Assembly: GCA_947589675.1 (NCBI GenBank)
Contig: CANQCI010000004.1
Location: forward strand, 1-59,368
From: an uncultured Bacilli bacterium
GTDB taxonomy: Bacteria > Bacillota_I > Bacilli_A > RF39 > UBA660
DNA: 59,368 nucleotides
Reading direction: 5' to 3'
The stretch's first letter is position 1, and every line of letters begins with the position of its first letter. The translations under genes and the position numbers were made by a program. The notes beneath the pieces are model-generated. The model was given only the letters and a program-made list of their open reading frames with translations. It was not told where the DNA came from and ran no database searches. Below are positions 1-59,368 of the stretch, in pieces.

Positions 1-184
1 ACGAAAGTCATGCTGAATGCACAACGAAAGTCATGCTGAATGCACAACGAAAGTCATGCTGAATGCACAACGAAAGTCATGCTGAATGCACAACGAAAGT
101 TATGCTAAATGCACAATGAAAGTTATGCTAAATGCACAATGAAAGTTATGCTAAATGCACAATGAAAGTTATGCTAAATGCACA
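1..184. repeat. Tandem array A: eight 23-bp direct repeats upstream of an AAA/DUF4143 ATPase
   Basis: Exactly eight consecutive 23-bp units fill this stretch. The unit reads ACGAAAGTCATGCTGAATGC followed by ACA. The first four are identical; the fifth changes GTCATGCTG to GTTATGCTA, and the last three also change the leading ACG to ATG, so the array decays or diverges toward the gene. The window begins inside or at the edge of the array, so more units may lie to the left. The last unit ends just before a putative -35 box. It is neither a CRISPR (no spacers) nor coding. The unit aligns with the 23-bp unit found before the related ATPase near 45.9 kb. Confidence 0.95.
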
Positions 185-191
185 ATACATA

Positions 192-222
192 TTGTACTTA
201 TCAATCCTTTATGGTATATAAT
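192..222 (+). promoter_or_regulatory. Putative promoter of the first ATPase gene
   Basis: TTGTAC is followed by a TATATAAT stretch (TATATA at 17 bp spacing, or TATAAT at 19 bp). It begins 8 bp after the last repeat unit, so a protein bound to the array would sit beside or over RNA polymerase. The ribosome binding site AGGAAG follows at 229-234. Confidence 0.5.
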
Positions 223-242
223 ATATTTAGGAAGTGATTGAA

Positions 243-1526
243 ATGGCTTTGACTAAAGAAAATTATCGCAAACGTTTAGTAGATGATGAAATAAAGGAAT
301 TGTTACAAATGTTTGGGGCAATAAGTATTGAAGGACCAAAATATTGTGGTAAAACATGGACAGCCTTAAATCATGCTAATTCTTCTGTGTTATTAACTAA
401 ATCAGATAATCCGAAATCAGATTATCAAAGGGCTTTAGTTGATAGAGAACTTATTTATACTGATAAGTTTCCAGAATTGATTGATGAATGGCAGTCAATT
501 GAACAAATATGGGATGACGTTAGGACTAAGTGTGATGAAGATGGGAAAAGTGGCAAGTTTATTTTAACAGGTTCATCAGTGCCTATTCGCCCAGAAAAAA
601 TTTTCCATTCGGGGGCAGGAAGAATTTATAAATTGAATATGTATACGATGTCCTTATTTGAATCAGGGGATTCTGAGGGAATTGTTTCTTTAAACGATTT
701 ATTTAAAAATAAAAATATTGTTGCCAATTTAAAAAATAAACCAACTATTGAAAAATTAGCTGATTTAATTGTCCGAGGTGGTTGGCCAGCCAGTTTAGAA
801 TATGAGGCCAAAAATTATTATCGATTACCCGAAAGTTATATTAATGATGTAATTGACCATGATATAAATTATGATGGAATAGTAAGAAATAAAGAAAAAA
901 TGCGAATGTTACTAAAATCATTAGCTCGCAATGAATCAAGTTTAGTAACTAATGAAAAATTAGGTAGTGATATAAAGAAAGATACTAAAGTAAAAAAATA
1001 TCAGTTAAGCAGAAATACTATAACTGATTACTTAAATGTTTTAAAAAATATTCACTTACTTCAAGACCAATTACCATATTCCTTTAAAATTCGTTCAAGT
1101 GTGCGGGTGGGGAAAACCGCAAAAAGACATTTTGTTGATCCGTCTTTAGCTTGTGCTGTTTTGGGGATAAGGCAAGAACAATTAATAAAAGATTTAGAAT
1201 TATTTGGGTTTATGTTTGAATCGTTGGTAGTAAGAGATTTAAGAATTTATATCGAATACTTAGGTGGACATATATATCATTTCCATGATAATAATACCGG
1301 TGAAGAAGTAGATATTATTTTAGAATTAAGTGATGGTACTTATGGAGCTATTGAAGTAAAATTAGGGGTTGGTAAAATAGATGAAGCAGCAATTAATTTG
1401 CAAAATTTTGCTAAAAAATCTGAGGTAAAACCCCAATTCATGGCGGTTGTAAGTGGGATGATTGATTATGCTTATAAAAGAAAAGATGGGGTTTATGTAA
1501 TTCCTATCACGGCTTTGAAACCATAA
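243..1526 (+). CDS. AAA_14/DUF4143 ATPase, subfamily 1 (paired with array A)
   Basis: Predicted ATPase of the AAA_14 plus DUF4143 architecture, about 427 residues, close to the family's usual length. A Walker A motif GPKYCGKTWT lies at about residues 31-40, a Walker B-like ELIDEW segment near residue 80 and a sensor-like FILTGSS near residue 107. The C-terminal domain ends in EEVDIILELSDG and AIEVKLG, the D...ExK pattern of a PD-(D/E)XK-like fold. I start at ATG 243 because AGGAAG sits 8 bp upstream; a GTG at 234 overlaps that site. The cellular role of this family is unknown. It is most similar to the ATPase at 45.9 kb, which is also preceded by 23-bp repeats. No other gene appears to share its transcript, and a terminator follows. 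Confidence 0.85.
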   Translation: MALTKENYRKRLVDDEIKELLQMFGAISIEGPKYCGKTWTALNHANSSVLLTKSDNPKSDYQRALVDRELIYTDKFPELIDEWQSIEQIWDDVRTKCDEDGKSGKFILTGSSVPIRPEKIFHSGAGRIYKLNMYTMSLFESGDSEGIVSLNDLFKNKNIVANLKNKPTIEKLADLIVRGGWPASLEYEAKNYYRLPESYINDVIDHDINYDGIVRNKEKMRMLLKSLARNESSLVTNEKLGSDIKKDTKVKKYQLSRNTITDYLNVLKNIHLLQDQLPYSFKIRSSVRVGKTAKRHFVDPSLACAVLGIRQEQLIKDLELFGFMFESLVVRDLRIYIEYLGGHIYHFHDNNTGEEVDIILELSDGTYGAIEVKLGVGKIDEAAINLQNFAKKSEVKPQFMAVVSGMIDYAYKRKDGVYVIPITALKP

Positions 1527-1538
1527 AGATTTTAATGA

Positions 1539-1566
1539 GAAAGATGTTAAAACCATCTTTCTTTTT
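1539..1566 (+). terminator. Intrinsic terminator after ATPase 1
   Basis: GAAAGATG pairs with CATCTTTC across a 7-nt loop, followed by five T residues. It separates the ATPase from tex. Confidence 0.8.
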
Positions 1567-1577
1567 AGCTTGAGGAT

Positions 1578-1586
1578 TGTTATAAT
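1578..1586 (+). promoter_or_regulatory. Extended -10 promoter of tex
   Basis: TGTTATAAT, an extended -10 element, lies 23 bp before the chosen start codon and just after the upstream terminator. No convincing -35 box is visible. Confidence 0.5.
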
Positions 1587-1608
1587 TAAGAAAAGGAAAG
1601 TGGTACGT

Positions 1609-3750
1609 ATGAAAGAAGAAATCATAAAAAAAGTAAGTGCAAAATTAAATTTAAAAGATAAGCAAATTATTAATGTTATTAATTTGCTAGCATCTGGGGC
1701 AACCATTCCTTTTATTGCTCGTTATCGCAAAGAAGTAACTGGTAATTTAACGGAAGATGAATTAAGACAAATTGAAGCGGAATATAATTATGCCGTTAAT
1801 TTACAAGAGCGAAAAGATGATGTTAAAAGATTAATTGAAGAAAAGGGTTTATTAACACCGGAGTTAGTTATTGCGATAAATGAAGCGACTAAGTTAAGTG
1901 AAGTGGAAGATATATATACGCCGTTTAAAGAAAAAAGAAAAACTAAAGGGACGGAAGCTATTAAGATGGGCTTAGAACCTTTAGCTAAACAACTTATGAG
2001 TTTGGTTAATAAAAATGCCGAAGATTTAGCTTTACCATTTTTAAATGAGCAAGTTAAAAGTGTTGATGATGCCCTTAAGAATGCTGGGTATATTATTGCA
2101 GATTGGATAAGTGATAATCCGAAGTACCGGAAATGGTGCCGCAAATACTATTGGTATAATGGGCTAGCAACTGGGAAAGTCAAAAAGAATGCGGATGATC
2201 CTAATAAAGTTTACGAAATATATTATGATTTTTCCCAAAAAATTACCGAATTAAAGCCACACCGCATCTTAGCTTTAAATCGGGCAAATAAAGAGGGCAT
2301 TATTACTTATAGTCTGACGGTTGATGCCGGAAAAATTATTGCTTATTTAAATAATGAAGTGTATGGAAAGAAAGTATTTCCTTACCAAAAGTTAATGGAA
2401 GAATTTGTACTTGATGCTTGGAAAAGATTAATGGAACCATCTTTAGAAAGAGATATTAAAGCAGAATTATATGATAATGCTAGTCAATTTGGGATTAAAG
2501 AGTTTGGTAATAATGTCGAAAATTTATTATTAACGCCACCCATCAAGGAAAGTGTGGTTCTTGGTTTTGATCCCGCCTTTCGAACGGGTTGTAAGCTTGC
2601 AGTTTTAGATCCCAGTGGGAAGGTTTTAGAAATTGGGGTTATCTATCCGCATGAACCTAAAAAATTAGTTGCTGAGGCGGAAAAAATAATGCTTGATTTA
2701 ATTAATAAATACCATGTAGCTATTATTGCGATTGGTAATGGCACCGCCTCACGGGAAAGTGAAGCCTTTGTAGCTAGTCTTATTAAAAAATATAATTTAG
2801 CTGTTAAGTATGTAATTGTAAGTGAAGCAGGAGCTAGTGTCTATTCCGCTAGTCCGTTAGCTAAAAGCGAATTTCCAAGTTTTTCCGTGGAACAAAGAAG
2901 TGCCGTTAGTATAGGTAGACGCTTGCAAGATGCTTTATCAGAACTAGTTAAAATAGATCCGAAAAGTATTGGGGTTGGTTTATATCAACATGATTTAAAA
3001 CCCAAAGAATTAGATGAAGAACTAGGTTTTGTGGTAAGTAAAATAGTTAATAAAGTTGGCGTTAATTTAAATAATGCAAGTGAAAGTATTTTAAGTTATG
3101 TATCAGGGTTAAATAAAAAAATTATTAAAAAGATTTTAGCTTATCGGGAAAAACATGGAACAATAAGCTCTCGGGCGGAATTAAAAAAGGCGATTGATAA
3201 TGATTTAGCTTTTGAACAATCCGCAGGATTTTTAAGAATCTTAAATGGGGCAAATCCTTTAGATAAAACTAATATTCACCCTGAGGATTATGCTCTTGTT
3301 ACTAATCTTGCCCATGATTATCATTTAAATCTTGATTTAGTGGGAACTGAACAAATGGCTCAAGATTTAGCCAAAATTGATATTAATAAAATTAAGGATA
3401 ATTACCATATTAGTAATGAAAAATGGCAATTATTAAGTACTAATTTAAAAGAAGGGGTCATTGACCCACGGGATGAAATTAAACAAATGACTTTACGAAG
3501 TGATATTTTAACTATTGATGACTTAGAAGTGGGGATGTCTTTGGAAGGGACTGTTCGTAACGTAACATCATTTGGAGCTTTCGTGGATATTGGCTTACAT
3601 GATGATGCTTTAGTTCATATATCAAAAATGAGTAAGGAATATATTAAACATCCCAGTGAAATACTAAAAGTAGGCGATATTATTACCGCTTATATATCCG
3701 AAATAGATAAAGAAAAAGGAAGGGTTAGCTTATCATTATTAGAGGTGTGA
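1609..3750 (+). CDS. tex: Tex-family RNA-binding transcriptional accessory protein
   Basis: About 713 residues, as expected for Tex. The N-terminal helical region contains IPFIARYRKEVTGNL, a Tex hallmark. A YqgF/RNase H-like domain follows around residues 315-440 (VLGFDPAFRTGCKLAVLD), then helix-hairpin-helix segments (GVNLNNASESILSYVSGL), and a C-terminal S1 domain (SLEGTVRNVTSFGAFVDIG) near residues 640-710. Tex binds nucleic acid and is linked to transcription and RNA handling; the precise role varies among species. I start at ATG 1609, preceded by AAAGGAAAG; an upstream TTG in frame has no ribosome site. The stop is TGA, which supports standard code use. The next gene starts 4 bp later, so they are probably cotranscribed. 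Confidence 0.93.
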   Translation: MKEEIIKKVSAKLNLKDKQIINVINLLASGATIPFIARYRKEVTGNLTEDELRQIEAEYNYAVNLQERKDDVKRLIEEKGLLTPELVIAINEATKLSEVEDIYTPFKEKRKTKGTEAIKMGLEPLAKQLMSLVNKNAEDLALPFLNEQVKSVDDALKNAGYIIADWISDNPKYRKWCRKYYWYNGLATGKVKKNADDPNKVYEIYYDFSQKITELKPHRILALNRANKEGIITYSLTVDAGKIIAYLNNEVYGKKVFPYQKLMEEFVLDAWKRLMEPSLERDIKAELYDNASQFGIKEFGNNVENLLLTPPIKESVVLGFDPAFRTGCKLAVLDPSGKVLEIGVIYPHEPKKLVAEAEKIMLDLINKYHVAIIAIGNGTASRESEAFVASLIKKYNLAVKYVIVSEAGASVYSASPLAKSEFPSFSVEQRSAVSIGRRLQDALSELVKIDPKSIGVGLYQHDLKPKELDEELGFVVSKIVNKVGVNLNNASESILSYVSGLNKKIIKKILAYREKHGTISSRAELKKAIDNDLAFEQSAGFLRILNGANPLDKTNIHPEDYALVTNLAHDYHLNLDLVGTEQMAQDLAKIDINKIKDNYHISNEKWQLLSTNLKEGVIDPRDEIKQMTLRSDILTIDDLEVGMSLEGTVRNVTSFGAFVDIGLHDDALVHISKMSKEYIKHPSEILKVGDIITAYISEIDKEKGRVSLSLLEV

Positions 3751-3754
3751 TAGA

Positions 3755-4471
3755 ATGAAATTTATTTTAAGATTAATAGGGGTTGCGATATCAATTGGTT
3801 TAGCTTTGTTATTACTTATGGTATTAATAAATGAAACATTTACCAAAACGGTCTTTAAAACGGACTTTATGGAAAGTGGAGGAATACCAATTCCCAGGTT
3901 TGTTTATAAATTAAGTAATGTTAATCGAGCTAATGCTGTGCAAAATAATCACTTTATTACCTTAGTGGGGAAAGGTGATTTAGAAAATGCCAGAAATAAT
4001 TATTTAAATAAACTAAATAAATGTTATGGAATATATTATTATGATAGTAGTAATGAAATAACAATAACTAAATATAACATTGTTGATAGTGGCATGTATC
4101 GCCAAATGGATATTAATTATGACTATACAGATTATTGTAGTGACCGGTATGTATTAAGTGATACTTGGTTTGATGATTATGCTATGATTGGTAAAATAGA
4201 TGATTTAAATATTAAAACAACTAATTTAGTTAATTTAGTCGATACCTTAAAGAAGAGTAAACGGGTAATTAATCCGGTTGTTTCTCCTAATTATAAAAGT
4301 GAATATGCGGTTAGTTTTTCCTACTCGCAAAAAAGTGTGAGATATTATATGGATATAAAAGATTTTAGTGAAAATGAAATAGTAGTTATTAAATATCAAA
4401 AAGAAAAAAATAAACAATTTGCGGTTTATGAAGTAGAAAATGCTAAAGAAGTATTAAGTAAATTATATTAA
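3755..4471 (+). CDS. Membrane-anchored protein of unknown function
   Basis: I do not recognise this 238-residue protein. One strongly hydrophobic segment occupies about residues 5-27 (VAISIGLALLLLMVLI), followed by a polar, tyrosine- and asparagine-rich region that should lie outside the membrane. Two cysteines (NKCYG and DYCSDR) could form a disulfide there. There is no lipobox. It starts 4 bp after the tex stop and ends 13 bp before an AI-2E permease gene, so the three form one transcription unit ending at the terminator after the permease. Confidence 0.7.
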   Translation: MKFILRLIGVAISIGLALLLLMVLINETFTKTVFKTDFMESGGIPIPRFVYKLSNVNRANAVQNNHFITLVGKGDLENARNNYLNKLNKCYGIYYYDSSNEITITKYNIVDSGMYRQMDINYDYTDYCSDRYVLSDTWFDDYAMIGKIDDLNIKTTNLVNLVDTLKKSKRVINPVVSPNYKSEYAVSFSYSQKSVRYYMDIKDFSENEIVVIKYQKEKNKQFAVYEVENAKEVLSKLY

Positions 4472-4484
4472 AGAGGGTGGTTAC

Positions 4485-5600
4485 ATGGTTAAGAATAAAA
4501 AAGATTTAAGAGAGTTAATAACTTATACCGTTGTTTTGATTTTTGCTTTTATATATATTAAACCAATTATTAATATTTTACTTTATATTATAGAATTATT
4601 TAGTCCGATTATAATTGGTTTCATTATGGCTTTTGTAATTAATGTTTTAATGAATACTATTGAAAATAAATGGTTTAAAAAAGAATTAAGTAATGTTAAA
4701 GAAAAAAATAAACGAATATTTAGTTTAACATTATCGTTAATAATTATTATTGGGGTTGTATTTATTGTCGGATTATTAATTATTCCTGAGTTAAAAAATA
4801 CGATTGAAATATTCATGGGCAATATATCTAGTTATCAAGATAATTTAAATAATTTTTTAAGTAAATTTGGGATTAGTTTAGAAGAGGGTAATGTTATTAA
4901 TCAGTTTGTGGAAAATATAAGTTCATATATTAGAAGTAATGGTGATAGTATTTTAAATTTAACTTTGGGTATTGCTTCTAATGTGGTTTCCACGGTGGTT
5001 GAAATGTTTATTGGCTTGGTATTTGCTATTTACCTTTTAGCTGGGAAAGAAAAGTTTTGTGAAGCTACCAATAATTTGATTGATGCTTATTTACCTAAAA
5101 GATTTCATGGACAAATTGACCGAATTAGTAAGTTAAGTAATAAAATCTTTGCAAGCTTTGTTTCCGGACAATGTTTGGAAGCTTTGATTATTGGACTTCT
5201 TTGTTTTGGCGGGATGCTTTTATTACGCCTTCCTTATGCTCCAACTATTGCTGTCTTGGTTGGTTTTACCGCCTTAATTCCTGTTTTTGGAGCTTTTATT
5301 GGGACAATCGTGGGAGCATTTTTAATCTTTATGATTAATCCCATGCAAGCAATTATCTTTATTATTTTCATTATTGTTTTACAACAATTTGAAACTAATT
5401 TAATCTATCCTCGGGTTGTGGGGAAATCCGTAAACTTGCCTGCGATTTTAGTTTTAGTTGCTGTTACTATTGGTGCTAATCTGGGTGGTGTCTGGGGGAT
5501 GCTTTTAAGTGTTCCATGTGCATCGATTTTATATAGCATTATTGTAACGGATGTTAATACAAGAATTAATAAACAAAAAGATAAAATAGTTAAATTATAG
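4485..5600 (+). CDS. AI-2E family transporter (PF01594-type permease)
   Basis: Integral membrane protein of 371 residues with about eight hydrophobic segments and the family layout: two N-terminal helices, a polar central region, then a dense C-terminal helix block with VGFTALIPVFGAFIGTIVGA and LIYPRVVGKSVNLPAILVLV, typical of the family. Members export varied substrates (AI-2, or sodium/protons in some), so substrate cannot be inferred. The ribosome site AAGAGGGTGG precedes ATG. Last gene of the tex unit. Confidence 0.9.
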   Translation: MVKNKKDLRELITYTVVLIFAFIYIKPIINILLYIIELFSPIIIGFIMAFVINVLMNTIENKWFKKELSNVKEKNKRIFSLTLSLIIIIGVVFIVGLLIIPELKNTIEIFMGNISSYQDNLNNFLSKFGISLEEGNVINQFVENISSYIRSNGDSILNLTLGIASNVVSTVVEMFIGLVFAIYLLAGKEKFCEATNNLIDAYLPKRFHGQIDRISKLSNKIFASFVSGQCLEALIIGLLCFGGMLLLRLPYAPTIAVLVGFTALIPVFGAFIGTIVGAFLIFMINPMQAIIFIIFIIVLQQFETNLIYPRVVGKSVNLPAILVLVAVTIGANLGGVWGMLLSVPCASILYSIIVTDVNTRINKQKDKIVKL

Positions 5601-5625
5601 AACTTGTCAGATGGCAAGTTTTTTT
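5601..5625 (+). terminator. Intrinsic terminator after AI-2E permease
   Basis: AACTTG pairs with CAAGTT around an 8-nt loop, followed by seven or more T residues. It starts immediately after the stop codon. Confidence 0.8.
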
Positions 5626-6056
5626 AAAAAATGACGAAAAAAAGTAGCAATTTTAAGATAAGTTGGTACTTTTTTTATTAAAAAATATAAGCAAAATAGT
5701 AAGGTATATAAAAATGCGTATTCCGAAAATTATAAAAAAATTGATTTTTTCGGAATGACTTATACTATTTAAGTTTAAAGAAAACGGTATTCTTTTTTAT
5801 TTTAGGTTAAATTCTATTTAAGTTAAATTAAATAATATAAGCCAAAATAGATTATATTATAGAAAAAATGCAAGTTTTTTAAAAAAATTGTCAAAAAAAG
5901 AAGTAAAATGCCAAATAAGTGGACTATATATAAGTGAAGGGAGGAATTTCAACATGAATTAAATTAATAAAAATAATCCAGTTTACGATTTAAAAGAAAC
6001 ATAAAAAATATAGTCACCACTGAATAAAAATTGTGACTAGGAAAGGAAACATAAAA
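5614..6056. other. Gene-free AT-rich stretch with imperfect direct and inverted repeats
   Basis: No gene is evident. A segment starting CAAGTTTTTTTAAAAAAT (near 5614) recurs imperfectly at 5871, and ATATAAGCAAAATAG (near 5685) recurs as ATATAAGCCAAAATAG near 5833. A nested hairpin spans about 5694-5770, with inner arms ATTCCGAAAA and TTTTCGGAAT and outer arms AAATAGT and ACTATTT. TAGTCAC/GTGACTA arms (6011-6017 and 6033-6039) sit just before the next gene's ribosome site. This may be a decayed insertion or duplication. Confidence 0.5.
5642..5677 (+). terminator. Second, tandem terminator-like hairpin
   Basis: AAGTA and CAA pair with TTG and TACTT, with a G-G mismatch, followed by a T run. 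Probably a backup terminator. Confidence 0.5.
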
Positions 6057-6983
6057 ATGACTAAAAGCAAAAAAGAAGTTAAAGACGAAATTAGCGAAGG
6101 CTCTCTTATGTATGATGAACTATTTAAGTATTTTGTTAAATCAGCAAAATATAATTGGTACACCATTCTTCTTTTGTCCGGTATTCTAAATTTAGATAGT
6201 GAAGTAGTGAAGGAAAAGTTAGTTTATTTAGATACGGAATTAACCGGAAATCCCAATTTAACTAAAAAAAGAGGGGATACTGTTTTTGAAATTGGTAAAT
6301 ATGTAGTAAATATTGAGATGAACCAATTTAAAACAGATAATTACCTAGAGGATAAATTAAGATATGTTCATTACTTATATGATAAAAACTTTACGGAAAA
6401 AGATGGGAAAAGAGGGAAAAAAGTAAAGAAAATGAACAAGTATATAGTTCAAGTCCATATAAACAATTTTGATTGTTGTGAAAAAGAAGTGGATTATATC
6501 TATTTAAAAAATCAACAAGGAAGTAAAGCTACTCCCAAAATCAAAATTGTTATTTACAATCTTGTAAAGTTGGAAAAAAAATATTATAATAATTTTACAT
6601 TAAGTAAATTGGAGAAGTTACTATTGCTATTGAAATTAAGTGTTGATTTAGAAGAATTAAAAAAATTTATTGGGGAGGATGAATTTATGAGCAAATTGGA
6701 AAAAGAAAAAAAATTTTTTGAAGATTTAATGGAAGGTTTTTATAAAGAGTTCGATTATGATAAGGAACTCGAACAAAAAAGAATAGCCGAAGTAAGGACA
6801 GCTCATGCTGATGGCTTAGAGGAAGGAAAAAATTGGGGCTTAAAGGAAGGCATTAGTCAAGGACAATACAAAGAAAAAAGAAATGTAGTCAATAATATGA
6901 TAAAAATGGCTTATCCTAAAGAAGCAATATTAAAAGTAGCGGGAATAAATGCCGAAGAATATGATAAATTAATTACTACATAA
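6057..6983 (+). CDS. Rpn-family recombination-promoting nuclease / PD-(D/E)XK transposase-like protein
   Basis: 308 residues. The N-terminal two thirds match the Rpn/PDDEXK transposase family: DELFKYFVKSAKYN, a KRGDTVFEIGKY segment with the likely catalytic aspartate, then YVVNIEMNQFKTDNY where E and N/Q follow the beta strand. The C-terminus has a repetitive, charged EGKNWGLKEGISQGQYKEKR segment seen in the family, usually a helical tail. Such proteins are DNA endonucleases that raise recombination in E. coli and occur in many gut bacteria. I start at ATG 6057, after AAAGGAAAC; a GTG at 6033 in frame lies in an inverted repeat. It stands alone between terminators, consistent with an accessory gene. 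Confidence 0.8.
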   Translation: MTKSKKEVKDEISEGSLMYDELFKYFVKSAKYNWYTILLLSGILNLDSEVVKEKLVYLDTELTGNPNLTKKRGDTVFEIGKYVVNIEMNQFKTDNYLEDKLRYVHYLYDKNFTEKDGKRGKKVKKMNKYIVQVHINNFDCCEKEVDYIYLKNQQGSKATPKIKIVIYNLVKLEKKYYNNFTLSKLEKLLLLLKLSVDLEELKKFIGEDEFMSKLEKEKKFFEDLMEGFYKEFDYDKELEQKRIAEVRTAHADGLEEGKNWGLKEGISQGQYKEKRNVVNNMIKMAYPKEAILKVAGINAEEYDKLITT

Positions 6984-7007
6984 TTTAAAATTTATAAAAT
7001 TTTAAGA

Positions 7008-7036
7008 GTTATCTTATACGTAAGATGATTCTTTTT
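7008..7036 (+). terminator. Intrinsic terminator after Rpn-family gene
   Basis: GTTATCTTA pairs with TAAGATGAT (including G-U pairs) around TACG, followed by CTTTTT. Confidence 0.65.
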
Positions 7037-7075
7037 ATAAATTGAAATCCTTTTATAAAAAAAATTAAGATATGA

Positions 7076-7081
7076 TATAAT
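7076..7081 (+). promoter_or_regulatory. Extended -10 promoter element
   Basis: TGATATAAT lies 25 bp before the start of the membrane protein gene. The -35 region is not convincing. Confidence 0.4.
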
Positions 7082-7105
7082 TTTAGAAAAGGATAATGAT
7101 GTAAA

Positions 7106-8008
7106 ATGAATATTGTATTATTTATTATAATTTTATTTTTTAATATTTTTATTTTCCATAATTACTGTGCTGATTTATTTACTTTGATGGTCGTGGCTAG
7201 TCAAAGTACGATGTTGTTGTGGTTTATTATCAATTTTATAATTTTTATTATTAAAAGAAAGATAGAAATTTTAAATGTAAAAAAAATTACTAGAGATGAT
7301 TGGGAAAAATTTAATTATTATCGAGATATTTTAAAAACTTATTCAATAGGAGAATTAGGTTATTTATATTTAGAAAATAAAGATACCCAGTTATTAATTG
7401 CCGCAGAATTAGAAAATTTAAAAAGAAAGAAGTTAATAGATTTAAAACAAGATGAAATTATAATTTTAAATAATGAAGGTTGTTATCCATCAGAAAAGTA
7501 TATAATTGAGCATTATAGATTTATTAATGATAAAGAATTTTACGAACGGTATTTAGATTGTATTAAAGATAGTCTTAAAGAAAAAGGGTGTTTAACTAAT
7601 TATGAGTATAAAAAAGATCCAAAAATTATAATAATATTTACTTTATTTATAATAACTTTTTTCTTAGGTTGGTATTTATTTATATCAACTAATACGGAAT
7701 CTTTATTTATTGTGGGTTTTGAAGCGATTTATTTTTGCTTAGTCATTTTAATTTTGCTGATGGGCTTTGGTGTTTTAGGTAATAAAAAGAAGCTAGTTAA
7801 AACTAAGATTGGTAAAGAAATCTTTTTAAAACTATGTGGTTTAAAAAATTATCTTCGTGATTTTAGTAATTTTGATGAAAAAAATTTAAAAGAAATAGTT
7901 CTTTGGGAGGATTATATTTTATATGCTATTATCTTAAAAGAAAGTAAAAATTTAAGCAATGAATCTAAGAATGAGTTAAATAAGTTAATAAATTATATTT
8001 ATAAATAA
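7106..8008 (+). CDS. Multi-pass membrane protein, weakly DUF2207-like
   Basis: 300 residues. Two N-terminal transmembrane helices (about residues 3-22 and 28-50), a cytosolic region with a winged-helix-like stretch SIGELGYLYLENKDTQLLIA followed by ELENLKRKKLIDLK, and two further helices at about 172-192 and 198-220. The GYLYLE...A.ELENLKRKKLI pattern recalls the cytoplasmic part of DUF2207-type membrane proteins, but the similarity is from memory and weak. No cofactor or catalytic motif is visible. It is flanked by a terminator and a restriction-modification operon. Function unknown. Confidence 0.65.
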   Translation: MNIVLFIIILFFNIFIFHNYCADLFTLMVVASQSTMLLWFIINFIIFIIKRKIEILNVKKITRDDWEKFNYYRDILKTYSIGELGYLYLENKDTQLLIAAELENLKRKKLIDLKQDEIIILNNEGCYPSEKYIIEHYRFINDKEFYERYLDCIKDSLKEKGCLTNYEYKKDPKIIIIFTLFIITFFLGWYLFISTNTESLFIVGFEAIYFCLVILILLMGFGVLGNKKKLVKTKIGKEIFLKLCGLKNYLRDFSNFDEKNLKEIVLWEDYILYAIILKESKNLSNESKNELNKLINYIYK

Positions 8009-8052
8009 TTATATTTATAAAAATTTTAGCGTTTTAAATCTTAAAAATATTG

Positions 8053-8058
8053 TATAAT
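8053..8058 (+). promoter_or_regulatory. -10 element of the restriction-modification operon
   Basis: TGTATAATG, a consensus TATAAT, lies about 35 bp before the methyltransferase start. The sequence upstream is AT-rich without a clear -35. Confidence 0.45.
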
Positions 8059-8092
8059 GTTTTTAGCTGATACATAAAATTTGGAGGTATTT

Positions 8093-9028
8093 ATGGCAGA
8101 TTTTACTTTTATTGATTTATTTGCAGGCATTGGTGGTATTAGAAGACCGTTTCAAAAATTGGGAGGTAAGTGTGTTTTTTCCTCAGAAATAGATAAGTTT
8201 GCTATCAAAACTTATGAAGCGAATTGGCATGAAACTCCGGCGGGAGATATCACTAAAATTGCTGCTCAAGATATACCTAAGTTTGATATATTACTTGCCG
8301 GATTTCCTTGTCAAGCTTTTTCGATAGCTGGTAAACGCAAAGGTTTTGCGGATATTCGGGGAACAATGTTTTTTGAAGTTGAACGAATTTTAGAATATCA
8401 TAAACCTAAATGCTTTTTATTAGAAAATGTTAAAGGTTTAATTAATCATGATAAGGGAAATACCTTTAAAGTTATGTTAGATATCCTAGAAAATAAATTA
8501 AAATATAAAGTCTATTATCAAATTCTTAATGCTAAAGATTATGGTGTTCCCCAAAATAGAGAAAGAATTATCATTGTAGGATTTAAAAATCATGATGTTA
8601 AATTTGAATATCCGAAACCTTTTAATGAAAAAGTAAAAGTTGGAGATATTTTAGAAAAAAATGTTGATCCTAAATATACAATTTCTGATAAACTTTGGGC
8701 AAGTCATCAAAGAAGAAAAAAAGAACACCAAGCCAAGGGCAATGGTTTTGGTTATTCGCTATTTACTGAGGATTCTCCTTATACCAGTACTATATCTGCT
8801 CGATATTACAAAGATGGTTCGGAAATATTAATAGCCCAAAAAAATAAGAATCCCCGAAAGCTTACGCCTAGGGAAGCTGCTCGTCTTCAAGGATTTCCCG
8901 ATGATTTTCAATTGGTTGTAAGTGATATGCAATTATATAAGCAGTTTGGTAATTCTGTACCAACGAAAATGATTGAAGCAGTTGCTAATAATATATATAA
9001 AGCTTTAAAAGAAAGTGAGGAAATATAA
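8093..9028 (+). CDS. DNA (cytosine-5-)-methyltransferase (type II modification enzyme)
   Basis: 312 residues with all core C5-methyltransferase motifs: I (DLFAGIGGIRRPF, SAM binding), IV (GFPCQAFSIAG with the catalytic Cys), VI (ENVKGL), VIII (QNRERI), and X (QFGNSVPTKMIEAVANNI) at the C-terminus. The region of about residues 185-255 should be the target recognition domain; the target site cannot be read from sequence. A strong GGAGG sits 5 bp before ATG 8093. The next gene begins directly after the stop and is probably the cognate endonuclease, which the methyltransferase would protect against. Confidence 0.95.
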   Translation: MADFTFIDLFAGIGGIRRPFQKLGGKCVFSSEIDKFAIKTYEANWHETPAGDITKIAAQDIPKFDILLAGFPCQAFSIAGKRKGFADIRGTMFFEVERILEYHKPKCFLLENVKGLINHDKGNTFKVMLDILENKLKYKVYYQILNAKDYGVPQNRERIIIVGFKNHDVKFEYPKPFNEKVKVGDILEKNVDPKYTISDKLWASHQRRKKEHQAKGNGFGYSLFTEDSPYTSTISARYYKDGSEILIAQKNKNPRKLTPREAARLQGFPDDFQLVVSDMQLYKQFGNSVPTKMIEAVANNIYKALKESEEI

Positions 9029-10048
9029 ATGAATTTAAGCATTGAGAAATATAGAAATAATTTATTATTTTATACTATTTTAAAAAATATTATAAAGTGT
9101 AAATTAACTGAAAATAAATTAATGGAATTAGAAAATCATATTAAAGAAAATCTTGATTTAGGTTTTCCTAAATTACTTGAATATTTAAAAATGCAAGTAG
9201 TAAAGGAAAATGTTAAAACTTATGAAGACTATTTAACTTTAATTAATTTATGTGATGAAGTTAATTATAATATGTGGTGTGATTTAACTATTTTATCAAT
9301 TGAACTTCTTACGTGTAAAAATCTTATTTTAGAAGAAACGAAAAATTATGTTAAAGTTCAATATAATGAGGACATTGCCAATATAAAAGATAAATTAAGT
9401 TTTACATATGATTTAACTAATTTAGAATATCCCTATGGGCAAAGAGTCGTAAATGCCTTACTTGTATATGCTTTAACAGATCGAAATCGCCAAAAAGAAT
9501 TTATATTAGAAACTAGTGGGAAAGTCATTAAAAATTTAGACAATTTAATTGATGATATAACGCAAAAATATAAGATTAATGTTAATAATATATTCATGAT
9601 AATTATGGATGAATCTATTAATCAAAGTATTATATCGACAGCTGGTTCATCTTATGAATCAAGAGTTGAAAGCGTTTTATTAAGTATTTCTGATAATGTT
9701 AATTTTCATGTTCATGATAAGAATATTACTTCCGTTGAATATGATTATACTTTTGTTTTAGAGGGAAAATTATTTGGGGTAAATGTCAAAAGAACGTTAA
9801 GAGAAAGATATAAACAAAATTTTGAAGATGTAGATAAGTTATCAGTTGAGGCGATGTTTTTAGTTACTTTAGGTATTGATTTAAATGAAGAAAAATTAAA
9901 TAATATTATGCAAAGACATGGTTATTTTGTAGTAGTATCTCAAGAAGTTTATGATTCTTATACATATTTTCGTAAAAATAAAAGGGTCATTTCTTCAAAG
10001 AATTTTAATGGGGAATATTTAAAAAAGATGTTTTCTCAATTTATTTAA
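9029..10048 (+). CDS. Probable type II restriction endonuclease, cognate to the C5-methyltransferase
   Basis: 339 residues; starts at the base after the methyltransferase stop, with its ribosome site GTGAGGAAAT inside that gene. The C-terminal third carries a PD-(D/E)XK-like core: SSYESRVESVLLSI, then VEYDYTFVLEGKLFGVNVKR followed by TLRERYKQ. The D...K spacing and the K(x)TLRERxxQ ending recall the EcoRII-C type endonuclease fold. The N-terminal 200 residues show no motif and may recognise DNA. Assignment rests on the gene order plus this motif; it could instead be a non-enzymatic control protein, but that seems unlikely. Confidence 0.75.
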   Translation: MNLSIEKYRNNLLFYTILKNIIKCKLTENKLMELENHIKENLDLGFPKLLEYLKMQVVKENVKTYEDYLTLINLCDEVNYNMWCDLTILSIELLTCKNLILEETKNYVKVQYNEDIANIKDKLSFTYDLTNLEYPYGQRVVNALLVYALTDRNRQKEFILETSGKVIKNLDNLIDDITQKYKINVNNIFMIIMDESINQSIISTAGSSYESRVESVLLSISDNVNFHVHDKNITSVEYDYTFVLEGKLFGVNVKRTLRERYKQNFEDVDKLSVEAMFLVTLGIDLNEEKLNNIMQRHGYFVVVSQEVYDSYTYFRKNKRVISSKNFNGEYLKKMFSQFI

Positions 10049-10051
10049 TGG

Positions 10052-10070
10052 GAGTTTTTTAACTCTTTTT
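10052..10070 (+). terminator. Short terminator after the restriction-modification operon
   Basis: GAGTT pairs with AACTC around TTTT, followed by five T. The stem is only 5 bp. Confidence 0.5.
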
Positions 10071-10072
10071 TA

Positions 10073-10112
10073 TTGACTTATCTGTATATACTATATATAA
10101 TAGATATATACA
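10073..10112 (+). promoter_or_regulatory. Sigma-A promoter with overlapping GntR/YtrA-type operator
   Basis: TTGACT and TATAAT are separated by 17 bp, a near-consensus promoter. The -10 box is framed by an inverted repeat, TGTATATA at 10083-10090 and TATATACA at 10105-10112. The next gene encodes a YtrA-type GntR regulator, so this dyad is the likely autoregulatory operator. Confidence 0.75.
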
Positions 10113-10124
10113 AAGAGGATTGTT

Positions 10125-10502
10125 ATGGAAATAATTATAAGTAATTCAAGTGGGGTTCCTATTTATGAACAGATAAAGGAACAAATCAAAGAAAAAATAA
10201 TAGCTAATGAATTAAAGGAAAATGAACTGTTACCCTCCATTAGAACTTTAGCTAAAGACTTAAGGTGTAGTGTTATCACAACCAAAAATGCCTATGAAGA
10301 GTTAGTTAAAGAAGGGTATGTTAAAACGATTCCAGCTAAGGGATTTTATGTTGCCAAAATTAATAAAGACATCATCAGAGAAGAACAATTAAATAAAATT
10401 GAAGAATTACTTAGTGAAGCTATTCATTTAGCTAAAGCAAGTAATGTTTCGAGGGCTGTGTTAAATGAAATGATAGATATCTTAGAAAGTGAGGAAAAAT
10501 AA
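10125..10502 (+). CDS. GntR-family transcriptional regulator, YtrA subfamily
   Basis: 125 residues: an N-terminal winged helix (GVPIYEQIKEQIKEKIIANE, then LPSIRTLAKDLRCSVITTKNAYEELVKEGYVK) and a short helical C-terminal dimerisation part of about 50 residues, the length typical of YtrA-type GntR proteins. These repress adjacent ABC exporter operons and often respond to cell-envelope stress. The dyad over its own promoter is the likely binding site. The ABC ATPase gene begins right after the stop codon. Confidence 0.9.
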   Translation: MEIIISNSSGVPIYEQIKEQIKEKIIANELKENELLPSIRTLAKDLRCSVITTKNAYEELVKEGYVKTIPAKGFYVAKINKDIIREEQLNKIEELLSEAIHLAKASNVSRAVLNEMIDILESEEK

Positions 10503-11360
10503 ATGGAAAATAGCTTAGAAATAAAAAAATTAAGTAAGAAATATGATAACTTTGCTTTAGAGAATATTTCTTTTAATTTACCAAAAGGGATGATTATGGG
10601 CTTTATTGGCGAAAATGGGGCGGGGAAAACTACAACTATCAAGACAATATTAAATATAGTTCAAGATTACACGGGCGAAATTAAAATTTTTGGTTTAGAT
10701 AATCGTCAAAATGATAAGAAAATTAAAGAAGATATTGGAGTAGTTTTAGATGATATGTTTTTTCCCGAAATTTTAACGCCCCTTGATATAGATAAAATTA
10801 TGCGGGGGATTTATAAAAATTGGGATTCTTCATTATTTAAAAATTATTTAAATGAATTTAAGCTTCCTAGTAAGAAAATTATCAAGACTTTATCGAAAGG
10901 AATGCATAAAAAACTGGAAATTGCGACCGCTTTAGCTCATCATCCGAAGTTACTAATTTTAGATGAGCCAACTTCGGGTTTAGATCCGGTTGCCCGAGCG
11001 GAGGTAATTGAAATATTCCAACGGTTTATTGAAAATGCTGATTGTTCAATCTTATTTTCCACCCATATTACTACTGACTTAGAACATGTTGCCGATTATA
11101 TAACTTTTATTGATGAAGGAAAAATTCTTTTATCGAAAACAACTGAGGAACTATTAGAACAATATGGAATTGTTAAATGCAATAAAGATGATTTTCAAAA
11201 AATAGATGCTAAAGATTATTTAAAATATAAAAAAACAAAATATGCTTATGAAGTTTTAGTAGAAAATAAAAAAGAATTTACGAAAAAATATAATATTAAG
11301 GTAATTGATAAACTTACTTTAGATGAACTTATGGTTTTAATGATAAAGGGGGAAGAATAA
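10503..11360 (+). CDS. ABC transporter ATP-binding protein (YtrB-like)
   Basis: 285 residues. Walker A GENGAGKTTTI near residues 36-46, a Q-loop region absent of oddities, the signature TLSKGMHKK around residue 133 (a common YtrB-type variant of LSGGQ), Walker B KLLILDEPTSGLDP, and H-loop STHITTDLEHVAD. The C-terminal 70 residues are the variable extension of the CcmA-like drug/antibiotic exporter class. It starts immediately after the regulator's stop and overlaps the permease gene by one base, so the three are translationally coupled. Substrate unknown. Confidence 0.92.
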   Translation: MENSLEIKKLSKKYDNFALENISFNLPKGMIMGFIGENGAGKTTTIKTILNIVQDYTGEIKIFGLDNRQNDKKIKEDIGVVLDDMFFPEILTPLDIDKIMRGIYKNWDSSLFKNYLNEFKLPSKKIIKTLSKGMHKKLEIATALAHHPKLLILDEPTSGLDPVARAEVIEIFQRFIENADCSILFSTHITTDLEHVADYITFIDEGKILLSKTTEELLEQYGIVKCNKDDFQKIDAKDYLKYKKTKYAYEVLVENKKEFTKKYNIKVIDKLTLDELMVLMIKGEE

Positions 11361-11992
11361 TGTTAGGATTTATAAAAAAAGATTTAGCGATGATTAAAAG
11401 TAATTTTAAATTATTAGGAATATTAATTATTATATATACTATCATGGGCTTCCTAGGTAAAATGGATATATCTTTTATCTTACCATTTATGAGTGTTATG
11501 ATAATGATTTCTTCTTTTAGTTATGATAATTATAATAATTGGGATGCCTATGCCATTACTTTTCCTGATGGGCGAAAAAATGGCGTTAAATCCAAATACA
11601 TAACGACGATTTTAATGGTTTTGGTTGTTTCCCTTATTACCCTTATTTTATCTTTTCTTATTTCCTATGTTACGACCAAAAGTATTAATTATGGAGAAAC
11701 TTTAGTAACCATGCTGGGGACAATATTTGGTACGCTTCTCGTTTTAACAATTATGTATCCAATTATTTATAAATTAGGGGTTGAAAAAGCCCGAATGGCG
11801 ATATTTCTGATTGTCTTTGGCATAGTTATCATCGGGGGATTTTTAGTTCAATATATCGATTTATCTGTTATTACTAAATCCCTAGCTTTTTTAGAAAATT
11901 ATCTTGGCTTAATTTTAATTATTATTACCATTTTAATGGTTTATATATCTTATAAAATTGCTCTACATATTGTTATGAAAAAAGAATATTAA
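11360..11992 (+). CDS. ABC-2 type permease subunit
   Basis: 210 residues with six hydrophobic segments, matching the small ABC-2 membrane family found next to YtrA/YtrB-type genes. The cytoplasmic loop NYNNWDAYAITFPDGRKNGVKSKY is typical of these permeases. The start codon overlaps the upstream TAA by one base. It completes a GntR-ATPase-permease operon that ends at a strong terminator. Confidence 0.88.
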   Translation: MLGFIKKDLAMIKSNFKLLGILIIIYTIMGFLGKMDISFILPFMSVMIMISSFSYDNYNNWDAYAITFPDGRKNGVKSKYITTILMVLVVSLITLILSFLISYVTTKSINYGETLVTMLGTIFGTLLVLTIMYPIIYKLGVEKARMAIFLIVFGIVIIGGFLVQYIDLSVITKSLAFLENYLGLILIIITILMVYISYKIALHIVMKKEY

Positions 11993-11999
11993 ATTATAG

Positions 12000-12031
12000 T
12001 CTAAGTTTTAAAAACAAAACTTAGATTTTTT
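12000..12031 (+). terminator. Strong intrinsic terminator after the ABC operon
   Basis: TCTAAGTTTT pairs with AAAACTTAGA around a 6-nt loop, followed by six T. Confidence 0.88.
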
Positions 12032-12114
12032 AATGCTTAAATTGGGAATTTTAAAGGTGTATAAGGCTAGATTTTTTCTAGATATTTTAGTACAATTAAA
12101 AAGGTGATGGACAA

Positions 12115-14679
12115 GTGAAAACTTTGATTTTAGTAGATGGCAATAATTTGATGTTTCGTTCCTATTATGCCACCGCTTATTCGGGAAATATGATGAAAAA
12201 TTCACAAGGCTTTCCAACCAATGCTTTAATTGGTTTTGTTAATATGATTAATAAAATTATCAAAGAGGAAAAGCCTAGTTATATGGCGGTAGCTTTTGAT
12301 GTTGGCAAAAATTTTCGTAAAGAAGAATTTGCTTTTTATAAAGAAGGACGAATTGGGATGCCTGAGGAACTCAAAATGCAAATGCCAGTTGCCCGTGATA
12401 TACTGGATAAAATGGGGATTAAACATTTTGAATTAGAACCATATGAAGCGGATGATATAATTGGAACAATTGTTAAAATGACGGAAGCTGATAAAGATTT
12501 TAAAAGTACAATTGTATCGAGTGATAAGGATTTATTACAACTAATTAGTGATGAAACTAAGGTTAAATTATTAAAACAAAATGATTTTATTTTTTATGAT
12601 CATCAAAAATTTGTGGAAGACTATGGCATCGAACCAATTCGCATGATTGACTTAAAAGCCTTGATGGGGGATGCTTCGGATAATATTCCGGGGGTCAAAG
12701 GAATTGGCGAAAAAACAGCGTTAAAATTATTACAAGAATATGATTCAGTCGAAAACTTATATAATCATTTAGATAATATAACTGGGAAAACTAAAGAAAA
12801 ATTAGAAGTAGATAAAGATAGTGCTTTTATGAGTAAAAAAATAGCGACGATATATAAAGATGTGCCTTTAAATGTTGTTCTTGAAGATTTAGTTTATGAT
12901 AGTGAATATGATAATAAAGAATTAATAGAATTATATAAAGAATTGGAATTTTTCTCACTTTTAAAGAATATGGAAAGAAAGGTACCCAAAAGAAAACTGG
13001 CTTATGAAGTTATTAATAGTGTTGAAGACTTAAATAAATTAGCTTCGGAAATAGCTATTTGTTATGAAGTCGATAATGAAAATTATCATTTAGGTAAAGC
13101 TTTAGGCTTAGGCATAACTGACCAATTTGGATCTTACTATGTGCCCAGTTCTTTAGTTATTCCGTGTCTTGATGCCCTTAAGAATAAAAAAATTTGGACA
13201 TATGATGCCAAGAAAATAATGGTTAATAGTCACATTTTTATTAACTATGAATTTGATTTAATGATTGCTGCTTATTTACTTAATTATACAATTAAAGATG
13301 ATTTAACTTATTTAGCTAATCAATTTGATGAAGGTTTAGAATTTTATGATAATTTACGAAAAATAAAATTTGAAACTAAAACTTTAATTCCCGAGTTAAT
13401 TAAAAGAAGTAATTTTATTTATAATTACAAAGATATTTTCTTAGAAAAGTTAGAGCAAAATGCTTGTTTAGATTTATTTCAAAAAATTGAAATGCCTTTA
13501 GTTTTAGTTTTAGCGGACATGGAAAGCTGTGGTATAAAAGTTGATAAAAATATTCTTTTAGAGATGCAAAAAGATTTAGAAGTTAAAATTAATTTATTAA
13601 CAGAAGAAATTTATAACTTAGCGGGGCTTAAATTTAATATTGGGAGTCCTAGACAACTCGGAGAAGTATTATTTGACCGTTTAGAAATAGCTAAGGGGAA
13701 AAAGAATAAAACAGGTTATAAAACTGATGTTAAAGTTTTAGAAAAATTAATTGATAAACATCCTATAATTCCTAAAATACTTGAATATCGTAATTTAACC
13801 AAACTAAAAAGTACCTACATAGAAGGCTTAGAAAATTATATTTTAAAAGATGGTAAAATACATACAATTTATAAACAAACTTTAACGAGGACAGGAAGAT
13901 TATCTTCAACCGACCCTAATTTACAAAATATCCCAGTTCGGGAGGAATTAGGACGGAAAATAAGAAAAGCCTTTTTGCCTTGTAATGATTGCTTCTTAAG
14001 TGCGGATTATTCTCAAATTGAACTCCGAATTTTAGCTCACTTATCCAAAAGTGTGGGGCTAAAGGATGCTTTTCTCCATGGAGCGGACATCCATACTCGG
14101 GTTGCCAGTGAAATTTATAATGTTGAAGAAGAAAAGGTAACCAAAGCGATGCGGCGGACAGCCAAAGCGGTGATTTTTGGCATTGTCTATGGTATCAGTG
14201 GTTTTGGTTTAGGCGAAAATCTTCATATTGATAAAAAAAGTGCGGATGAATTTATTAAAAGATATTATGATTTATATCCCGAAGTAAAAACTTATACGGA
14301 TAATTCCATTAAAATGGCAAAGGATGAGGGCTATGTTAGTACCTTATTTGGAAGAAGACGGGTGATTGAAGAAATAAATAATCCTAATTATATGATAAGA
14401 CAAATGGGCGAAAGAATGGCGATGAATACGCCAATCCAAGGCACCAGTGCGGATATTATGAAAATGGCAATGATTAATGTTTATAAACGGTTTCAACAAG
14501 AAAATATTACTAGTAAGATATTATTACAAGTTCATGATGAAATAATTGTTGATTGTAAGAATGAAGAACTAGAGAAAATAAAGAAAATAGTCCAAGAAGA
14601 AATGGAAAATGTTTACCAATTAGATGTTCCTTTAAAAGTGGAAATAGATTGTGGAAATGATTGGTATGAAACTAAATAA
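12115..14679 (+). CDS. polA: DNA polymerase I
   Basis: 854 residues. The N-terminal 5'-3' exonuclease domain is intact (ILVDGNNLMFRSYYA, YEADDIIGTI, SSDKDLLQL, GVKGIGEKTALKLL). The middle region lacks the DxE residues of the proofreading exonuclease, so 3'-5' activity is probably absent, as in Bacillus. The polymerase domain has motif A (SADYSQIELRILAHLS), motif B (RRTAKAVIFGIVYGISGFG) and motif C (QVHDEIIVD). The start is GTG, preceded by AAGGTGATGG. It functions in repair and Okazaki fragment processing. In related bacteria mutM directly follows polA; here a repeat array and ATPase gene intervene. Confidence 0.96.
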   Translation: MKTLILVDGNNLMFRSYYATAYSGNMMKNSQGFPTNALIGFVNMINKIIKEEKPSYMAVAFDVGKNFRKEEFAFYKEGRIGMPEELKMQMPVARDILDKMGIKHFELEPYEADDIIGTIVKMTEADKDFKSTIVSSDKDLLQLISDETKVKLLKQNDFIFYDHQKFVEDYGIEPIRMIDLKALMGDASDNIPGVKGIGEKTALKLLQEYDSVENLYNHLDNITGKTKEKLEVDKDSAFMSKKIATIYKDVPLNVVLEDLVYDSEYDNKELIELYKELEFFSLLKNMERKVPKRKLAYEVINSVEDLNKLASEIAICYEVDNENYHLGKALGLGITDQFGSYYVPSSLVIPCLDALKNKKIWTYDAKKIMVNSHIFINYEFDLMIAAYLLNYTIKDDLTYLANQFDEGLEFYDNLRKIKFETKTLIPELIKRSNFIYNYKDIFLEKLEQNACLDLFQKIEMPLVLVLADMESCGIKVDKNILLEMQKDLEVKINLLTEEIYNLAGLKFNIGSPRQLGEVLFDRLEIAKGKKNKTGYKTDVKVLEKLIDKHPIIPKILEYRNLTKLKSTYIEGLENYILKDGKIHTIYKQTLTRTGRLSSTDPNLQNIPVREELGRKIRKAFLPCNDCFLSADYSQIELRILAHLSKSVGLKDAFLHGADIHTRVASEIYNVEEEKVTKAMRRTAKAVIFGIVYGISGFGLGENLHIDKKSADEFIKRYYDLYPEVKTYTDNSIKMAKDEGYVSTLFGRRRVIEEINNPNYMIRQMGERMAMNTPIQGTSADIMKMAMINVYKRFQQENITSKILLQVHDEIIVDCKNEELEKIKKIVQEEMENVYQLDVPLKVEIDCGNDWYETK

Positions 14680-14684
14680 TTAAG

Positions 14685-14816
14685 TTATTCGTGCCAAAAA
14701 GGTGTAATTTTTACAAATTATTCCTATGAAAAAGGTGTAAATTTGCATAATTATTCGTGCCAAAAAGGTGTAATTTTTGTGAATTATTCCTATGAAAAAG
14801 GTGTAAATTGTGATAT
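14685..14816. repeat. Tandem array C: four 33-bp direct repeats upstream of an AAA/DUF4143 ATPase
   Basis: Units start at 14685, 14718, 14751 and 14784, exactly 33 bp apart. All share TTATTC, then a 5-bp block that alternates GTGCC, CTATG, GTGCC, CTATG, then AAAAAGGTGTAA and an AT-rich tail that differs slightly. The alternation implies that a 66-bp pair was duplicated. The array begins 5 bp after the polA stop and ends 20 bp before the ATPase start; a TGATATATT (-10-like) at 14811-14819 overlaps the end of unit 4, so the array covers the promoter region. Confidence 0.95.
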
Positions 14817-14836
14817 ATTAAGGGTAGGTGAGATAG

Positions 14837-16141
14837 ATGCAAAGAAAGATTTATAATGAATTATTAGCTTGGAAAAATGCAGATAGTAATAAACCATTGA
14901 TGGTTTTAGGGGTAAGACAAGCTGGCAAAACCTATATAATAAATGAATTTTGTCAAAAGGAATTTACCAATTATGCTTATGTTAATTTGCTCGAAAATGA
15001 AAATATTGTTAAATTATATGAAAAAAGTATTCCATCAAGTGATAAATATCTTGAATTAAAAGCTTTATTAAATCTTAATTTAGATGCTGAGGATACAGTT
15101 TTATTTATTGATGAAATTCAAGAATCGGAAAGAATAATTGCGGAATTAAAGTATTTTTGTGAGCAACATAATAAAGTAAAAATTATTTGTGCGGGTTCTT
15201 TATTAGGAATAAAGCTAAGAAGAAGTCATTTCTCTTTTCCGGTAGGGAAAGTAAAAATGATAACTTTATATCCCATGGATTTCGAAGAATTTTTAATTGC
15301 TTGTGGTGAATCTATCCTTTTAGATGTTATTAAAGATAGTTTTAATAATAATAAAAATATTTCTTTAGAATTACATACCAAAGCTCTTCATTTATATAAT
15401 GATTATTTAATCACAGGAGGTATGCCTGAGGTTGTTAAAAATTTTATAGATAATAACCGTGATTATGTAAAATGTGATTCTACAATTCTTAGTAATATAG
15501 TTGAATCTTACTTAAATGATATGAATAAATATGTTAAAAGTAATGTTGAAGCCTTAAAAATATCCAGAACTTATCAATCATTACCTAGTCAACTTTCGAA
15601 TAATTCTGCGAAGTTTCAATATGCGAAAATCAGTAAAAATGCGAAAGCTCGGGAATATGAGTCAGCCATCGATTGGTTAATTTCTAGCAACATGGTTTTA
15701 GAAGCTAAGGCGGTGAAAAAGCCTAGTATCCCTTTAGAAGGTTTTGTAGATATAAATTCTTTTAAATTATATTTAAGTGATATAGGTATTTTAAATAGTA
15801 TTTTAAAAATTCAACCCGTGGATATTATTAATGATAGGCTATCTTTATATAAAGGGGTAATTGCGGAAAATTATGTAGCTTGTGAGTTAAAAGCCCATGG
15901 ACATAATTTATATTATTGGAAAAGTGATAATACTGCGGAAATAGATTTTTTAATTCTTACTGATGAGGGAATTATTCCCATCGAAGTTAAAGCTGGAAAT
16001 AATACGAAATCAAAAAGTTTAGCGATTTATATGGAAAAATATAAACCTAAATATGCCATAAGAATAAGTACTAAAGAGTTTGGTTATAATCATGAAACAA
16101 AAATAAAATCTATTCCTTTGTATGCGACATTTTTATTATGA
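14837..16141 (+). CDS. AAA_14/DUF4143 ATPase, subfamily 2 (paired with array C)
   Basis: 434 residues. Walker A GVRQAGKTYIINEF at about 25-38, Walker B LFIDEIQESER near 93-103, sensor IICAGSLLGI, a TLYPMDFEEFL segment characteristic of the family, and a C-terminal DUF4143 with EIDFLI followed by IIPIEVKAG, a nuclease-like D...ExK pattern. Inserted between polA and mutM, genes that are usually adjacent, and equipped with its own repeat array and RBS (AGGGTAGGTGAG). Closest relative in the window is the ATPase at 39.7 kb, which has no array. Molecular role unknown for the family. Confidence 0.88.
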   Translation: MQRKIYNELLAWKNADSNKPLMVLGVRQAGKTYIINEFCQKEFTNYAYVNLLENENIVKLYEKSIPSSDKYLELKALLNLNLDAEDTVLFIDEIQESERIIAELKYFCEQHNKVKIICAGSLLGIKLRRSHFSFPVGKVKMITLYPMDFEEFLIACGESILLDVIKDSFNNNKNISLELHTKALHLYNDYLITGGMPEVVKNFIDNNRDYVKCDSTILSNIVESYLNDMNKYVKSNVEALKISRTYQSLPSQLSNNSAKFQYAKISKNAKAREYESAIDWLISSNMVLEAKAVKKPSIPLEGFVDINSFKLYLSDIGILNSILKIQPVDIINDRLSLYKGVIAENYVACELKAHGHNLYYWKSDNTAEIDFLILTDEGIIPIEVKAGNNTKSKSLAIYMEKYKPKYAIRISTKEFGYNHETKIKSIPLYATFLL

Positions 16142-16153
16142 GGAGGAAAAGTT

Positions 16154-16972
16154 ATGCCAGAAATAGCGGAAGTAGAAACAGTAAGAAATACTTTAAAAAA
16201 GAAAATATTACATAAAAAAATAATTGATATTAATATTATTTATGGAAAAATTATTGAAAATGATTTAGAAGAATTTAAAAAAATATTAATAGGTAAAGAA
16301 TTTATTGATATCAAAAGAAAAGGTAAATGGTTAATGTTTGAATTAGATGATTATTATTTATTAAGTCATTTACGAATGGAAGGAAAATTTTTCTTAAAAA
16401 ATAGTGATGAAGAAATTGCCAAACATGAACATATTATTTTTACCTTTGCGGACAATACCGATTTAAGATATCATGATACCCGAAAATTTGGACGGATGAA
16501 TTTAGTTAAAAAAGAAGATATATTGAAGGTTGAAGCTATTAAAAAACAAGGTTATGAACCATTAAGTAAAGAATTAACTAAAGATTATTTATATAATAAA
16601 ATAAATAATAAACATATTCCTATTAAAACTTTATTACTAGACCAAACGATTATCAGTGGACTTGGCAATATTTATGCTAATGAAGTTTTATTTTATGCCG
16701 GCATCAATCCTAGTCGGCATGGAGTAAGCATCACTTTACTGGAATGTGAAAAAATCATCAAGGCTAGTAATGAGGTCATTAAAAAAGCCATTGAATGTGG
16801 GGGAACAACAATTAAAAGTTATACTTCATCTTTAGGGGTAACTGGACGTTTTCAACAATATTTAGCTGTTCATAAAAGAGAAAATGAACCTTGCATTCAC
16901 TGTGGGACACCAATTAATAAAGTAAAAATTGGTGGGAGAAGTACTTATTTTTGTCCGAAGTGCCAAAAATAA
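16154..16972 (+). CDS. mutM: Formamidopyrimidine-DNA glycosylase
   Basis: 272 residues. The mature N-terminus PEIAEVETV provides the catalytic Pro2 and Glu3 (most homologues have PELPEVETV). GKWLMFEL carries the conserved lysine region, QTIISGLGNIYANEVLF is the helix-two-turn-helix, and the C-terminus has a zinc finger C-x2-C-x16-C-x2-C (CIHCG...FCPKC). It removes oxidised purines such as 8-oxoguanine. The RBS GAGGAGG overlaps the end of the ATPase gene, 12 bp upstream, so it is now downstream of the inserted cassette. Confidence 0.95.
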   Translation: MPEIAEVETVRNTLKKKILHKKIIDINIIYGKIIENDLEEFKKILIGKEFIDIKRKGKWLMFELDDYYLLSHLRMEGKFFLKNSDEEIAKHEHIIFTFADNTDLRYHDTRKFGRMNLVKKEDILKVEAIKKQGYEPLSKELTKDYLYNKINNKHIPIKTLLLDQTIISGLGNIYANEVLFYAGINPSRHGVSITLLECEKIIKASNEVIKKAIECGGTTIKSYTSSLGVTGRFQQYLAVHKRENEPCIHCGTPINKVKIGGRSTYFCPKCQK

Positions 16973-16987
16973 AAGAAAGGATTAGTT

Positions 16988-17242
16988 ATGAAGAAGAAAA
17001 AGTATGAAGAAATAGTAAATGTTGAAGTAGAGTTAGATATTGAAGCATTACCAACAACTTTAAGAAATTATGTTAAGGAAATTGAAAATTATGCTAAAGA
17101 GGGCGACTGGTCAATGGTCTATGGCTCAATTGATGGGGTATGTAACATGGCAAAAAATGCGTATGCTCATCGTCGCATTTCCAAAAGTGTATGGGATGCA
17201 ATAGAGTTACGTTATAATGGGGAAAGATATGAAGATGATTGA
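16988..17242 (+). CDS. Small protein paired with the HipA-like kinase, putative antitoxin
   Basis: 84 residues, acidic, no recognised DNA-binding motif; the sequence KEIENYAKEGDWSMVYGSID and KSVWDAIELRYN looks helical. Its stop overlaps the start of the HipA-like gene (ATGATTGA), so the two are translationally coupled. Position and size suggest the antitoxin or partner of a kinase module. It follows mutM by 15 bp with a good RBS (AAGAAAGGA). The function is inferred from the context only. Confidence 0.6.
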   Translation: MKKKKYEEIVNVEVELDIEALPTTLRNYVKEIENYAKEGDWSMVYGSIDGVCNMAKNAYAHRRISKSVWDAIELRYNGERYEDD

Positions 17243-18164
17243 TTTTACCCTATGCGAAGCTAATAATCGTTATTATGGTGGTCATGCCGGAGCTAAAAAG
17301 GGTATAATTTATAATGGCGAAAATTGGTTTTTAAAATTTCCTAAAAATACCAAAAATATAAATAAAAATTCGCAATTACGTTCTTATGCTTCATCACCAA
17401 TATGCGAATACATTGGTTCCCATATTTATAATTTATTAGGAATTACCACCCATGAAACTATTTTAGGGATATACGAAACAAAAGTGGTGGTGGCGTGCCG
17501 TGACTTTCTTAATGATGGTGATTTATTATATGATTATAATGCGATAAAAAATGATTTTTCCCTTGAACAGGAAGAAATATTGGAAAGTATTTCCTCCTCA
17601 GATTATAATGTTGAATTAGAAGAGGTTCTAAAATTATTAGAAATAAACCAGACTTTTGCAAGTATAAAGAATATTAAAAAACAATTTTGGCAAATGTTTT
17701 TAGTCGATGCTTTTATTAATAATAATGACCGTAACAGTGGGAACTGGGGAATAATAAGTCATAAAAATAATAAGTCATTTACTTTAGCTCCCGTTTATGA
17801 TAATGGGGCTTCATTTAATAGTAAGTTACCAGATAAAAAATTAGAAGAAATACTGGAAAATAAAGTATCTATGCTTAATAGTTTTTATAATTCTCGGATA
17901 TGTGCTTTTACCTATCAAGATAAGCAAATCAATCCTTTAAAATATATTGAGTCTATGCAAAATGAAGAATTAAATAAAGTAATTTTAGAAATAGTTCCAA
18001 AAATTAATTTGGATGATATAGCTAAACTAATTAATGATATCCCTAATGAATATGCTAATTTACCTGTGCTAAGTAATTCCCAAAAAAATTTTTATCTTAA
18101 ATCATTAACTTATATTTATGATAAAGTTCTTTATCCAACCTATAAAAATTTATTGGCAAAATAA
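17235..18164 (+). CDS. HipA/CtkA-like protein kinase (toxin-type)
   Basis: About 309 residues. The pattern fits the HipA-like kinase fold: an N-terminal ATP-binding region with NWFLKFPKN (the lysine), a catalytic loop INNNDRNSGNWGII, and a metal-binding LAPVYDNGASF near residue 200. HipA-like toxins phosphorylate cellular targets to slow growth; the target here is unknown. I prefer ATG 17235 because GGGGAAAG lies 8 bp upstream; ATGs at 17217 and 17229 are in frame. It overlaps the small partner gene by 8 bp and is followed by a terminator, forming a two-gene accessory module after mutM. Confidence 0.78.
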   Translation: MIDFTLCEANNRYYGGHAGAKKGIIYNGENWFLKFPKNTKNINKNSQLRSYASSPICEYIGSHIYNLLGITTHETILGIYETKVVVACRDFLNDGDLLYDYNAIKNDFSLEQEEILESISSSDYNVELEEVLKLLEINQTFASIKNIKKQFWQMFLVDAFINNNDRNSGNWGIISHKNNKSFTLAPVYDNGASFNSKLPDKKLEEILENKVSMLNSFYNSRICAFTYQDKQINPLKYIESMQNEELNKVILEIVPKINLDDIAKLINDIPNEYANLPVLSNSQKNFYLKSLTYIYDKVLYPTYKNLLAK

Positions 18165-18195
18165 AAACAAAAATATATATAATTATAATAGAAAG

Positions 18196-18224
18196 CTTTA
18201 TGAATAAAATCATAGAGTTTTTTT
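18196..18224 (+). terminator. Terminator after the HipA-like module
   Basis: CTTTATGA pairs with TCATAGAG around a 6-nt loop (one G-U pair), followed by seven T. Confidence 0.75.
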
Positions 18225-18281
18225 ACTTGATTTTAAAGATAATATTTGTTAGAGTAAAGAAACTTACGTGGGAGGGAAATT

Positions 18282-18845
18282 ATGCGTGATTTAATAATTA
18301 AAATGGTGTTAAGTAATATTGCTTTTGACCAAGAAAATGGAATTGATGATGATAATTATCAAATATTTAAAAGATTTATTCATGATGATTATTTTCAAAA
18401 AAGAATTATTAATTTAATTTTAAATAATAATTTAGATTTAAAACTTTCTTCTTGGGCTTTAAAGCATATGCAAAATAATGATTTTAATGAAGCTTTAAAG
18501 GAAGCCCCATTTCATTATGATTTTCATTTAGATGTTTTAAGGTTTGGAAAAATGATTATTCAAGAGGAAGAACAAATCTTAAATTTATTAATTAAGGTTA
18601 TGAAAGAACCCAAAGGAACTTTCATTGTTACGAAGATTCTTGAAGACTTAAAAAATATGGATATAGATACTTTAGATAAAGAAGATTATGATATTGTTTT
18701 AAAACTCCAAACGGATATCAATTATCTTGAAGATAATGTTTTAAATATTTTCGCAAATGGGGGATTTAATAATGATTATTTAAATGAATTAATCTTTTAT
18801 TGCCAAAATAATGCCAAGAAAAAAGCTTATTTTTCTAAAAAATAA
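18282..18845 (+). CDS. Hypothetical helical protein
   Basis: 187 residues, not recognised. No signal peptide or membrane segment. The sequence is rich in leucine/isoleucine with regular charged residues and should be mostly alpha-helical, possibly with HEAT-like helical pairs (FQKRIINLILNNNLDLKL; TFIVTKILEDLKNM). Strong RBS GGGAGGG before ATG. It converges on the VanY-like gene, overlapping it by 19 bp at the 3' ends. Confidence 0.65.
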   Translation: MRDLIIKMVLSNIAFDQENGIDDDNYQIFKRFIHDDYFQKRIINLILNNNLDLKLSSWALKHMQNNDFNEALKEAPFHYDFHLDVLRFGKMIIQEEEQILNLLIKVMKEPKGTFIVTKILEDLKNMDIDTLDKEDYDIVLKLQTDINYLEDNVLNIFANGGFNNDYLNELIFYCQNNAKKKAYFSKK

Positions 18846-19795
18846 GCATAGTATTCTTCAAAAGTTAAACTATGTTCATAACAGTAAGTAGCCGCCTCAA
18901 CGCCAATATAACGGTAATGCCAAGCTTCAAAGTTATAACCAGTTAAATCAACTTTATCTTCGGGATATCGTAAAATAAATCCATATTTATAGGCATTATC
19001 CTTTAACCAGTTTGCCTCAGGCGTATCTTTAAAAGTTGCTTGATTACTGTTAGCTTTACTAAAAATATCTAAAGCCAAACCGGTTTGATGTTCACTTGAA
19101 CCAGGACGAGCTGCGATGCTATCCGCATACTTTCGTCCTCGGTTTTCTTTATAATTATTATAAATAGTTTCTTGGTCTTGATAAGTCCTGTAAGCGGAAC
19201 TAATCATTAAATAATAGCCAGCTTCTTTAGCTCCTTGCCACATTTCTTCAAAAGCATCAAAAGCAACTTTCCGGCAACTTCGGCTTCCCGCTTCACCCCA
19301 AGCATATGTTTGGGGAATAACGACTAAATCATCGGGGGCATAAGTGCCATCTAATAAATAATATTTATTAACAAGCATTAAATAATCTTTGGAAACATCA
19401 GTTTTTAAACCTAAATCATCATAAAAGGGATGGTCTAAATGAATATTTATATTACGAACTACTTCCTTAGTCGTTAATTTACTATTATTAATAGCATAAT
19501 CTAAATATTCTTGAAAGTGTTCTTTTAAAAAATATGGTTCATTTAAGAAATCAAGATATTTTTGTTCTTTTTGATTGTTAAGAAAGAAATTCCGTTCTTC
19601 ATCAGTGGTAAAAACATTTAGGATCTTTTCCGTTTCTTCTTTACTATAACCAATATTTTGTAATTTATATTCATAAGTTTGTTCATATTGATAATTTTTA
19701 TAAATCTTAATTCCCGCATAAGTACCAATACTCCCAAAAAGAATTAAGACGAGTAATACCCATACCCAAGTTTTCAGTTTTAACTTTTTCTTCAT
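18827..19795 (-). CDS. D-alanyl-D-alanine carboxypeptidase, VanY/M15B family
   Basis: 322 residues with one N-terminal transmembrane anchor at about 8-28 (TWVWVLLVLILFGSIGTYAG), a linker of about 140 residues, then the M15B peptidase domain: SSAYRTYQDQETIYNNY, SSEHQTGLALDIF (Zn-binding His and Asp) and EAWHYRYIG (Zn-binding His). It should trim the terminal D-Ala from peptidoglycan stem peptides outside the membrane. The RBS AGGGAGGG precedes the start. The long linker with RNFFLNNQKEQ is longer than in minimal VanY proteins. Confidence 0.92.
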   Translation of the reverse strand: MKKKLKLKTWVWVLLVLILFGSIGTYAGIKIYKNYQYEQTYEYKLQNIGYSKEETEKILNVFTTDEERNFFLNNQKEQKYLDFLNEPYFLKEHFQEYLDYAINNSKLTTKEVVRNINIHLDHPFYDDLGLKTDVSKDYLMLVNKYYLLDGTYAPDDLVVIPQTYAWGEAGSRSCRKVAFDAFEEMWQGAKEAGYYLMISSAYRTYQDQETIYNNYKENRGRKYADSIAARPGSSEHQTGLALDIFSKANSNQATFKDTPEANWLKDNAYKYGFILRYPEDKVDLTGYNFEAWHYRYIGVEAATYCYEHSLTFEEYYAYFLEK

Positions 19796-19890
19796 TTGCC
19801 CTCCCTATTTTTGGTAAGCTAATTATACCACTTTTTCCTTTACATTTAAAGACAGTTGTAGTAATATTTAGATAAAGGTAGGGTGGTAAG

Positions 19891-20250
19891 ATGTTCAATA
19901 AAGAAATTATTGCGATGTGTGAAAATTTTTATAAAATTATTAATTTTAAACCTATCGAGGGTGATACCATAACCGAAAAATTAATTCGTATATATCAAGA
20001 ATATATATTTCATATAAATATTAATGATGCGGAAAGTATTAAATCAGTAAAAGAGCTAGATAAAGCCTTAAATCAATATATAAATGATTATACTTTTCGT
20101 AAAGAATTACAAAAACAAATTGTTAAAGTAAAAATAGATAGAGAAGATAGTAAAAATATTTTAAAAGATTTTATTAAAGAAATAATTAAAATATTTAATA
20201 ACTATGAAGAATATACCACCAGAGTTATTTATATATCAAGATGGATTTAG
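19891..20250 (+). CDS. Small hypothetical protein
   Basis: 119 residues, lysine/isoleucine-rich, predicted soluble and helical; not recognised. It lies between the divergent VanY-like gene and the convergent ger operon, overlapping gerAB by 4 bp at the stop codons. RBS AAGGTAGGGTGG is good, supporting translation. No motifs were seen. Confidence 0.55.
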   Translation: MFNKEIIAMCENFYKIINFKPIEGDTITEKLIRIYQEYIFHININDAESIKSVKELDKALNQYINDYTFRKELQKQIVKVKIDREDSKNILKDFIKEIIKIFNNYEEYTTRVIYISRWI

Positions 20251-21269
20251 GCTTTGCTTAAATTCTTTTTTATTAGTAAGAATAAGAAAATAATTAAAAG
20301 AAAACTAGCAAGAACATAAGAAGATATATGATATACAAAGATAGCATTTTTATAATTACCTATAATATATTTACTTGTAATTAGTAAAATACCTAAAAAG
20401 ATTAAATAAGTCCAAGTATTTTTTTGATAGTTAAGAATATTTTTAATTTTTTTACTAGCCAAAGTTAATGCAATAAAGATATCAAATAACCAATTAACTG
20501 CAAGGAAACTTTCAATATTTTGAATAAAATTAAAAACATTAATTTGTCTTAAAATGGAAAACTCGGGATAACTGAAGGTTCTGGATAAAGCCCCACCAAA
20601 ACAACCAATTAAATAAAATAACATGACGAAAATAATTAAAGCATTCGCTGTATAACATTTTAAGTTAGTTTTAAAAGATGTGGGAGCATCAATTAAAAGA
20701 AGATAAGGAGATGTAGCAAATAAAGCAAAAATAATGGCGGTTTTAAATAACTTTTTACTCCCAATTGTAAAAATAGGTAAAAAGTTTTCTAACTTTAAAT
20801 GAGGAACTAGCATAGAATATTTAAATATTAATAAAGCTAAATTAATATAAAATAATACTTTAGCAACCCGGATAATACTGGGATTATTTTTGGTACTAAG
20901 AAAGACGGCTAAGAATAAAAAGGGAGTACAAGAAATGAGGGTTTTTGTAAATGGTAAGTAAAAAGAATAGATAAAAATGGAAAAAATTATGACTAAGAAA
21001 AAGATGATAAATAAATAATAAAGTAAAAGTAAGGCTTTAATTAAAATATTTAAAATATTATTTTTAGCTAAATAATCATGAATAGATTGGTTTAGGGAAA
21101 GATAAGAATATAAATATATAAAAGGAATCCCAATTAAGAAGCCTAAAATTATGGCTAGCCAAGCATCCTTATCCCCGGCATTTAACATTAAAGAGATACC
21201 ACCCCCAAGAAAAAGGGAACGCCCCAATAAAAACTTTAACTGTAATTGATCTTTATCATTTATCTTCAT
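20247..21269 (-). CDS. gerAB: Spore germination protein, GerAB-type permease
   Basis: 340 residues with about ten hydrophobic segments, an amino acid/polyamine permease-like member of the GerAB/ArcD/ProY family (LGRSLFLGGGISLMLNAGDKDAWLAIILG near the N-terminus). GerAB is the ligand-sensing subunit of nutrient germinant receptors in the spore inner membrane. Third gene of the operon; its start overlaps gerAC by 14 bp. Germinant specificity cannot be read. Confidence 0.88.
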   Translation of the reverse strand: MKINDKDQLQLKFLLGRSLFLGGGISLMLNAGDKDAWLAIILGFLIGIPFIYLYSYLSLNQSIHDYLAKNNILNILIKALLLLYYLFIIFFLVIIFSIFIYSFYLPFTKTLISCTPFLFLAVFLSTKNNPSIIRVAKVLFYINLALLIFKYSMLVPHLKLENFLPIFTIGSKKLFKTAIIFALFATSPYLLLIDAPTSFKTNLKCYTANALIIFVMLFYLIGCFGGALSRTFSYPEFSILRQINVFNFIQNIESFLAVNWLFDIFIALTLASKKIKNILNYQKNTWTYLIFLGILLITSKYIIGNYKNAIFVYHISSYVLASFLLIIFLFLLIKKNLSKA

Positions 21270-22326
21270 ATATATTAAATACCAGTCCTTTCTTATTTAT
21301 AACCACCTTTATATCACTTTTAATATCTTCAACTAACCAAACTTTTTTATTTTTAATTCTGGTATTAATAAAATAATTATTACTTAAAGATAAAATATCA
21401 CTTTCATTATCTTGAAGTCGTTTAATAAAATCCGTTATTTGGTTATTAAGATATTTGGAGAATGCTTCATCTAAAGCTTGTAAAACTTTTTCATCTTTAA
21501 TATTTAAAGCGGGAGAATTTTCAATAATTTTCGCTTTATAAGTACCCGTTAAATTAATATCATCTTTTAAGCTCATATCTGTTTTTATATCATAAAGAGC
21601 AATACTAACTGGTAAACCTTTATAAAATAATTCAAAAACTGGCTTTTTAATCTCACCTTTTAGTATATTATATAAGACACTATCTTCATTACTTAAGATA
21701 TTTACCATCTTATAATCTTTAAAAATAGCTAAGCCATCTATATAAAAATTATTATCTTCTTTATTAATAACACTAATTGCTCCATCTTGCCCATAACTAA
21801 TAACTTCTTTTAAAAACATATCAAATGGTTTATCAATAGCATAATTAGAAGCATAACTATTAGTTTGTAAAAGTAAATTAATCGCAATTGAAGAAATAGG
21901 GTTTTCCTCAGTTTCTGTTTGTAATACTTCTTCGGGTGGAATTTTGGCGACAACTAAACTAAAATTTTCCCGTAGATAAGTGCTTCGAATGAAAAAGTCA
22001 GCCACTTTGTTTAAATGATTGCGAGCTACTTCTTCACTAATAACACATAGCTTAATATGCGAATAATATGCTCTTTGACTTAATAAATCCGCGGCATGTT
22101 CTAAAGCCATGGAAATACTTTTGCCATAACCTGTCCTTGTGTAAGTGGTAACTTTCCCCGAATCTTTATCTACTTTATTATTAAAAGTTTCTAAAGTAAT
22201 AGCAAATTCATTATCTTGATAATCAATTCCAATGGCACTAATAATAGCCATTTCATTTACTTCTTTATAATCACTACAACCGGATAAACTAAATAAAAGT
22301 AAAACTAATAAGATAATTTTTTTCAT
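21256..22326 (-). CDS. gerAC: Spore germination lipoprotein, GerAC-type
   Basis: 356 residues with a lipoprotein signal (LLVLLLFSLSGCSDY, lipobox cysteine at about residue 17), then the Ger(x)C family domain. Characteristic stretches include MAIISAIGIDYQDNEFAITL, with GYGKSISMALEHAADLLSQR and YYSHIKLCVISEEVARN. It should be attached to the outer face of the spore inner membrane and complex with GerAA and GerAB. It overlaps gerAA by 4 bp and gerAB by 14 bp, so the operon is tightly coupled. Confidence 0.93.
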   Translation of the reverse strand: MKKIILLVLLLFSLSGCSDYKEVNEMAIISAIGIDYQDNEFAITLETFNNKVDKDSGKVTTYTRTGYGKSISMALEHAADLLSQRAYYSHIKLCVISEEVARNHLNKVADFFIRSTYLRENFSLVVAKIPPEEVLQTETEENPISSIAINLLLQTNSYASNYAIDKPFDMFLKEVISYGQDGAISVINKEDNNFYIDGLAIFKDYKMVNILSNEDSVLYNILKGEIKKPVFELFYKGLPVSIALYDIKTDMSLKDDINLTGTYKAKIIENSPALNIKDEKVLQALDEAFSKYLNNQITDFIKRLQDNESDILSLSNNYFINTRIKNKKVWLVEDIKSDIKVVINKKGLVFNIYEDK

Positions 22327-23741
22327 TTGTCCTCCTTGTAATTATTAATATTGGTAAATAATTTACTACGTTTATTATCTTTTTTTAGACTTTGTTTTAA
22401 AACGGTATCTAAAAAGTAAGATTTATCAAAAGGAACAAAAGGAGCAAAATAAGGATAATCAAATGAAGTAGTTGTAATTGTATAAATTAAAAAGTATAGG
22501 AAAGCCAAAGCTAAACCGTATAAACCAAAGATAGCCGCGGATATAAGGGCAATAACGCGAAAGTAACGAATCGCATTACCCATTTCGGTGTTCGTAAATA
22601 TTAAACTTGAAATAAAAGTTATGGCGACAATTATAATCATGATGGGGGTAACAAGACCGGCATTAACACTTGCTTCGCCAATGATGATGGCACCAAGGAT
22701 GGATATCGCAGAGCCATAAGTGGAGGGAAAACGTAAATCGCTTTCCTTTAATAATTCACAAATTACAAGCATAATAATCATTTCAATTATTGCGGGAAAG
22801 GGAACACCATCCCGTTGGATAGCAAAGTTGATGAGGAGGGTGGTAGGAATGGCTTCTTGGTTATAATTAATAAGAGCAATATATATCGCCGGCGTTAAAA
22901 CGGAGATGAAAAAAGCAAATAATCTTAAAATTTTAATAAAATTAACATTAATACTTTTATTATAGTTATCAATCGTAGGATGAATAAAATCGATAAAAAA
23001 GGTGGGAACAATTAAAACAAAAGGGGAGGTATCAACCACCAAGGCAATTTTGCCCTCCATTAGGGAAGTTGCCACTAAGTCTGGGCGTTCGGTTTGAAAT
23101 ACAGTCGGATAAATATTAGTATTTTCTCCATCAAGTAGGAAAGCGAGGCTACTAGAATCCACAATCCCATCAATATCAATATTATCTAACTTTTTATTTA
23201 TTTTTTCCACTAAATCTGGTTTAGCTATATCTTCAAAATAAACTATTCCCACTTGAGTATTAGTTTTTCGCCCAATAATTTTATTTTCAATTTTTAAAGT
23301 ACTAGTTTTAATTCTTCTTTTAATTAACCCAATATTAGTTTGATAATTTTCAGTAAAACTATCTTTTGGGCCATTTATTGCGGTTTCTACTTCATTAGTG
23401 CCAATACTTCTTGTTAAATCAGCTTTAGTTTCAATACTAAATACTTTATTTTTTAAGATAATAATTGTAAAACCATTAGTTAAATAAAATTCTATTTGGT
23501 CATAATTTTTAATTTCCACCGTATTTGGCCCGGCGAGATAAGCTTTTAAATTATGAGAATTTATTTCTTTTTTAGCATTAATTATATTTTTTAAAATATA
23601 ATCATTTACTTTATCACTCCCCGTTACAGTTTCTAAATATATTACATATAAACTATTAAATAATTGTAAGGGTATCTCTTTAATAATTAAATCTGGATTT
23701 TTACTAAATTCTTCTTTTAATCTTTTAACAATTGGATTCAC
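22323..23741 (-). CDS. gerAA: Spore germination protein, GerAA-type
   Basis: 472 residues. A soluble N-terminal part of about 240 residues (IKRRIKTSTLKIEN, DGIVDSSSLAFLLDG) precedes a membrane part with about five to six helices that includes the family motif PYFAPFVPFDKSYFLDTV near the C-terminus and ALINYNQEAIPTTLLINFA. GerA-type proteins form the large, possibly ion-conducting subunit of germinant receptors. The start is GTG after GGTGATAAC. First gene of gerAA-gerAC-gerAB and divergent from glyS; a forespore promoter is expected but I could not identify one firmly. Strong evidence for a spore-forming ancestor. Confidence 0.94.
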   Translation of the reverse strand: MNPIVKRLKEEFSKNPDLIIKEIPLQLFNSLYVIYLETVTGSDKVNDYILKNIINAKKEINSHNLKAYLAGPNTVEIKNYDQIEFYLTNGFTIIILKNKVFSIETKADLTRSIGTNEVETAINGPKDSFTENYQTNIGLIKRRIKTSTLKIENKIIGRKTNTQVGIVYFEDIAKPDLVEKINKKLDNIDIDGIVDSSSLAFLLDGENTNIYPTVFQTERPDLVATSLMEGKIALVVDTSPFVLIVPTFFIDFIHPTIDNYNKSINVNFIKILRLFAFFISVLTPAIYIALINYNQEAIPTTLLINFAIQRDGVPFPAIIEMIIMLVICELLKESDLRFPSTYGSAISILGAIIIGEASVNAGLVTPIMIIIVAITFISSLIFTNTEMGNAIRYFRVIALISAAIFGLYGLALAFLYFLIYTITTTSFDYPYFAPFVPFDKSYFLDTVLKQSLKKDNKRSKLFTNINNYKEDK

Positions 23742-23867
23742 TAGTTATCACCGTTTTTATTTTTACCATTTTATGGCAATTTATACGGTAAATATCTTGT
23801 ATTATAAATTAATATTGTAAATTTAAAATAAAAAAATCACCTAATTCAACATCGCCAAAAAATTTTA

Positions 23868-23896
23868 TTGACATTTTGGAAAATAATTAATAGACT
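23868..23896 (+). promoter_or_regulatory. Promoter of the glycyl-tRNA synthetase gene
   Basis: TTGACA at 23868-23873 with TAGACT 17 bp downstream, or TATAAA at 22 bp. The consensus -35 makes a sigma-A promoter likely, giving a leader of about 130 nt. Confidence 0.6.
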
Positions 23897-23899
23897 ATA

Positions 23900-24033
23900 A
23901 ATAGTTAATTTAAAAAGCAAGGACGGGCTTGGCAACCTAACAGCTATATAAAAAATGAGAGCAAAGTATGGTGGAACAGCGTTCATACGCCCATATGATT
24001 TGTTCTCTTTTTGTTTTTTGAGGAGTGATAAAT
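23900..24033 (+). promoter_or_regulatory. T-box leader (glycine type) with a very short Stem I
   Basis: An antiterminator-like element spans about 23965-23995: TATGG and CCATA form helix A1, a 7-nt bulge TGGAACA matches the T-box bulge, and GCGT/ACGC form helix A2. The bulge UGGA would pair with the UCCA end of tRNA-Gly. Upstream, ATAG...CTAT arms and a CAAG/CTTG hairpin make a Stem I of only about 50 nt, with a GGC (Gly) specifier candidate followed by A in TTGGCAACC. Outer arms GAGAGCAAA and TTTGTTCTC extend the element just before a T-rich run and the GAGGAG ribosome site. Confidence 0.8.
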
Positions 24034-25401
24034 ATGGCAAAATTAACTATGGAAAAGTTAGCAAATTATTGTAAACAATATGGATTTGTATATCCAGGTA
24101 GTGAAATTTATGATGGATTTGCTAATACTTGGGATTACGGACCTTTAGGAAGTAGACTAATAAATAATATTAAAGATTGTTGGCGAAAGAGATTTGTAGG
24201 GCAAAGAGATAACTCCTATGAAATTGACTGTGGAATTATTATGAACCCTAAAGTTTGGGAAGCATCAGGTCATGCTAAGTCTTTTAGTGATCCTCAAGTG
24301 GATTGCAAGGAATGCCAAAAAAGATATCGTGCTGATAATCTTATATCATCAACAACTAAAGATGTAAATCCAGATTTGATGAGTAGGCAGGAAATGAATG
24401 AATATATTCAAAAAAATATTAAGTGTCCTAATTGTGGTAAGCAAAATTTTACCGAAGTAAGAGAATTTGATTTAATGTTTAAAACTTACCGGGGAACGAT
24501 AAATGATAAGAAGATGGAAATTTATTTAAGACCGGAAACTTGCCAAGGTGAATATATTAATTTTCCAAATGTACTACGAACAGCTCGGGAAAAGTTACCA
24601 TTTACCATTGCCCAAGTTGGTAAAAGCTTTCGCAATGAAGTAACCCCAGGTAATTTTTTATTTAGAACTATTGAGTTTGAACAAATGGAATTACAAACAT
24701 TTTGTAAGCCAGGAGAAGATGAAGCAATATTTAATTTTAATAAAGAACAATCAATGAAATTTTTAACAGATTTGGGGATTAATCCTGATAATTTAAGATT
24801 TAAAGATCATGATAAGTTAGTTTTTTATGCCAGTGCGGCTACCGATATTCAGTATCAATTCCCAATTGGATGGGATGAATTATGGGGAATTCATAATCGG
24901 ACAAATTATGATTTAACTCAACACTCAAAATTTTCTGGTAAAGATTTAAGTTATTTAGATCCTGTTACGAAAGAAAAATATATTCCCTATATTTTAGAAA
25001 CAGCTGTTGGGGTCGGAAGATTAATGCTTACTTTTTTATGTGATGGATTAAAAGAAGAAACTTTAAAAGATGGTAATACAAGGGAAGTATTAAAAATTCA
25101 CCCCGCATTAGCTCCCTATAAAGTTGCTATATTGCCTCTTATAAAAAAGGTTCATGAGGAAAAAGCTAAAGAAGTTTTTAATAAATTAAATAATTATTTT
25201 ATGTGTACAATGGATAGTTCCGCTTCGATTGGTAAAAGATATCGAAGACAAGATATAATTGGAACCCCATTTTGTATCACTATTGATGATAATACGTTAA
25301 AAAATAATACTGTAACTTTAAGAGATAGGGATACAATGGAACAAATAACCATGAATATTGATGAAGTACCATATTATGTAATTGAAAAGACATTATTTTA
25401 A
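24034..25401 (+). CDS. glyS: Glycyl-tRNA synthetase, dimeric class II type
   Basis: 455 residues of the alpha-2 GlyRS type rather than the GlyQ/GlyS tetramer. Diagnostic features: YPGSEIYDGFANTWDYGPLG at the N-terminus, an insertion with zinc-type cysteines (VDCKECQKRYRAD, IKCPNCGKQNF), motif 2 (VGKSFRNEVTPGNFLFR-TIEFEQME), motif 3 (ETAVGVGRLMLTF), and an anticodon-binding C-terminal domain (ALAPYKVAILPLI, SASIGKRYRRQDIIGTPF). It charges tRNA-Gly in the cytosol. ATG 24034 is chosen because GAGGAG sits upstream. Regulated by the T-box leader, which senses uncharged tRNA-Gly. Confidence 0.96.
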   Translation: MAKLTMEKLANYCKQYGFVYPGSEIYDGFANTWDYGPLGSRLINNIKDCWRKRFVGQRDNSYEIDCGIIMNPKVWEASGHAKSFSDPQVDCKECQKRYRADNLISSTTKDVNPDLMSRQEMNEYIQKNIKCPNCGKQNFTEVREFDLMFKTYRGTINDKKMEIYLRPETCQGEYINFPNVLRTAREKLPFTIAQVGKSFRNEVTPGNFLFRTIEFEQMELQTFCKPGEDEAIFNFNKEQSMKFLTDLGINPDNLRFKDHDKLVFYASAATDIQYQFPIGWDELWGIHNRTNYDLTQHSKFSGKDLSYLDPVTKEKYIPYILETAVGVGRLMLTFLCDGLKEETLKDGNTREVLKIHPALAPYKVAILPLIKKVHEEKAKEVFNKLNNYFMCTMDSSASIGKRYRRQDIIGTPFCITIDDNTLKNNTVTLRDRDTMEQITMNIDEVPYYVIEKTLF

Positions 25402-25422
25402 TTAAGTCTGGAGCGAATAAAT

Positions 25423-26616
25423 ATGCAAGTAGAAATAAAAAAATTAGATAATTTGGGTCAAGGCATAGCTTATGTTAATGACTTAATTACTTTTGTACCC
25501 AAAACTATTCCGGGGGATATTGTTGAAATTAAAATTGTTAAAAAAAAGAAAAAATATCAAAATGGTCAAGTTATAAAATATATAAAAAGAGGTAATTCAT
25601 TTGTTCAAGCAAAATGTCCATATTATGCATTATGTGGTGGTTGTGCCTTACAGAATTTAAGTTATGAAGCAACTTTACAATATAAAAAGAATAAATTAAA
25701 AGATTTACTTGCTCATATTAATATAAATGTAGAGCCTACTTTAATTGCTAATGATAACCCTTATAATTATCGAAATAAAATAAAACTCCAAGTTGTTAAT
25801 AAAGAAATTGGCTTTTATTTTCCTTTAACTCATAACTTAGTTAAAATTACCAGCTGTGATATTGCAAGTCCCGCGATTAATAGAGTAATTCCTAACTTAA
25901 AAGAATTTAATATTACTAATGGCGAAATTATTATAAGAAGTAATCCTAATGATGAATTATTAATTATTATTAATAGTTCGGAAGAAATACAATTTTCTTC
26001 TTCAAAATTAAGAGAAATTGCCAAGATTGCGGGCATAGTTGTTAATGGTGAAGTTAAAGAAGGGGATAGTCATTTAATCGCTTTATTTAATCATTTAATT
26101 TTTAAATATAGTTATGACTCTTTTTTTCAAGTTAATTTTGGTGTTGCCCAAAAAATGTGGGAGCTATTGAATGAAAATATTGAGGCTAAGTCCAAAGTTT
26201 TAGACCTTTATTGTGGAGTTGGTACCCTAAGTTTAGTGGCGGCATCAAAAGGTGCCAAAGTAGTAGGGATTGAAAATGTTTTAAATGCCACCGTTAATGC
26301 AACATTTAATGCCAAAATTAATAAATTAAATGCTAAGTTTTTATATGGAAAAGTTGAAGATATCTTACCCAAAATACCCTTTGATTATGATACAGTTATA
26401 ATTGACCCGCCTCGAAGTGGCTTAGCCAAATCTACTCTGGATATTTTAAAGAAATACTTAGTTAAAAAAATAATTTATATATCATGTAATCCAGATACTT
26501 TAGTAAGAGATTTAGATAGTTTTAAAAATTATTATCAATTAGAAAAATCTTATCTTTTAGATATGTTTTCTTATACTTATCACGTTGAATGTGTATGTGT
26601 TCTAAAACTGCGATAA
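25423..26616 (+). CDS. rlmD: 23S rRNA (uracil-5-)-methyltransferase, RlmD/RlmCD (TrmA) family
   Basis: 397 residues. N-terminal TRAM domain (IKKLDNLGQGIAYVNDLITFVPKTIPGDIVEIKI, interrupted here for length), a Fe-S cluster motif CPYYALCGGCALQ, and a C-terminal SAM-dependent methyltransferase domain with VLDLYCGVGTLSLVAA, IDPPRSGL and the catalytic ISCNPDTLVRDL. Family members methylate U747 and/or U1939 of 23S rRNA, or U54 of tRNA; which applies here is not certain. RBS TCTGGAG lies 9 bp before ATG. Part of its 3' end appears again, decayed, downstream of the DUF1016 gene. Confidence 0.9.
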   Translation: MQVEIKKLDNLGQGIAYVNDLITFVPKTIPGDIVEIKIVKKKKKYQNGQVIKYIKRGNSFVQAKCPYYALCGGCALQNLSYEATLQYKKNKLKDLLAHININVEPTLIANDNPYNYRNKIKLQVVNKEIGFYFPLTHNLVKITSCDIASPAINRVIPNLKEFNITNGEIIIRSNPNDELLIIINSSEEIQFSSSKLREIAKIAGIVVNGEVKEGDSHLIALFNHLIFKYSYDSFFQVNFGVAQKMWELLNENIEAKSKVLDLYCGVGTLSLVAASKGAKVVGIENVLNATVNATFNAKINKLNAKFLYGKVEDILPKIPFDYDTVIIDPPRSGLAKSTLDILKKYLVKKIIYISCNPDTLVRDLDSFKNYYQLEKSYLLDMFSYTYHVECVCVLKLR

Positions 26617-26847
26617 ACCCTTATAAATAAAGGAAAAATCAACTATTTAGTCGTGTTAAAAAAGAACAAAAAAATAGTAAAAAAATAGATATTTTTATAG
26701 TTTTTTTGAAAAATTTTTAAAGGGTTGTCTGTGTAGTATATGTTTGAGTTTACCATATTAAGTGATATGGTCTGTCTAGATGAAATTTAACATAATGAAC
26801 TAATTAACTTTTATATTATAATAATATTTGAAAGTGAGGAGATAGTA
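26617..26847. other. Intergenic region before the DUF1016 gene
   Basis: No gene seen. It holds a hairpin ACCATAT/ATATGGT (26753-26772) and a TATAAT at 26817-26822 that is a likely -10 element for the DUF1016 gene, about 25 bp before its start. The first part is A/T homopolymer-rich. Confidence 0.45.
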
Positions 26848-27873
26848 ATGAGTGATTTAATAAAAAAAGATGAATATTATGATGATTTTTCCAAAATTAT
26901 TGAAATGATAGAAACCAGAAAAAATAATGCTTATAGAAAAGTAAATGAAGAAATGATTTTGCTTTATTTAGAAGTTGGTAAATTTTTATATGAACTAAAG
27001 GAAAAAAGCGGATATGGAGATAAAATTACAACCAAAGCAGCGGACTTCATGAAAAATAATTATCCTGCTATTAAGGGATTCACTAAAAGAAATATAGAAA
27101 GAATGATTCAATTTTATAGTACATACAAAGATGATGAGATTGCGACACCACTGGTGACGCAATTATCGTGGACAAATAATCTTCTTATTTTAAGTGGCTC
27201 TAAAACAAAAGAAGAAAGACTATTTTATTTACAATTATCAATTAAAAACAATTATTCTAAAAGAGAATTAGATAGACAGATAACTTCATCTTATTATGAA
27301 AGATATATGCTATCTGATGGTAAGCAATTACCAACTACTAGTAAAACAATTGATGAAAATGATTATCCTAACACAAGAATTTTAGATATGTATAGCTTAG
27401 AATTTTTAGATTTGCCTAATGAATTTACAGAGAAAGATTTAAAAAATGCCATTATTAAAAATTTAAAAGATTTTATATTGGAAGTGGGGAAAGATTTTAC
27501 TTTTATTGGAGATGAATATAGAGTCCAAATTGGTAATCACGATTTCTTTATCGATTTACTATTTTATAATAGAGAATTGTCTTGTTTAGTAGCATTTGAA
27601 TTAAAATTGGGAGAATTTAAAGCAGAATATTTAGGAAAAATGAATTTGTATTTAGAGGCATTAGATAGAGACGTGAAAAAATCACAGGAAAATCCTAGTG
27701 TAGGTGTTATCTTATGTAGTTCTAAGGATAAGGATGTTGTAGAATATTCATTAAGTAAAAATATGTCACAAACTTTAATATCAGAATATAAATTGAAATT
27801 AATAGATAAGAAATTATTAGAAACAAAATTAAGAGAAATATCTACTTTAGTAGAAGAAACCAAAATAGATTAA
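26848..27873 (+). CDS. DUF1016 (YhcG-like) PD-(D/E)XK nuclease-domain protein
   Basis: 341 residues with the YhcG-family layout. The N-terminal DUF1016_N domain has the family pattern KGFTKRNIERMIQFYSTY, then PLVTQLSWTNNLLIL. The C-terminal nuclease domain carries EYRVQIGNHDFFIDLLFYNR (catalytic Asp) and CLVAFELKLGEFKAEYLGKM (ExK). Members are linked to restriction systems and are widespread accessory genes. RBS AAGTGAGGAG precedes ATG. Codons for ATPLVTQ form a 25-bp near-perfect palindrome that also occurs, perfectly, in two decayed copies downstream. Confidence 0.88.
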   Translation: MSDLIKKDEYYDDFSKIIEMIETRKNNAYRKVNEEMILLYLEVGKFLYELKEKSGYGDKITTKAADFMKNNYPAIKGFTKRNIERMIQFYSTYKDDEIATPLVTQLSWTNNLLILSGSKTKEERLFYLQLSIKNNYSKRELDRQITSSYYERYMLSDGKQLPTTSKTIDENDYPNTRILDMYSLEFLDLPNEFTEKDLKNAIIKNLKDFILEVGKDFTFIGDEYRVQIGNHDFFIDLLFYNRELSCLVAFELKLGEFKAEYLGKMNLYLEALDRDVKKSQENPSVGVILCSSKDKDVVEYSLSKNMSQTLISEYKLKLIDKKLLETKLREISTLVEETKID

Positions 27874-27949
27874 ATTGTATATTATGACATAGTCAGTTAT
27901 GACCAAACATATAAAATTCAATTATTCATAATGTACGAACTAGCCATTT

Positions 27950-27979
27950 AGAATGTTTATGCGTTCTAAAATTAAAATA
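27950..27979 (+). pseudogene. Fragment resembling the 3' end of rlmD
   Basis: The bases encode ECLCVLKLK and a stop, matching the ECVCVLKLR terminus of the methyltransferase 1.3 kb upstream, and are followed by the same AAATAAAGGAAA stretch. It suggests that an rlmD-end/DUF1016 block was duplicated and decayed. Confidence 0.6.
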
Positions 27980-28010
27980 AAATTTTAAATAAAGGAAAGA
28001 ATAAAAATGA

Positions 28011-28213
28011 TGAAATTGTCTCACCACTGGTGAGACAATTAAGCTGGACTAATAATTTACTAATATTATCTGGCATTAAAACTAAAGAAGAAAGAGAAAT
28101 TTTTGGATTTGCCAAATGAATATTTCAAAATCGATTTAAGAAAAGTCATTATTAAAAATTTGAAAAACTTTATTTTAGAAATAGGGAATTTTACTTTTGT
28201 GGGAGAAGAATAA
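28011..28213 (+). pseudogene. Decayed DUF1016 gene copy 1
   Basis: Translation gives DEIVSPLVRQLSWTNNLLIL then SGIKTKEERE, matching the intact DUF1016 protein. A frame change and an internal deletion of roughly 80 codons follow, then FLDLPNEYFKIDLRKVIIKN and LKNFILEIGNFTFVGEE before a stop, matching a later part of the same protein. The nuclease domain is gone. The palindrome at 28014-28040 is perfect here. Confidence 0.8.
28014..28040. repeat. Perfect palindrome in decayed DUF1016 copy 1
   Basis: AATTGTCTCACCA and TGGTGAGACAATT flank a single C. Related palindromes with different arms lie at 27138-27162 (one mismatch, in the intact gene) and 28378-28406. Confidence 0.85.
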
Positions 28214-28339
28214 TGCACGAACTAGCTATTTAAAATACATGGTTGTGTTAGAAAAAATCAATTAGTTTTAAAAAGTGAGCGTTCAAGTTAAAAGGGGATA
28301 TCCCATGGTATTGGAATTAGGAAAGTAGTAGAGAATTTA

Positions 28340-28413
28340 GAGAATGATTAAATTTTATAAAACTTATAAAGTTGATGAAATTGTGTCACCACTGGTGACA
28401 CAATTTAAAAATT
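28340..28413 (+). pseudogene. Decayed DUF1016 gene copy 2
   Basis: The bases encode RMIKFYKTYKVDEIVSPLVT then QFK, matching the N-terminal domain of the intact DUF1016 protein (ERMIQFYSTYKDDEIATPLV). Nothing recognisable follows. It ends around the 29-bp perfect palindrome at 28378-28406. Confidence 0.7.
28378..28406. repeat. Perfect palindrome in decayed DUF1016 copy 2
   Basis: AAATTGTGTCACCA and TGGTGACACAATTT flank a single C; 14-bp arms. Confidence 0.85.
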
Positions 28414-28457
28414 TTGAACTATAATTTCGATTATGTATATGATAATAAAATCAATAA

Positions 28458-29732
28458 TTATTCATCTAAACTATTTTCATTTAAAAGGAAGTGATATAAT
28501 CCCATAGTAACTATGCCATCATTATCAATTCTTGTTTTAATATTATCTTTTACAATAATTATTTTTTTAAAAGAGTCTTCTATATGTTTTAAAGATTGTT
28601 TTTCTTGATTATTTTTTTCATCACTTGTTAATTTATAGGAAGACTGAATATAATATTTTTTTAATCCTTTATTAACAATAAAATCAACTTCATAGTTAGT
28701 TCTTTCGGTTTTATTTTGGCTATTCTTAGTATAAACTTCCACAATTCCGATATCGACATTATATCTTCTGGCTAATAATTCATTATATATTATATTTTCC
28801 ATGATATATCCATCATCTATTTGCCTAAATTTTAATCTCGCATTGCGAAGCCCTATATCTTCATAATAATATTTATAGGGTGAATTAATATAATGATTAC
28901 CTTTAATGTCATATCTTTGGGCTTTATTTATTAAAAAGGCATCTTCAATATAACTAATATAACTATCGATAGTATTTTTATTTATTAGTTCTTCATTTTG
29001 GTTTTCTTTTAAATATTGGTTATTTATTATATTGGTAAGTCTTGTAGGATTAGTTAAAGAACCTATTTGGGATGATAATACATCAAGTATATCATTTAAA
29101 AGTTGTTCATTTTTGATATTTCGTCTTTCTTTTAAATCTTCTAAATAAGTTGTTTGATATAAATTTTTTAGATATTCAATTTTTTCTTCATCACTTTTAC
29201 ATTGTAAAATATAAGGTAGTCCTCCATATAAAACATAATCATTCCATGCTTCATCTTTATCCCCATTATAGGCTTCTAAATATTCTTTAAAAGTTAAAGG
29301 ATAAATGTGGATGATGTCGCCTCGTCCTCGAAACTCAGTACTGATATCACTTGATAACATTTTAGAATTACTTCCAGTTACATAAACATCAACATTATCT
29401 TTATATAAAAAACCATTTAATACGGGAACAAAATCATCAACTTTTTGAATTTCATCCAATAAAATATAGTACTTTTCATGGGTATTTTTAATTTGGCTTA
29501 AAAGATAATTATTTAAAACTGATGCTTGCCAATACTTTTTATTTTCCTCCGCATCAAGAGCTAGATAAATAATATGATTTTCATCTGTTTCATTTTCTAA
29601 AAGATATTTTCTAAATATTTTATTTAGTAAGTATGATTTTCCAGATTGATGTAAGCCTATTATTACTTTAATCATGTCATTATCTTGCTTTGCAATTAAT
29701 CTTTGTAAATAGTTATTTCTCTTAATTTCCAT
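28458..29732 (-). CDS. AAA_14/DUF4143 ATPase, third subfamily
   Basis: 424 residues from the chosen start. Walker A GLHQSGKSYLLNKIF near 26-40, Walker B YILLDEIQKVDDF near 93-105, sensor VYVTGSNSKMLSSD, the arginine-rich SDISTEFRGRGDIIHIYPLT, and a C-terminal DUF4143 region with YEVDFIVNKGLKKYYIQSSY where ExK is replaced by a less typical IQxSY, as seen in this branch. I choose ATG 29732, preceded by TAGGTG, over the GTG at 29741. A TATAAT on this strand lies at 29750-29755 and a 50-bp palindrome lies just upstream, the likely control site. Confidence 0.85.
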   Translation of the reverse strand: MEIKRNNYLQRLIAKQDNDMIKVIIGLHQSGKSYLLNKIFRKYLLENETDENHIIYLALDAEENKKYWQASVLNNYLLSQIKNTHEKYYILLDEIQKVDDFVPVLNGFLYKDNVDVYVTGSNSKMLSSDISTEFRGRGDIIHIYPLTFKEYLEAYNGDKDEAWNDYVLYGGLPYILQCKSDEEKIEYLKNLYQTTYLEDLKERRNIKNEQLLNDILDVLSSQIGSLTNPTRLTNIINNQYLKENQNEELINKNTIDSYISYIEDAFLINKAQRYDIKGNHYINSPYKYYYEDIGLRNARLKFRQIDDGYIMENIIYNELLARRYNVDIGIVEVYTKNSQNKTERTNYEVDFIVNKGLKKYYIQSSYKLTSDEKNNQEKQSLKHIEDSFKKIIIVKDNIKTRIDNDGIVTMGLYHFLLNENSLDE

Positions 29733-29776
29733 GCCTAACACCTATAACTATTATATATATTTTTTTTAAGTTAGCA

Positions 29777-29826
29777 ATTTCTATTTACCAAAAGTGTGTG
29801 CAGACACACTTTTGGTAAATAGAAAT
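29777..29826. repeat. 50-bp perfect palindrome (23-bp arms) between divergent genes
   Basis: The left arm begins ATTTCTATTTACCAAAAG and continues TGTGT; the right arm is its exact reverse complement; the spacer is GCAG. It lies between the divergent ATPase and MYG1 genes, so it is unlikely to be a terminator for either. One edge touches the possible -35 region (TTGCTA) of the ATPase gene. Arm length equals the 23-bp repeat period of arrays A and B, and the arm contains a TTCTAT...AAAAGTGT core reminiscent of array C and D units. Confidence 0.93.
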
Positions 29827-29852
29827 AATCACGCAAAGATTAAAATTTATGC

Positions 29853-29858
29853 TATAAT
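29853..29858 (+). promoter_or_regulatory. -10 element of the MYG1-family gene
   Basis: A consensus TATAAT lies 31 bp upstream of the TTG start; the -35 is weak and close to the palindrome's right arm. Confidence 0.5.
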
Positions 29859-29888
29859 TCAAGTAGGCAAATCAGGTGGTGATTTATT

Positions 29889-30815
29889 TTGATTAAACTT
29901 ACTAAGAATATTACCGAAGCTAATTGTATTACACATGGTAGTGTCTTTCATGCTGATGAAGTTTTTGCCACCGCTATTATAGGGAAAATAAAAGATGTTA
30001 TCTTAATGAGAGTTAATGATAATCTACCCAATATTGATAATAAAGATATTTTAATTTATGATATTGGCGGAGGGAAATTTGATCATCATCAAAATAATTC
30101 GCCAGTTCGAAAAGATGGGGTATCTTATGCTTCTTGCGGGTTAATTTGGCAAGCGTTTGGCAAGCAAGTTTTAAAAGAATTTTATAAATGTGATGATAGT
30201 ATTTTAGAAGATGCTTATAAAATACTTAATCGGGATTTAATTGAATACATCGATGCCAGTGATAATGGGGAAGTTCCTAAGTTAGATGTTCCCTATAAAA
30301 TGGTTGAGTTAGCCAATATTATCAGTGGTTTTAATCCTCGGTGGGATGAAGTAGCCAGTGAAGAGGAGAGATTTTTGGAAGCCTCTAATATTGCTAATTT
30401 GATACTAGATAATGTAGTTAAAGAAACGATATCGAAGCTAAAAGCTCGCACAATAGTGGAAGAAAAAATAACTCATGCCAAAAAGGGGATAATGATTTTG
30501 GATAAATTTTTACCTTGGAAAGAAGCTTTATTATTATCCCCAAATAAAAAGGCTCAAACCATATTTTTTGTGATTTATCCTTCGAAGCGAGGTGGGTATA
30601 ATGTTATTGGTGTCCCAAAAGAGTTAAATAGTTTTATTAATCGCAAAGATTTTCCCAGCTCTTGGCGAGGTTTAAAAGATAAAGATTTCCAAAATAAAAC
30701 AGGGGTTAAGAGTGCGTTATTTTGTCATAAAGCGGGATTTATATGTGCCGCAAAAAATTTAGATGATGCCATTAGATTAGCCAATATGGCAATGAAGGAG
30801 GAAACATGCAATTAG
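29889..30815 (+). CDS. MYG1 family protein (UPF0160, DHH-like exonuclease/phosphoesterase)
   Basis: 308 residues, full-length for the family. THGSVFHADEVFATA near the N-terminus and YDIGGGKFDHHQ carry the metal-binding His and Asp of the DHH-like fold; SYASCGLIWQAFG, SGFNPRWDE and SSWRGLKDKDF are further MYG1 signatures. Eukaryotic MYG1 is a 3'-5' RNA exonuclease; the bacterial role is not established. The start is TTG with AGGTGG upstream. It overlaps the next gene by 10 bp. Confidence 0.9.
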   Translation: MIKLTKNITEANCITHGSVFHADEVFATAIIGKIKDVILMRVNDNLPNIDNKDILIYDIGGGKFDHHQNNSPVRKDGVSYASCGLIWQAFGKQVLKEFYKCDDSILEDAYKILNRDLIEYIDASDNGEVPKLDVPYKMVELANIISGFNPRWDEVASEEERFLEASNIANLILDNVVKETISKLKARTIVEEKITHAKKGIMILDKFLPWKEALLLSPNKKAQTIFFVIYPSKRGGYNVIGVPKELNSFINRKDFPSSWRGLKDKDFQNKTGVKSALFCHKAGFICAAKNLDDAIRLANMAMKEETCN

Positions 30816-31846
30816 AAGATTTTAAAAAGGAAATTACTAATGAGGACTATGATAAAGTCTATGAGGTAATTGTTAAAAAAGATATTGAGTTAATTAACAA
30901 AATTGGAAAAATTAAAAATATTGATGTTCAAGTTGATGATGAGGATGATTTAGCTACCAGACTATATCATTATTATGCAATATTTAGGGAAGAAAGTGGG
31001 ATGTTTAAATATATTAAATATGTCGTATTTAAGTTACAAAAATATGAATATGAAGGAATAGATGAATATGATACACCTTTAGAAAGAATAAAAACCTATA
31101 TTAATGATTATAATAATTTACAAGAATTAATAAATACTTATGAAGAAGAAAAAAATAACTTAAAGAATAAGTCTATTATTGATATAAGAAAAGAATATAA
31201 AGATAAGTTTATTAATTTATTTAAAGAGATGTTAGATTATAAAAATATTTCTTATAAGCAAGATATATCTTTTTCAGAATTAATTACTAAAGTTTATCCT
31301 TCTTATTATTTCTTTGCTGATGATTTTAAAAATATTGAAAATGCAATAGAAAATGGTTATATTCAAGATGACAGTGGCGATGAAGATTATTATATTAATA
31401 AAGATGAAGACCCAGTCGAAGTAGCTCATTATTTATCTTCTATCTATAAAAGTATCAAAGATAATAATTATTACCAAACAGTAGCTTATTTATATCATGA
31501 AATTCCTTTAAAAGAAAAGGAAACTTATGAAGATATTTATAATCAAGAAAAGTTAAAAATAGTTAATATATTTAAAGAGATGTTAGATTATAAAAATATA
31601 GCATATAATGATAAAGATAATTATAGTTCTTTATTAAATAAAGTAGCTAATACTTATCCATACTTAAATGATGTTTTAAGAGGATTAGATTTTAATTATC
31701 AAGATAAAGAATATATTACGATAATTGATAGGATGAAAGATATTGAAGAAGCTTTATTAAAAAGATATAAAAACTATGAGCAAGAAATGCTGGAATATCA
31801 AAAAAAGTTAAAAGATGATTGGGATGATGAAGACTTTTTAGAATAA
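30806..31846 (+). CDS. Hypothetical protein with an internal duplication
   Basis: 346 residues, very acidic, no signal peptide. Not recognised. Two homologous segments are visible: KFINLFKEMLDYKNISYKQD near residue 135 and KIVNIFKEMLDYKNIAYNDK near residue 252, each followed by a serine/leucine stretch and a tyrosine. At the DNA level they share a 31-bp identical run. A coiled-coil-like segment lies near the C-terminus (RYKNYEQEMLEYQKKLKD). The start overlaps the MYG1 gene by 10 bp, implying cotranscription. Confidence 0.65.
   Translation: MQLEDFKKEITNEDYDKVYEVIVKKDIELINKIGKIKNIDVQVDDEDDLATRLYHYYAIFREESGMFKYIKYVVFKLQKYEYEGIDEYDTPLERIKTYINDYNNLQELINTYEEEKNNLKNKSIIDIRKEYKDKFINLFKEMLDYKNISYKQDISFSELITKVYPSYYFFADDFKNIENAIENGYIQDDSGDEDYYINKDEDPVEVAHYLSSIYKSIKDNNYYQTVAYLYHEIPLKEKETYEDIYNQEKLKIVNIFKEMLDYKNIAYNDKDNYSSLLNKVANTYPYLNDVLRGLDFNYQDKEYITIIDRMKDIEEALLKRYKNYEQEMLEYQKKLKDDWDDEDFLE
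31218..31248 (+). repeat. 31-bp direct repeat, first copy (inside the hypothetical gene)
   Basis: Identical to 31569-31599, 351 bp (117 codons) downstream in the same frame. Encodes the shared FKEMLDYKN segment. Confidence 0.9.
31569..31599 (+). repeat. 31-bp direct repeat, second copy
   Basis: Identical to 31218-31248; starts TATTTAAAGAGATG. The offset is a multiple of three. Confidence 0.9.
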
Positions 31847-31880
31847 ACAGATTAAGCATGTTAATTTTTGTTTGCTTTTT
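31845..31880 (+). terminator. Terminator after the MYG1 transcript
   Basis: AAACA pairs with TGTTT and ATTAA with TTAAT around GCATG, followed by GCTTTTT. Confidence 0.6.
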
Positions 31881-31894
31881 AGATGAGGTTAATA

Positions 31895-31900
31895 TATAAT
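31895..31900 (+). promoter_or_regulatory. -10 element of the coiled-coil gene
   Basis: A TATAAT 25 bp before the start codon, right after the terminator. Confidence 0.45.
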
Positions 31901-31924
31901 AAACGGTACTAAAAAGGAGAAAGT

Positions 31925-32806
31925 GTGAGCATGAATATAGCTATATTAGACGCTTTAACTAGTATGCAGAAATTATTTTACCTTAAATCAGAAATAGAAA
32001 GAGAAGAAAAACAAAAGGATACAGTTTTAATTGATGAAGAACAGCTAATGCAAAGTATTGATGAAGCCGAAATTAAAGTTAAAAATTTAAATTGTTCTTT
32101 AAAAAAGGCTTTTAAAAAATTAAGAGATGTAGATATTACGAAAATTGGATATAAGACTTATCGAGAACTATCTACCGATATTGAAAGAATAATGAATGAA
32201 ATTGATAAACATCAAAATTGTATTGCGAAAAAAAATCGAAGATTAGAAGCCTTAAAGGAAAAAATAAGTTCTTTAAATAATAATATTAATTCTAAAAATA
32301 AAGCTATTCAAAAAGAAATAATCATGTTACAAAGATTTATTGATAATGAAGAAATGTATCAATTAAATTTAAATATTAAAGAGTTTTTAGCAATATATGC
32401 GGATATTATTAATCAAGAATTTTTTACTTTAACTAAAAAGATTGGAAAAAATGTTATTGATATATTTCAAAATGATAATGGTTTTAATAGTAATGTAGCT
32501 CTTAAATTAATTAATATTTTATTAAATTTATATCAAAATTGTGAAAATTTAGTTATTATCAATAATAATTTAAAAGAAGATGAAGGGGACTTAAAGGGTT
32601 TAACAATTGATTTCTTTATTAGTTTTTATAATTGTTTAACGAGATTAAATAATAATATGGATATAGAAGAAGATTTAAGCAATAAATGTAACTATTATTA
32701 TGAAAATTTAGTGGCAAGTTTTAATTTATGGAATACCTATCAAAATATATTTGCTTATGAAAATGATTTAGTTAATAATACTAGGGCTTTATTATTAAAA
32801 AAATAA
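31925..32806 (+). CDS. Coiled-coil hypothetical protein
   Basis: 293 residues from GTG; ATG two codons downstream (31931) is an alternative, and the AAAGGAG site is 5 bp from the GTG and 11 bp from the ATG. Roughly residues 15-140 show heptad-rich charged helices (LKSEIEREEKQKD; RIMNEIDKHQNCIAKKNRRL; LKEKISSLNNNINSKNKAIQ), a likely coiled coil. The C-terminal half is helical without motifs. Not recognised; no membrane segments. Its 3' end overlaps the convergent C39-like gene by 12 bp. Confidence 0.65.
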   Translation: MSMNIAILDALTSMQKLFYLKSEIEREEKQKDTVLIDEEQLMQSIDEAEIKVKNLNCSLKKAFKKLRDVDITKIGYKTYRELSTDIERIMNEIDKHQNCIAKKNRRLEALKEKISSLNNNINSKNKAIQKEIIMLQRFIDNEEMYQLNLNIKEFLAIYADIINQEFFTLTKKIGKNVIDIFQNDNGFNSNVALKLINILLNLYQNCENLVIINNNLKEDEGDLKGLTIDFFISFYNCLTRLNNNMDIEEDLSNKCNYYYENLVASFNLWNTYQNIFAYENDLVNNTRALLLKK

Positions 32807-33355
32807 GATGCATTCTCTTACAGGTATTTTTCCTAAAGCAAAGTCTTTAGTGCTTTCTTCTAGAAAGCGAGTAAGCTTTACTTGGCGGTTATATAAAGAG
32901 GCTTTAAAGTTTAGTTTAAAGTCCTTATCTTTATTGTTAAAACTTTTAGGTAAGTAATAGGGGTCAAATAAATAGACCCATTTATTCGTTATTTTAGTTA
33001 CGACAACATAGTGTTCACAACTTTGATAAACACGGGCGAGGATTACGCCTTTTTTCTTTAGACATTTTTTTAAAGCATTAAGGTTTACTTCTTCTTTTAA
33101 TAATTGTTTTGCTGTTAATAAATAATTATTATTTTTACTATATTGATTAAACCATTTAGTAAATTTTTGCATAGCCTGTCGACTAGTTCCTCCCTCGCCA
33201 GGTTTATTTTGTTTATCTAAATCAAGGGTATAATAATAAATTTTTTTAATTATTATAGCTGGGATATTTTCACGGTTTTTTAAGATTAAAAAACAATTTA
33301 AAAGCGAGATTGAGGCACAATCATAAAGGGAAACTTGATAATTTAAGGGTTGCAT
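32795..33355 (-). CDS. C39-like cysteine peptidase domain protein
   Basis: 186 residues. The order Cys-His-Asp fits a C39/papain-like peptidase: SLYDCASISLLNCF (catalytic Cys at about 13), SCEHYVVVTKI (His at about 119) and WVYLFDPYYLP (Asp). It lacks a signal peptide and the transporter domains of bacteriocin exporters, so it is a free-standing domain. Substrate unknown. The final residues PVRECILFF are conserved-looking. It converges with the coiled-coil gene. Confidence 0.7.
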   Translation of the reverse strand: MQPLNYQVSLYDCASISLLNCFLILKNRENIPAIIIKKIYYYTLDLDKQNKPGEGGTSRQAMQKFTKWFNQYSKNNNYLLTAKQLLKEEVNLNALKKCLKKKGVILARVYQSCEHYVVVTKITNKWVYLFDPYYLPKSFNNKDKDFKLNFKASLYNRQVKLTRFLEESTKDFALGKIPVRECILFF

Positions 33356-33527
33356 TTTATCACCATTTTATTATATGAATTAAATTTATGAAGGAGATAA
33401 AAACAGTCTGGAAAGTTAATGAAAATATAATAAAGTTTGCTTTGTTAAAATAATTATAGCTAATTTTTAAATATTTTAAGATAAAATTGGTAAATCTATG
33501 GTATTATTAAAAGAGGTAGGGCATAAA

Positions 33528-34064
33528 ATGATAAGAAAGATGAAAAAAATATATATTATATTAACATATTCAGGGACAATGCTTTCAAGAATTATTAAAG
33601 CCTACACTAAGGATGAGTTTTCGCATGTTTCCATTGCTTTAGATAAGAATTTAAAGGAAATGTATAGCTTTGGTCGCTTAAGACCTTATAATCCTTTTTA
33701 TGGAGGTTTTGTTCATGAAGAAATTGACTCAGGTACCTTTAAGAGATTTTCAAATACCAAGTGTAGTGTATATTCTTTAGAAATTAGTCCAAAACAATAT
33801 TATAAGATAGCAAGATGTATTCGCAAATTTAAACGAAATCGCAAGAAATATCACTTTAATATCGTGGGACTTGTTGCTGTTGCCTTTGGAAAGAAAATCC
33901 AATATAAGCAAGCTTTATACTGTGCCGAGTTTGTTAAATATGTCTTGGAAGAGGCAGATTTGCCCATTAATTTACCAGAGTTAGTTAGACCCATTAATTT
34001 TAAAGATATTGAGGGATTAACTTTAATATATAAAGGATATTTACGGAAATATAATGTAAGTTAG
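33528..34064 (+). CDS. Permuted papain-like amidase (YiiX/YaeF-type, NlpC/P60 clan)
   Basis: About 178 residues from ATG 33528, chosen because AGAGGTAGG lies 7 bp upstream. The permuted NlpC/P60 order is visible: FSHVSIALDKNLKEMYSFG contains the His, and QALYCAEFVKYVLEEA contains the Cys further downstream. The family includes lipid or peptide amidases acting on cell-envelope or intracellular substrates. No signal peptide. The gene leads a long co-directional run up to 39.0 kb, with an SDR gene 16 bp later. Confidence 0.75.
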   Translation: MIRKMKKIYIILTYSGTMLSRIIKAYTKDEFSHVSIALDKNLKEMYSFGRLRPYNPFYGGFVHEEIDSGTFKRFSNTKCSVYSLEISPKQYYKIARCIRKFKRNRKKYHFNIVGLVAVAFGKKIQYKQALYCAEFVKYVLEEADLPINLPELVRPINFKDIEGLTLIYKGYLRKYNVS

Positions 34065-34080
34065 ACGAGGAGGAAAAGTA

Positions 34081-34818
34081 ATGTTAGAAGATAAAGTCGT
34101 AGTTATTACAGGAGGAACAAGGGGAATTGGTTTAGAAACGGTTAAAGTATTTAACGAACAAGGAGCTAAAGTTATTTTATTTGGCTCAAGAGAAGAAACG
34201 GTTTTAAAAGCAATAGAAGGATTAAAAAAAGAAAATATAATGGTAAAAGGATATTATCCAGATTTACTTAATTATGATGAAGTATTAAATGTAATTAAAG
34301 AAATTATTAAAGAATATGGTAAAATTGATGTTTTAATTAATAATGCGGGGATTGCCGCGAATAAAAAAATTGGGGAAACCACAGTAACTGATTTTACGAA
34401 TATCATGGATATTAATGTTACAGGTATGTTTAATACCATTAAAGCCGTAGTGCCTTTCATGCAAGAAGCTCATCAAGGCGTTATTTTAAATACTAGCTCC
34501 ATGGTAAGTATCTATGGTCAACCGAGTGGTGTTGGCTATCCGACCAGCAAGTTTGCGGTTAATGGCTTAACCAAATCCTTAGCTCGGGAATTAGCACCTG
34601 ATAATATTCGGGTTAATGCGGTAGCTCCCGGAATTATCAAAACCGATATGCTTAGTAATTTACCCAAAGAACAAATTGCTCCCTTGCTTAAAACGATTCC
34701 TTTAGGGCGAATAGGAATGCCTCGGGATATTGCCAATGCCTTTTTGTTTTTAGCAAGTGATATGGCAAGTTATATTACGGGGGTAATTTTATCAGTTGAT
34801 GGGGCGGCGCAAAACTAA
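34081..34818 (+). CDS. SDR-family oxidoreductase (FabG-like)
   Basis: 245 residues. Classical short-chain dehydrogenase: NAD(P)-binding GGTRGIG near 10-16, NNAGIA near 88, catalytic SSMVSIYG serine, YPTSKFAVNG with the YxxxK pair, and NVRVNAVAPG-like DNIRVNAVAPGIIKTDM. Similar to 3-oxoacyl-ACP reductases, but isolated from other fatty acid genes, so the substrate is open. RBS GAGGAGG. Overlaps the HD gene by one base. Confidence 0.88.
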   Translation: MLEDKVVVITGGTRGIGLETVKVFNEQGAKVILFGSREETVLKAIEGLKKENIMVKGYYPDLLNYDEVLNVIKEIIKEYGKIDVLINNAGIAANKKIGETTVTDFTNIMDINVTGMFNTIKAVVPFMQEAHQGVILNTSSMVSIYGQPSGVGYPTSKFAVNGLTKSLARELAPDNIRVNAVAPGIIKTDMLSNLPKEQIAPLLKTIPLGRIGMPRDIANAFLFLASDMASYITGVILSVDGAAQN

Positions 34819-35501
34819 TGTATTTTGATAGTGTTAAAAATGATCCAGAAATCATCAATCTTTATAATGCCATTAAAGCTTTAGAAGAAAAAAATGAAAA
34901 TCATATATATCATGGGTATTATCATGCTTTTAATGTTACTTTGTTAGTAGAAAAAATATTAAAGGGATTAAATTATGATGAAGAATATATTGATGAAGCT
35001 AAGATAGCCGCTTTTTTACATGATATAGGTTATTATTTAGGAAGAAAGGGATATCCTTTAAGAAGTTATTTTTATGCCCAAAATTATTTTAAAAATCAAA
35101 ATATGCAATTAAAATATGAAAAGGAAGTTTTAAATGCCATAAAAAATCATCAACATCTTGAAGCTACGGAAAATATAATGGCATTAGTTTTAGCTTTTGC
35201 CAATAAATTAGATATTAAAGGGAATCGGTTAACTAATTATGGTAAAGCAGTTGTAGGAGAAAGACAATTAGTTTTTATTAATGATATCGATATTAGATTA
35301 ATAAATAAAGATTTAGAAATTACTTTTTTAGTAGCTCCTGAGGTAAATTTATCAGAGTTAGAAGAATATGGTTTGATGCCTAAATTATTTCAAATTATTA
35401 TTGATTTTGCGAACTTGTTAGGCTTAAAACCTAGTGTTTATTTAAATAAAGAAAGATGGCAAATGTTTTTTGATATAAAAGAGGGAACTTATGCAACATA
35501 A
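34818..35501 (+). CDS. HD-domain phosphohydrolase-like protein
   Basis: 227 residues. Metal ligands of an HD domain can be seen: IYHGYYHAFNVTLLVEK (His), IAAFLHDIGYYLGRKG (His-Asp), and a later AIKNHQHLEATENI and ALVLAFANKLD. Substrate (nucleotide or other phosphoester) unknown. The start codon shares one base with the SDR stop and the 3' end overlaps the next gene by 11 bp, so it is translationally coupled. Confidence 0.75.
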   Translation: MYFDSVKNDPEIINLYNAIKALEEKNENHIYHGYYHAFNVTLLVEKILKGLNYDEEYIDEAKIAAFLHDIGYYLGRKGYPLRSYFYAQNYFKNQNMQLKYEKEVLNAIKNHQHLEATENIMALVLAFANKLDIKGNRLTNYGKAVVGERQLVFINDIDIRLINKDLEITFLVAPEVNLSELEEYGLMPKLFQIIIDFANLLGLKPSVYLNKERWQMFFDIKEGTYAT

Positions 35502-36009
35502 AAAAGAATATTTTAATGAATTATTATATATTCAAAATAATCTTTATAAAATAAGAAAAAATCCTTATCATAAAGCCCAAAATATAACATGGCAAATAGA
35601 AATTTATTTATATTATCTTTTAGAGTTTTTAATAATTATTGGTATCCTTTTTCGGTTATATCATAATGTTTATTTAATATATCCTTTAGGAATATTATTA
35701 ACTTTATTTATTTTCTTTTTAATATATTATGGAAAGGTAAGAGATTTAATAAAAGTTTATCTAAAAGAATTAGGTGAATATAGTTATGAAATAAATAAGG
35801 AAAAAATTAATTTAACAGTTAATGATCAATATCAAATAAGTGTTTTATGGCAAGATTTAAATTATATTATTTTTAATAAAACTACGATTAGTTTTATTAC
35901 GAAAAAGATAAGTGGCATAATAATTATTTTAGATATCAAAGAGAAAAATAAAATATTAAAAGAATTACAAAAATATGGACAAGATAATTTAGTTGTGGAT
36001 AATTATTAA
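35491..36009 (+). CDS. Two-helix membrane protein with YcxB-like C-terminal domain
   Basis: 172 residues. Two adjacent transmembrane helices at about 35-55 and 60-80, then a soluble part with beta-rich YEINKEKINLTVNDQYQISV and LWQDLNYIIFNKTTISFI, the YcxB-like pattern (W..L..I......). The family has no defined function. Overlaps the HD gene by 11 bp. Another protein of the same kind is encoded near 38.6 kb. Confidence 0.6.
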   Translation: MQHKKEYFNELLYIQNNLYKIRKNPYHKAQNITWQIEIYLYYLLEFLIIIGILFRLYHNVYLIYPLGILLTLFIFFLIYYGKVRDLIKVYLKELGEYSYEINKEKINLTVNDQYQISVLWQDLNYIIFNKTTISFITKKISGIIIILDIKEKNKILKELQKYGQDNLVVDNY

Positions 36010-36063
36010 AAATATTTGCGTTATTCTCGAATTTCATTTAAAATAGATATTGAAGGTGGTTTT

Positions 36064-36762
36064 ATGAAAAAATTTAGAAAAATTATATTAGGATTAAGTT
36101 TATTATTATGTGTATTTATTTTAACAGGGTGTGGGAAAGAAGAACCAGTTAAGCATGAAGAAGTTCCCCAAATAAGTGATGCTACGAAGTTTAAAGAAGA
36201 ATATGAAAAATTAAATGGGACGAAAAATTCCAGTGGGGAAGCTCACCGGACAATTACCATTCCTGAGGAAAATCCCATGGTTTATGCCGAAGCCAAGGAT
36301 ATTGTGGAAAAAATAAATAATAAAGAAACGTTTTATGTTTATTTTGGCTTTAGTACTTGCCCATGGTGTCGGAGTGTTATCGAAAAAGCTTTAGAAGTGG
36401 CTAGTAGTGCTAAGGTAGATAAGATATACTATGTTGATGTTTTAGATATTAGAGATACTTTAGAATTAGATGAAGATGATAAAGTTGTTACCACTAAGGC
36501 GGGGACTAAAGATTATTATGAACTAATCGATTTACTTGATGATGTTTTAGAAGAATATACTTTAACTAATAGTAAGAATAAAAAAATAGATACGAAAGAA
36601 AAAAGAATTTATGCTCCTAACTTTGTTTATGTCAAAGATGGCAAGCCTGAGGATTGTATTGAGGGAACCAGTAGTAAACAAAAAGAAGCTCGGGGAGAAT
36701 TAACTGATAAAATATTAAAAGATGAAGAAAAAGCTTTTAAAAGCTTCTTTGGGATATCCTAA
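36064..36762 (+). CDS. Thioredoxin-fold lipoprotein with CPWC motif
   Basis: 232 residues with a lipoprotein signal (LLCVFILTGCGKEE, lipobox Cys near residue 23) and a thioredoxin-like domain: FYVYFGFSTCPWCRSVIEKA includes the redox CPWC. Likely an extracytoplasmic thiol-disulfide oxidoreductase tethered to the membrane. It has a long acidic insert (DEDDKVVTTKAGTKDYYELI). I use ATG 36064, after GAAGGTGG, not the upstream in-frame ATG. Its stop overlaps the next start codon. Confidence 0.85.
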   Translation: MKKFRKIILGLSLLLCVFILTGCGKEEPVKHEEVPQISDATKFKEEYEKLNGTKNSSGEAHRTITIPEENPMVYAEAKDIVEKINNKETFYVYFGFSTCPWCRSVIEKALEVASSAKVDKIYYVDVLDIRDTLELDEDDKVVTTKAGTKDYYELIDLLDDVLEEYTLTNSKNKKIDTKEKRIYAPNFVYVKDGKPEDCIEGTSSKQKEARGELTDKILKDEEKAFKSFFGIS

Positions 36763-37058
36763 TGTTAAAAGAATTTCGAAAATTAACTAAAGAAGAAAAA
36801 CAAGAAATAAGAAAAAGTTATCGAAGTAATTGTTTTAAAGAATATCGTTATTCGATAAATTTATTTATCCTTTATGTATTCGTGGGGATATTTAGTTTAT
36901 TTTCTTTATTACTTATGGTTTTTGTTAGGAAGATTTTCTTAATTCTTTTTCTTTTTTCTTTAATTATATTAATTATAGTTTTTAAAATATATCAAAATTC
37001 CGTGCAAAAATTTACGGATTATGTAAAGGAATATTTAAATGAAAAGAATAATTGCTAG
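36762..37058 (+). CDS. Small two-helix membrane protein
   Basis: 98 residues, unrecognised. Basic N-terminus (KEFRKLTKEEKQEIRKSYR) and two hydrophobic helices at about 28-50 and 55-75, separated by a short RK turn. The start overlaps the upstream lipoprotein stop by one base, and the end overlaps the YkuD-like gene by 20 bp, so it is coupled to both. Confidence 0.6.
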   Translation: MLKEFRKLTKEEKQEIRKSYRSNCFKEYRYSINLFILYVFVGIFSLFSLLLMVFVRKIFLILFLFSLIILIIVFKIYQNSVQKFTDYVKEYLNEKNNC

Positions 37059-37605
37059 TTTAAATAAAAGAAAGATATATTTAATCGATAATGGGATTAT
37101 TTTAAAAGAATTAGCTCCCTTATGGTATGGTAAAAATGGGGGAACTAAAAACAAGTGTGAAAATGATATGTGTACCCCTTTGGGGGTTTTTAATTTAGGG
37201 TTTGCTTTTGGGTATCACAAATTAAAGATTAATTATCCTTATTATTTAATAAAAGATAATATTTATTGGGTGGATGATCCTGAGTCTAGTTATTATAATA
37301 ATTGGGTTGAAGTAGCAAGTAAAAAGAGAGAATTTTTATATCCTTATATGAAAACAAGTAAAGATATTGCTTGGCAAAAAGCTGAACACTTAATAAATTA
37401 TCCAGTTGGTTATGAGTTAGCCTTAGTAATTGAATATAATACTAAGCCAGTAATTAAGAATGCTGGTTCCGCCATTTTTTTGCATATCAAAGAAAAAGAT
37501 TATACCGCCGGGTGCTTAGCAACCACCAAAGCAAATATGGAAGATATTTTAAATTGGTTAGATGGTAGTTCTAAAACGGTAAAGATTGAAATTCGCTTAG
37601 ATTAA
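37039..37605 (+). CDS. YkuD-family L,D-transpeptidase-like protein
   Basis: 188 residues. The catalytic signature is visible as AIFLHIKEKDYTAGCLATTK: HxxxxxxxxTxGC, compared with SHGC in most family members. CTPLGVFNLGFAFG and INYPYYLIKDNIYWVDDPES are typical of the YbiS/YkuD type. No signal peptide is evident, which is odd for a peptidoglycan cross-linking enzyme; it may be a cytosolic or non-classical member. Cotranscribed with the small membrane protein. Confidence 0.8.
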   Translation: MKRIIASLNKRKIYLIDNGIILKELAPLWYGKNGGTKNKCENDMCTPLGVFNLGFAFGYHKLKINYPYYLIKDNIYWVDDPESSYYNNWVEVASKKREFLYPYMKTSKDIAWQKAEHLINYPVGYELALVIEYNTKPVIKNAGSAIFLHIKEKDYTAGCLATTKANMEDILNWLDGSSKTVKIEIRLD

Positions 37606-37638
37606 CGGTATAATTGGGAAGCAATAGGAAGTGAAACT

Positions 37639-38463
37639 ATGGAAAAATATCAAGAAATAGAACGGAGTATTATTAAGAAATTTCGCAAGGACATCTGGAG
37701 TCGGTTTATGAAAGCGGTTAGTGATTATAAATTAATTAGGGAAAATGACCGGATTATGGTGTGTATCAGTGGAGGAAAAGATTCGTTTTTACTAGCCAAA
37801 TGTATCCAAGAATTAATTAGACATGGGAAGGTTAAGTTTACCGCCCATTATGTTGTGATGAACCCAGGTTATAGTGCAGAAAATTTAGAAATCATTAAAA
37901 ACAATGCCAAATTATTAAATATTCCCATTGAAATATATGAAACGAATATTTATGATACCGTTTATAAATTAAATTCCAAGTCCGCTTGTTATTTATGTGC
38001 CCGAATGAGGCGAGGGTATCTTTATAGTAAAGCGAAAGAACTAGGGTGTAATAAGATTGCTTTAGGGCATCATTTTAATGATGTGATTGAAACCTCTCTT
38101 TTATCCATGTTTTATGGCTCTGAGGTTAAAACGATGCTTCCAAAACTTCACAGTGAAAATTATGAGGGATTAGAATTAATTCGTCCTTTATATTTAGTTA
38201 AAGAAGAAGCTATTTTAGCTTTTAAGAAATATAATGAACTTAACTTTATTAATTGTGCTTGTCGGTTCACAGAAAATTGTGCTATAAATGGCGATTCTAC
38301 CAGTAAAAGATTAGAAATTAAAAACTTAATAAAATCTTTAAAAAAGATTAATCCCGAAATGGATAATAATATTTTTAAAGCTTTAGATAATATTAATTTA
38401 AATTGTGTTTTGGGAACCAAAAAGAATGGTGAATATCATAGTTTTTTAGATGACTATGAATAG
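37639..38463 (+). CDS. PP-loop ATPase, TtcA-like tRNA thiolation protein
   Basis: 274 residues. PP-loop CISGGKDSFLLAKC near 43-56, cysteine pair SACYLCARMRRG and IALGHHFNDVIETSLLSMFYG typical of TtcA/TtuA-type enzymes, plus a later C-x-C (INCACRFTENC). TtcA makes 2-thiocytidine in tRNA using an Fe-S cluster; related proteins thiolate other positions, so the exact tRNA target is uncertain. RBS AGGAAG. A terminator was not clear; the next gene begins 57 bp on. Confidence 0.8.
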   Translation: MEKYQEIERSIIKKFRKDIWSRFMKAVSDYKLIRENDRIMVCISGGKDSFLLAKCIQELIRHGKVKFTAHYVVMNPGYSAENLEIIKNNAKLLNIPIEIYETNIYDTVYKLNSKSACYLCARMRRGYLYSKAKELGCNKIALGHHFNDVIETSLLSMFYGSEVKTMLPKLHSENYEGLELIRPLYLVKEEAILAFKKYNELNFINCACRFTENCAINGDSTSKRLEIKNLIKSLKKINPEMDNNIFKALDNINLNCVLGTKKNGEYHSFLDDYE

Positions 38464-38519
38464 CTCTTGTTAAGATTTATTTAAAATGCTAAAATATCCT
38501 TAAGAATAGAGGGATAGTT

Positions 38520-39041
38520 TTGAAAATAGAAAGTAATGTGCATAAGAACTTTTGGTTAATATTAAATGAAGCTCGGGGAGTAGCCATTCATAAAAGAAAA
38601 ATAATTAAAAAAGGAAAGTGTTCACATATTAATTACTTTGAAGAAGTTTTAATTATTTTCTTCCTTCTTTTATTACTGGCTGTTGCTACAACTTTTTTTC
38701 CTATCTTTGCTATAAATGTCTATGGTATATTTGTTTTAATATTAGCTTTTTTATATCTTATAATAAATATAAGTTTTTTTCTGATAACTTATAGTTACCG
38801 GGAAAAACAACATTTTAAAAGTTTTGTGTTACTTACTAAAGAAGGACTAGTAGATGAATCCTATCACCAAATTAAAATGCTTTTTAAATGGGATTTAATA
38901 CAAGCCATTGTTATTAAAAAATATAGTATAACCATATTAACCAAAACCCCTTGTTATTTTTACTTTGGGAAAGAAAGTGAAAAAGATATATTAAAAGCTT
39001 TAAAAAAATATCATCAAAAGATATTAGTTATAAAAGAATAA
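38520..39041 (+). CDS. YcxB-like membrane protein
   Basis: 173 residues, TTG start with AGAGGGATAG upstream. Two transmembrane helices at about 42-66 and 70-95, then a soluble domain with LLTKEGLVDESYHQIKMLFK and WDLIQAIVIKKYSITILT, matching the YcxB-like pattern. Resembles the protein at 35.5 kb in layout but not closely in sequence. Converges directly with the DUF6512-like gene with no spacer. Confidence 0.6.
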   Translation: MKIESNVHKNFWLILNEARGVAIHKRKIIKKGKCSHINYFEEVLIIFFLLLLLAVATTFFPIFAINVYGIFVLILAFLYLIINISFFLITYSYREKQHFKSFVLLTKEGLVDESYHQIKMLFKWDLIQAIVIKKYSITILTKTPCYFYFGKESEKDILKALKKYHQKILVIKE

Positions 39042-39557
39042 TTATTTTTTTAAACCATAGGTATGTGTATGATAATCATAAAATAAGCCATTTAAAGGGG
39101 GATTATACGTAAATATATTTAAGATAAAATATAATATTATAAATAATATTAAACCTAATTGATTTTTAAAATGGATTTTTTTAGCTAAGATATTATAAAT
39201 ATAAAGACTAATTTGAATGGCAAAGAAATAGATTAATAACGTTAAAACTAAATTATCTTTAGTTTTTAAAATAATAAAGAATACAAAAGAGAAAATGATG
39301 GTAACTGTAAAAAGACATATAATGGTAGATATAAAGTAATTAAAAAGCGAATTACGGCGTTTATAAAGAAAGTAATCAAGGATAGCAAAAAGAAAAAAGG
39401 AAGTTACAATCATTTTATTATGTTCAAAAATACTTTCATTAACTGGACTAATTACAGAAGTAAAAAAATTAGGACAAAGTTTATAAAGACTATGAATTAA
39501 AATACTAAAGATAAATATGATAAAAGGACTCAAGATAAGCCAAGTTTTTCTTTTCAT
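39042..39557 (-). CDS. Membrane protein, DUF6512-like
   Basis: 171 residues with five to six hydrophobic segments. SVISPVNESIFEHNKMIVTSF near residues 35-55 is the pattern I associate with DUF6512 (SPVNESxWEH). ATG 39557 is chosen because AGGTGAT lies 7 bp upstream; the GTG at 39569 is part of that site. Ends at the base after its convergent neighbour. Function unknown. Confidence 0.65.
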   Translation of the reverse strand: MKRKTWLILSPFIIFIFSILIHSLYKLCPNFFTSVISPVNESIFEHNKMIVTSFFLFAILDYFLYKRRNSLFNYFISTIICLFTVTIIFSFVFFIILKTKDNLVLTLLIYFFAIQISLYIYNILAKKIHFKNQLGLILFIILYFILNIFTYNPPLNGLFYDYHTHTYGLKK

Positions 39558-39658
39558 TTTGTTTATCACCTAATATATTTTATGCTTTTTATTTGTAACT
39601 AGTAAAAAATGCAAAATTGTTCGAAATATGTTAGAATGATATCAAGAGGTGAAGCATT

Positions 39659-40951
39659 TTGTATAGAAAAATTGAAGAAGATTTAAAAGCTTGGTTAAAT
39701 GATTATAAAATGCCTTTAATGTTAGTGGGAGCAAGACAAACTGGTAAAACATATATCTTAAATAAATTTTGTCAAAATAATTTTGCCAATTATATTTATA
39801 TTAATTTAGATAAAGAGGAAAATATTCAAAAAGTTTTTGAGGAAACAATTGATCCCGATGTTATAATTGAAAAAATAGAAATTATTAAAAATGTAAATAT
39901 TAATATAGATAATACGATAATTTTTTTAGATGAAATACAAGTGAGTGAAAGAGCTATTACTTCTTTAAAATATTTTTGTGAAAGTCCTAAAAATTACCAC
40001 ATTGTTTGTGCTGGTTCGCTTTTAGGGGTGAAAATTAATCGGTTTAAGTCCTCATTCCCAGTGGGTAAAGTTCTGATTAAATATTTATATCCTATGGATT
40101 TTCAAGAATATCTTCTGGCTTTAGGAGAAGATAAATTAATTCAAGAAATAAAGAATCATTATGAAACTAATGAACCTTTAATGAAACCCATTCATGAATT
40201 AGCCCTAGATTTATATAAAAAATATTTGGTTTTAGGAGGAATGCCTACTTTAGTTAATAATTTTATTGCGAGTGACCTTAATATAGCTCATGTAAATTTT
40301 GAACTTCAAGAGCAAATTATCACAGCTTATTTAGCTGATATGAATAAGTATACTGAAAATACTGAGGGAGTAAAAAATAATCAAATTTATAACTCGATAC
40401 CTAAAGAATTAACTCGGGAAAATAATACTTTTAAATATAGTATAGTTGCTAAAGATGCTCGTAAAATTAGATATGAAAGTAGTTTAGATTGGCTTTTAGC
40501 TAGTAATATGCTCTTAAAATGTGATTTAGTAAAAAGAAATGAATCACCTTTAAAAGCCTTTGTTGACACCGATAAATTTAAATTATATTTAAGTGATGTG
40601 GGTTTACTTAGGGCTTTATCCAATCTTGATTATCGGGAAATTATTTTAGATCAAAATGAGTTATATAAAGGCGTTTTAACCGAAAATTATATAGCTTGTG
40701 AATTATATCCCCGAACCAAAGAATTATATTATTATAATTTTGATCGTTATGAAATTGATTTTTTAATCAAAATAGATGGGGATATTATTCCTATTGAAGT
40801 TAAAAGTGGAAGACGAACTAATAGTAAGAGTTTAAATGAATATATCAAGAAATATCAACCTAAATATAGTATTCGTTTATCAATGAAAAATTTTGGTTTA
40901 GAAAATAATATTAAATCAGTACCTTTATATGCGGTATTTTGTCTTAAATAG
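39659..40951 (+). CDS. AAA_14/DUF4143 ATPase, subfamily 2, without array
   Basis: 430 residues. Walker A GARQTGKTYILNKF at 25-38, Walker B IIFLDEIQVSERAI, sensor HIVCAGSLLGVKI, YLYPMDFQEYLLALGE, and DUF4143 C-terminus with YEIDFLIKIDGDIIPIEVKSG. Start is TTG, preceded by AGAGGTGA. Closely related to the ATPase between polA and mutM, but no direct repeats or palindrome is evident in the 100 bp upstream. It is followed by a phosphoesterase gene 11 bp on, so it may be part of a small operon. Confidence 0.87.
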   Translation: MYRKIEEDLKAWLNDYKMPLMLVGARQTGKTYILNKFCQNNFANYIYINLDKEENIQKVFEETIDPDVIIEKIEIIKNVNINIDNTIIFLDEIQVSERAITSLKYFCESPKNYHIVCAGSLLGVKINRFKSSFPVGKVLIKYLYPMDFQEYLLALGEDKLIQEIKNHYETNEPLMKPIHELALDLYKKYLVLGGMPTLVNNFIASDLNIAHVNFELQEQIITAYLADMNKYTENTEGVKNNQIYNSIPKELTRENNTFKYSIVAKDARKIRYESSLDWLLASNMLLKCDLVKRNESPLKAFVDTDKFKLYLSDVGLLRALSNLDYREIILDQNELYKGVLTENYIACELYPRTKELYYYNFDRYEIDFLIKIDGDIIPIEVKSGRRTNSKSLNEYIKKYQPKYSIRLSMKNFGLENNIKSVPLYAVFCLK

Positions 40952-40962
40952 GAAACTTTATA

Positions 40963-41487
40963 ATGATTTATTTTACTTCGGATACTCATTTTAGTCATCT
41001 TAATATTATTAAATATTGTAATCGTCCTTTTCAGGATGTAAAAGAAATGAATGAATGTTTAATTAAAAATTGGAATAAGATGATTGCAAATGATGATATA
41101 GTTTATCATTTAGGTGACTTTTGTTTAGCAAGTAATGAGGAAATTAAAGAAATCTTTAATAGACTTAATGGGCATATTATTTTAATTCGGGGGAATCATG
41201 ATCGAAAAAGTGTTAAATATTATGAAAGTCTGGGCTTGCAAGTTTTAACTAATGCTCCCATTATTTTGCCTGAATATAAATTAATGTTATCCCATGTGCC
41301 TATTCCTGATGAAAAAATTTTCACGGGTTATACTAATTTACATGGACACATTCATAATAAAAAATTAGAAGATATTTATCCTCATAATTATAGTAACAAA
41401 AAACATATTAATTTAAGTACTGATAATACTAATTTTAAACCAGTAAGTTTAGAAGAAATATTAGAAATTATATCTAGTAAAAACTAA
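40963..41487 (+). CDS. Metallophosphoesterase (calcineurin-like)
   Basis: 174 residues. All calcineurin-like motifs are present: SDTHFSHLN (D-x-H), YHLGDFCL (GD), IRGNHDRKS (GNHD), MLSHVPI (H) and NLHGHIHNK (GHxH). Substrate unknown; small members of this type hydrolyse nucleotides or phosphodiesters. Lies 11 bp after the ATPase stop. A terminator overlaps its stop codon. Confidence 0.88.
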   Translation: MIYFTSDTHFSHLNIIKYCNRPFQDVKEMNECLIKNWNKMIANDDIVYHLGDFCLASNEEIKEIFNRLNGHIILIRGNHDRKSVKYYESLGLQVLTNAPIILPEYKLMLSHVPIPDEKIFTGYTNLHGHIHNKKLEDIYPHNYSNKKHINLSTDNTNFKPVSLEEILEIISSKN

Positions 41488-41508
41488 AGTTTTACTAGGT
41501 ATTTTTTT
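41474..41508 (+). terminator. Intrinsic terminator overlapping the phosphoesterase stop
   Basis: CTAGTAAAA pairs with TTTTACTAG around a 7-nt loop, followed by GTATTTTTTT. Confidence 0.8.
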
Positions 41509-41658
41509 AAATTTTATAAATAAAATTCTATTTTTGTAAAGTAACCCAAAAGTTACTTATTTTTAAGAAGGGTAGTTACTTTTATTTGACAATATTTAAC
41601 AAGGGGTTCTAGTCAAAAAAATAAAAATATGATAAATTAAACATAGGAGAGTGATATT

Positions 41659-42381
41659 ATGTTTATTGGCGAAAATCCTATTCATATTGAAAAGGGGGAT
41701 ATTGCCGAGTTAGTATTATTACCAGGCGATCCGCTTAGAGCAAAGTATATCGCTGAGAATTTTTTAACTGATGCGAAATTAGTGAGTCAAATTCGGGGAA
41801 TGTTTTGTTATACGGGGTATTATAAAAATACGAAGGTAAGTGTTATGGGTAGTGGCATGGGAATGCCTAGTGCTAGTATTTATGTTTTTGAATTAATTCA
41901 TTATTTTAAAGCTAAGAAAATTATTCGGATTGGCACTTGTGGAGCGGTTTCCCCGGTAGCTCAAATTGGTGAAATAATTTTAGCTAATCAAGTATATTCG
42001 GAATCTAATTTTGCTTATACTTATAATGATTATCCCGAACATGTTGTTAAGGCAAATGAAGATTTAAATCAAGATATCTTAGAGGTTGCTAAAGAAAAGG
42101 ACTTAAAAGTTCATTATGGCATGATGACAACTATGGATGTTTTTGGTCCTTATATTGATTTTGAAAGAGTCTTAGGACGGATACCGAAGGAATACGAAAT
42201 TTTAGGAGAAGAAATGGAAGCCTTTGGGGTAATTCATGTTGCTAATTCTTTAGGTGTTCAAGCATCAGCCATGGCAACTGTGGTGGACTCTAAATTTTCG
42301 CAAGTTGTCTTAAGTAGTGAAGAAAGAGAAAAAAATCTTAATGATATGATTACTTTAGCTCTTGATGCCATAATAAAATGA
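41659..42381 (+). CDS. deoD: Purine nucleoside phosphorylase, DeoD type
   Basis: 240 residues, typical length. LLPGDPLRAKYIAENFL, SVMGSGMGMPSASIYVFEL, IRIGTCGAV and EILGEEMEAFGVIHVANSLG are DeoD signatures. It phosphorolyses purine (deoxy)nucleosides to bases. RBS ATAGGAGAG. The 170-bp leader contains AAGTAAC/GTTACTT arms and a TTTGAC...GTCAAA pair that could be operators, but the evidence is weak. Converges with the surface protein gene. Confidence 0.94.
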   Translation: MFIGENPIHIEKGDIAELVLLPGDPLRAKYIAENFLTDAKLVSQIRGMFCYTGYYKNTKVSVMGSGMGMPSASIYVFELIHYFKAKKIIRIGTCGAVSPVAQIGEIILANQVYSESNFAYTYNDYPEHVVKANEDLNQDILEVAKEKDLKVHYGMMTTMDVFGPYIDFERVLGRIPKEYEILGEEMEAFGVIHVANSLGVQASAMATVVDSKFSQVVLSSEEREKNLNDMITLALDAIIK

Positions 42382-42411
42382 TATGAAATTTATTTCATAC
42401 CATTTTTTTTG
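42382..42411 (+). terminator. Terminator after deoD
   Basis: TATGAAAT pairs with ATTTCATA around TT, then CCA and eight T. It overlaps the 3' end of the convergent surface-protein gene. Confidence 0.75.
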
Positions 42412-44237
42412 TTATCTTTAAAAATTACATATTCATAATGCCAAATTGTTAAGCCAGTATCCGGCACATCGATAATTATTTCGGGGGGAGTTTCTTCTTT
42501 TTTATCTTTGATGGTAATTTTTATTTCCTCATTATTTTCTTTTATTTGGAAATTAATAATATCCAAATTAACTTTGTATCCATCGGGAGCTTTAATTTCT
42601 TTAACATAATATTCGCCATAAGGAATATTATCAATGGTAATTAACCCATCATTATCGGTATATCCTTGGTAAACTAAAGTGTTATCTTTAGTATAAATTT
42701 CTATATAAGCATTAGCTAAAGCCTCCCCAGTTTCTTCATCAATTTTTTGAATAGTGATTTTACCTTTAATTAATTTATTTTCAACATCTAATTTTTGATA
42801 AACTATCGCTGTTTTATCATCAACATAATTTATTGAAAAATAAATTGGTGTCGGGGTAATATAATCAGGATAATTGTTATCTTCAATTAAATAATAGTCC
42901 CCCAGTTCTAAAGTAGTTGTTGCTAAACCATCTTGGGTTTTTATTTCTTTAATAAAATCATCTTTATGATAAATTAAAGTAGAACCTTGATAGATATCTT
43001 TTGCTGCATAAATTTTAAAGGTTATATCATCTAATTTAATCTTTTTATATTTAGCTTTATTTTGTTCAAAGACAACTTCTTCTCCATATTTAGTTAAAGT
43101 AAGTTCGCCCATAACTCTTTTATTAGGAAAATTTATTTTTATTTCTTCACCACTATTTTCATCAACGGTAAAACTAATTTCTTCTTGATTTAATAAGTAA
43201 GGTTTATTGGTACTTATTTCTTTTATTTTATAATTTCCCATTGGTAGATAAAAAGGTAAAGTAAGATATCCATCTTCATTAGTTTCCCAAAGACATTTAT
43301 CTAAGTTGCAAACTGGTTCATTTAAGCTATTCAAGATTTGAAATTGAAAATTGGGTAATTTAATAATTTCATTGGTTTCACTATCAACCTTATATAAAGT
43401 TAGTTTAGAACCAGCCACTTGAAAATTAATGGTGCTAGAAACCGGATTATAATTACCTACTTCAAAAGCATTTTGAGCTTCCTCATCATAGAAAACTATC
43501 GGCGGTGTTGTATAATTCTTGGCAGTTTTCGTAAACGTAATAAAAGCATTACCAGGGCTAATTGTCCTAACTTCTAAAGTATTGGCACTGGTTTTATTGA
43601 CGATGATATTAGCACTGTTAGTTATGGCATAGTTATCTAAGATACTATTTTGATCAGTTAAACTAAAAGTAGTATTTAAATTATAAACACCGGTGTTATT
43701 AATATTGGGAACAACATAATGATTATTTACAAGCGTATCTAATTCTGTGAAATAATCTTCATATTGATAAAGAGATCTAGTCCCATTTAGGGTATCGGTA
43801 AAATAAAAATCAGTAGTTGTATCTACAATTCGCCAGATAGCTACTTGGGTTACCGCATACCAAGCGGAGTCACTATGTTCATAGCCCCCGCCAAAGTAGT
43901 TGTATCCATAGTATGCTAATAATTCTATTTTTTCCCATTCCTCAGGGGTAAGATTCATAATCTTGGTGAAATCATCCATTGTATAATCATAAACACTTTC
44001 GGTACTAATCCCAATGAAAGGTTCTAAGCAGTAAACGAATTGATTTTCAGGAACTTTTCTTAAAAACTTAAAGCGTTTATATTGCAGATAACCATCAGCT
44101 CGTTTCTTATCGATATATATGGCTTTATCCCCAACATTTTCCGCGATACGAAAATGCCCAGCATACTTTTCGGCTTTAACATTTGTCATTAACATAAATA
44201 AGATAATGATTAAAAATAACTTATAAATTTTTTTCAT
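42390..44237 (-). CDS. Surface protein with thioester domain and three Cna-B-like domains
   Basis: 615 residues from ATG 44237, chosen for the strong AAGGAGG upstream. Signal peptide at 1-22. A Cys-Gln thioester domain follows: FVYCLEP (Cys70) and YAVTQVAIWR (Gln131), which may form an intramolecular thioester for covalent host binding. After a linker there are three Cna-B/SpaA-type domains, beginning near SKLTLYKVDSETNEI, GELTLTKYGEEVV and GKITIQKIDEETGEA. The end has VPDTG, an LPxTG-like site, but only about ten hydrophobic residues (LTIWHYEYVIF) before KDNKKNGMK, so the anchor is shorter than normal. Likely an adhesin. Confidence 0.85.
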   Translation of the reverse strand: MKKIYKLFLIIILFMLMTNVKAEKYAGHFRIAENVGDKAIYIDKKRADGYLQYKRFKFLRKVPENQFVYCLEPFIGISTESVYDYTMDDFTKIMNLTPEEWEKIELLAYYGYNYFGGGYEHSDSAWYAVTQVAIWRIVDTTTDFYFTDTLNGTRSLYQYEDYFTELDTLVNNHYVVPNINNTGVYNLNTTFSLTDQNSILDNYAITNSANIIVNKTSANTLEVRTISPGNAFITFTKTAKNYTTPPIVFYDEEAQNAFEVGNYNPVSSTINFQVAGSKLTLYKVDSETNEIIKLPNFQFQILNSLNEPVCNLDKCLWETNEDGYLTLPFYLPMGNYKIKEISTNKPYLLNQEEISFTVDENSGEEIKINFPNKRVMGELTLTKYGEEVVFEQNKAKYKKIKLDDITFKIYAAKDIYQGSTLIYHKDDFIKEIKTQDGLATTTLELGDYYLIEDNNYPDYITPTPIYFSINYVDDKTAIVYQKLDVENKLIKGKITIQKIDEETGEALANAYIEIYTKDNTLVYQGYTDNDGLITIDNIPYGEYYVKEIKAPDGYKVNLDIINFQIKENNEEIKITIKDKKEETPPEIIIDVPDTGLTIWHYEYVIFKDNKKNGMK

Positions 44238-44395
44238 ATATTTCCTCCTTAAGCCCATTATAGGGGGATAATAAGCATTAGTAATAGAAAAAGTTTTGTC
44301 TAATTTTAGCAAACTTTAGCAAAAATTGTCGAAAAGTCCTAAGGTGTGCCGTCAATTTTAAAAATTGGCTTATTTAACTTTTGATAAACTTGTGC

Positions 44396-44401
44396 TACAA
44401 T
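44396..44401 (+). promoter_or_regulatory. Extended -10 promoter element of the phosphohexomutase gene
   Basis: TGCTACAAT, an extended -10, lies 24 bp upstream of the start codon. The 44238-44380 stretch holds the divergent surface-protein leader and a CAATTTT/AAAATTG dyad, nothing else recognised. Confidence 0.45.
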
Positions 44402-44424
44402 GGATAAGAAAGTAGGCGAAAAAC

Positions 44425-45783
44425 ATGAATCAAGATATATTTAGAGCATATGATATAAGAGGAAAATACCCAAGTGAGATAAATGAACAAACCGCTTATC
44501 TTATTGGCAAAAGCTATGGCTCTTATTTACAACAAAAATATAATCAAAAAAGTTGTATTGTTAGTTGTGATAATCGACTATCTAGTCCTATGTTAGTTCT
44601 TAATTTGATTAAAGGTATTTTAGAAAGTGGTTGTAATGTAATTAATTATGGCGTAACAACAACGCCAATGAATTACTATGGACGTTATTTAAATCAAATG
44701 CCTGGTATTATGGTTACCGCTTCTCATAATCCAAAAGATGAAAATGGTTTTAAATTTTCTTTTGAAAAAATGGTTAATGCTCGGGGCGAAATGATTGAGG
44801 ATTTTAAAAACTATACTATCGCCGGGCAATTTTTAAATGGTATGGGAACGGAAACTAAAAATGATATAACTGAAAAATATATTGAGTATTTAAAATATTC
44901 AATGAAATGGGGACGTAATAAAAGAAAGGTTATTATTGACTGTGGCAATGGGGTTACTTGCTTAATTGCTCGCAAAGTCTTGGCTGGTTCATTTTGTGAT
45001 TTTGAAATAATTAATGAAGAAAATGATGGAACTTTTCCTAATCATCATCCCGATCCATCGGTAGAAAAAAATATGGAACAATTACAAAAAGCAGTTTTAA
45101 GTAAAAAAGCTGATTTTGGTGTTGCTTATGATGGTGATGGCGACCGGATTGGGATTGTCATGGAAAATGGTGAAATCATGCCTATTGAACATTTTATGGT
45201 TTTAATGATTAGAGATATGTATTATAATGTTCCAACCAAAAAGTTTTTATATGATATAAAATGTAGTAAGTGTGTAAGTGATGAAATTGCCAAATTAGGT
45301 GGCGAAGGCGTAATGTCGAGGACAGGAGCTAGCTATACGCAATTTGAAACTTTAAATCAAGGCTTACCCTTTGGGGGGGAATTATCAGGACATATTTTCT
45401 TCCGTGATCGTGATGTTGACTGTGGTTCAGCTATATATGCCACCTTAAGATTAATTGAATACATGAGTAGAAGAAGTGAAAAATTAAGTGAATTATGTGC
45501 CAATATTCCTAAGTATTATGCTACCGAAGAAATGAAGTTTCCCACTAAAACTGATGAACTTAAATTCCAAGTAGTTAACGAAATTAAAGATTTCGTTATA
45601 AAAGAAAATTACCCATATATTGATATTGATGGGGTTAGAGTAAACTTTTCTAATGGCTGGGCTTTAGTGAGAGCTAGTAACACTGGTAAAAATATAACTT
45701 TTCGGGCTGAGGCAGATTCGCCTGATAATTTAGAAATGTTAAAAAATATATTTATTCCTTTAATAAAGAAATTAAATAAATAA
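44425..45783 (+). CDS. Phosphomannomutase/phosphoglucomutase
   Basis: 452 residues of the alpha-D-phosphohexomutase family. FRAYDIRGKYP at the N-terminus, catalytic serine loop MVTASHNPKDENGFKFS, metal-binding YDGDGDRIG, sugar-binding GGELSGHIFFRD and C-terminal phosphate-binding RASNTGKNITFRAEA are all intact. It interconverts hexose 1- and 6-phosphates for envelope glycans. RBS not strong (AGTAGGCG). Followed by a repeat array 5 bp later. Confidence 0.92.
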   Translation: MNQDIFRAYDIRGKYPSEINEQTAYLIGKSYGSYLQQKYNQKSCIVSCDNRLSSPMLVLNLIKGILESGCNVINYGVTTTPMNYYGRYLNQMPGIMVTASHNPKDENGFKFSFEKMVNARGEMIEDFKNYTIAGQFLNGMGTETKNDITEKYIEYLKYSMKWGRNKRKVIIDCGNGVTCLIARKVLAGSFCDFEIINEENDGTFPNHHPDPSVEKNMEQLQKAVLSKKADFGVAYDGDGDRIGIVMENGEIMPIEHFMVLMIRDMYYNVPTKKFLYDIKCSKCVSDEIAKLGGEGVMSRTGASYTQFETLNQGLPFGGELSGHIFFRDRDVDCGSAIYATLRLIEYMSRRSEKLSELCANIPKYYATEEMKFPTKTDELKFQVVNEIKDFVIKENYPYIDIDGVRVNFSNGWALVRASNTGKNITFRAEADSPDNLEMLKNIFIPLIKKLNK

Positions 45784-45787
45784 AAAT

Positions 45788-45868
45788 GTTATCCAATGAA
45801 ATAACAAAAAGTCATCCAATAAAAACCAGAAATGTCATCCAGTGAAATAACAAAAAGTCATCCAATGA
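45788..45868. repeat. Tandem array B: 23-bp repeats (3.5 units) upstream of an AAA/DUF4143 ATPase
   Basis: Units start at 45788, 45811, 45834 and 45857, each 23 bp apart. Consensus: GTYATCCARTGAAATAACAA followed by AAA; unit 2 is divergent (AATAAAAACCAGAAAT after GTCATCC) and unit 4 ends after GTCATCCAATGA. It starts 5 bp after the phosphohexomutase stop and ends about 12 bp before the ATPase start. Read from AAC, the unit aligns with the array A unit (AACRAAA, GTCAT, AATG in the same order). Confidence 0.93.
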
Positions 45869-45879
45869 GGGGGATTAAA

Positions 45880-47157
45880 ATGGCTGTATATAAACCTAGA
45901 TTAATTGATAAAGAAATTGAAAGTAGCTTAAAAGCTTATGGAGCGTTAAATATTGTTGGAGCAAAAGGAGTGGGTAAAACTTGGACAGGAAGAAAACATA
46001 CTAAAAGTGAGTTTTTACTCATGGATTCAAGTGGCGATTATCAAAACAGACGTCTTGCTGAAACTGATATATCTTTAATTTTTGAAGGAAAATTACCAAG
46101 GTTAATTGATGAATGGTTGGAAGTTCCTGGAATTTGGGATGCCACTAGATATAAATGCGATGAAGATGGGGTAAAAGGTAAATATATTTTAACAGGGTCG
46201 ACTGTCTTACCTAAAAATAAAAAAGACATCATTAGACATTCGGGAGCAGGACGAATAAAAAAAATAAAAATGTATCCTATGAGTTTATATGAATCAGGGG
46301 ATTCATCAGGTGATGTATCCTTAAAAGATATTTATAATAATAAAGTTAAGAGTAAGAAAACTAAAGATATTAATTTAAGAGATATTATAAAATTAGTCCT
46401 AAGAGGTGGATTTCCAGGAAGTATTGATATTCCCTTTGATGAAGCTATTAAACTTCCTAAACAATATATAAAGGAAATTATAGAATTAGATATAAATAGA
46501 ATTAGTGATACTAAAAGAGACGCTCATAAAATGATGTTATTACTCAGATCTCTTTCCCAAAATGAGTCAACAACTTTATCAATTGCTAAATTAAAAAGCG
46601 ATATTCAAGGAGTAGATAATGAAGATATAGATGTTAAAACTCTTAATGAATATTTAGAAGATTTAAGTAAATTGTATTTAATAGAAAATCAATTGCCATA
46701 TAATTCTAATATTCGAAGTAGTATGCGGGTTAAACAAATGGAAAAAAGGCATTTTGTTGACCCATCGATTGCTACATCTTTACTTAATATGACTGTTGAT
46801 ATGTGTGTTAATGATTTACTTTCTTTTGGCTTCTTTTTTGAAGCCATGGTTGAAAGAGATTTAAGGATATATGCTGAGGCAAATGATTGGAATATATTTC
46901 ATTATCAAGACTATGATGGTAATGAGTTTGATGCGGTAGTGGAATTTGAAGATGGTAGTTATGCCGCATTTGAAATTAAACTGGGTGCTGGACAAATCGA
47001 GGAAGCGGCGAATAATTTAATTAGAGTTAGTAATATAATAAAAGAAAAAGGGGGAAAGCCACCAAAAAGTTTGTGCGTCATATGTGGACTTTCTAATGCG
47101 GTATATACACGAAGTGATGGAGTAATTGTTGTTCCTATTACCGCTTTAAAAGATTAA
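45880..47157 (+). CDS. AAA_14/DUF4143 ATPase, subfamily 1 (paired with array B)
   Basis: 425 residues. Walker A GAKGVGKTWTG at 27-37, PRLIDEWLEVPGIWDATRY, YILTGSTVLP, HSGAGRIKKIKMYPMSLYES, QLPYNSNIRSSMRV and KRHFVDPSIATSLL are shared almost residue for residue with the first ATPase of the window, and the C-terminus has NEFDAVVEFEDGS and AAFEIKLGAG (D...ExK). ATG 45880 follows GAGGGGG; an upstream in-frame ATG would place the start inside the array. Function unknown. It ends before a strong terminator. Confidence 0.88.
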   Translation: MAVYKPRLIDKEIESSLKAYGALNIVGAKGVGKTWTGRKHTKSEFLLMDSSGDYQNRRLAETDISLIFEGKLPRLIDEWLEVPGIWDATRYKCDEDGVKGKYILTGSTVLPKNKKDIIRHSGAGRIKKIKMYPMSLYESGDSSGDVSLKDIYNNKVKSKKTKDINLRDIIKLVLRGGFPGSIDIPFDEAIKLPKQYIKEIIELDINRISDTKRDAHKMMLLLRSLSQNESTTLSIAKLKSDIQGVDNEDIDVKTLNEYLEDLSKLYLIENQLPYNSNIRSSMRVKQMEKRHFVDPSIATSLLNMTVDMCVNDLLSFGFFFEAMVERDLRIYAEANDWNIFHYQDYDGNEFDAVVEFEDGSYAAFEIKLGAGQIEEAANNLIRVSNIIKEKGGKPPKSLCVICGLSNAVYTRSDGVIVVPITALKD

Positions 47158-47175
47158 GATAAAACAGTAAATAAG

Positions 47176-47282
47176 TGTCAATTTACATTCTTTCGCAAGC
47201 TATAGCTTGCAAGTTTTTTTTTTTTTTTGATAATATTAGAAAAAATAAAGGGACTATATTTACTTCAAAATGTCAATTTACA
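47176..47282. repeat. Pair of 12-bp direct repeats around the terminator
   Basis: TGTCAATTTACA occurs at 47176-47187 and 47271-47282, before the SipW-cognate gene. Each copy is nearly a dyad (TGTnAATTnACA), so they may be operators for that gene. Confidence 0.45.
47195..47228 (+). terminator. Intrinsic terminator after the ATPase
   Basis: The 16-bp palindrome GCAAGCTATAGCTTGC is followed by AAG and 15 T residues. Confidence 0.9.
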
Positions 47283-47321
47283 CTTTATAAGAAGTACCTA
47301 AAAAAGGAAAGGTTTTATTTT

Positions 47322-49694
47322 ATGAAAAAAAAGAATAATTATTTAACTCTAATAGCTTTAGTTATGCTATTAGTTATTACTGTTGGAGCAACTTATGCCT
47401 ACTTTGCCGCCCAAAAAGGTTCAGGTGGAAGTGCTCAAATTGAAGTAGGAGCGGGAACCACGGATTCACTTACTTTTAAGGCAGGTGTACCAATCAATAT
47501 TACCGCATCGTCAGATGATTTTTATCAAAGTGCTGGAGATAAAACGGGGAGTACTACAGCCACAGCTAAGTTAGTACCTAATAATACCACCAATGATGCA
47601 ACCGATTATTATAATGTTTATTTTATCATTGATGAAAATGATTTTACTTATTCAACGGAACCCAATGATGTTGAATTACTTTTAAAGGTAACAGATCCTG
47701 ATGGAGAAGCGGTAACTAATATTGAGGCTTTAGCGTATAATGAAACATTACAAGGATTTGATATAACCAAAAGACATGGGGCTTTTAAAGTAGTATATAA
47801 AGATGAAATTAAAGCGAGTAATGCTGATGGTATAGAAGAAATTTGGAATTTTGAAGTAACTTTAAGAAATTTAGAAGCTGATCAACAAAAAAATACAGGT
47901 AAAACTTTTTCAGGAAAAGTATTAATTACTACCGATGAAAAAGAAACTTATGTAATGCCAGAAATAAATAGTATTGTTGAAACTACTAAAGATTATAAAA
48001 GTATAACAGTTAATTTACTTGAAAATGAAAAACATACCGAAGCAATAGATAAGTATTATTATGCTATCGAAGAAACAACAGAAGAACCTGAAATGGCAAA
48101 AATTATGAGTATAGTTGAAAAGTTAGAACCAACGTATGTTGAAACTACGGAAGCAACCCATGTTTTTACTGAGTGTGATGGAACTCCCTTAAAAGATAAT
48201 CAAAGTTATAAAATTTATGCCTATTCCAGAGATATTCAAGGGATAAGTAGTAATATTAAAACAGCTATTATAAAAACAGATGAGTATAAGAGGATTCAAA
48301 TAACCAATGTAAGTGAAAGTGAAGTAACCCATAATAGTTTTAAAGTAATAGCAACAGCAAGTGATGGAGCAAATCCAGTAAAAGAATATGCTTTTAAAAT
48401 AGAAGATAATGAAACTTATGGAGATTGGAGTATTTGGCAAGCAAGTCCAGAATTTACTTTCTCAGGATTAAAAGCAGGAATAAGTTATAATGTGCAAGTA
48501 AAGGCAAGGGATACTTTAGATAAAGAAACAACTAATAGTTATGATAAAAATATAACAACAACACCATTTACTGTAACTGTACAGGTAACTGGAGGAACAT
48601 CAACACCACCAAGTACAACGGTAGCAGAAAATGGAACGGCAACTTTTGCAATAGCAGCAAGTGCTGGTTATGATGTAACATCCGCACGAGTAAGCAGTGG
48701 AGATGGTTGTATCTTAAATGTTGATAGGACAACTTTAACAGTTAGCGATGTAACTAGTGATAAAACTTGTACTGTAGAAATTTATAAAACACAATCATTA
48801 AATCAATTTATTATAAGTAAAGTAAATACTAATGTAGGCTTAGGAACATTAGCTAAACATGATACAAGTTTAGCTAATAGTGCTCAAGATAATAGTTATC
48901 GTTATTCAGGAAATAACCCAAACAATTTTGTCTGTTTTGGAAGTGGCAGTGAAGACTATATTTATGGTGAGAGTGAATGCCCAGATACCAATTTATATCG
49001 GATAATCGGGGTATTTAATAATCAAGTTAAATTAATTAAATCGGAATATATAAAAAGCACGGAATTGGGAATACCAAAAGATGGTAAGCCAACTACAGGA
49101 AGTTACGATACTTTAAAAAGAGTAAAGGTAACTCCAAGTGAAGGGTTTTATTGGAATAATACACGGGATAATAATACATGGGAAAGTAGCACATTATATC
49201 AAGCATTAAATAATAACGAAAGTGGTTACTTAAGTAAATTAGGAACAACGTGGAAAAATAAAATAGCGACAACAACGTGGCATGTGGGAGGATATAGTAG
49301 TAATTGGGTAACCCCAAAAGGAATGTATGATGAGGAAATAAAATCAACTCCAACGGTTTCAGCTCAAATCGGTTTGATGTATGCTTCGGACTATGGATTT
49401 GCAAGTGCATCAAGCAGTTGGACCGAATTAATAGATAGTTCTGGCTATGCTACAGATACTAATCGGCAAAATAACTGGTTATATAATAAAGTTAATGAAT
49501 GGACAATATCGCGCGACTCCAGCGGTTCCGACAGTGCGTTCTGTGTCTACTTCGTCGGATATGTGCACTACAACTACGTCTTCAGCAACGGTGCGTACGG
49601 GGTACGACCAGTCTTTTATCTTAACACTGATGTAAAGATTAAAGTTGATGATGCTATAGGTGATGTTGACCATCCATTCCGTATCGTTGTATAG
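47322..49694 (+). CDS. Large SipW-cognate secreted protein with putative DGR-variable C-terminal domain
   Basis: 790 residues. The N-terminus (LVMLLVITVGATYAYFAAQK) matches the SipW-cognate signal peptide of TasA/camelysin-like proteins. A camelysin-like domain follows (GTTDSLTFKAG; ATAKLVPNNTTNDATDYYNV), then Fn3-like segments, and, from about residue 525, a globular domain with NLYRIIGVFNNQVKLIKSEY, WNNTRDNNTWESSTLYQALN and a terminal GVRPVFYLNTDVKI, the type of domain used as a target by DGRs. The last part is encoded by DNA of very different composition. Start ATG 47322 after AAAGGAAAGG. Probably cell-surface or matrix-associated and able to bind diverse ligands. Confidence 0.8.
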   Translation: MKKKNNYLTLIALVMLLVITVGATYAYFAAQKGSGGSAQIEVGAGTTDSLTFKAGVPINITASSDDFYQSAGDKTGSTTATAKLVPNNTTNDATDYYNVYFIIDENDFTYSTEPNDVELLLKVTDPDGEAVTNIEALAYNETLQGFDITKRHGAFKVVYKDEIKASNADGIEEIWNFEVTLRNLEADQQKNTGKTFSGKVLITTDEKETYVMPEINSIVETTKDYKSITVNLLENEKHTEAIDKYYYAIEETTEEPEMAKIMSIVEKLEPTYVETTEATHVFTECDGTPLKDNQSYKIYAYSRDIQGISSNIKTAIIKTDEYKRIQITNVSESEVTHNSFKVIATASDGANPVKEYAFKIEDNETYGDWSIWQASPEFTFSGLKAGISYNVQVKARDTLDKETTNSYDKNITTTPFTVTVQVTGGTSTPPSTTVAENGTATFAIAASAGYDVTSARVSSGDGCILNVDRTTLTVSDVTSDKTCTVEIYKTQSLNQFIISKVNTNVGLGTLAKHDTSLANSAQDNSYRYSGNNPNNFVCFGSGSEDYIYGESECPDTNLYRIIGVFNNQVKLIKSEYIKSTELGIPKDGKPTTGSYDTLKRVKVTPSEGFYWNNTRDNNTWESSTLYQALNNNESGYLSKLGTTWKNKIATTTWHVGGYSSNWVTPKGMYDEEIKSTPTVSAQIGLMYASDYGFASASSSWTELIDSSGYATDTNRQNNWLYNKVNEWTISRDSSGSDSAFCVYFVGYVHYNYVFSNGAYGVRPVFYLNTDVKIKVDDAIGDVDHPFRIVV
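49509..49616 (+). other. Putative DGR variable region (VR) in the SipW-cognate protein gene
   Basis: About 57% GC over 49511-49610 in a gene otherwise near 35% or lower. Among 29 consecutive codons (49512-49598), 25 end in C or T and 20 end in C; adenine is depleted at first and second positions. This is the signature of adenine-directed mutagenesis of AAC/AAY codons in DGR templates. It encodes residues from RDSSGSDSAFCVYFVGYVHY to NYVFSNGAYGVRP, in the position used by C-type-lectin-like DGR targets. Other frames are open only here. No template repeat or reverse transcriptase is present in the window. Confidence 0.75.
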
Positions 49695-49732
49695 CTTACC
49701 AAAAATTTTTACTTTAATCCTTAATCTAAATA

Positions 49733-49741
49733 TGATATAAT
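49733..49741 (+). promoter_or_regulatory. Extended -10 promoter of the rimP-nusA-infB operon
   Basis: TGATATAAT lies 60 bp before rimP and shortly after the end of the SipW-cognate gene. Confidence 0.55.
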
Positions 49742-49756
49742 GTTTTTAGCAATTCA

Positions 49757-49790
49757 AAAAGTGGGCAATAATCCCACTTTTATTTATAAA
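49757..49790 (+). terminator. Leader hairpin / attenuator before rimP
   Basis: AAAAGTGGG pairs with CCCACTTTT around CAATAAT, followed by a U-rich ATTTAT tail. It lies between the promoter and the start of rimP, so it would act as an attenuator of this operon rather than terminate the preceding gene alone. Confidence 0.7.
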
Positions 49791-49800
49791 TGAGGTGAAT

Positions 49801-50052
49801 ATGAAAGAATTATTAGCTGATATAAAAAAAGAGTTACAAGAAGTTTTGTTAAAAGAGGAAATTATTGTTGATGATATAACTTTTGAAGAAAAAGGAAGAT
49901 ATCATTTTCTCACTGTGGTTTTAGATAAAATTGGGGGAATAGACTTAGATACTATTGTTGATGCGACAAAAATAGTAAATGAAGTAATAGATAAAAAAGA
50001 TATTACAGATGATAGTTATATCTTGGATGTTATTAGTAAAGAAAGAGGGTAA
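49801..50052 (+). CDS. rimP: RimP-like ribosome maturation factor, N-terminal domain only
   Basis: 83 residues from ATG 49801 (or 85 from GTG 49795, which overlaps the GAGGTG ribosome site). The sequence RYHFLTVVLDKIGGIDLDTI followed by VDATKIVNEVIDKKD matches the N-terminal half of RimP, and it occupies the usual position before nusA. Usual RimP is about 150 residues with a C-terminal SH3-like domain; that domain and the SSPGLDRPL linker are absent (ends VISKERG). The next gene begins 4 bp later, so there is no room for a frameshifted remainder. RimP assists 30S maturation; whether this short form is active is unknown. Confidence 0.8.
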   Translation: MKELLADIKKELQEVLLKEEIIVDDITFEEKGRYHFLTVVLDKIGGIDLDTIVDATKIVNEVIDKKDITDDSYILDVISKERG

Positions 50053-50056
50053 TAAT

Positions 50057-51169
50057 ATGGATAGTAAAGAATTTATTAAAGCTTTAAATAATATAGTGGA
50101 AGAAAAGAATATTAGTGCTGATTTAGTTTATGAAGCTTTACAATTAGCTTTACAAACAGCTTATAAAAAGAATTTTAATTCTAAAACTAATGTTAGAGTA
50201 GATATTGATAGAGAAAGTGGTAATATCAAAGTTTATACTTATTATGTTGTCGTTGATGAATATGATGAGGGAAGAGAAGAAACTGATGAAGAAGGTAATG
50301 TTGTAAAGATTGAACCTAGTATTAATCGTGATGCCCAAATGCTTCTTGAAGATGCCAAGAAAATTGTTCCTAATATTAAAGTTGGGGAAACAATTGAACA
50401 AGAAGTTACGCCAAAAGATTTTGGTCGGGTTGCCGCGGGTACAGCAAAGCAAGTAATTAAACAAAAAATAAGAGAAGCCGAAAAAAATAATATAATTGAA
50501 GAATTTGCTGATAAAGAAAATGAATTAATGCTTGGGATGGTTGCCTTAGAAGATGCAAATAATTACTATATTGACCTAGGTCATACCCGAGGCATTCTTC
50601 CCAAAGATGAAATAATTCCAGGCGAAAAAATTGAAATGGGTTCCAACATTAAAGTTTATATTACCAAAGTTATCAATGGGACTAAAGGTCCAGTTATTAA
50701 GTTGTCACGGAAGTGTTTTGGTTTTATTAAAAGATTGTTTGAACATGAAATTCCGGAATTAGCTAATGGAACAATCTTACTAAAATATGTGGCGAGAGAA
50801 CCAGGTATTAGAAGTAAAGTGGCGGTTTATTCTTTAAATGAAAAAGTTGACCCTATTGGAGCTTGTATTGGTGAAAAAGGGAGTCGTATTGCCGGTATCC
50901 TTAAAGAACTGGGATCAGAAAGAGTAGACTTAGTATTATATAGTGATGATCCGGTGGAATTTATTAAGAATGCTATGACACCGGCGAAAGATGTGATTGT
51001 TAGTATTCCTGATGAAACTAAAAAAGAAGCTTTAGTTATTGTAAATGAAGATAATTTAAGTTTAGCAATTGGGAAAAAAGGAAGTAATATTAAGTTAGCT
51101 AGTAAATTAACTAAATATCATATTGAAGTAAAAACAATGGAAGAAATTAATAAAGCAGGAAATAAGTAA
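50057..51169 (+). CDS. nusA: Transcription termination/antitermination protein NusA
   Basis: 370 residues, close to the length in Bacillus. N-terminal RNA polymerase-binding domain (SADLVYEALQLALQTAYKKNF), S1 domain (ELMLGMVALEDANNYYIDLG), KH1 (DPIGACIGEKGSRIAGILKE) and KH2 (LAIGKKGSNIKLASKLTKYH). It lacks the C-terminal acidic repeats of E. coli NusA, as is normal in Bacillota. ATG 50057 follows AAAGAGGG. Part of the rimP-nusA-ylxR-infB operon. Confidence 0.95.
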   Translation: MDSKEFIKALNNIVEEKNISADLVYEALQLALQTAYKKNFNSKTNVRVDIDRESGNIKVYTYYVVVDEYDEGREETDEEGNVVKIEPSINRDAQMLLEDAKKIVPNIKVGETIEQEVTPKDFGRVAAGTAKQVIKQKIREAEKNNIIEEFADKENELMLGMVALEDANNYYIDLGHTRGILPKDEIIPGEKIEMGSNIKVYITKVINGTKGPVIKLSRKCFGFIKRLFEHEIPELANGTILLKYVAREPGIRSKVAVYSLNEKVDPIGACIGEKGSRIAGILKELGSERVDLVLYSDDPVEFIKNAMTPAKDVIVSIPDETKKEALVIVNEDNLSLAIGKKGSNIKLASKLTKYHIEVKTMEEINKAGNK

Positions 51170-51196
51170 TATATTTAATTTAGGAGGGTTTAAAAA

Positions 51197-51706
51197 ATGA
51201 AATTAGATGAAATTACAAAATTAATTATGGAAAAAAATGTGCGGTTGGCAAGAATTTTGGAACAAAGAGAATTATTAGAAAGTGTTAATAATAATGAATT
51301 AGTTAAAAAAGAAGATAAAGAATTAATTGCTCAAAAATTAGAAGAAATTACTATGGCTAATAATAGTTATCAAGAAGAATGTACACATCCTTTAGTTCTA
51401 TTATTTAGTAGTAATTATGGTTTTAATTATGTGGAAACTTATTGTGAGTGTTGTGGGCAAAGAAAGATTTATCCAAGAGAACATATCAGTGATGAAGTAA
51501 TTTGGCAATCTAATATAATTGATTTAAGAAGATTAGGAACAACTGATGATATTTATTTAATACCAGATATTAAAGATGAAATTGAAGAATATATTGTGGC
51601 TTTAAATAATGAAGGAAAAGAAATAGATCAAATTCAATTAAAGATTTATTTATGGAATCATTTCCAAAGAATGAAATTACAACGTAGTAAGAAGCAAAAT
51701 GATTAA
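51197..51706 (+). CDS. Hypothetical protein with Cys-rich zinc-type centre, paralog 1
   Basis: 169 residues, unrecognised. Helical N-terminus (IMEKNVRLARILEQRELLES), a central ECTHPLVLLFSS...YVETYCECCGQRKIY region (C-x-H ... C-x-C-C), and a helical C-terminus (IQLKIYLWNHFQRMKLQRSK). Cys/His spacing suggests a zinc ribbon-like knuckle. Strong AGGAGGG before ATG. It overlaps the following paralog by 8 bp. Lies between nusA and ylxR, a place where related bacteria have no such gene, so a role near transcription or translation is only a guess. Confidence 0.65.
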   Translation: MKLDEITKLIMEKNVRLARILEQRELLESVNNNELVKKEDKELIAQKLEEITMANNSYQEECTHPLVLLFSSNYGFNYVETYCECCGQRKIYPREHISDEVIWQSNIIDLRRLGTTDDIYLIPDIKDEIEEYIVALNNEGKEIDQIQLKIYLWNHFQRMKLQRSKKQND

Positions 51707-52253
51707 TTTAAGTGATGTAATTAAATATTTAGATTATGAAGAGGCTATCAAAAAATATATTGATAATTATGAAAAAGAAATAAGAGTAGAAAGAAGGAAA
51801 CTTACCGAAGTAAAGGAAGAAAAACGCCAAGTAAAAATAGGTGAATATTTACAAATGTTTTGTCAAAAACAAAAAGAAATTTGGAATATAAAAGAAATAA
51901 AAAGACAACATGAATTAAATTGTTTACATAATTATCGGCTTCTTTATTTAGATGAAGAAAATGAATATAGTTATTATTGTCTTTTATGTGGAAGTAAAGG
52001 GAAGATAGATAGTTTATATTATCAAAATATTATAAGTGATGTTTTATTAGATATAAGAAAATATCAAGATAAAAATATCGAAGAATTAATCAGGGAAATA
52101 AAGATGATATTAAGAAAGTTATATAAGAAAGATCCTTTAATGAATTTAATGCAAGTAAATGAATTAATTATTGAAGAATTAGATTTAAAAAAGAAGGTGA
52201 TAGAAAATGAAAACCAAGAAAATACCCATGCGTACTTGCGTCGTCACCCATGA
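51699..52253 (+). CDS. Hypothetical protein with Cys-rich zinc-type centre, paralog 2
   Basis: 184 residues. Layout matches the previous gene: helical N-terminus, then LNCLHNYRLLYLDEENEYSY and YCLLCGSKGKI (C-x2-H ... C-x2-C-G), then charged helices (RKYQDKNIEELIREIKMILR). The pair looks like an old duplication. The start codon sits within the end of paralog 1 and the 3' end overlaps the ylxR start by 47 bp, so all are translationally coupled. Not recognised. Confidence 0.65.
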   Translation: MINLSDVIKYLDYEEAIKKYIDNYEKEIRVERRKLTEVKEEKRQVKIGEYLQMFCQKQKEIWNIKEIKRQHELNCLHNYRLLYLDEENEYSYYCLLCGSKGKIDSLYYQNIISDVLLDIRKYQDKNIEELIREIKMILRKLYKKDPLMNLMQVNELIIEELDLKKKVIENENQENTHAYLRRHP

Positions 52254-52473
52254 GAAGTTAGCTAAAAAAGATTTAATTAGAGTCGTGCGAACTCCCGAGG
52301 GAAGTATCGTTATTGATGAAACGGGTAAACAAAATGGTCGAGGGGCTTATATTAAGAAAGATTTAGAAGTTTTAGATATAGCCAAGAAAAAAAATATCTT
52401 AGGGCAAGTCTTAAAAGTCGAGATACCTGATGATATATTTATAAAATTACGGAGTATAATAGAAAATAAATAA
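52207..52473 (+). CDS. ylxR: YlxR (DUF448) RNA-binding protein
   Basis: 88 residues. MRTCVVTHEKLAKKDLIRVV and ETGKQNGRGAYI are the DUF448/YlxR signatures. In Bacillota it lies between nusA and infB, binds RNA and has been linked to RNase P. RBS GAAGGTG. The usual next gene, ylxQ (L7Ae-like), is absent; infB follows 22 bp later. Overlaps the upstream gene by 47 bp. Confidence 0.92.
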   Translation: MKTKKIPMRTCVVTHEKLAKKDLIRVVRTPEGSIVIDETGKQNGRGAYIKKDLEVLDIAKKKNILGQVLKVEIPDDIFIKLRSIIENK

Positions 52474-52495
52474 AAAAAGAAAGGAACGTGGCAAA

Positions 52496-54613
52496 ATGAC
52501 TGTAAAAGAATATGCAAATGATGTTAATTTATCAATCGCGGAAATATTAAAAAAATGTAAAGAATTAAGTATTAATGTTAAAACCGGAGAGGATATTTTA
52601 AGTGAAGATGATATTATTATTTTAGATAATACTATTAATTTAATAAGTACTGATGAAGAAATTACTTTTGAAGAAAGTGAAGAAATTGATGATAAAGTTG
52701 ATGAATTATTAAATTATAGTACTTATGAAAGAGAATCGAAAAATTCGGTTGCCAAACAAAAACTTAAAAAGAAAGATAATACATCTAATAAAAATGATTT
52801 TAATATTTTGAAAAAACAAATGTATAAAAATAAGCATAAATTAATAAAAAATAGTAGTAATGAAAATACGGTTATATATAAGGATGGAATGACGGTTAAA
52901 GATTTAGCAACAGCCTTAAATGCTAATGTAACAGATATTATTAAAAAGTTAATGGGTTTAGGTTTAATGCTAAATGTTAATGATTCTATTGCTTATGAAA
53001 ATGCCGAAATATTAGTTCTTGATTATAATAAAGAGTTAAAAAGGGAAGAAACTCAAGATGTAGTTAATTTTGAACAATTTGAAATAACTGACCGACCAGA
53101 AGATTTAGAAAAAAGACCACCAATTGTCACGATAATGGGGCATGTTGATCATGGGAAGACGACTCTTTTAGATTATATTCGCAAGTCCCATGTGGTTGAT
53201 AAAGAATTTGGGGGAATAACGCAACATATTGGAGCTTATCAAATTGAATATGAAAAAAATAAAATCACCTTTATTGATACCCCAGGGCATGAAGCTTTTA
53301 CCGAAATGCGGGCAAGAGGTGCCAGTGTTACCGACATAGTTATTATTATTGTGGCCGCGGATGATGGGGTTAAACCACAAACCAAAGAAGCAGTAGACCA
53401 TGCCAAGGTTGCCAAGGTGCCAATTATTGTGGCTGTTAATAAGATTGATAAACCAGGGGCAAATGTTGAAAAAGTTTTAACCGAAATGGCAGAAATTGGC
53501 ATTACCCCAGAAGCTTGGGGTGGTGATGTACCATTTATCAATATTTCCGCTCATACTGGCGAGGGTATTCCTCTTTTACTAGAAACAATTTTAACGATTG
53601 CTGAGGTAAATGATTTAAAAGCTAATCCTAATCGTTATGCCATGGGGACAGTTATTGAATCTCGTTTAGATAAAAATGTTGGTGGTGTTGCTTCTTTCTT
53701 AATTCAAAATGGGACACTTCGGATTGGTGATCCGGTAGTCGTGGGAGCCACTTATGCTAAAGTACGGACAATGAAAAATGATTTGGGTGAACCAATCGTA
53801 GAAGCTTATCCAAGTATGCCAGTGGAAATTACTGGTTTAAGTGAAAACCCCAGTGCGGGAGATAAATTTATGGCGTTTGAAACCGAGGCTGAGGCTAAAG
53901 ATGTGGCTGAGAAACGAAAAGAATTAATTAAATTAAATGAAATTAAAAAAGAAAAAATATCTTTAGATGATTTATTTGCCCGAGTTGATGCGGGGAATAA
54001 AGAAATTAATATTGTTTTAAAAACGGATGTTCGGGGAAGTGAAGAAGCAGTTAAAAATTCCCTTGAAAAGATTACCACTAAAGATGTAGCTGTGCATGTA
54101 ATACGAAGTGGCATTGGAGCTATTACCGAAAGTGATGTTATTTTAGCTCATGCTTCGCAAGCTATCATCATTGGCTTTAATGTTGTTGCCACCAATAATG
54201 CTAAAGATGTAGCTAAAGACTATAATGTTGATATTAGAACTTATACAATCATTTATAAATTAGTCGAAGACATTGAAGCAGCGATTAATGGAATGTTAGA
54301 TCCAATTTATGAAGAAAAAGTTTTAGGAACAGCTCAAGTTCGCAAAATATTTAAATTTTCTAAAGTTGGTAATATTGCCGGTTCGTATATTACAGATGGT
54401 ATTGTTAAAAATAATACTTTAGCTCGGGTCATTCGGGATGGTATCGTCATAGCCAGTGATGATAAAATAGCTTCTTTACAAAGAGAAAAAGATGCGGTTA
54501 AAGAAGTTAAAAAAGGTTTTGAATGTGGTCTTACTTTAGATAAATTTAAAGATATTAAAGAAGGCGATATTATCGAATGCTATGAAATGGTGGAGGTAAA
54601 AAATAATGCCTAG
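52496..54613 (+). CDS. infB: Translation initiation factor IF-2
   Basis: 705 residues. Two IF2_N modules (residues about 1-50 and 125-180: [40 protein letters not shown]), G1 [16 protein letters not shown]3 DTPGHEAF, G4 NKID, then IF2 domains II-IV ending in [16 protein letters not shown] GTPase that positions fMet-tRNA on the 30S subunit. RBS AAGAAAGGAACG. Overlaps rbfA by 8 bp. Confidence 0.97.
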
Positions 54614-54941
54614 CCATAAGATTGAGCGAATTGCTAGCGAAATTAGTCGCAATATTAGTGAAATTATTGCCACCGAAGCTCGTGATGAATTATTAAAAAC
54701 AATTACAATCACGGGCTGTACGGTTACAAATGATTTAAGCTATTGTAAGGTTTACTTTACTTCTTTAAAAGATATGCCGAAAAAAGATTTAGAAAAAGAA
54801 GTCAATGAAGCCGCCGCATTTATTCGGGGCAGAGTAAGTGAAAGAGTCGAGTTAAGACATACACCTGAATTAAAATTTATTTATGATGAATCAATAGCTT
54901 ATGGAGAAAAAATTGAAAAAATAATTGAAAAATTAAAATAA
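54606..54941 (+). CDS. rbfA: Ribosome-binding factor A
   Basis: 111 residues, normal length. KIERIASEISRNISEIIATE, TGCTVTNDLSYCKVYFTSLK and LRHTPELKFIYDESIAYGEK are RbfA signatures. It assists 30S maturation at 16S rRNA helix 1. Overlaps infB by 8 bp (RBS TGGAGG within infB). Confidence 0.95.
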   Translation: MPSHKIERIASEISRNISEIIATEARDELLKTITITGCTVTNDLSYCKVYFTSLKDMPKKDLEKEVNEAAAFIRGRVSERVELRHTPELKFIYDESIAYGEKIEKIIEKLK

Positions 54942-54954
54942 TCAGGAGGTTTTT

Positions 54955-55524
54955 ATGTTTAATTTTGAAGATAAAATAAAAGATGAAAATGTTAATTTAG
55001 CTTTAAAAGCTTATTATAATTTTTTAATTAAAATTAATGGGTTAGCTCGTATTTATCCCAGTAGAATAAATTACACAACTGATAAAAATAAACAATCATA
55101 TTTAGATCAAAATGATCCAAATTTACAAGAAGCAATTAAAATAGTGCGAAATGATGATAATTGTGGGTTTTTGTTAGAATATACCTGGGAAGATTTAAAA
55201 AGTATTATTCGTTTTCGGACATTTCCTCATCAAATAATTGTTTCAGATATTGTTTTTACTTCTAATGTAGATGTCGCATCAAAGTTAGAAACCTATATTC
55301 AAGGGATATCTTATATCGAAGATTATGCTTATACTTTTGATATTGATGATGTTGTTATTGAAGTTCCTGATTTTGATAAAACTTTACAAGGTTGTGTTTT
55401 AAATATGGGATATATATTGAATAACCAAGATAATATCTTAGATAAATATCCAACTAAGATATATGAAAAATCATTAAAATTAAAGGATAGAAATGAATAT
55501 GGACGGAATCTTATTAATAAATAA
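54955..55524 (+). CDS. Hypothetical protein between rbfA and truB
   Basis: 189 residues, not recognised. Soluble; alternating beta-like and helical stretches (GFLLEYTWEDLKSIIRFRTF; QIIVSDIVFTSNVDVASKLE). No metal or nucleotide motifs. Strong AGGAGG before ATG. Its end overlaps the truB start by 32 bp, so it is part of the operon. In many relatives the bifunctional phosphoesterase nrnA may sit here, but this protein lacks DHH motifs. Confidence 0.6.
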   Translation: MFNFEDKIKDENVNLALKAYYNFLIKINGLARIYPSRINYTTDKNKQSYLDQNDPNLQEAIKIVRNDDNCGFLLEYTWEDLKSIIRFRTFPHQIIVSDIVFTSNVDVASKLETYIQGISYIEDYAYTFDIDDVVIEVPDFDKTLQGCVLNMGYILNNQDNILDKYPTKIYEKSLKLKDRNEYGRNLINK

Positions 55525-56338
55525 AGATAAAGATATGACAAGTAGGGATGTAGTTAATAAACTTATCCCTTTATTTAATACCAAGAAAATTGGGCATACA
55601 GGCACCCTTGATCCTTTAGCAACTGGCGTACTTGTTTGTTGTATCGGTAAATATACGAAGTTAGTCGATTTAATTACCGCTTATGATAAAGAATATGTTG
55701 CCGAGATTACTTTAGGTATTATGACTGACACGGGGGATATAACTGGTAATATTATAGGTAGAAGTAATACTACTTTAACATCTAACCAAATTAAAACTTG
55801 TTTAGATAGTTTTGTTAAAACCTATGACCAAACTGTTCCTAAATATTCGGCGGTCAAAATAAAGGGTAAAAAATTATATGAATATGCTCGGGAAAATAAG
55901 CAAGTAGCATTACCAAAACGCAAAGTAACAATTTATCAAATGGAACTTTTAGATATTAGTGATAATAAAATAAAATTTAAATGTTTAGTATCGAAAGGAA
56001 CTTATATTCGTTCATTAATAGAGGATATTTGTAAGCAACTTGGGGTGTGTGGGACAATGTCTAATTTAAAGAGAACTAAACAAGGAAATTTTGCTTTAAC
56101 TAATTGTTATACTTTAAAAGATATTGAAAAGAACAATTATCAATTACTTGAAGTAGGTGATATTTTTCCTTTTCCAAAAATTGAGGTCGATGATGAAGTA
56201 GCTAAGAAAATCCAAAATGGAGCGAAAATAGCTAATAGTTATTTTATAGATGATAAAGTTATTTTTTATTATCATAATAGGCTTTTAGCAATTTATCAGA
56301 ATGATAATGATATCTTAAAATCATACGTGCAATTTTAA
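55493..56338 (+). CDS. truB: tRNA pseudouridine(55) synthase
   Basis: 281 residues. GILLINKDKDMTSRDVVNKL, KIGHTGTLDPLATGVLVCC with the catalytic Asp, KYSAVKIKGKKLYEYAR and SKGTYIRSLIEDIC are TruB motifs; a C-terminal extension of 60 residues resembles a short PUA-like part. ATG 55493 is 6 bp after AAAGGA; ATG 55499 is possible. Makes pseudouridine 55 in tRNA. Last gene of the operon. Confidence 0.95.
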   Translation: MNMDGILLINKDKDMTSRDVVNKLIPLFNTKKIGHTGTLDPLATGVLVCCIGKYTKLVDLITAYDKEYVAEITLGIMTDTGDITGNIIGRSNTTLTSNQIKTCLDSFVKTYDQTVPKYSAVKIKGKKLYEYARENKQVALPKRKVTIYQMELLDISDNKIKFKCLVSKGTYIRSLIEDICKQLGVCGTMSNLKRTKQGNFALTNCYTLKDIEKNNYQLLEVGDIFPFPKIEVDDEVAKKIQNGAKIANSYFIDDKVIFYYHNRLLAIYQNDNDILKSYVQF

Positions 56339-56356
56339 AATCATACGTGCAATTTT
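56317..56356. repeat. 20-bp tandem duplication at the truB stop
   Basis: AAAATCATACGTGCAATTTT occurs twice in a row, spanning the last codons of truB, its TAA and part of the terminator stem. Confidence 0.9.
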
Positions 56357-56370
56357 AGATTGCATTTTTT
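56348..56370 (+). terminator. Terminator of the rimP-truB operon
   Basis: TGCAAT pairs with ATTGCA around TTTAG, followed by six T. The 20-bp duplication supplies a second TGCAAT upstream that could compete for pairing. Confidence 0.8.
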
Positions 56371-56415
56371 CATTTTTTTAAGTAAAATTATTTAAGAATA
56401 GAAAGAGGATATAAA

Positions 56416-57948
56416 ATGAAAGAAAATAATGAATTACATAAAAATAATACTATATTAATTATATTAGCTGTTTTGATTGCTCTCATAATTGTAATTGGAG
56501 CCACTTATGCGTATTTCACAGCTCAAAGAGGATCGGGTGGCAGTGCGGAAATTGATGTTGAATCAGGTACAACTGATTCACTTACTTTCAATAATGAAAG
56601 TGGAAACATTAATATTGTGGCTACCCAAGATAATTTTGGACAAGCTCATAATACCATAACTCAAAGTGCTTCGGTAAAAGCGACATTAGTTCCTAATAAT
56701 ACAACTAATACGGCAAGTGAAACTTATAATGTCTTTTTAGTAATTGAAAATAATGATTTAATTTATACCGAAAATAATAATACCCCCGAACTACTTTTAA
56801 AGGTTACTGACCCTGATAATAAAGAATATACGCAAAATGTTGATGGCTTAAAATATGTTACGGGCGTAACAGATAAAAATAGTGAAACCTATAGTGGCTA
56901 TGATATAACAATGAGTACTAACCAAGTTTATAAAATAGTTAGTGATTATGTTATTGATACCGACCAAGACCCAGTTGATCAAACTTGGCAAGTAGAAGCT
57001 TCGTTAATTAATTTAAATAAAGACCAAAATGCTAATACTGGTAAAACTTTTGAAGGTAGTATTTATATTACGACTGATGAAGAAGTTAAATTAAATGAAA
57101 TAAATAGCCTTGAAACTACCGCTAGTACGACTAGCATCACAGCAACAGCTAATATTACAAGCGGAAGTAGTGATATAGCTAAATATTATTTTGCGATAAA
57201 AGAAACAACCGAAACTCCTGAGGACTTTAAAATCAGTACAATTGCTGAGGCATTAGAACAAGATTATCAAATGACTGAGGCTGAAAGTAGTTATACTTTT
57301 AGTGAAAATATTACTGAAAATAATAACTATAAAATTTATACTTATGCGGTAGATAAAAGTGGGTACCGGAGTAATATTTATGAAACGGTAGTTACCGCCG
57401 CAGATGGGGAAATTCCTAAGGTTGAAAATGTCGATACTAGTTCTGATTTTGATAGTATTACTCTTAATTTCACTAAAGTTGAGGGAACAACTTATCGAGT
57501 TCGTTTAGATAATGGTACTTGGACAGAATTTAGTGAGGAAGAAAGTCATACCTTTAGTAATTTAGCTCTTGGTAGTGTTCATAAAGTATATGTTCAAGCT
57601 AAGAATACTGATGGCAAAGTTTCTAATGTAAAAACAATGATGGTAGCAACTACTCCTTATGCTTATCCAAGTGTATCTAACATTGAAGTAACCGAAATAA
57701 CGGCAACTGGCTTTAAAGTAAAAGCAACAGTTACCCAAGGTAGTGAAACAATTGAAAAGGTAGAATTTAAAACCGATAAAGATGATACATGGTATCAAGG
57801 TGAGATGGAAGAAGAGAGTGTATACACTTATACATTTAGTAATTTACAAGAATTAACTGATTATGTAATTACAGTTAAAGTTACTTCAACAGGTAAAGCT
57901 GGAACAGGGCAAAGTAATTCCGAAAGTGTTCAAACTCTTAGTTCATAG
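56416..57948 (+). CDS. SipW-cognate secreted protein, camelysin/TasA-like with Fn3-like repeats
   Basis: 510 residues. SipW-cognate signal VLIALIIVIGATYAYFTAQR followed by GSGGSAEIDVESGTTDSLTF, nearly the same as in the larger protein at 47.3 kb. The camelysin-like domain is followed by three Fn3-like segments (TASTTSITATANITSGSSDI; SDFDSITLNFTKVEGTTYRV; ITATGFKVKATVTQGSETIE). It lacks the terminal variable domain of its paralog. Such proteins are processed by SipW-type signal peptidases and can form matrix fibres. RBS AAAGAGGA. Followed by a very strong terminator. No sipW gene is present in the window. Confidence 0.85.
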   Translation: MKENNELHKNNTILIILAVLIALIIVIGATYAYFTAQRGSGGSAEIDVESGTTDSLTFNNESGNINIVATQDNFGQAHNTITQSASVKATLVPNNTTNTASETYNVFLVIENNDLIYTENNNTPELLLKVTDPDNKEYTQNVDGLKYVTGVTDKNSETYSGYDITMSTNQVYKIVSDYVIDTDQDPVDQTWQVEASLINLNKDQNANTGKTFEGSIYITTDEEVKLNEINSLETTASTTSITATANITSGSSDIAKYYFAIKETTETPEDFKISTIAEALEQDYQMTEAESSYTFSENITENNNYKIYTYAVDKSGYRSNIYETVVTAADGEIPKVENVDTSSDFDSITLNFTKVEGTTYRVRLDNGTWTEFSEEESHTFSNLALGSVHKVYVQAKNTDGKVSNVKTMMVATTPYAYPSVSNIEVTEITATGFKVKATVTQGSETIEKVEFKTDKDDTWYQGEMEEESVYTYTFSNLQELTDYVITVKVTSTGKAGTGQSNSESVQTLSS

Positions 57949-57951
57949 ATA

Positions 57952-58003
57952 AAAAATCAGTAATGTTCTAACATTAAAAAAATGATTAGCATTACTGATT
58001 TTT
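57952..58003 (+). terminator. Very strong terminator after the SipW-cognate gene
   Basis: Perfect 14-bp arms AAAAATCAGTAATG and CATTACTGATTTTT, with an inner partial stem (CTAA/TTAG, CATT/AATG). The second arm also overlaps a direct repeat (ATTACTGATTTTTATATTG) that recurs at 58362. Confidence 0.85.
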
Positions 58004-58006
58004 ATA

Positions 58007-58036
58007 TTGCATTAATATTAATAATTAGTATATAAT
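58007..58036 (+). promoter_or_regulatory. Promoter of small RNA 1
   Basis: TTGCAT and TATAAT with 18 bp spacing. The homologous copy downstream has TTGAAT and TATAAT with the same spacing. Confidence 0.6.
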
Positions 58037-58042
58037 AGCACT

Positions 58043-58148
58043 GAACAGATAGTTCTCTGTTCTAATGTATAGAACTTAGTTAGATGTTCTATCAGTCCAA
58101 AAAATATGCTGATGAGCACTTATTCAAGATAAGTGGATGCTCTTTTTT
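58043..58148 (+). ncRNA. Small RNA 1 of a type I toxin-antitoxin-like locus
   Basis: Expected start 7 bp after the TATAAT, at a GAACAGA/TCTGTTC hairpin. The body contains ATAGAAC/GTTCTAT arms, and the 3' end is a terminator hairpin with CACTTAT/ATAAGTG followed by six T. No open reading frame. The minus strand beyond its 3' end encodes a hydrophobic peptide remnant. The whole unit recurs about 370 bp downstream. Layout resembles RNA II of the Fst/par systems. Confidence 0.5.
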
Positions 58149-58212
58149 AGGGTTGTTTGAAAAGAATAATTAGTAATACAAGTATTAATGCGAATATAAT
58201 TAAATATTATTT
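58147..58212 (-). pseudogene. Decayed hydrophobic toxin-like peptide, copy 1
   Basis: This frame reads YLIIFALILVLLLIILFKQP and a stop, homologous to the intact peptide in copy 2, but the ATG-GAA codons are replaced by AAA-TAA and no alternative start exists. A TTTCCTC/GAGGAAA hairpin lies over the region where the ribosome site should be. Confidence 0.6.
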
Positions 58213-58306
58213 CCTCTTCATGAGGAAATTTTCTTGAGGCTGACAGTTCAAAATGATGATAACTAAGTTCTATCAAAAAATATAATTCTATGGCTATAAG
58301 GTTAGT
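58213..58306. other. Spacer between the two small-RNA modules
   Basis: Contains TAACTAAGTTCTA at 58260-58272, the exact reverse complement of 58070-58082 in small RNA 1, so both opposing transcripts of module 1 carry the same 13-nt sequence. Otherwise no feature. Confidence 0.5.
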
Positions 58307-58355
58307 TTCAGCGGGGGTTCAGCGGGGTTGACATAAATTAAAAAAAAGGTATAAT
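58307..58355 (+). promoter_or_regulatory. Strong promoter with adjacent GC-rich tandem repeat
   Basis: TTGACA and TATAAT with 16 bp spacing (58328-58355), preceded directly by two copies of TTCAGCGGGG (58307-58316 and 58318-58327). It faces the second small-RNA module. Confidence 0.6.
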
Positions 58356-58377
58356 AAAATTATTACTGATTTTTATA

Positions 58378-58407
58378 TTGAATTATTATTAAAAATTAGT
58401 ATATAAT
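58378..58407 (+). promoter_or_regulatory. Promoter of small RNA 2
   Basis: TTGAAT and TATAAT with 18 bp spacing, homologous to the promoter of small RNA 1. Confidence 0.6.
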
Positions 58408-58413
58408 AATAGT

Positions 58414-58549
58414 GAACAGATTATTCCTATCGCTGTTCTAAATATTATAGGACTAAAAAGAGATATCTATTTTTCGTTGTTAGATGCTCTATCAGTCCAA
58501 AATATTCGACAATGAGCACCTATTCAAGATGAGTAGATGCTCTTTTTTT
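58414..58549 (+). ncRNA. Small RNA 2 of a type I toxin-antitoxin-like locus
   Basis: Starts, by analogy, 7 bp after the TATAAT with a GAACAG/CTGTTC hairpin whose loop contains UUCCU, complementary to a Shine-Dalgarno. A GGACT...AGTCC stem encloses AGAGATATCTAT; the 3' end is a GAGCA/TGCTC hairpin with seven T. The same-sense sequence AGAGATATCTAT plus GTTGTT...GATGCT...CAGTCC is present at the 5' end of the opposing toxin transcript. Confidence 0.5.
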
Positions 58550-58613
58550 ATTGACCCTTGAAAAGTATAATCAGTAATATAAGTATTACTGCGAATATTA
58601 TTAAATATTCCAT
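58548..58613 (-). CDS. Small hydrophobic peptide, putative type I toxin
   Basis: 21 residues, MEYLIIFAVILILLIILF followed by KGQ: one membrane-spanning helix with a short charged tail, the typical build of type I toxins. GGAGAG lies directly upstream and AAGGAGGTGG further up; the leader can fold. Its 3' end meets the terminator of the convergent small RNA 2, the arrangement of Fst-like par loci. A decayed homologue lies in the adjacent module. The assignment is by layout and peptide character, with no sequence match claimed. Confidence 0.55.
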   Translation of the reverse strand: MEYLIIFAVILILLIILFKGQ

Positions 58614-58701
58614 ATCTCTCCATGTGGACCACCTCCTTCCATTTTCAAAAGAAATATGGACTGAGGAAAAGCATCAACAACAATAGATATCTCTAAAAGG
58701 T

Positions 58702-58712
58702 ATTATATTATA
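58702..58712 (-). promoter_or_regulatory. -10 region of the toxin transcript
   Basis: On the minus strand the sequence TATAATATAAT gives two overlapping TATAAT boxes, about 90-100 bp before the peptide start, implying a long structured leader. Confidence 0.45.
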
Positions 58713-58753
58713 AAGTACTAGAAAAATCACTATTAAATTTGCTGTTTAGTAAT

Positions 58754-58852
58754 AAGTTTCAAAAAATGTGAATTTTAGTTTTAAAATTCTTTCTAAAAAT
58801 GTGATTTTTTGTGCTATTTTTCTTTCTAAAAATGTGATAAAGTTATTGTGAA
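58754..58852. repeat. Tandem array D: three 33-bp repeats upstream of a truncated ATPase
   Basis: Units start at 58754 (degenerate), 58787 and 58820, each 33 bp apart. Units 2 and 3 share TTCTTTCTAAAAATGTGAT; unit 1 keeps TTTC and AAAAAATGTGA. The core TTTCT...AAAAATGTG resembles the array C core (TTCCTATGAAAAAGGTGT). The array runs to within about 10 bp of the ATPase start codon. Confidence 0.9.
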
Positions 58853-58862
58853 AGTGATAAAT

Positions 58863-59327
58863 ATGGCTGAATTAAAGCGAAAAATTGATAAATTTTTAGT
58901 TGATTGGAAAAATTTAAAGAACAGAAAACCATTGATAATTAAAGGGGCAAGGCAAATTGGTAAAACAACATCAGTGGAAAAATTTGGCAAAGAAAATTAT
59001 ACATCTTTTATTGAAATAAACTTTGTTTCGATGCCCCAATATACGCAAATATTTCAAGATGGTTACACAACAGATAAAATTATTAAAAATATAAGTTTGT
59101 TAAATAGCGATTGTAAATTTATACTTGGGGAAACTCTAATATTCTTCGATGAAATGCAAGAATACCCTGATACAGCAACTTCTTTAAAGTTTTTTCATGA
59201 AGATGGTCGATTTGATGTTATTTGTTCTGGTTCATTAATGGGAATTAACTTTAATCAAATCCATTCAAATAGTGTAGGCAATAAAGAAGATTATAGGGAC
59301 TTTCCAAAAATAAAAGTTTCAATTTAA
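58863..59327 (+). pseudogene. Truncated AAA_14 ATPase (N-terminal domain only), paired with array D
   Basis: 154 residues, compared with about 430 for the family. Walker A GARQIGKTTSVEKFG at about 28-42, Walker B LIFFDEMQEYPDTATSLKFF and sensor FDVICSGSLMGINF are intact, then the sequence ends at NSVGNKEDYRDFPKIKVSI with a stop; no DUF4143 domain follows in the 41 bases left. SNSVG..EDY is the family's usual continuation point, so truncation occurs within the AAA domain's end. ATG 58863 is preferred over the upstream GTG, which lies in the array. Either a decayed gene or a free-standing ATPase remnant. Confidence 0.75.
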
Positions 59328-59368
59328 TACAAAAAAAAACAACTACCCAAAATATATGATAAAATCAT

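Follow-up and report, generated by a model that had tools for sequence, protein, structure and literature searches.

Replication initiators of the iteron and ORC/Cdc6 type bind a row of direct repeats beside their own promoter and have an AAA+/winged-helix fold. ParR-parC centromeres likewise carry upstream direct repeats whose sequence and spacing are family-specific, with specificity linked to the protein and with autoregulation (PMC9426499), and in the case of RptR, a defence locus (a restriction-modification island) is repressed via three direct repeats in its own promoter (PMC12255303). IniR, a regulator whose ATPase domain resembles SSO1545, binds a promoter and activates it (PMC5760070). 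PDC-S01 is a PADLOC phage-defence candidate, a DUF4143 ATPase that has not been validated (PMC12988326, PMC13356809); it is a single-gene ATPase fused to a PD-(D/E)XK domain, patchily distributed and often transferred in bacteria and archaea, and reportedly ranks fourth in frequency among prokaryotic 'defences' (PMC12988326). The function of this very common family is unknown.

The DUF4143 genes described here resemble these systems and also differ from them. Unlike the iteron and ORC/Cdc6 initiators, they are chromosomal single genes, present in up to 22 copies per genome, whose products have an extra PD-(D/E)XK domain and are STAND-like rather than Rep-like; unlike an iteron plasmid replicon, the copies are chromosomal cassettes between host genes, with no origin function shown. 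ParR is a ribbon-helix-helix adaptor working with a separate ParM ATPase, whereas the DUF4143 protein combines both in one chromosomally encoded polypeptide with a nuclease-like domain. RptR is a small homodimer, a repressor separate from the effector, and its minimal site is a 6-bp palindrome, whereas in the DUF4143 case the putative effector is itself the DNA-binding protein. IniR differs in being a longer protein and an activator; it has a MalT-like domain, and its DNA-binding domain is a separate one at the C-terminus. For the closest folds, the archaeal PF01637 ATPases SSO1545 (2fna) and PABY2304 (2qen), no arrays are reported in the literature searched.

The first-pass annotation of the DNA studied here knew of no description of repeat arrays coupled to such ATPases. 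We also found none upstream of DUF4143, COG1373 or PDC-S01 genes in the searchable literature, which leaves out preprints and most subscription journals, so that an earlier mention is not excluded. The main text of the archaeal-immunity paper on PDC-S01 does not mention tandem repeats, direct repeats or promoters.

Results

DUF4143 loci of the window

The window is the whole stretch of DNA analysed, 59,368 nucleotides, and makes up the entire contig C4 of a 1.46-Mb genome in 60 contigs. By protein similarity, its clade A protein has its nearest named relatives in metagenome-assembled genomes labelled 'uncultured Bacilli bacterium'. Membership of the family was defined by matches to both PF13635 (DUF4143) and PF13173 (AAA_14) above curated cut-offs. 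Five window genes matched both profiles and a sixth, at the right contig end, matched AAA_14 only. The claim of six AAA_14/DUF4143 genes thus held in part, as five full genes and one truncated copy. Genome-wide there are 22 DUF4143 matches, some of them broken, and all-against-all comparison of the 22 proteins separated them into clades A, B and C. The features of the window are as follows.

1-185, plus strand: array 1, 8.0 copies of a 23-bp direct repeat with 98% matches, reaching the contig edge
Unit of array 1: A[C/T]GAAAGT[C/T]ATGCT[G/A]AATGCACA, in two variants (four distal and four proximal copies)
193-222, plus strand: sigma-70-like promoter right behind array 1, with TTGTAC (193-198), 18 bp and TATAAT (217-222), read from the sequence
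243-1526, plus strand: clade A DUF4143 ATPase, 427 aa, with AAA_14, winged-helix and PD-(D/E)XK-like domains; PDC-S01
14685-14809, plus strand: array 2, 33-bp repeats with a 66-bp higher order, beginning 5 bp past the polA stop codon
14837-16141, plus strand: clade B DUF4143 ATPase, 434 aa, with its stop 12 bp ahead of the ATG of the next gene
28458-29741, minus strand: clade C DUF4143 ATPase, 427 aa, with the nuclease ExK replaced by Q-x-[A/S]
29777-29826, minus strand: palindrome of the clade C gene, 23-bp arms and a 4-bp centre, just upstream of the gene's -35 region
39659-40951, plus strand: clade B DUF4143 ATPase, full, without a clear array
45770-45868, plus strand: array 3, 4.2 copies of a 23-bp repeat, starting where the upstream phosphoglucomutase gene ends
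45880-47157, plus strand: clade A DUF4143 ATPase
58757-58838, plus strand: array 4, 2.5-3 copies of a 33-bp repeat
58848 or 58857-59327, plus strand: truncated copy of clade B-like type with the AAA_14 domain alone; 159 aa, then a stop ahead of the contig end

The four upstream arrays and the palindrome that had been claimed were all confirmed, the copy numbers listed for arrays 3 and 4 being those measured here. The start of the clade A gene behind array 3 was reset from 45832 to 45880 because of its ribosome-binding site and the end of the array. The contig breaks inside array 1, and eight copies are therefore not necessarily its full length. The unit of array 4 is near-identical to that of two loci in sister species (L091/L095), and we regard the truncated copy behind it as a decayed cassette that has retained its array. 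The further claim that no other type of gene has such an array is nearly but not strictly correct: an fn3-domain ORF (56416-57948) is preceded at 56315-56357 by a perfect tandem repeat of 2.2 x 20 bp (TTAAAATCATACGTGCAATT), the sole other strong upstream repeat in the window.

Arrays are linked to the family, with a period set by the clade

In the window's own genome, 7 of 22 DUF4143 genes have a strong upstream repeat, compared with 2 of 253 other genes, drawn from 382 kb, that carry an upstream direct repeat of array strength (Fisher 2e-7). DUF4143 genes were then collected from 30 related genomes of the genus and class, a sample of mostly metagenome-assembled sequences, and scored for upstream repeats. 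Strong repeats were found at 20/28 clade A genes, every one at lag 23 or 46, and at 30/39 clade B genes, every one at lag 33 or 32, a lag shared by 17 of 18 strong arrays of clade B relatives across the class. For clades A and B together, 50/67 genes have a strong repeat against 2/253 in the background (p 4e-41). Arrays contain 2 to 8 units. In clade C, strong direct repeats are confined to 5/37 genes, all at lag 39, and the prevailing site is an inverted repeat: 26/37 genes score at least 13, 25 of them near the start, compared with 4/253 background genes with a comparable inverted repeat near the start. No array was visible at the clade B gene 39659-40951, at 9/39 clade B genes of the genus and class set or at four divergent clade A genes (L041, L042, L044, L045).

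The same period recurs far outside the class. Eighty named clade A relatives, of which 79 were usable, were collected by protein similarity alone from Bacillota, Spirochaetota, Bacteroidota, Actinomycetota and archaea (Methanomethylophilaceae, Thermoplasmata, Methanoplasma and Methanomassiliicoccaceae). Strong upstream repeats were present at 64/79, with 58 at lag 23, six at lag 46 and none at any other lag, while the sequences of the units vary freely between lineages. Only 1/200 control windows at the same loci had strong repeats (p 3e-47); these windows are mostly coding, whereas the own-genome background consists of true upstream regions. Plasmid-borne clade A homologues from Collinsella, Bacteroides, Prosthecochloris, Lentilactobacillus, Actinomyces and Rhizobium gave lag 23 as the best lag in 7/7 cases, down to about 25% protein identity (Rhizobium), with some low repeat scores (Lentilactobacillus 13, Actinomyces 10). 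Clade B homologues of Fusobacterium, Segatella, Glaesserella and Parabacteroides showed lag 32/33, with low scores in the latter two; the copy on Bacteroides pMMCAT had no clear lag, and most clade B relatives in viral contigs lie at lag 33/32. Beyond the genus, 11/50 clade C relatives have a palindrome score of at least 11, compared with 1/140, and lag 39/40 is also in excess.

The first-pass annotation had proposed that the link would be refuted if repeats were equally common upstream of unrelated genes or if homologues elsewhere lacked them. Neither test refuted it, given the background count and the 64 of 79 clade A relatives with strong repeats. Taken together, these results show that the linkage between DUF4143 genes and upstream arrays is real and family-wide, and that in bacteria and archaea alike the protein clade determines the period. 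This provides a rule for sorting the family on the basis of DNA: a period of 23, 33 or 39/40 bp, or a palindrome.

Clade A and B genes are numerous on plasmids and were not found in named phage isolate records. A search for phage sequences resembling array 1 gave nothing convincing, only weak 73% matches (E 2e-3) in phage coding sequence. The related candidate PDC-S27 was present in just one genome of the phylum sample.

Sites are phased with the promoter, and two tested units are private to the gene behind them

The median distance from the end of the site to the -35 hexamer is 0 bp in clade A, 1 bp in clade B and -1 bp in clade C, and in a second mode the last unit overlies the -35 to -10 region. 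With a simple consensus score of our own, 61-84% of DUF4143 genes reached a promoter score of at least 14, compared with 21% of background genes. These promoters are thus close to consensus, and the claim that arrays lie over or beside the promoter holds family-wide, with sites that abut or overlap the -35 box.

Pattern scanning of the genome with up to 3 mismatches returned eight matches to the unit of array 1 (L003), all of them inside array 1 itself, and a pattern scan with the window palindrome (L016) returned a single match. For the two units tested, the sites are therefore private to the gene behind them. A blastn-short search for copies of the array elsewhere detected only AT-rich noise. 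Among same-genome pairs of paralogues, 0/12 shared 6 of 7 core bases, compared with 8% of other pairs; this is the direction expected if paralogues avoid sharing a core, in a sample far too small for a conclusion.

Core bases covary with a predicted recognition helix in clade A

Clade A units, registered without the use of protein data, have a 7-bp core at positions 2-8 between two A-rich anchors, the second of which is followed by a free spacer of about 5 bp. The core is uniform inside an array and differs between loci. In a high-confidence structure model of the clade A protein (pLDDT 91.6), residues 257-269 form a helix that leads into beta strands; we interpret the two as the recognition helix and the wing of a winged-helix domain.

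Unit similarity tracks protein similarity in 89 clade A genes (Mantel, 0/1000 permutations), and the same is true of clade B. Once overall identity is partialled out, the clade A signal is clear only near residues 241-275 (partial Mantel r 0.21, p=0.0005); no random set of columns exceeded 0.148. The strongest base-residue couplings join position 5 to R257 (z 8.0), position 8 to N258 (7.9) and position 7 to N258 (6.8); by mutual information these pairs rank 1, 2 and 4 of all base-residue pairs. Residues of the wing also pair with the unit by mutual information, position 22 with residues 275, 279 and 290 and position 21 with residue 291. R257 goes with G5 in 23/23 cases, as against 11/62 in other proteins (p 8e-13), and D or E at 258 with G8 in 31/36, as against 7/49 (p 2e-11). 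As for the other residues at 258, P occurs with AA, I with AT, and N mostly with AC or TC.

At 60% non-redundancy both pairings persisted (R257-G5, p 2e-4; D/E258-G8, p 1e-3), and independent contrasts, computed on a tree from which the winged helix had been left out, gave five for and none against R257-G5 (p 0.03) and eight for and none against D/E258-G8 (p 0.004). Held-out plasmid genes agreed: D258 occurs with CG in B. ovatus and B. uniformis, and in Lentilactobacillus R257 occurs with G and P258 with AA. The register margin in Lentilactobacillus is small, and no reliable register was obtained for the Rhizobium and Actinomyces arrays.

Since the covariation between bases and residues is also seen in independent contrasts, the clade A ATPase very probably binds its own array, an inference made without binding data. 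The proposal that the ATPase recognises its own array is thus strongly supported by the clade-set period, the two private units and the clade A covariation at residues 257 and 258. In clade B no residue-base code and no winged-helix peak was found despite the overall association between unit and protein; binding there is assumed by analogy with clade A, again without binding data.

Domains, fold and defence label of the proteins

The closest solved folds are PABY2304 (2qen) and SSO1545 (2fna), with Z 14-17 over about 260-270 residues, followed by STAND ATPases (CED-4, plant NLRs) and, for clade B, by ORC/Cdc6. At the level of sequence, no relatives were detected in the PDB. Walker motifs are conserved in all three clades. 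The claimed C-terminal D...ExK domain holds in clades A and B: E355, D357, E371 and K373 are present in 20/20 clade A proteins and nearly invariant in clade B, and in the window protein 243-1526 the nuclease-like motif reads D357...E371-x-K373, and the predicted recognition helix covers residues 257-269. It does not hold in clade C, in which ExK is replaced by Q-x-[A/S]. Nuclease activity, which in any clade is inferred from the motif, may have been lost or altered in clade C while the DNA site was kept.

PADLOC PDC-S01 models matched 4/4 window proteins scanned over their full length, with best E-values of 1e-58 to 1e-146. A role in defence is an inference from the fold and from this label; no assay of phage protection supports it.

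Array and gene move together

The junction between polA and fpg, which in the window holds array 2 and its gene, measures 7-29 bp in at least eight sister species. Across the species compared (window 14680-16153; L130-L158), it is empty or filled by an unrelated insert of about 870 bp, by about 3 kb or by a DUF4143 cassette; it may be an insertion hot spot. Two cassettes at unrelated places in different genomes, L010 (G000:C23) and L116 (G006:C46), are 92% identical exactly from the start of the palindrome to the stop codon, whereas polA identity between species is about 75%. The flank of L116 is found on a different contig of G000. Within the genus, copies per genome range from 0 to about 20. 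We conclude that array and gene move between species as one unit.

Flanking direct duplications were found at 4/96 cassettes; they are 24-85 bp long, variable in length, and enclose extra DNA (L116 85 bp, L010 about 75, L103 51, L124 24). Such duplications are unusual for a transposase and possibly point to repair-type or homology-assisted insertion. Precise transposition, suggested by homology running exactly from site start to stop codon, was rejected, as the duplications vary in length and enclose extra DNA. The cassettes have no terminal inverted repeats, no constant target-site duplication and no matching site at the 3' end, and a profile search of the DUF4143 proteins found no transposase or recombinase domain. 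Locus L091 (G012:C8), considered as evidence of excision, was also rejected: comparison with L069/L095 (G014:C19) shows that its clade A gene was lost by internal deletion. An orphan 23-bp array is left there upstream of a clade B cassette.

Discussion

A proposed self-bound array at the promoter

The reading we prefer, with moderate confidence, is that of a single-gene cassette whose ATPase is bound to its own array and represses its own expression. Computed support covers linkage, clade-fixed period, cis-exclusivity (two units), promoter phasing, clade A covariation and joint horizontal movement; repression, binding, oligomer geometry and defence are inferred. In the cassette, a private array or palindrome and a strong promoter would precede a single gene, whose product is a STAND-like AAA+ ATPase that also has a winged-helix domain for DNA binding and a nuclease-like PD-(D/E)XK domain. 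The winged helix would bind the array with one protomer or dimer per unit, the period of 23 bp (A) or 33 bp (B) reflecting head-to-tail packing of protomers on DNA, and clade C would bind palindromes. Oligomerisation is itself inferred from the fold. Protein at the -35 box would repress the strong promoter, such that a potentially harmful ATPase-nuclease is held at a low, self-adjusted level, and loss of binding or an altered nucleotide state may free expression or activity. Divergent cores would prevent cross-regulation among the paralogues of one genome.

The first-pass annotation had offered autoregulation, replication-like nucleoprotein assembly, and mobility or immunity as functions. Of these, autoregulation fits best, given sites that adjoin or overlap the -35 box. 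Replication-like assembly and immunity are still possible, and mobility held only in part, as the cassette is mobile but we have no evidence that the array drives its movement. Repression is inferred from site position and promoter strength, without expression data, and the direction of regulation is not settled because activators, too, bind upstream of -35.

Alternative explanations

One objection to a simple autorepressor is that one or two operators would suffice, not up to eight, and that the nuclease domain would be superfluous. Possibly the array is a nucleoprotein platform on which an ATP-controlled oligomer is the functional state, as with initiators on iterons: a sensor kept at its own locus would free its nuclease upon infection, and regulation would be a by-product. 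The fixed 23/33-bp period with its free spacer suits protomer packing, and the 2-8 units exceed the needs of repression. In addition, the nearest folds belong to STAND and ORC/Cdc6 ATPases, which act in oligomeric form, clades A and B have kept D...ExK, and the family is the defence candidate PDC-S01 (PMC12988326). Against a platform, the sites are tightly phased with the promoter, as expected of an operator, and clade C is palindromic and without ExK, so that assembly and nuclease are not common to all clades. A bolder version, also possible, is that the family works only as a nucleoprotein complex on a private, travelling array, with the 23-bp, 33-bp and palindromic arrangements as templates for STAND-like oligomers and the helix-core code as a repertoire of orthogonal DNA addresses. 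If true, the family would represent not an ordinary autorepressor but a novel type of immune or surveillance device anchored on DNA.

We consider it unlikely that the ATPase-nuclease moves its own cassette as a mobile element, with the array serving as the element's end or recognition site. The absence of the cassette from polA-fpg in at least eight sister species, the exact extent of the L010/L116 likeness and the four flanking duplications speak for it; the lack of terminal inverted repeats, of a fixed target duplication, of a matching 3' site and of a transposase or recombinase domain speaks against it, as does the lack of ExK in clade C.

Very unlikely is a phase-variable promoter element in which slippage alters copy number and hence expression without specific binding, although slippage could coexist with binding. 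Its support is that array 1 falls into two homogeneous four-unit blocks, a sign of recent block amplification, and that copy number ranges from 2 to 8; slippage explains neither one period per clade in two domains nor the base-residue covariation, and the core is kept while the spacer varies freely. Chance or mutational tandem repeats, for which the AT-richness of the genome and its many weak repeats could be cited, are all but excluded by the background and control counts (2/253 and 1/200; p 4e-41 and 3e-47) and refuted by one period across phyla in hosts as unrelated as Rhizobium and Collinsella.

On the favoured reading of a self-bound array, the array gives a handle on the family beyond protein sequence: a predicted DNA target, the putative contact residues 257 and 258, an assembly period and a promoter. 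It opens the family to direct testing in binding and reporter assays, using homologues of culturable Bacteroides or Collinsella, and provides a large natural set of protein-DNA pairs with a partly readable code.

Gene neighbourhoods

Some DUF4143 genes lie close to other systems. On plasmids, the Glaesserella gene (L291) neighbours a type III restriction-modification system, the Actinomyces gene (L295) a CRISPR cas3 gene, and the gene on Bacteroides pMMCAT (L292) adjoins a HipA toxin-antitoxin pair. In the window, a YhcG/DUF1016 PD-(D/E)XK nuclease gene (26848-27873) lies near the clade C DUF4143 gene.
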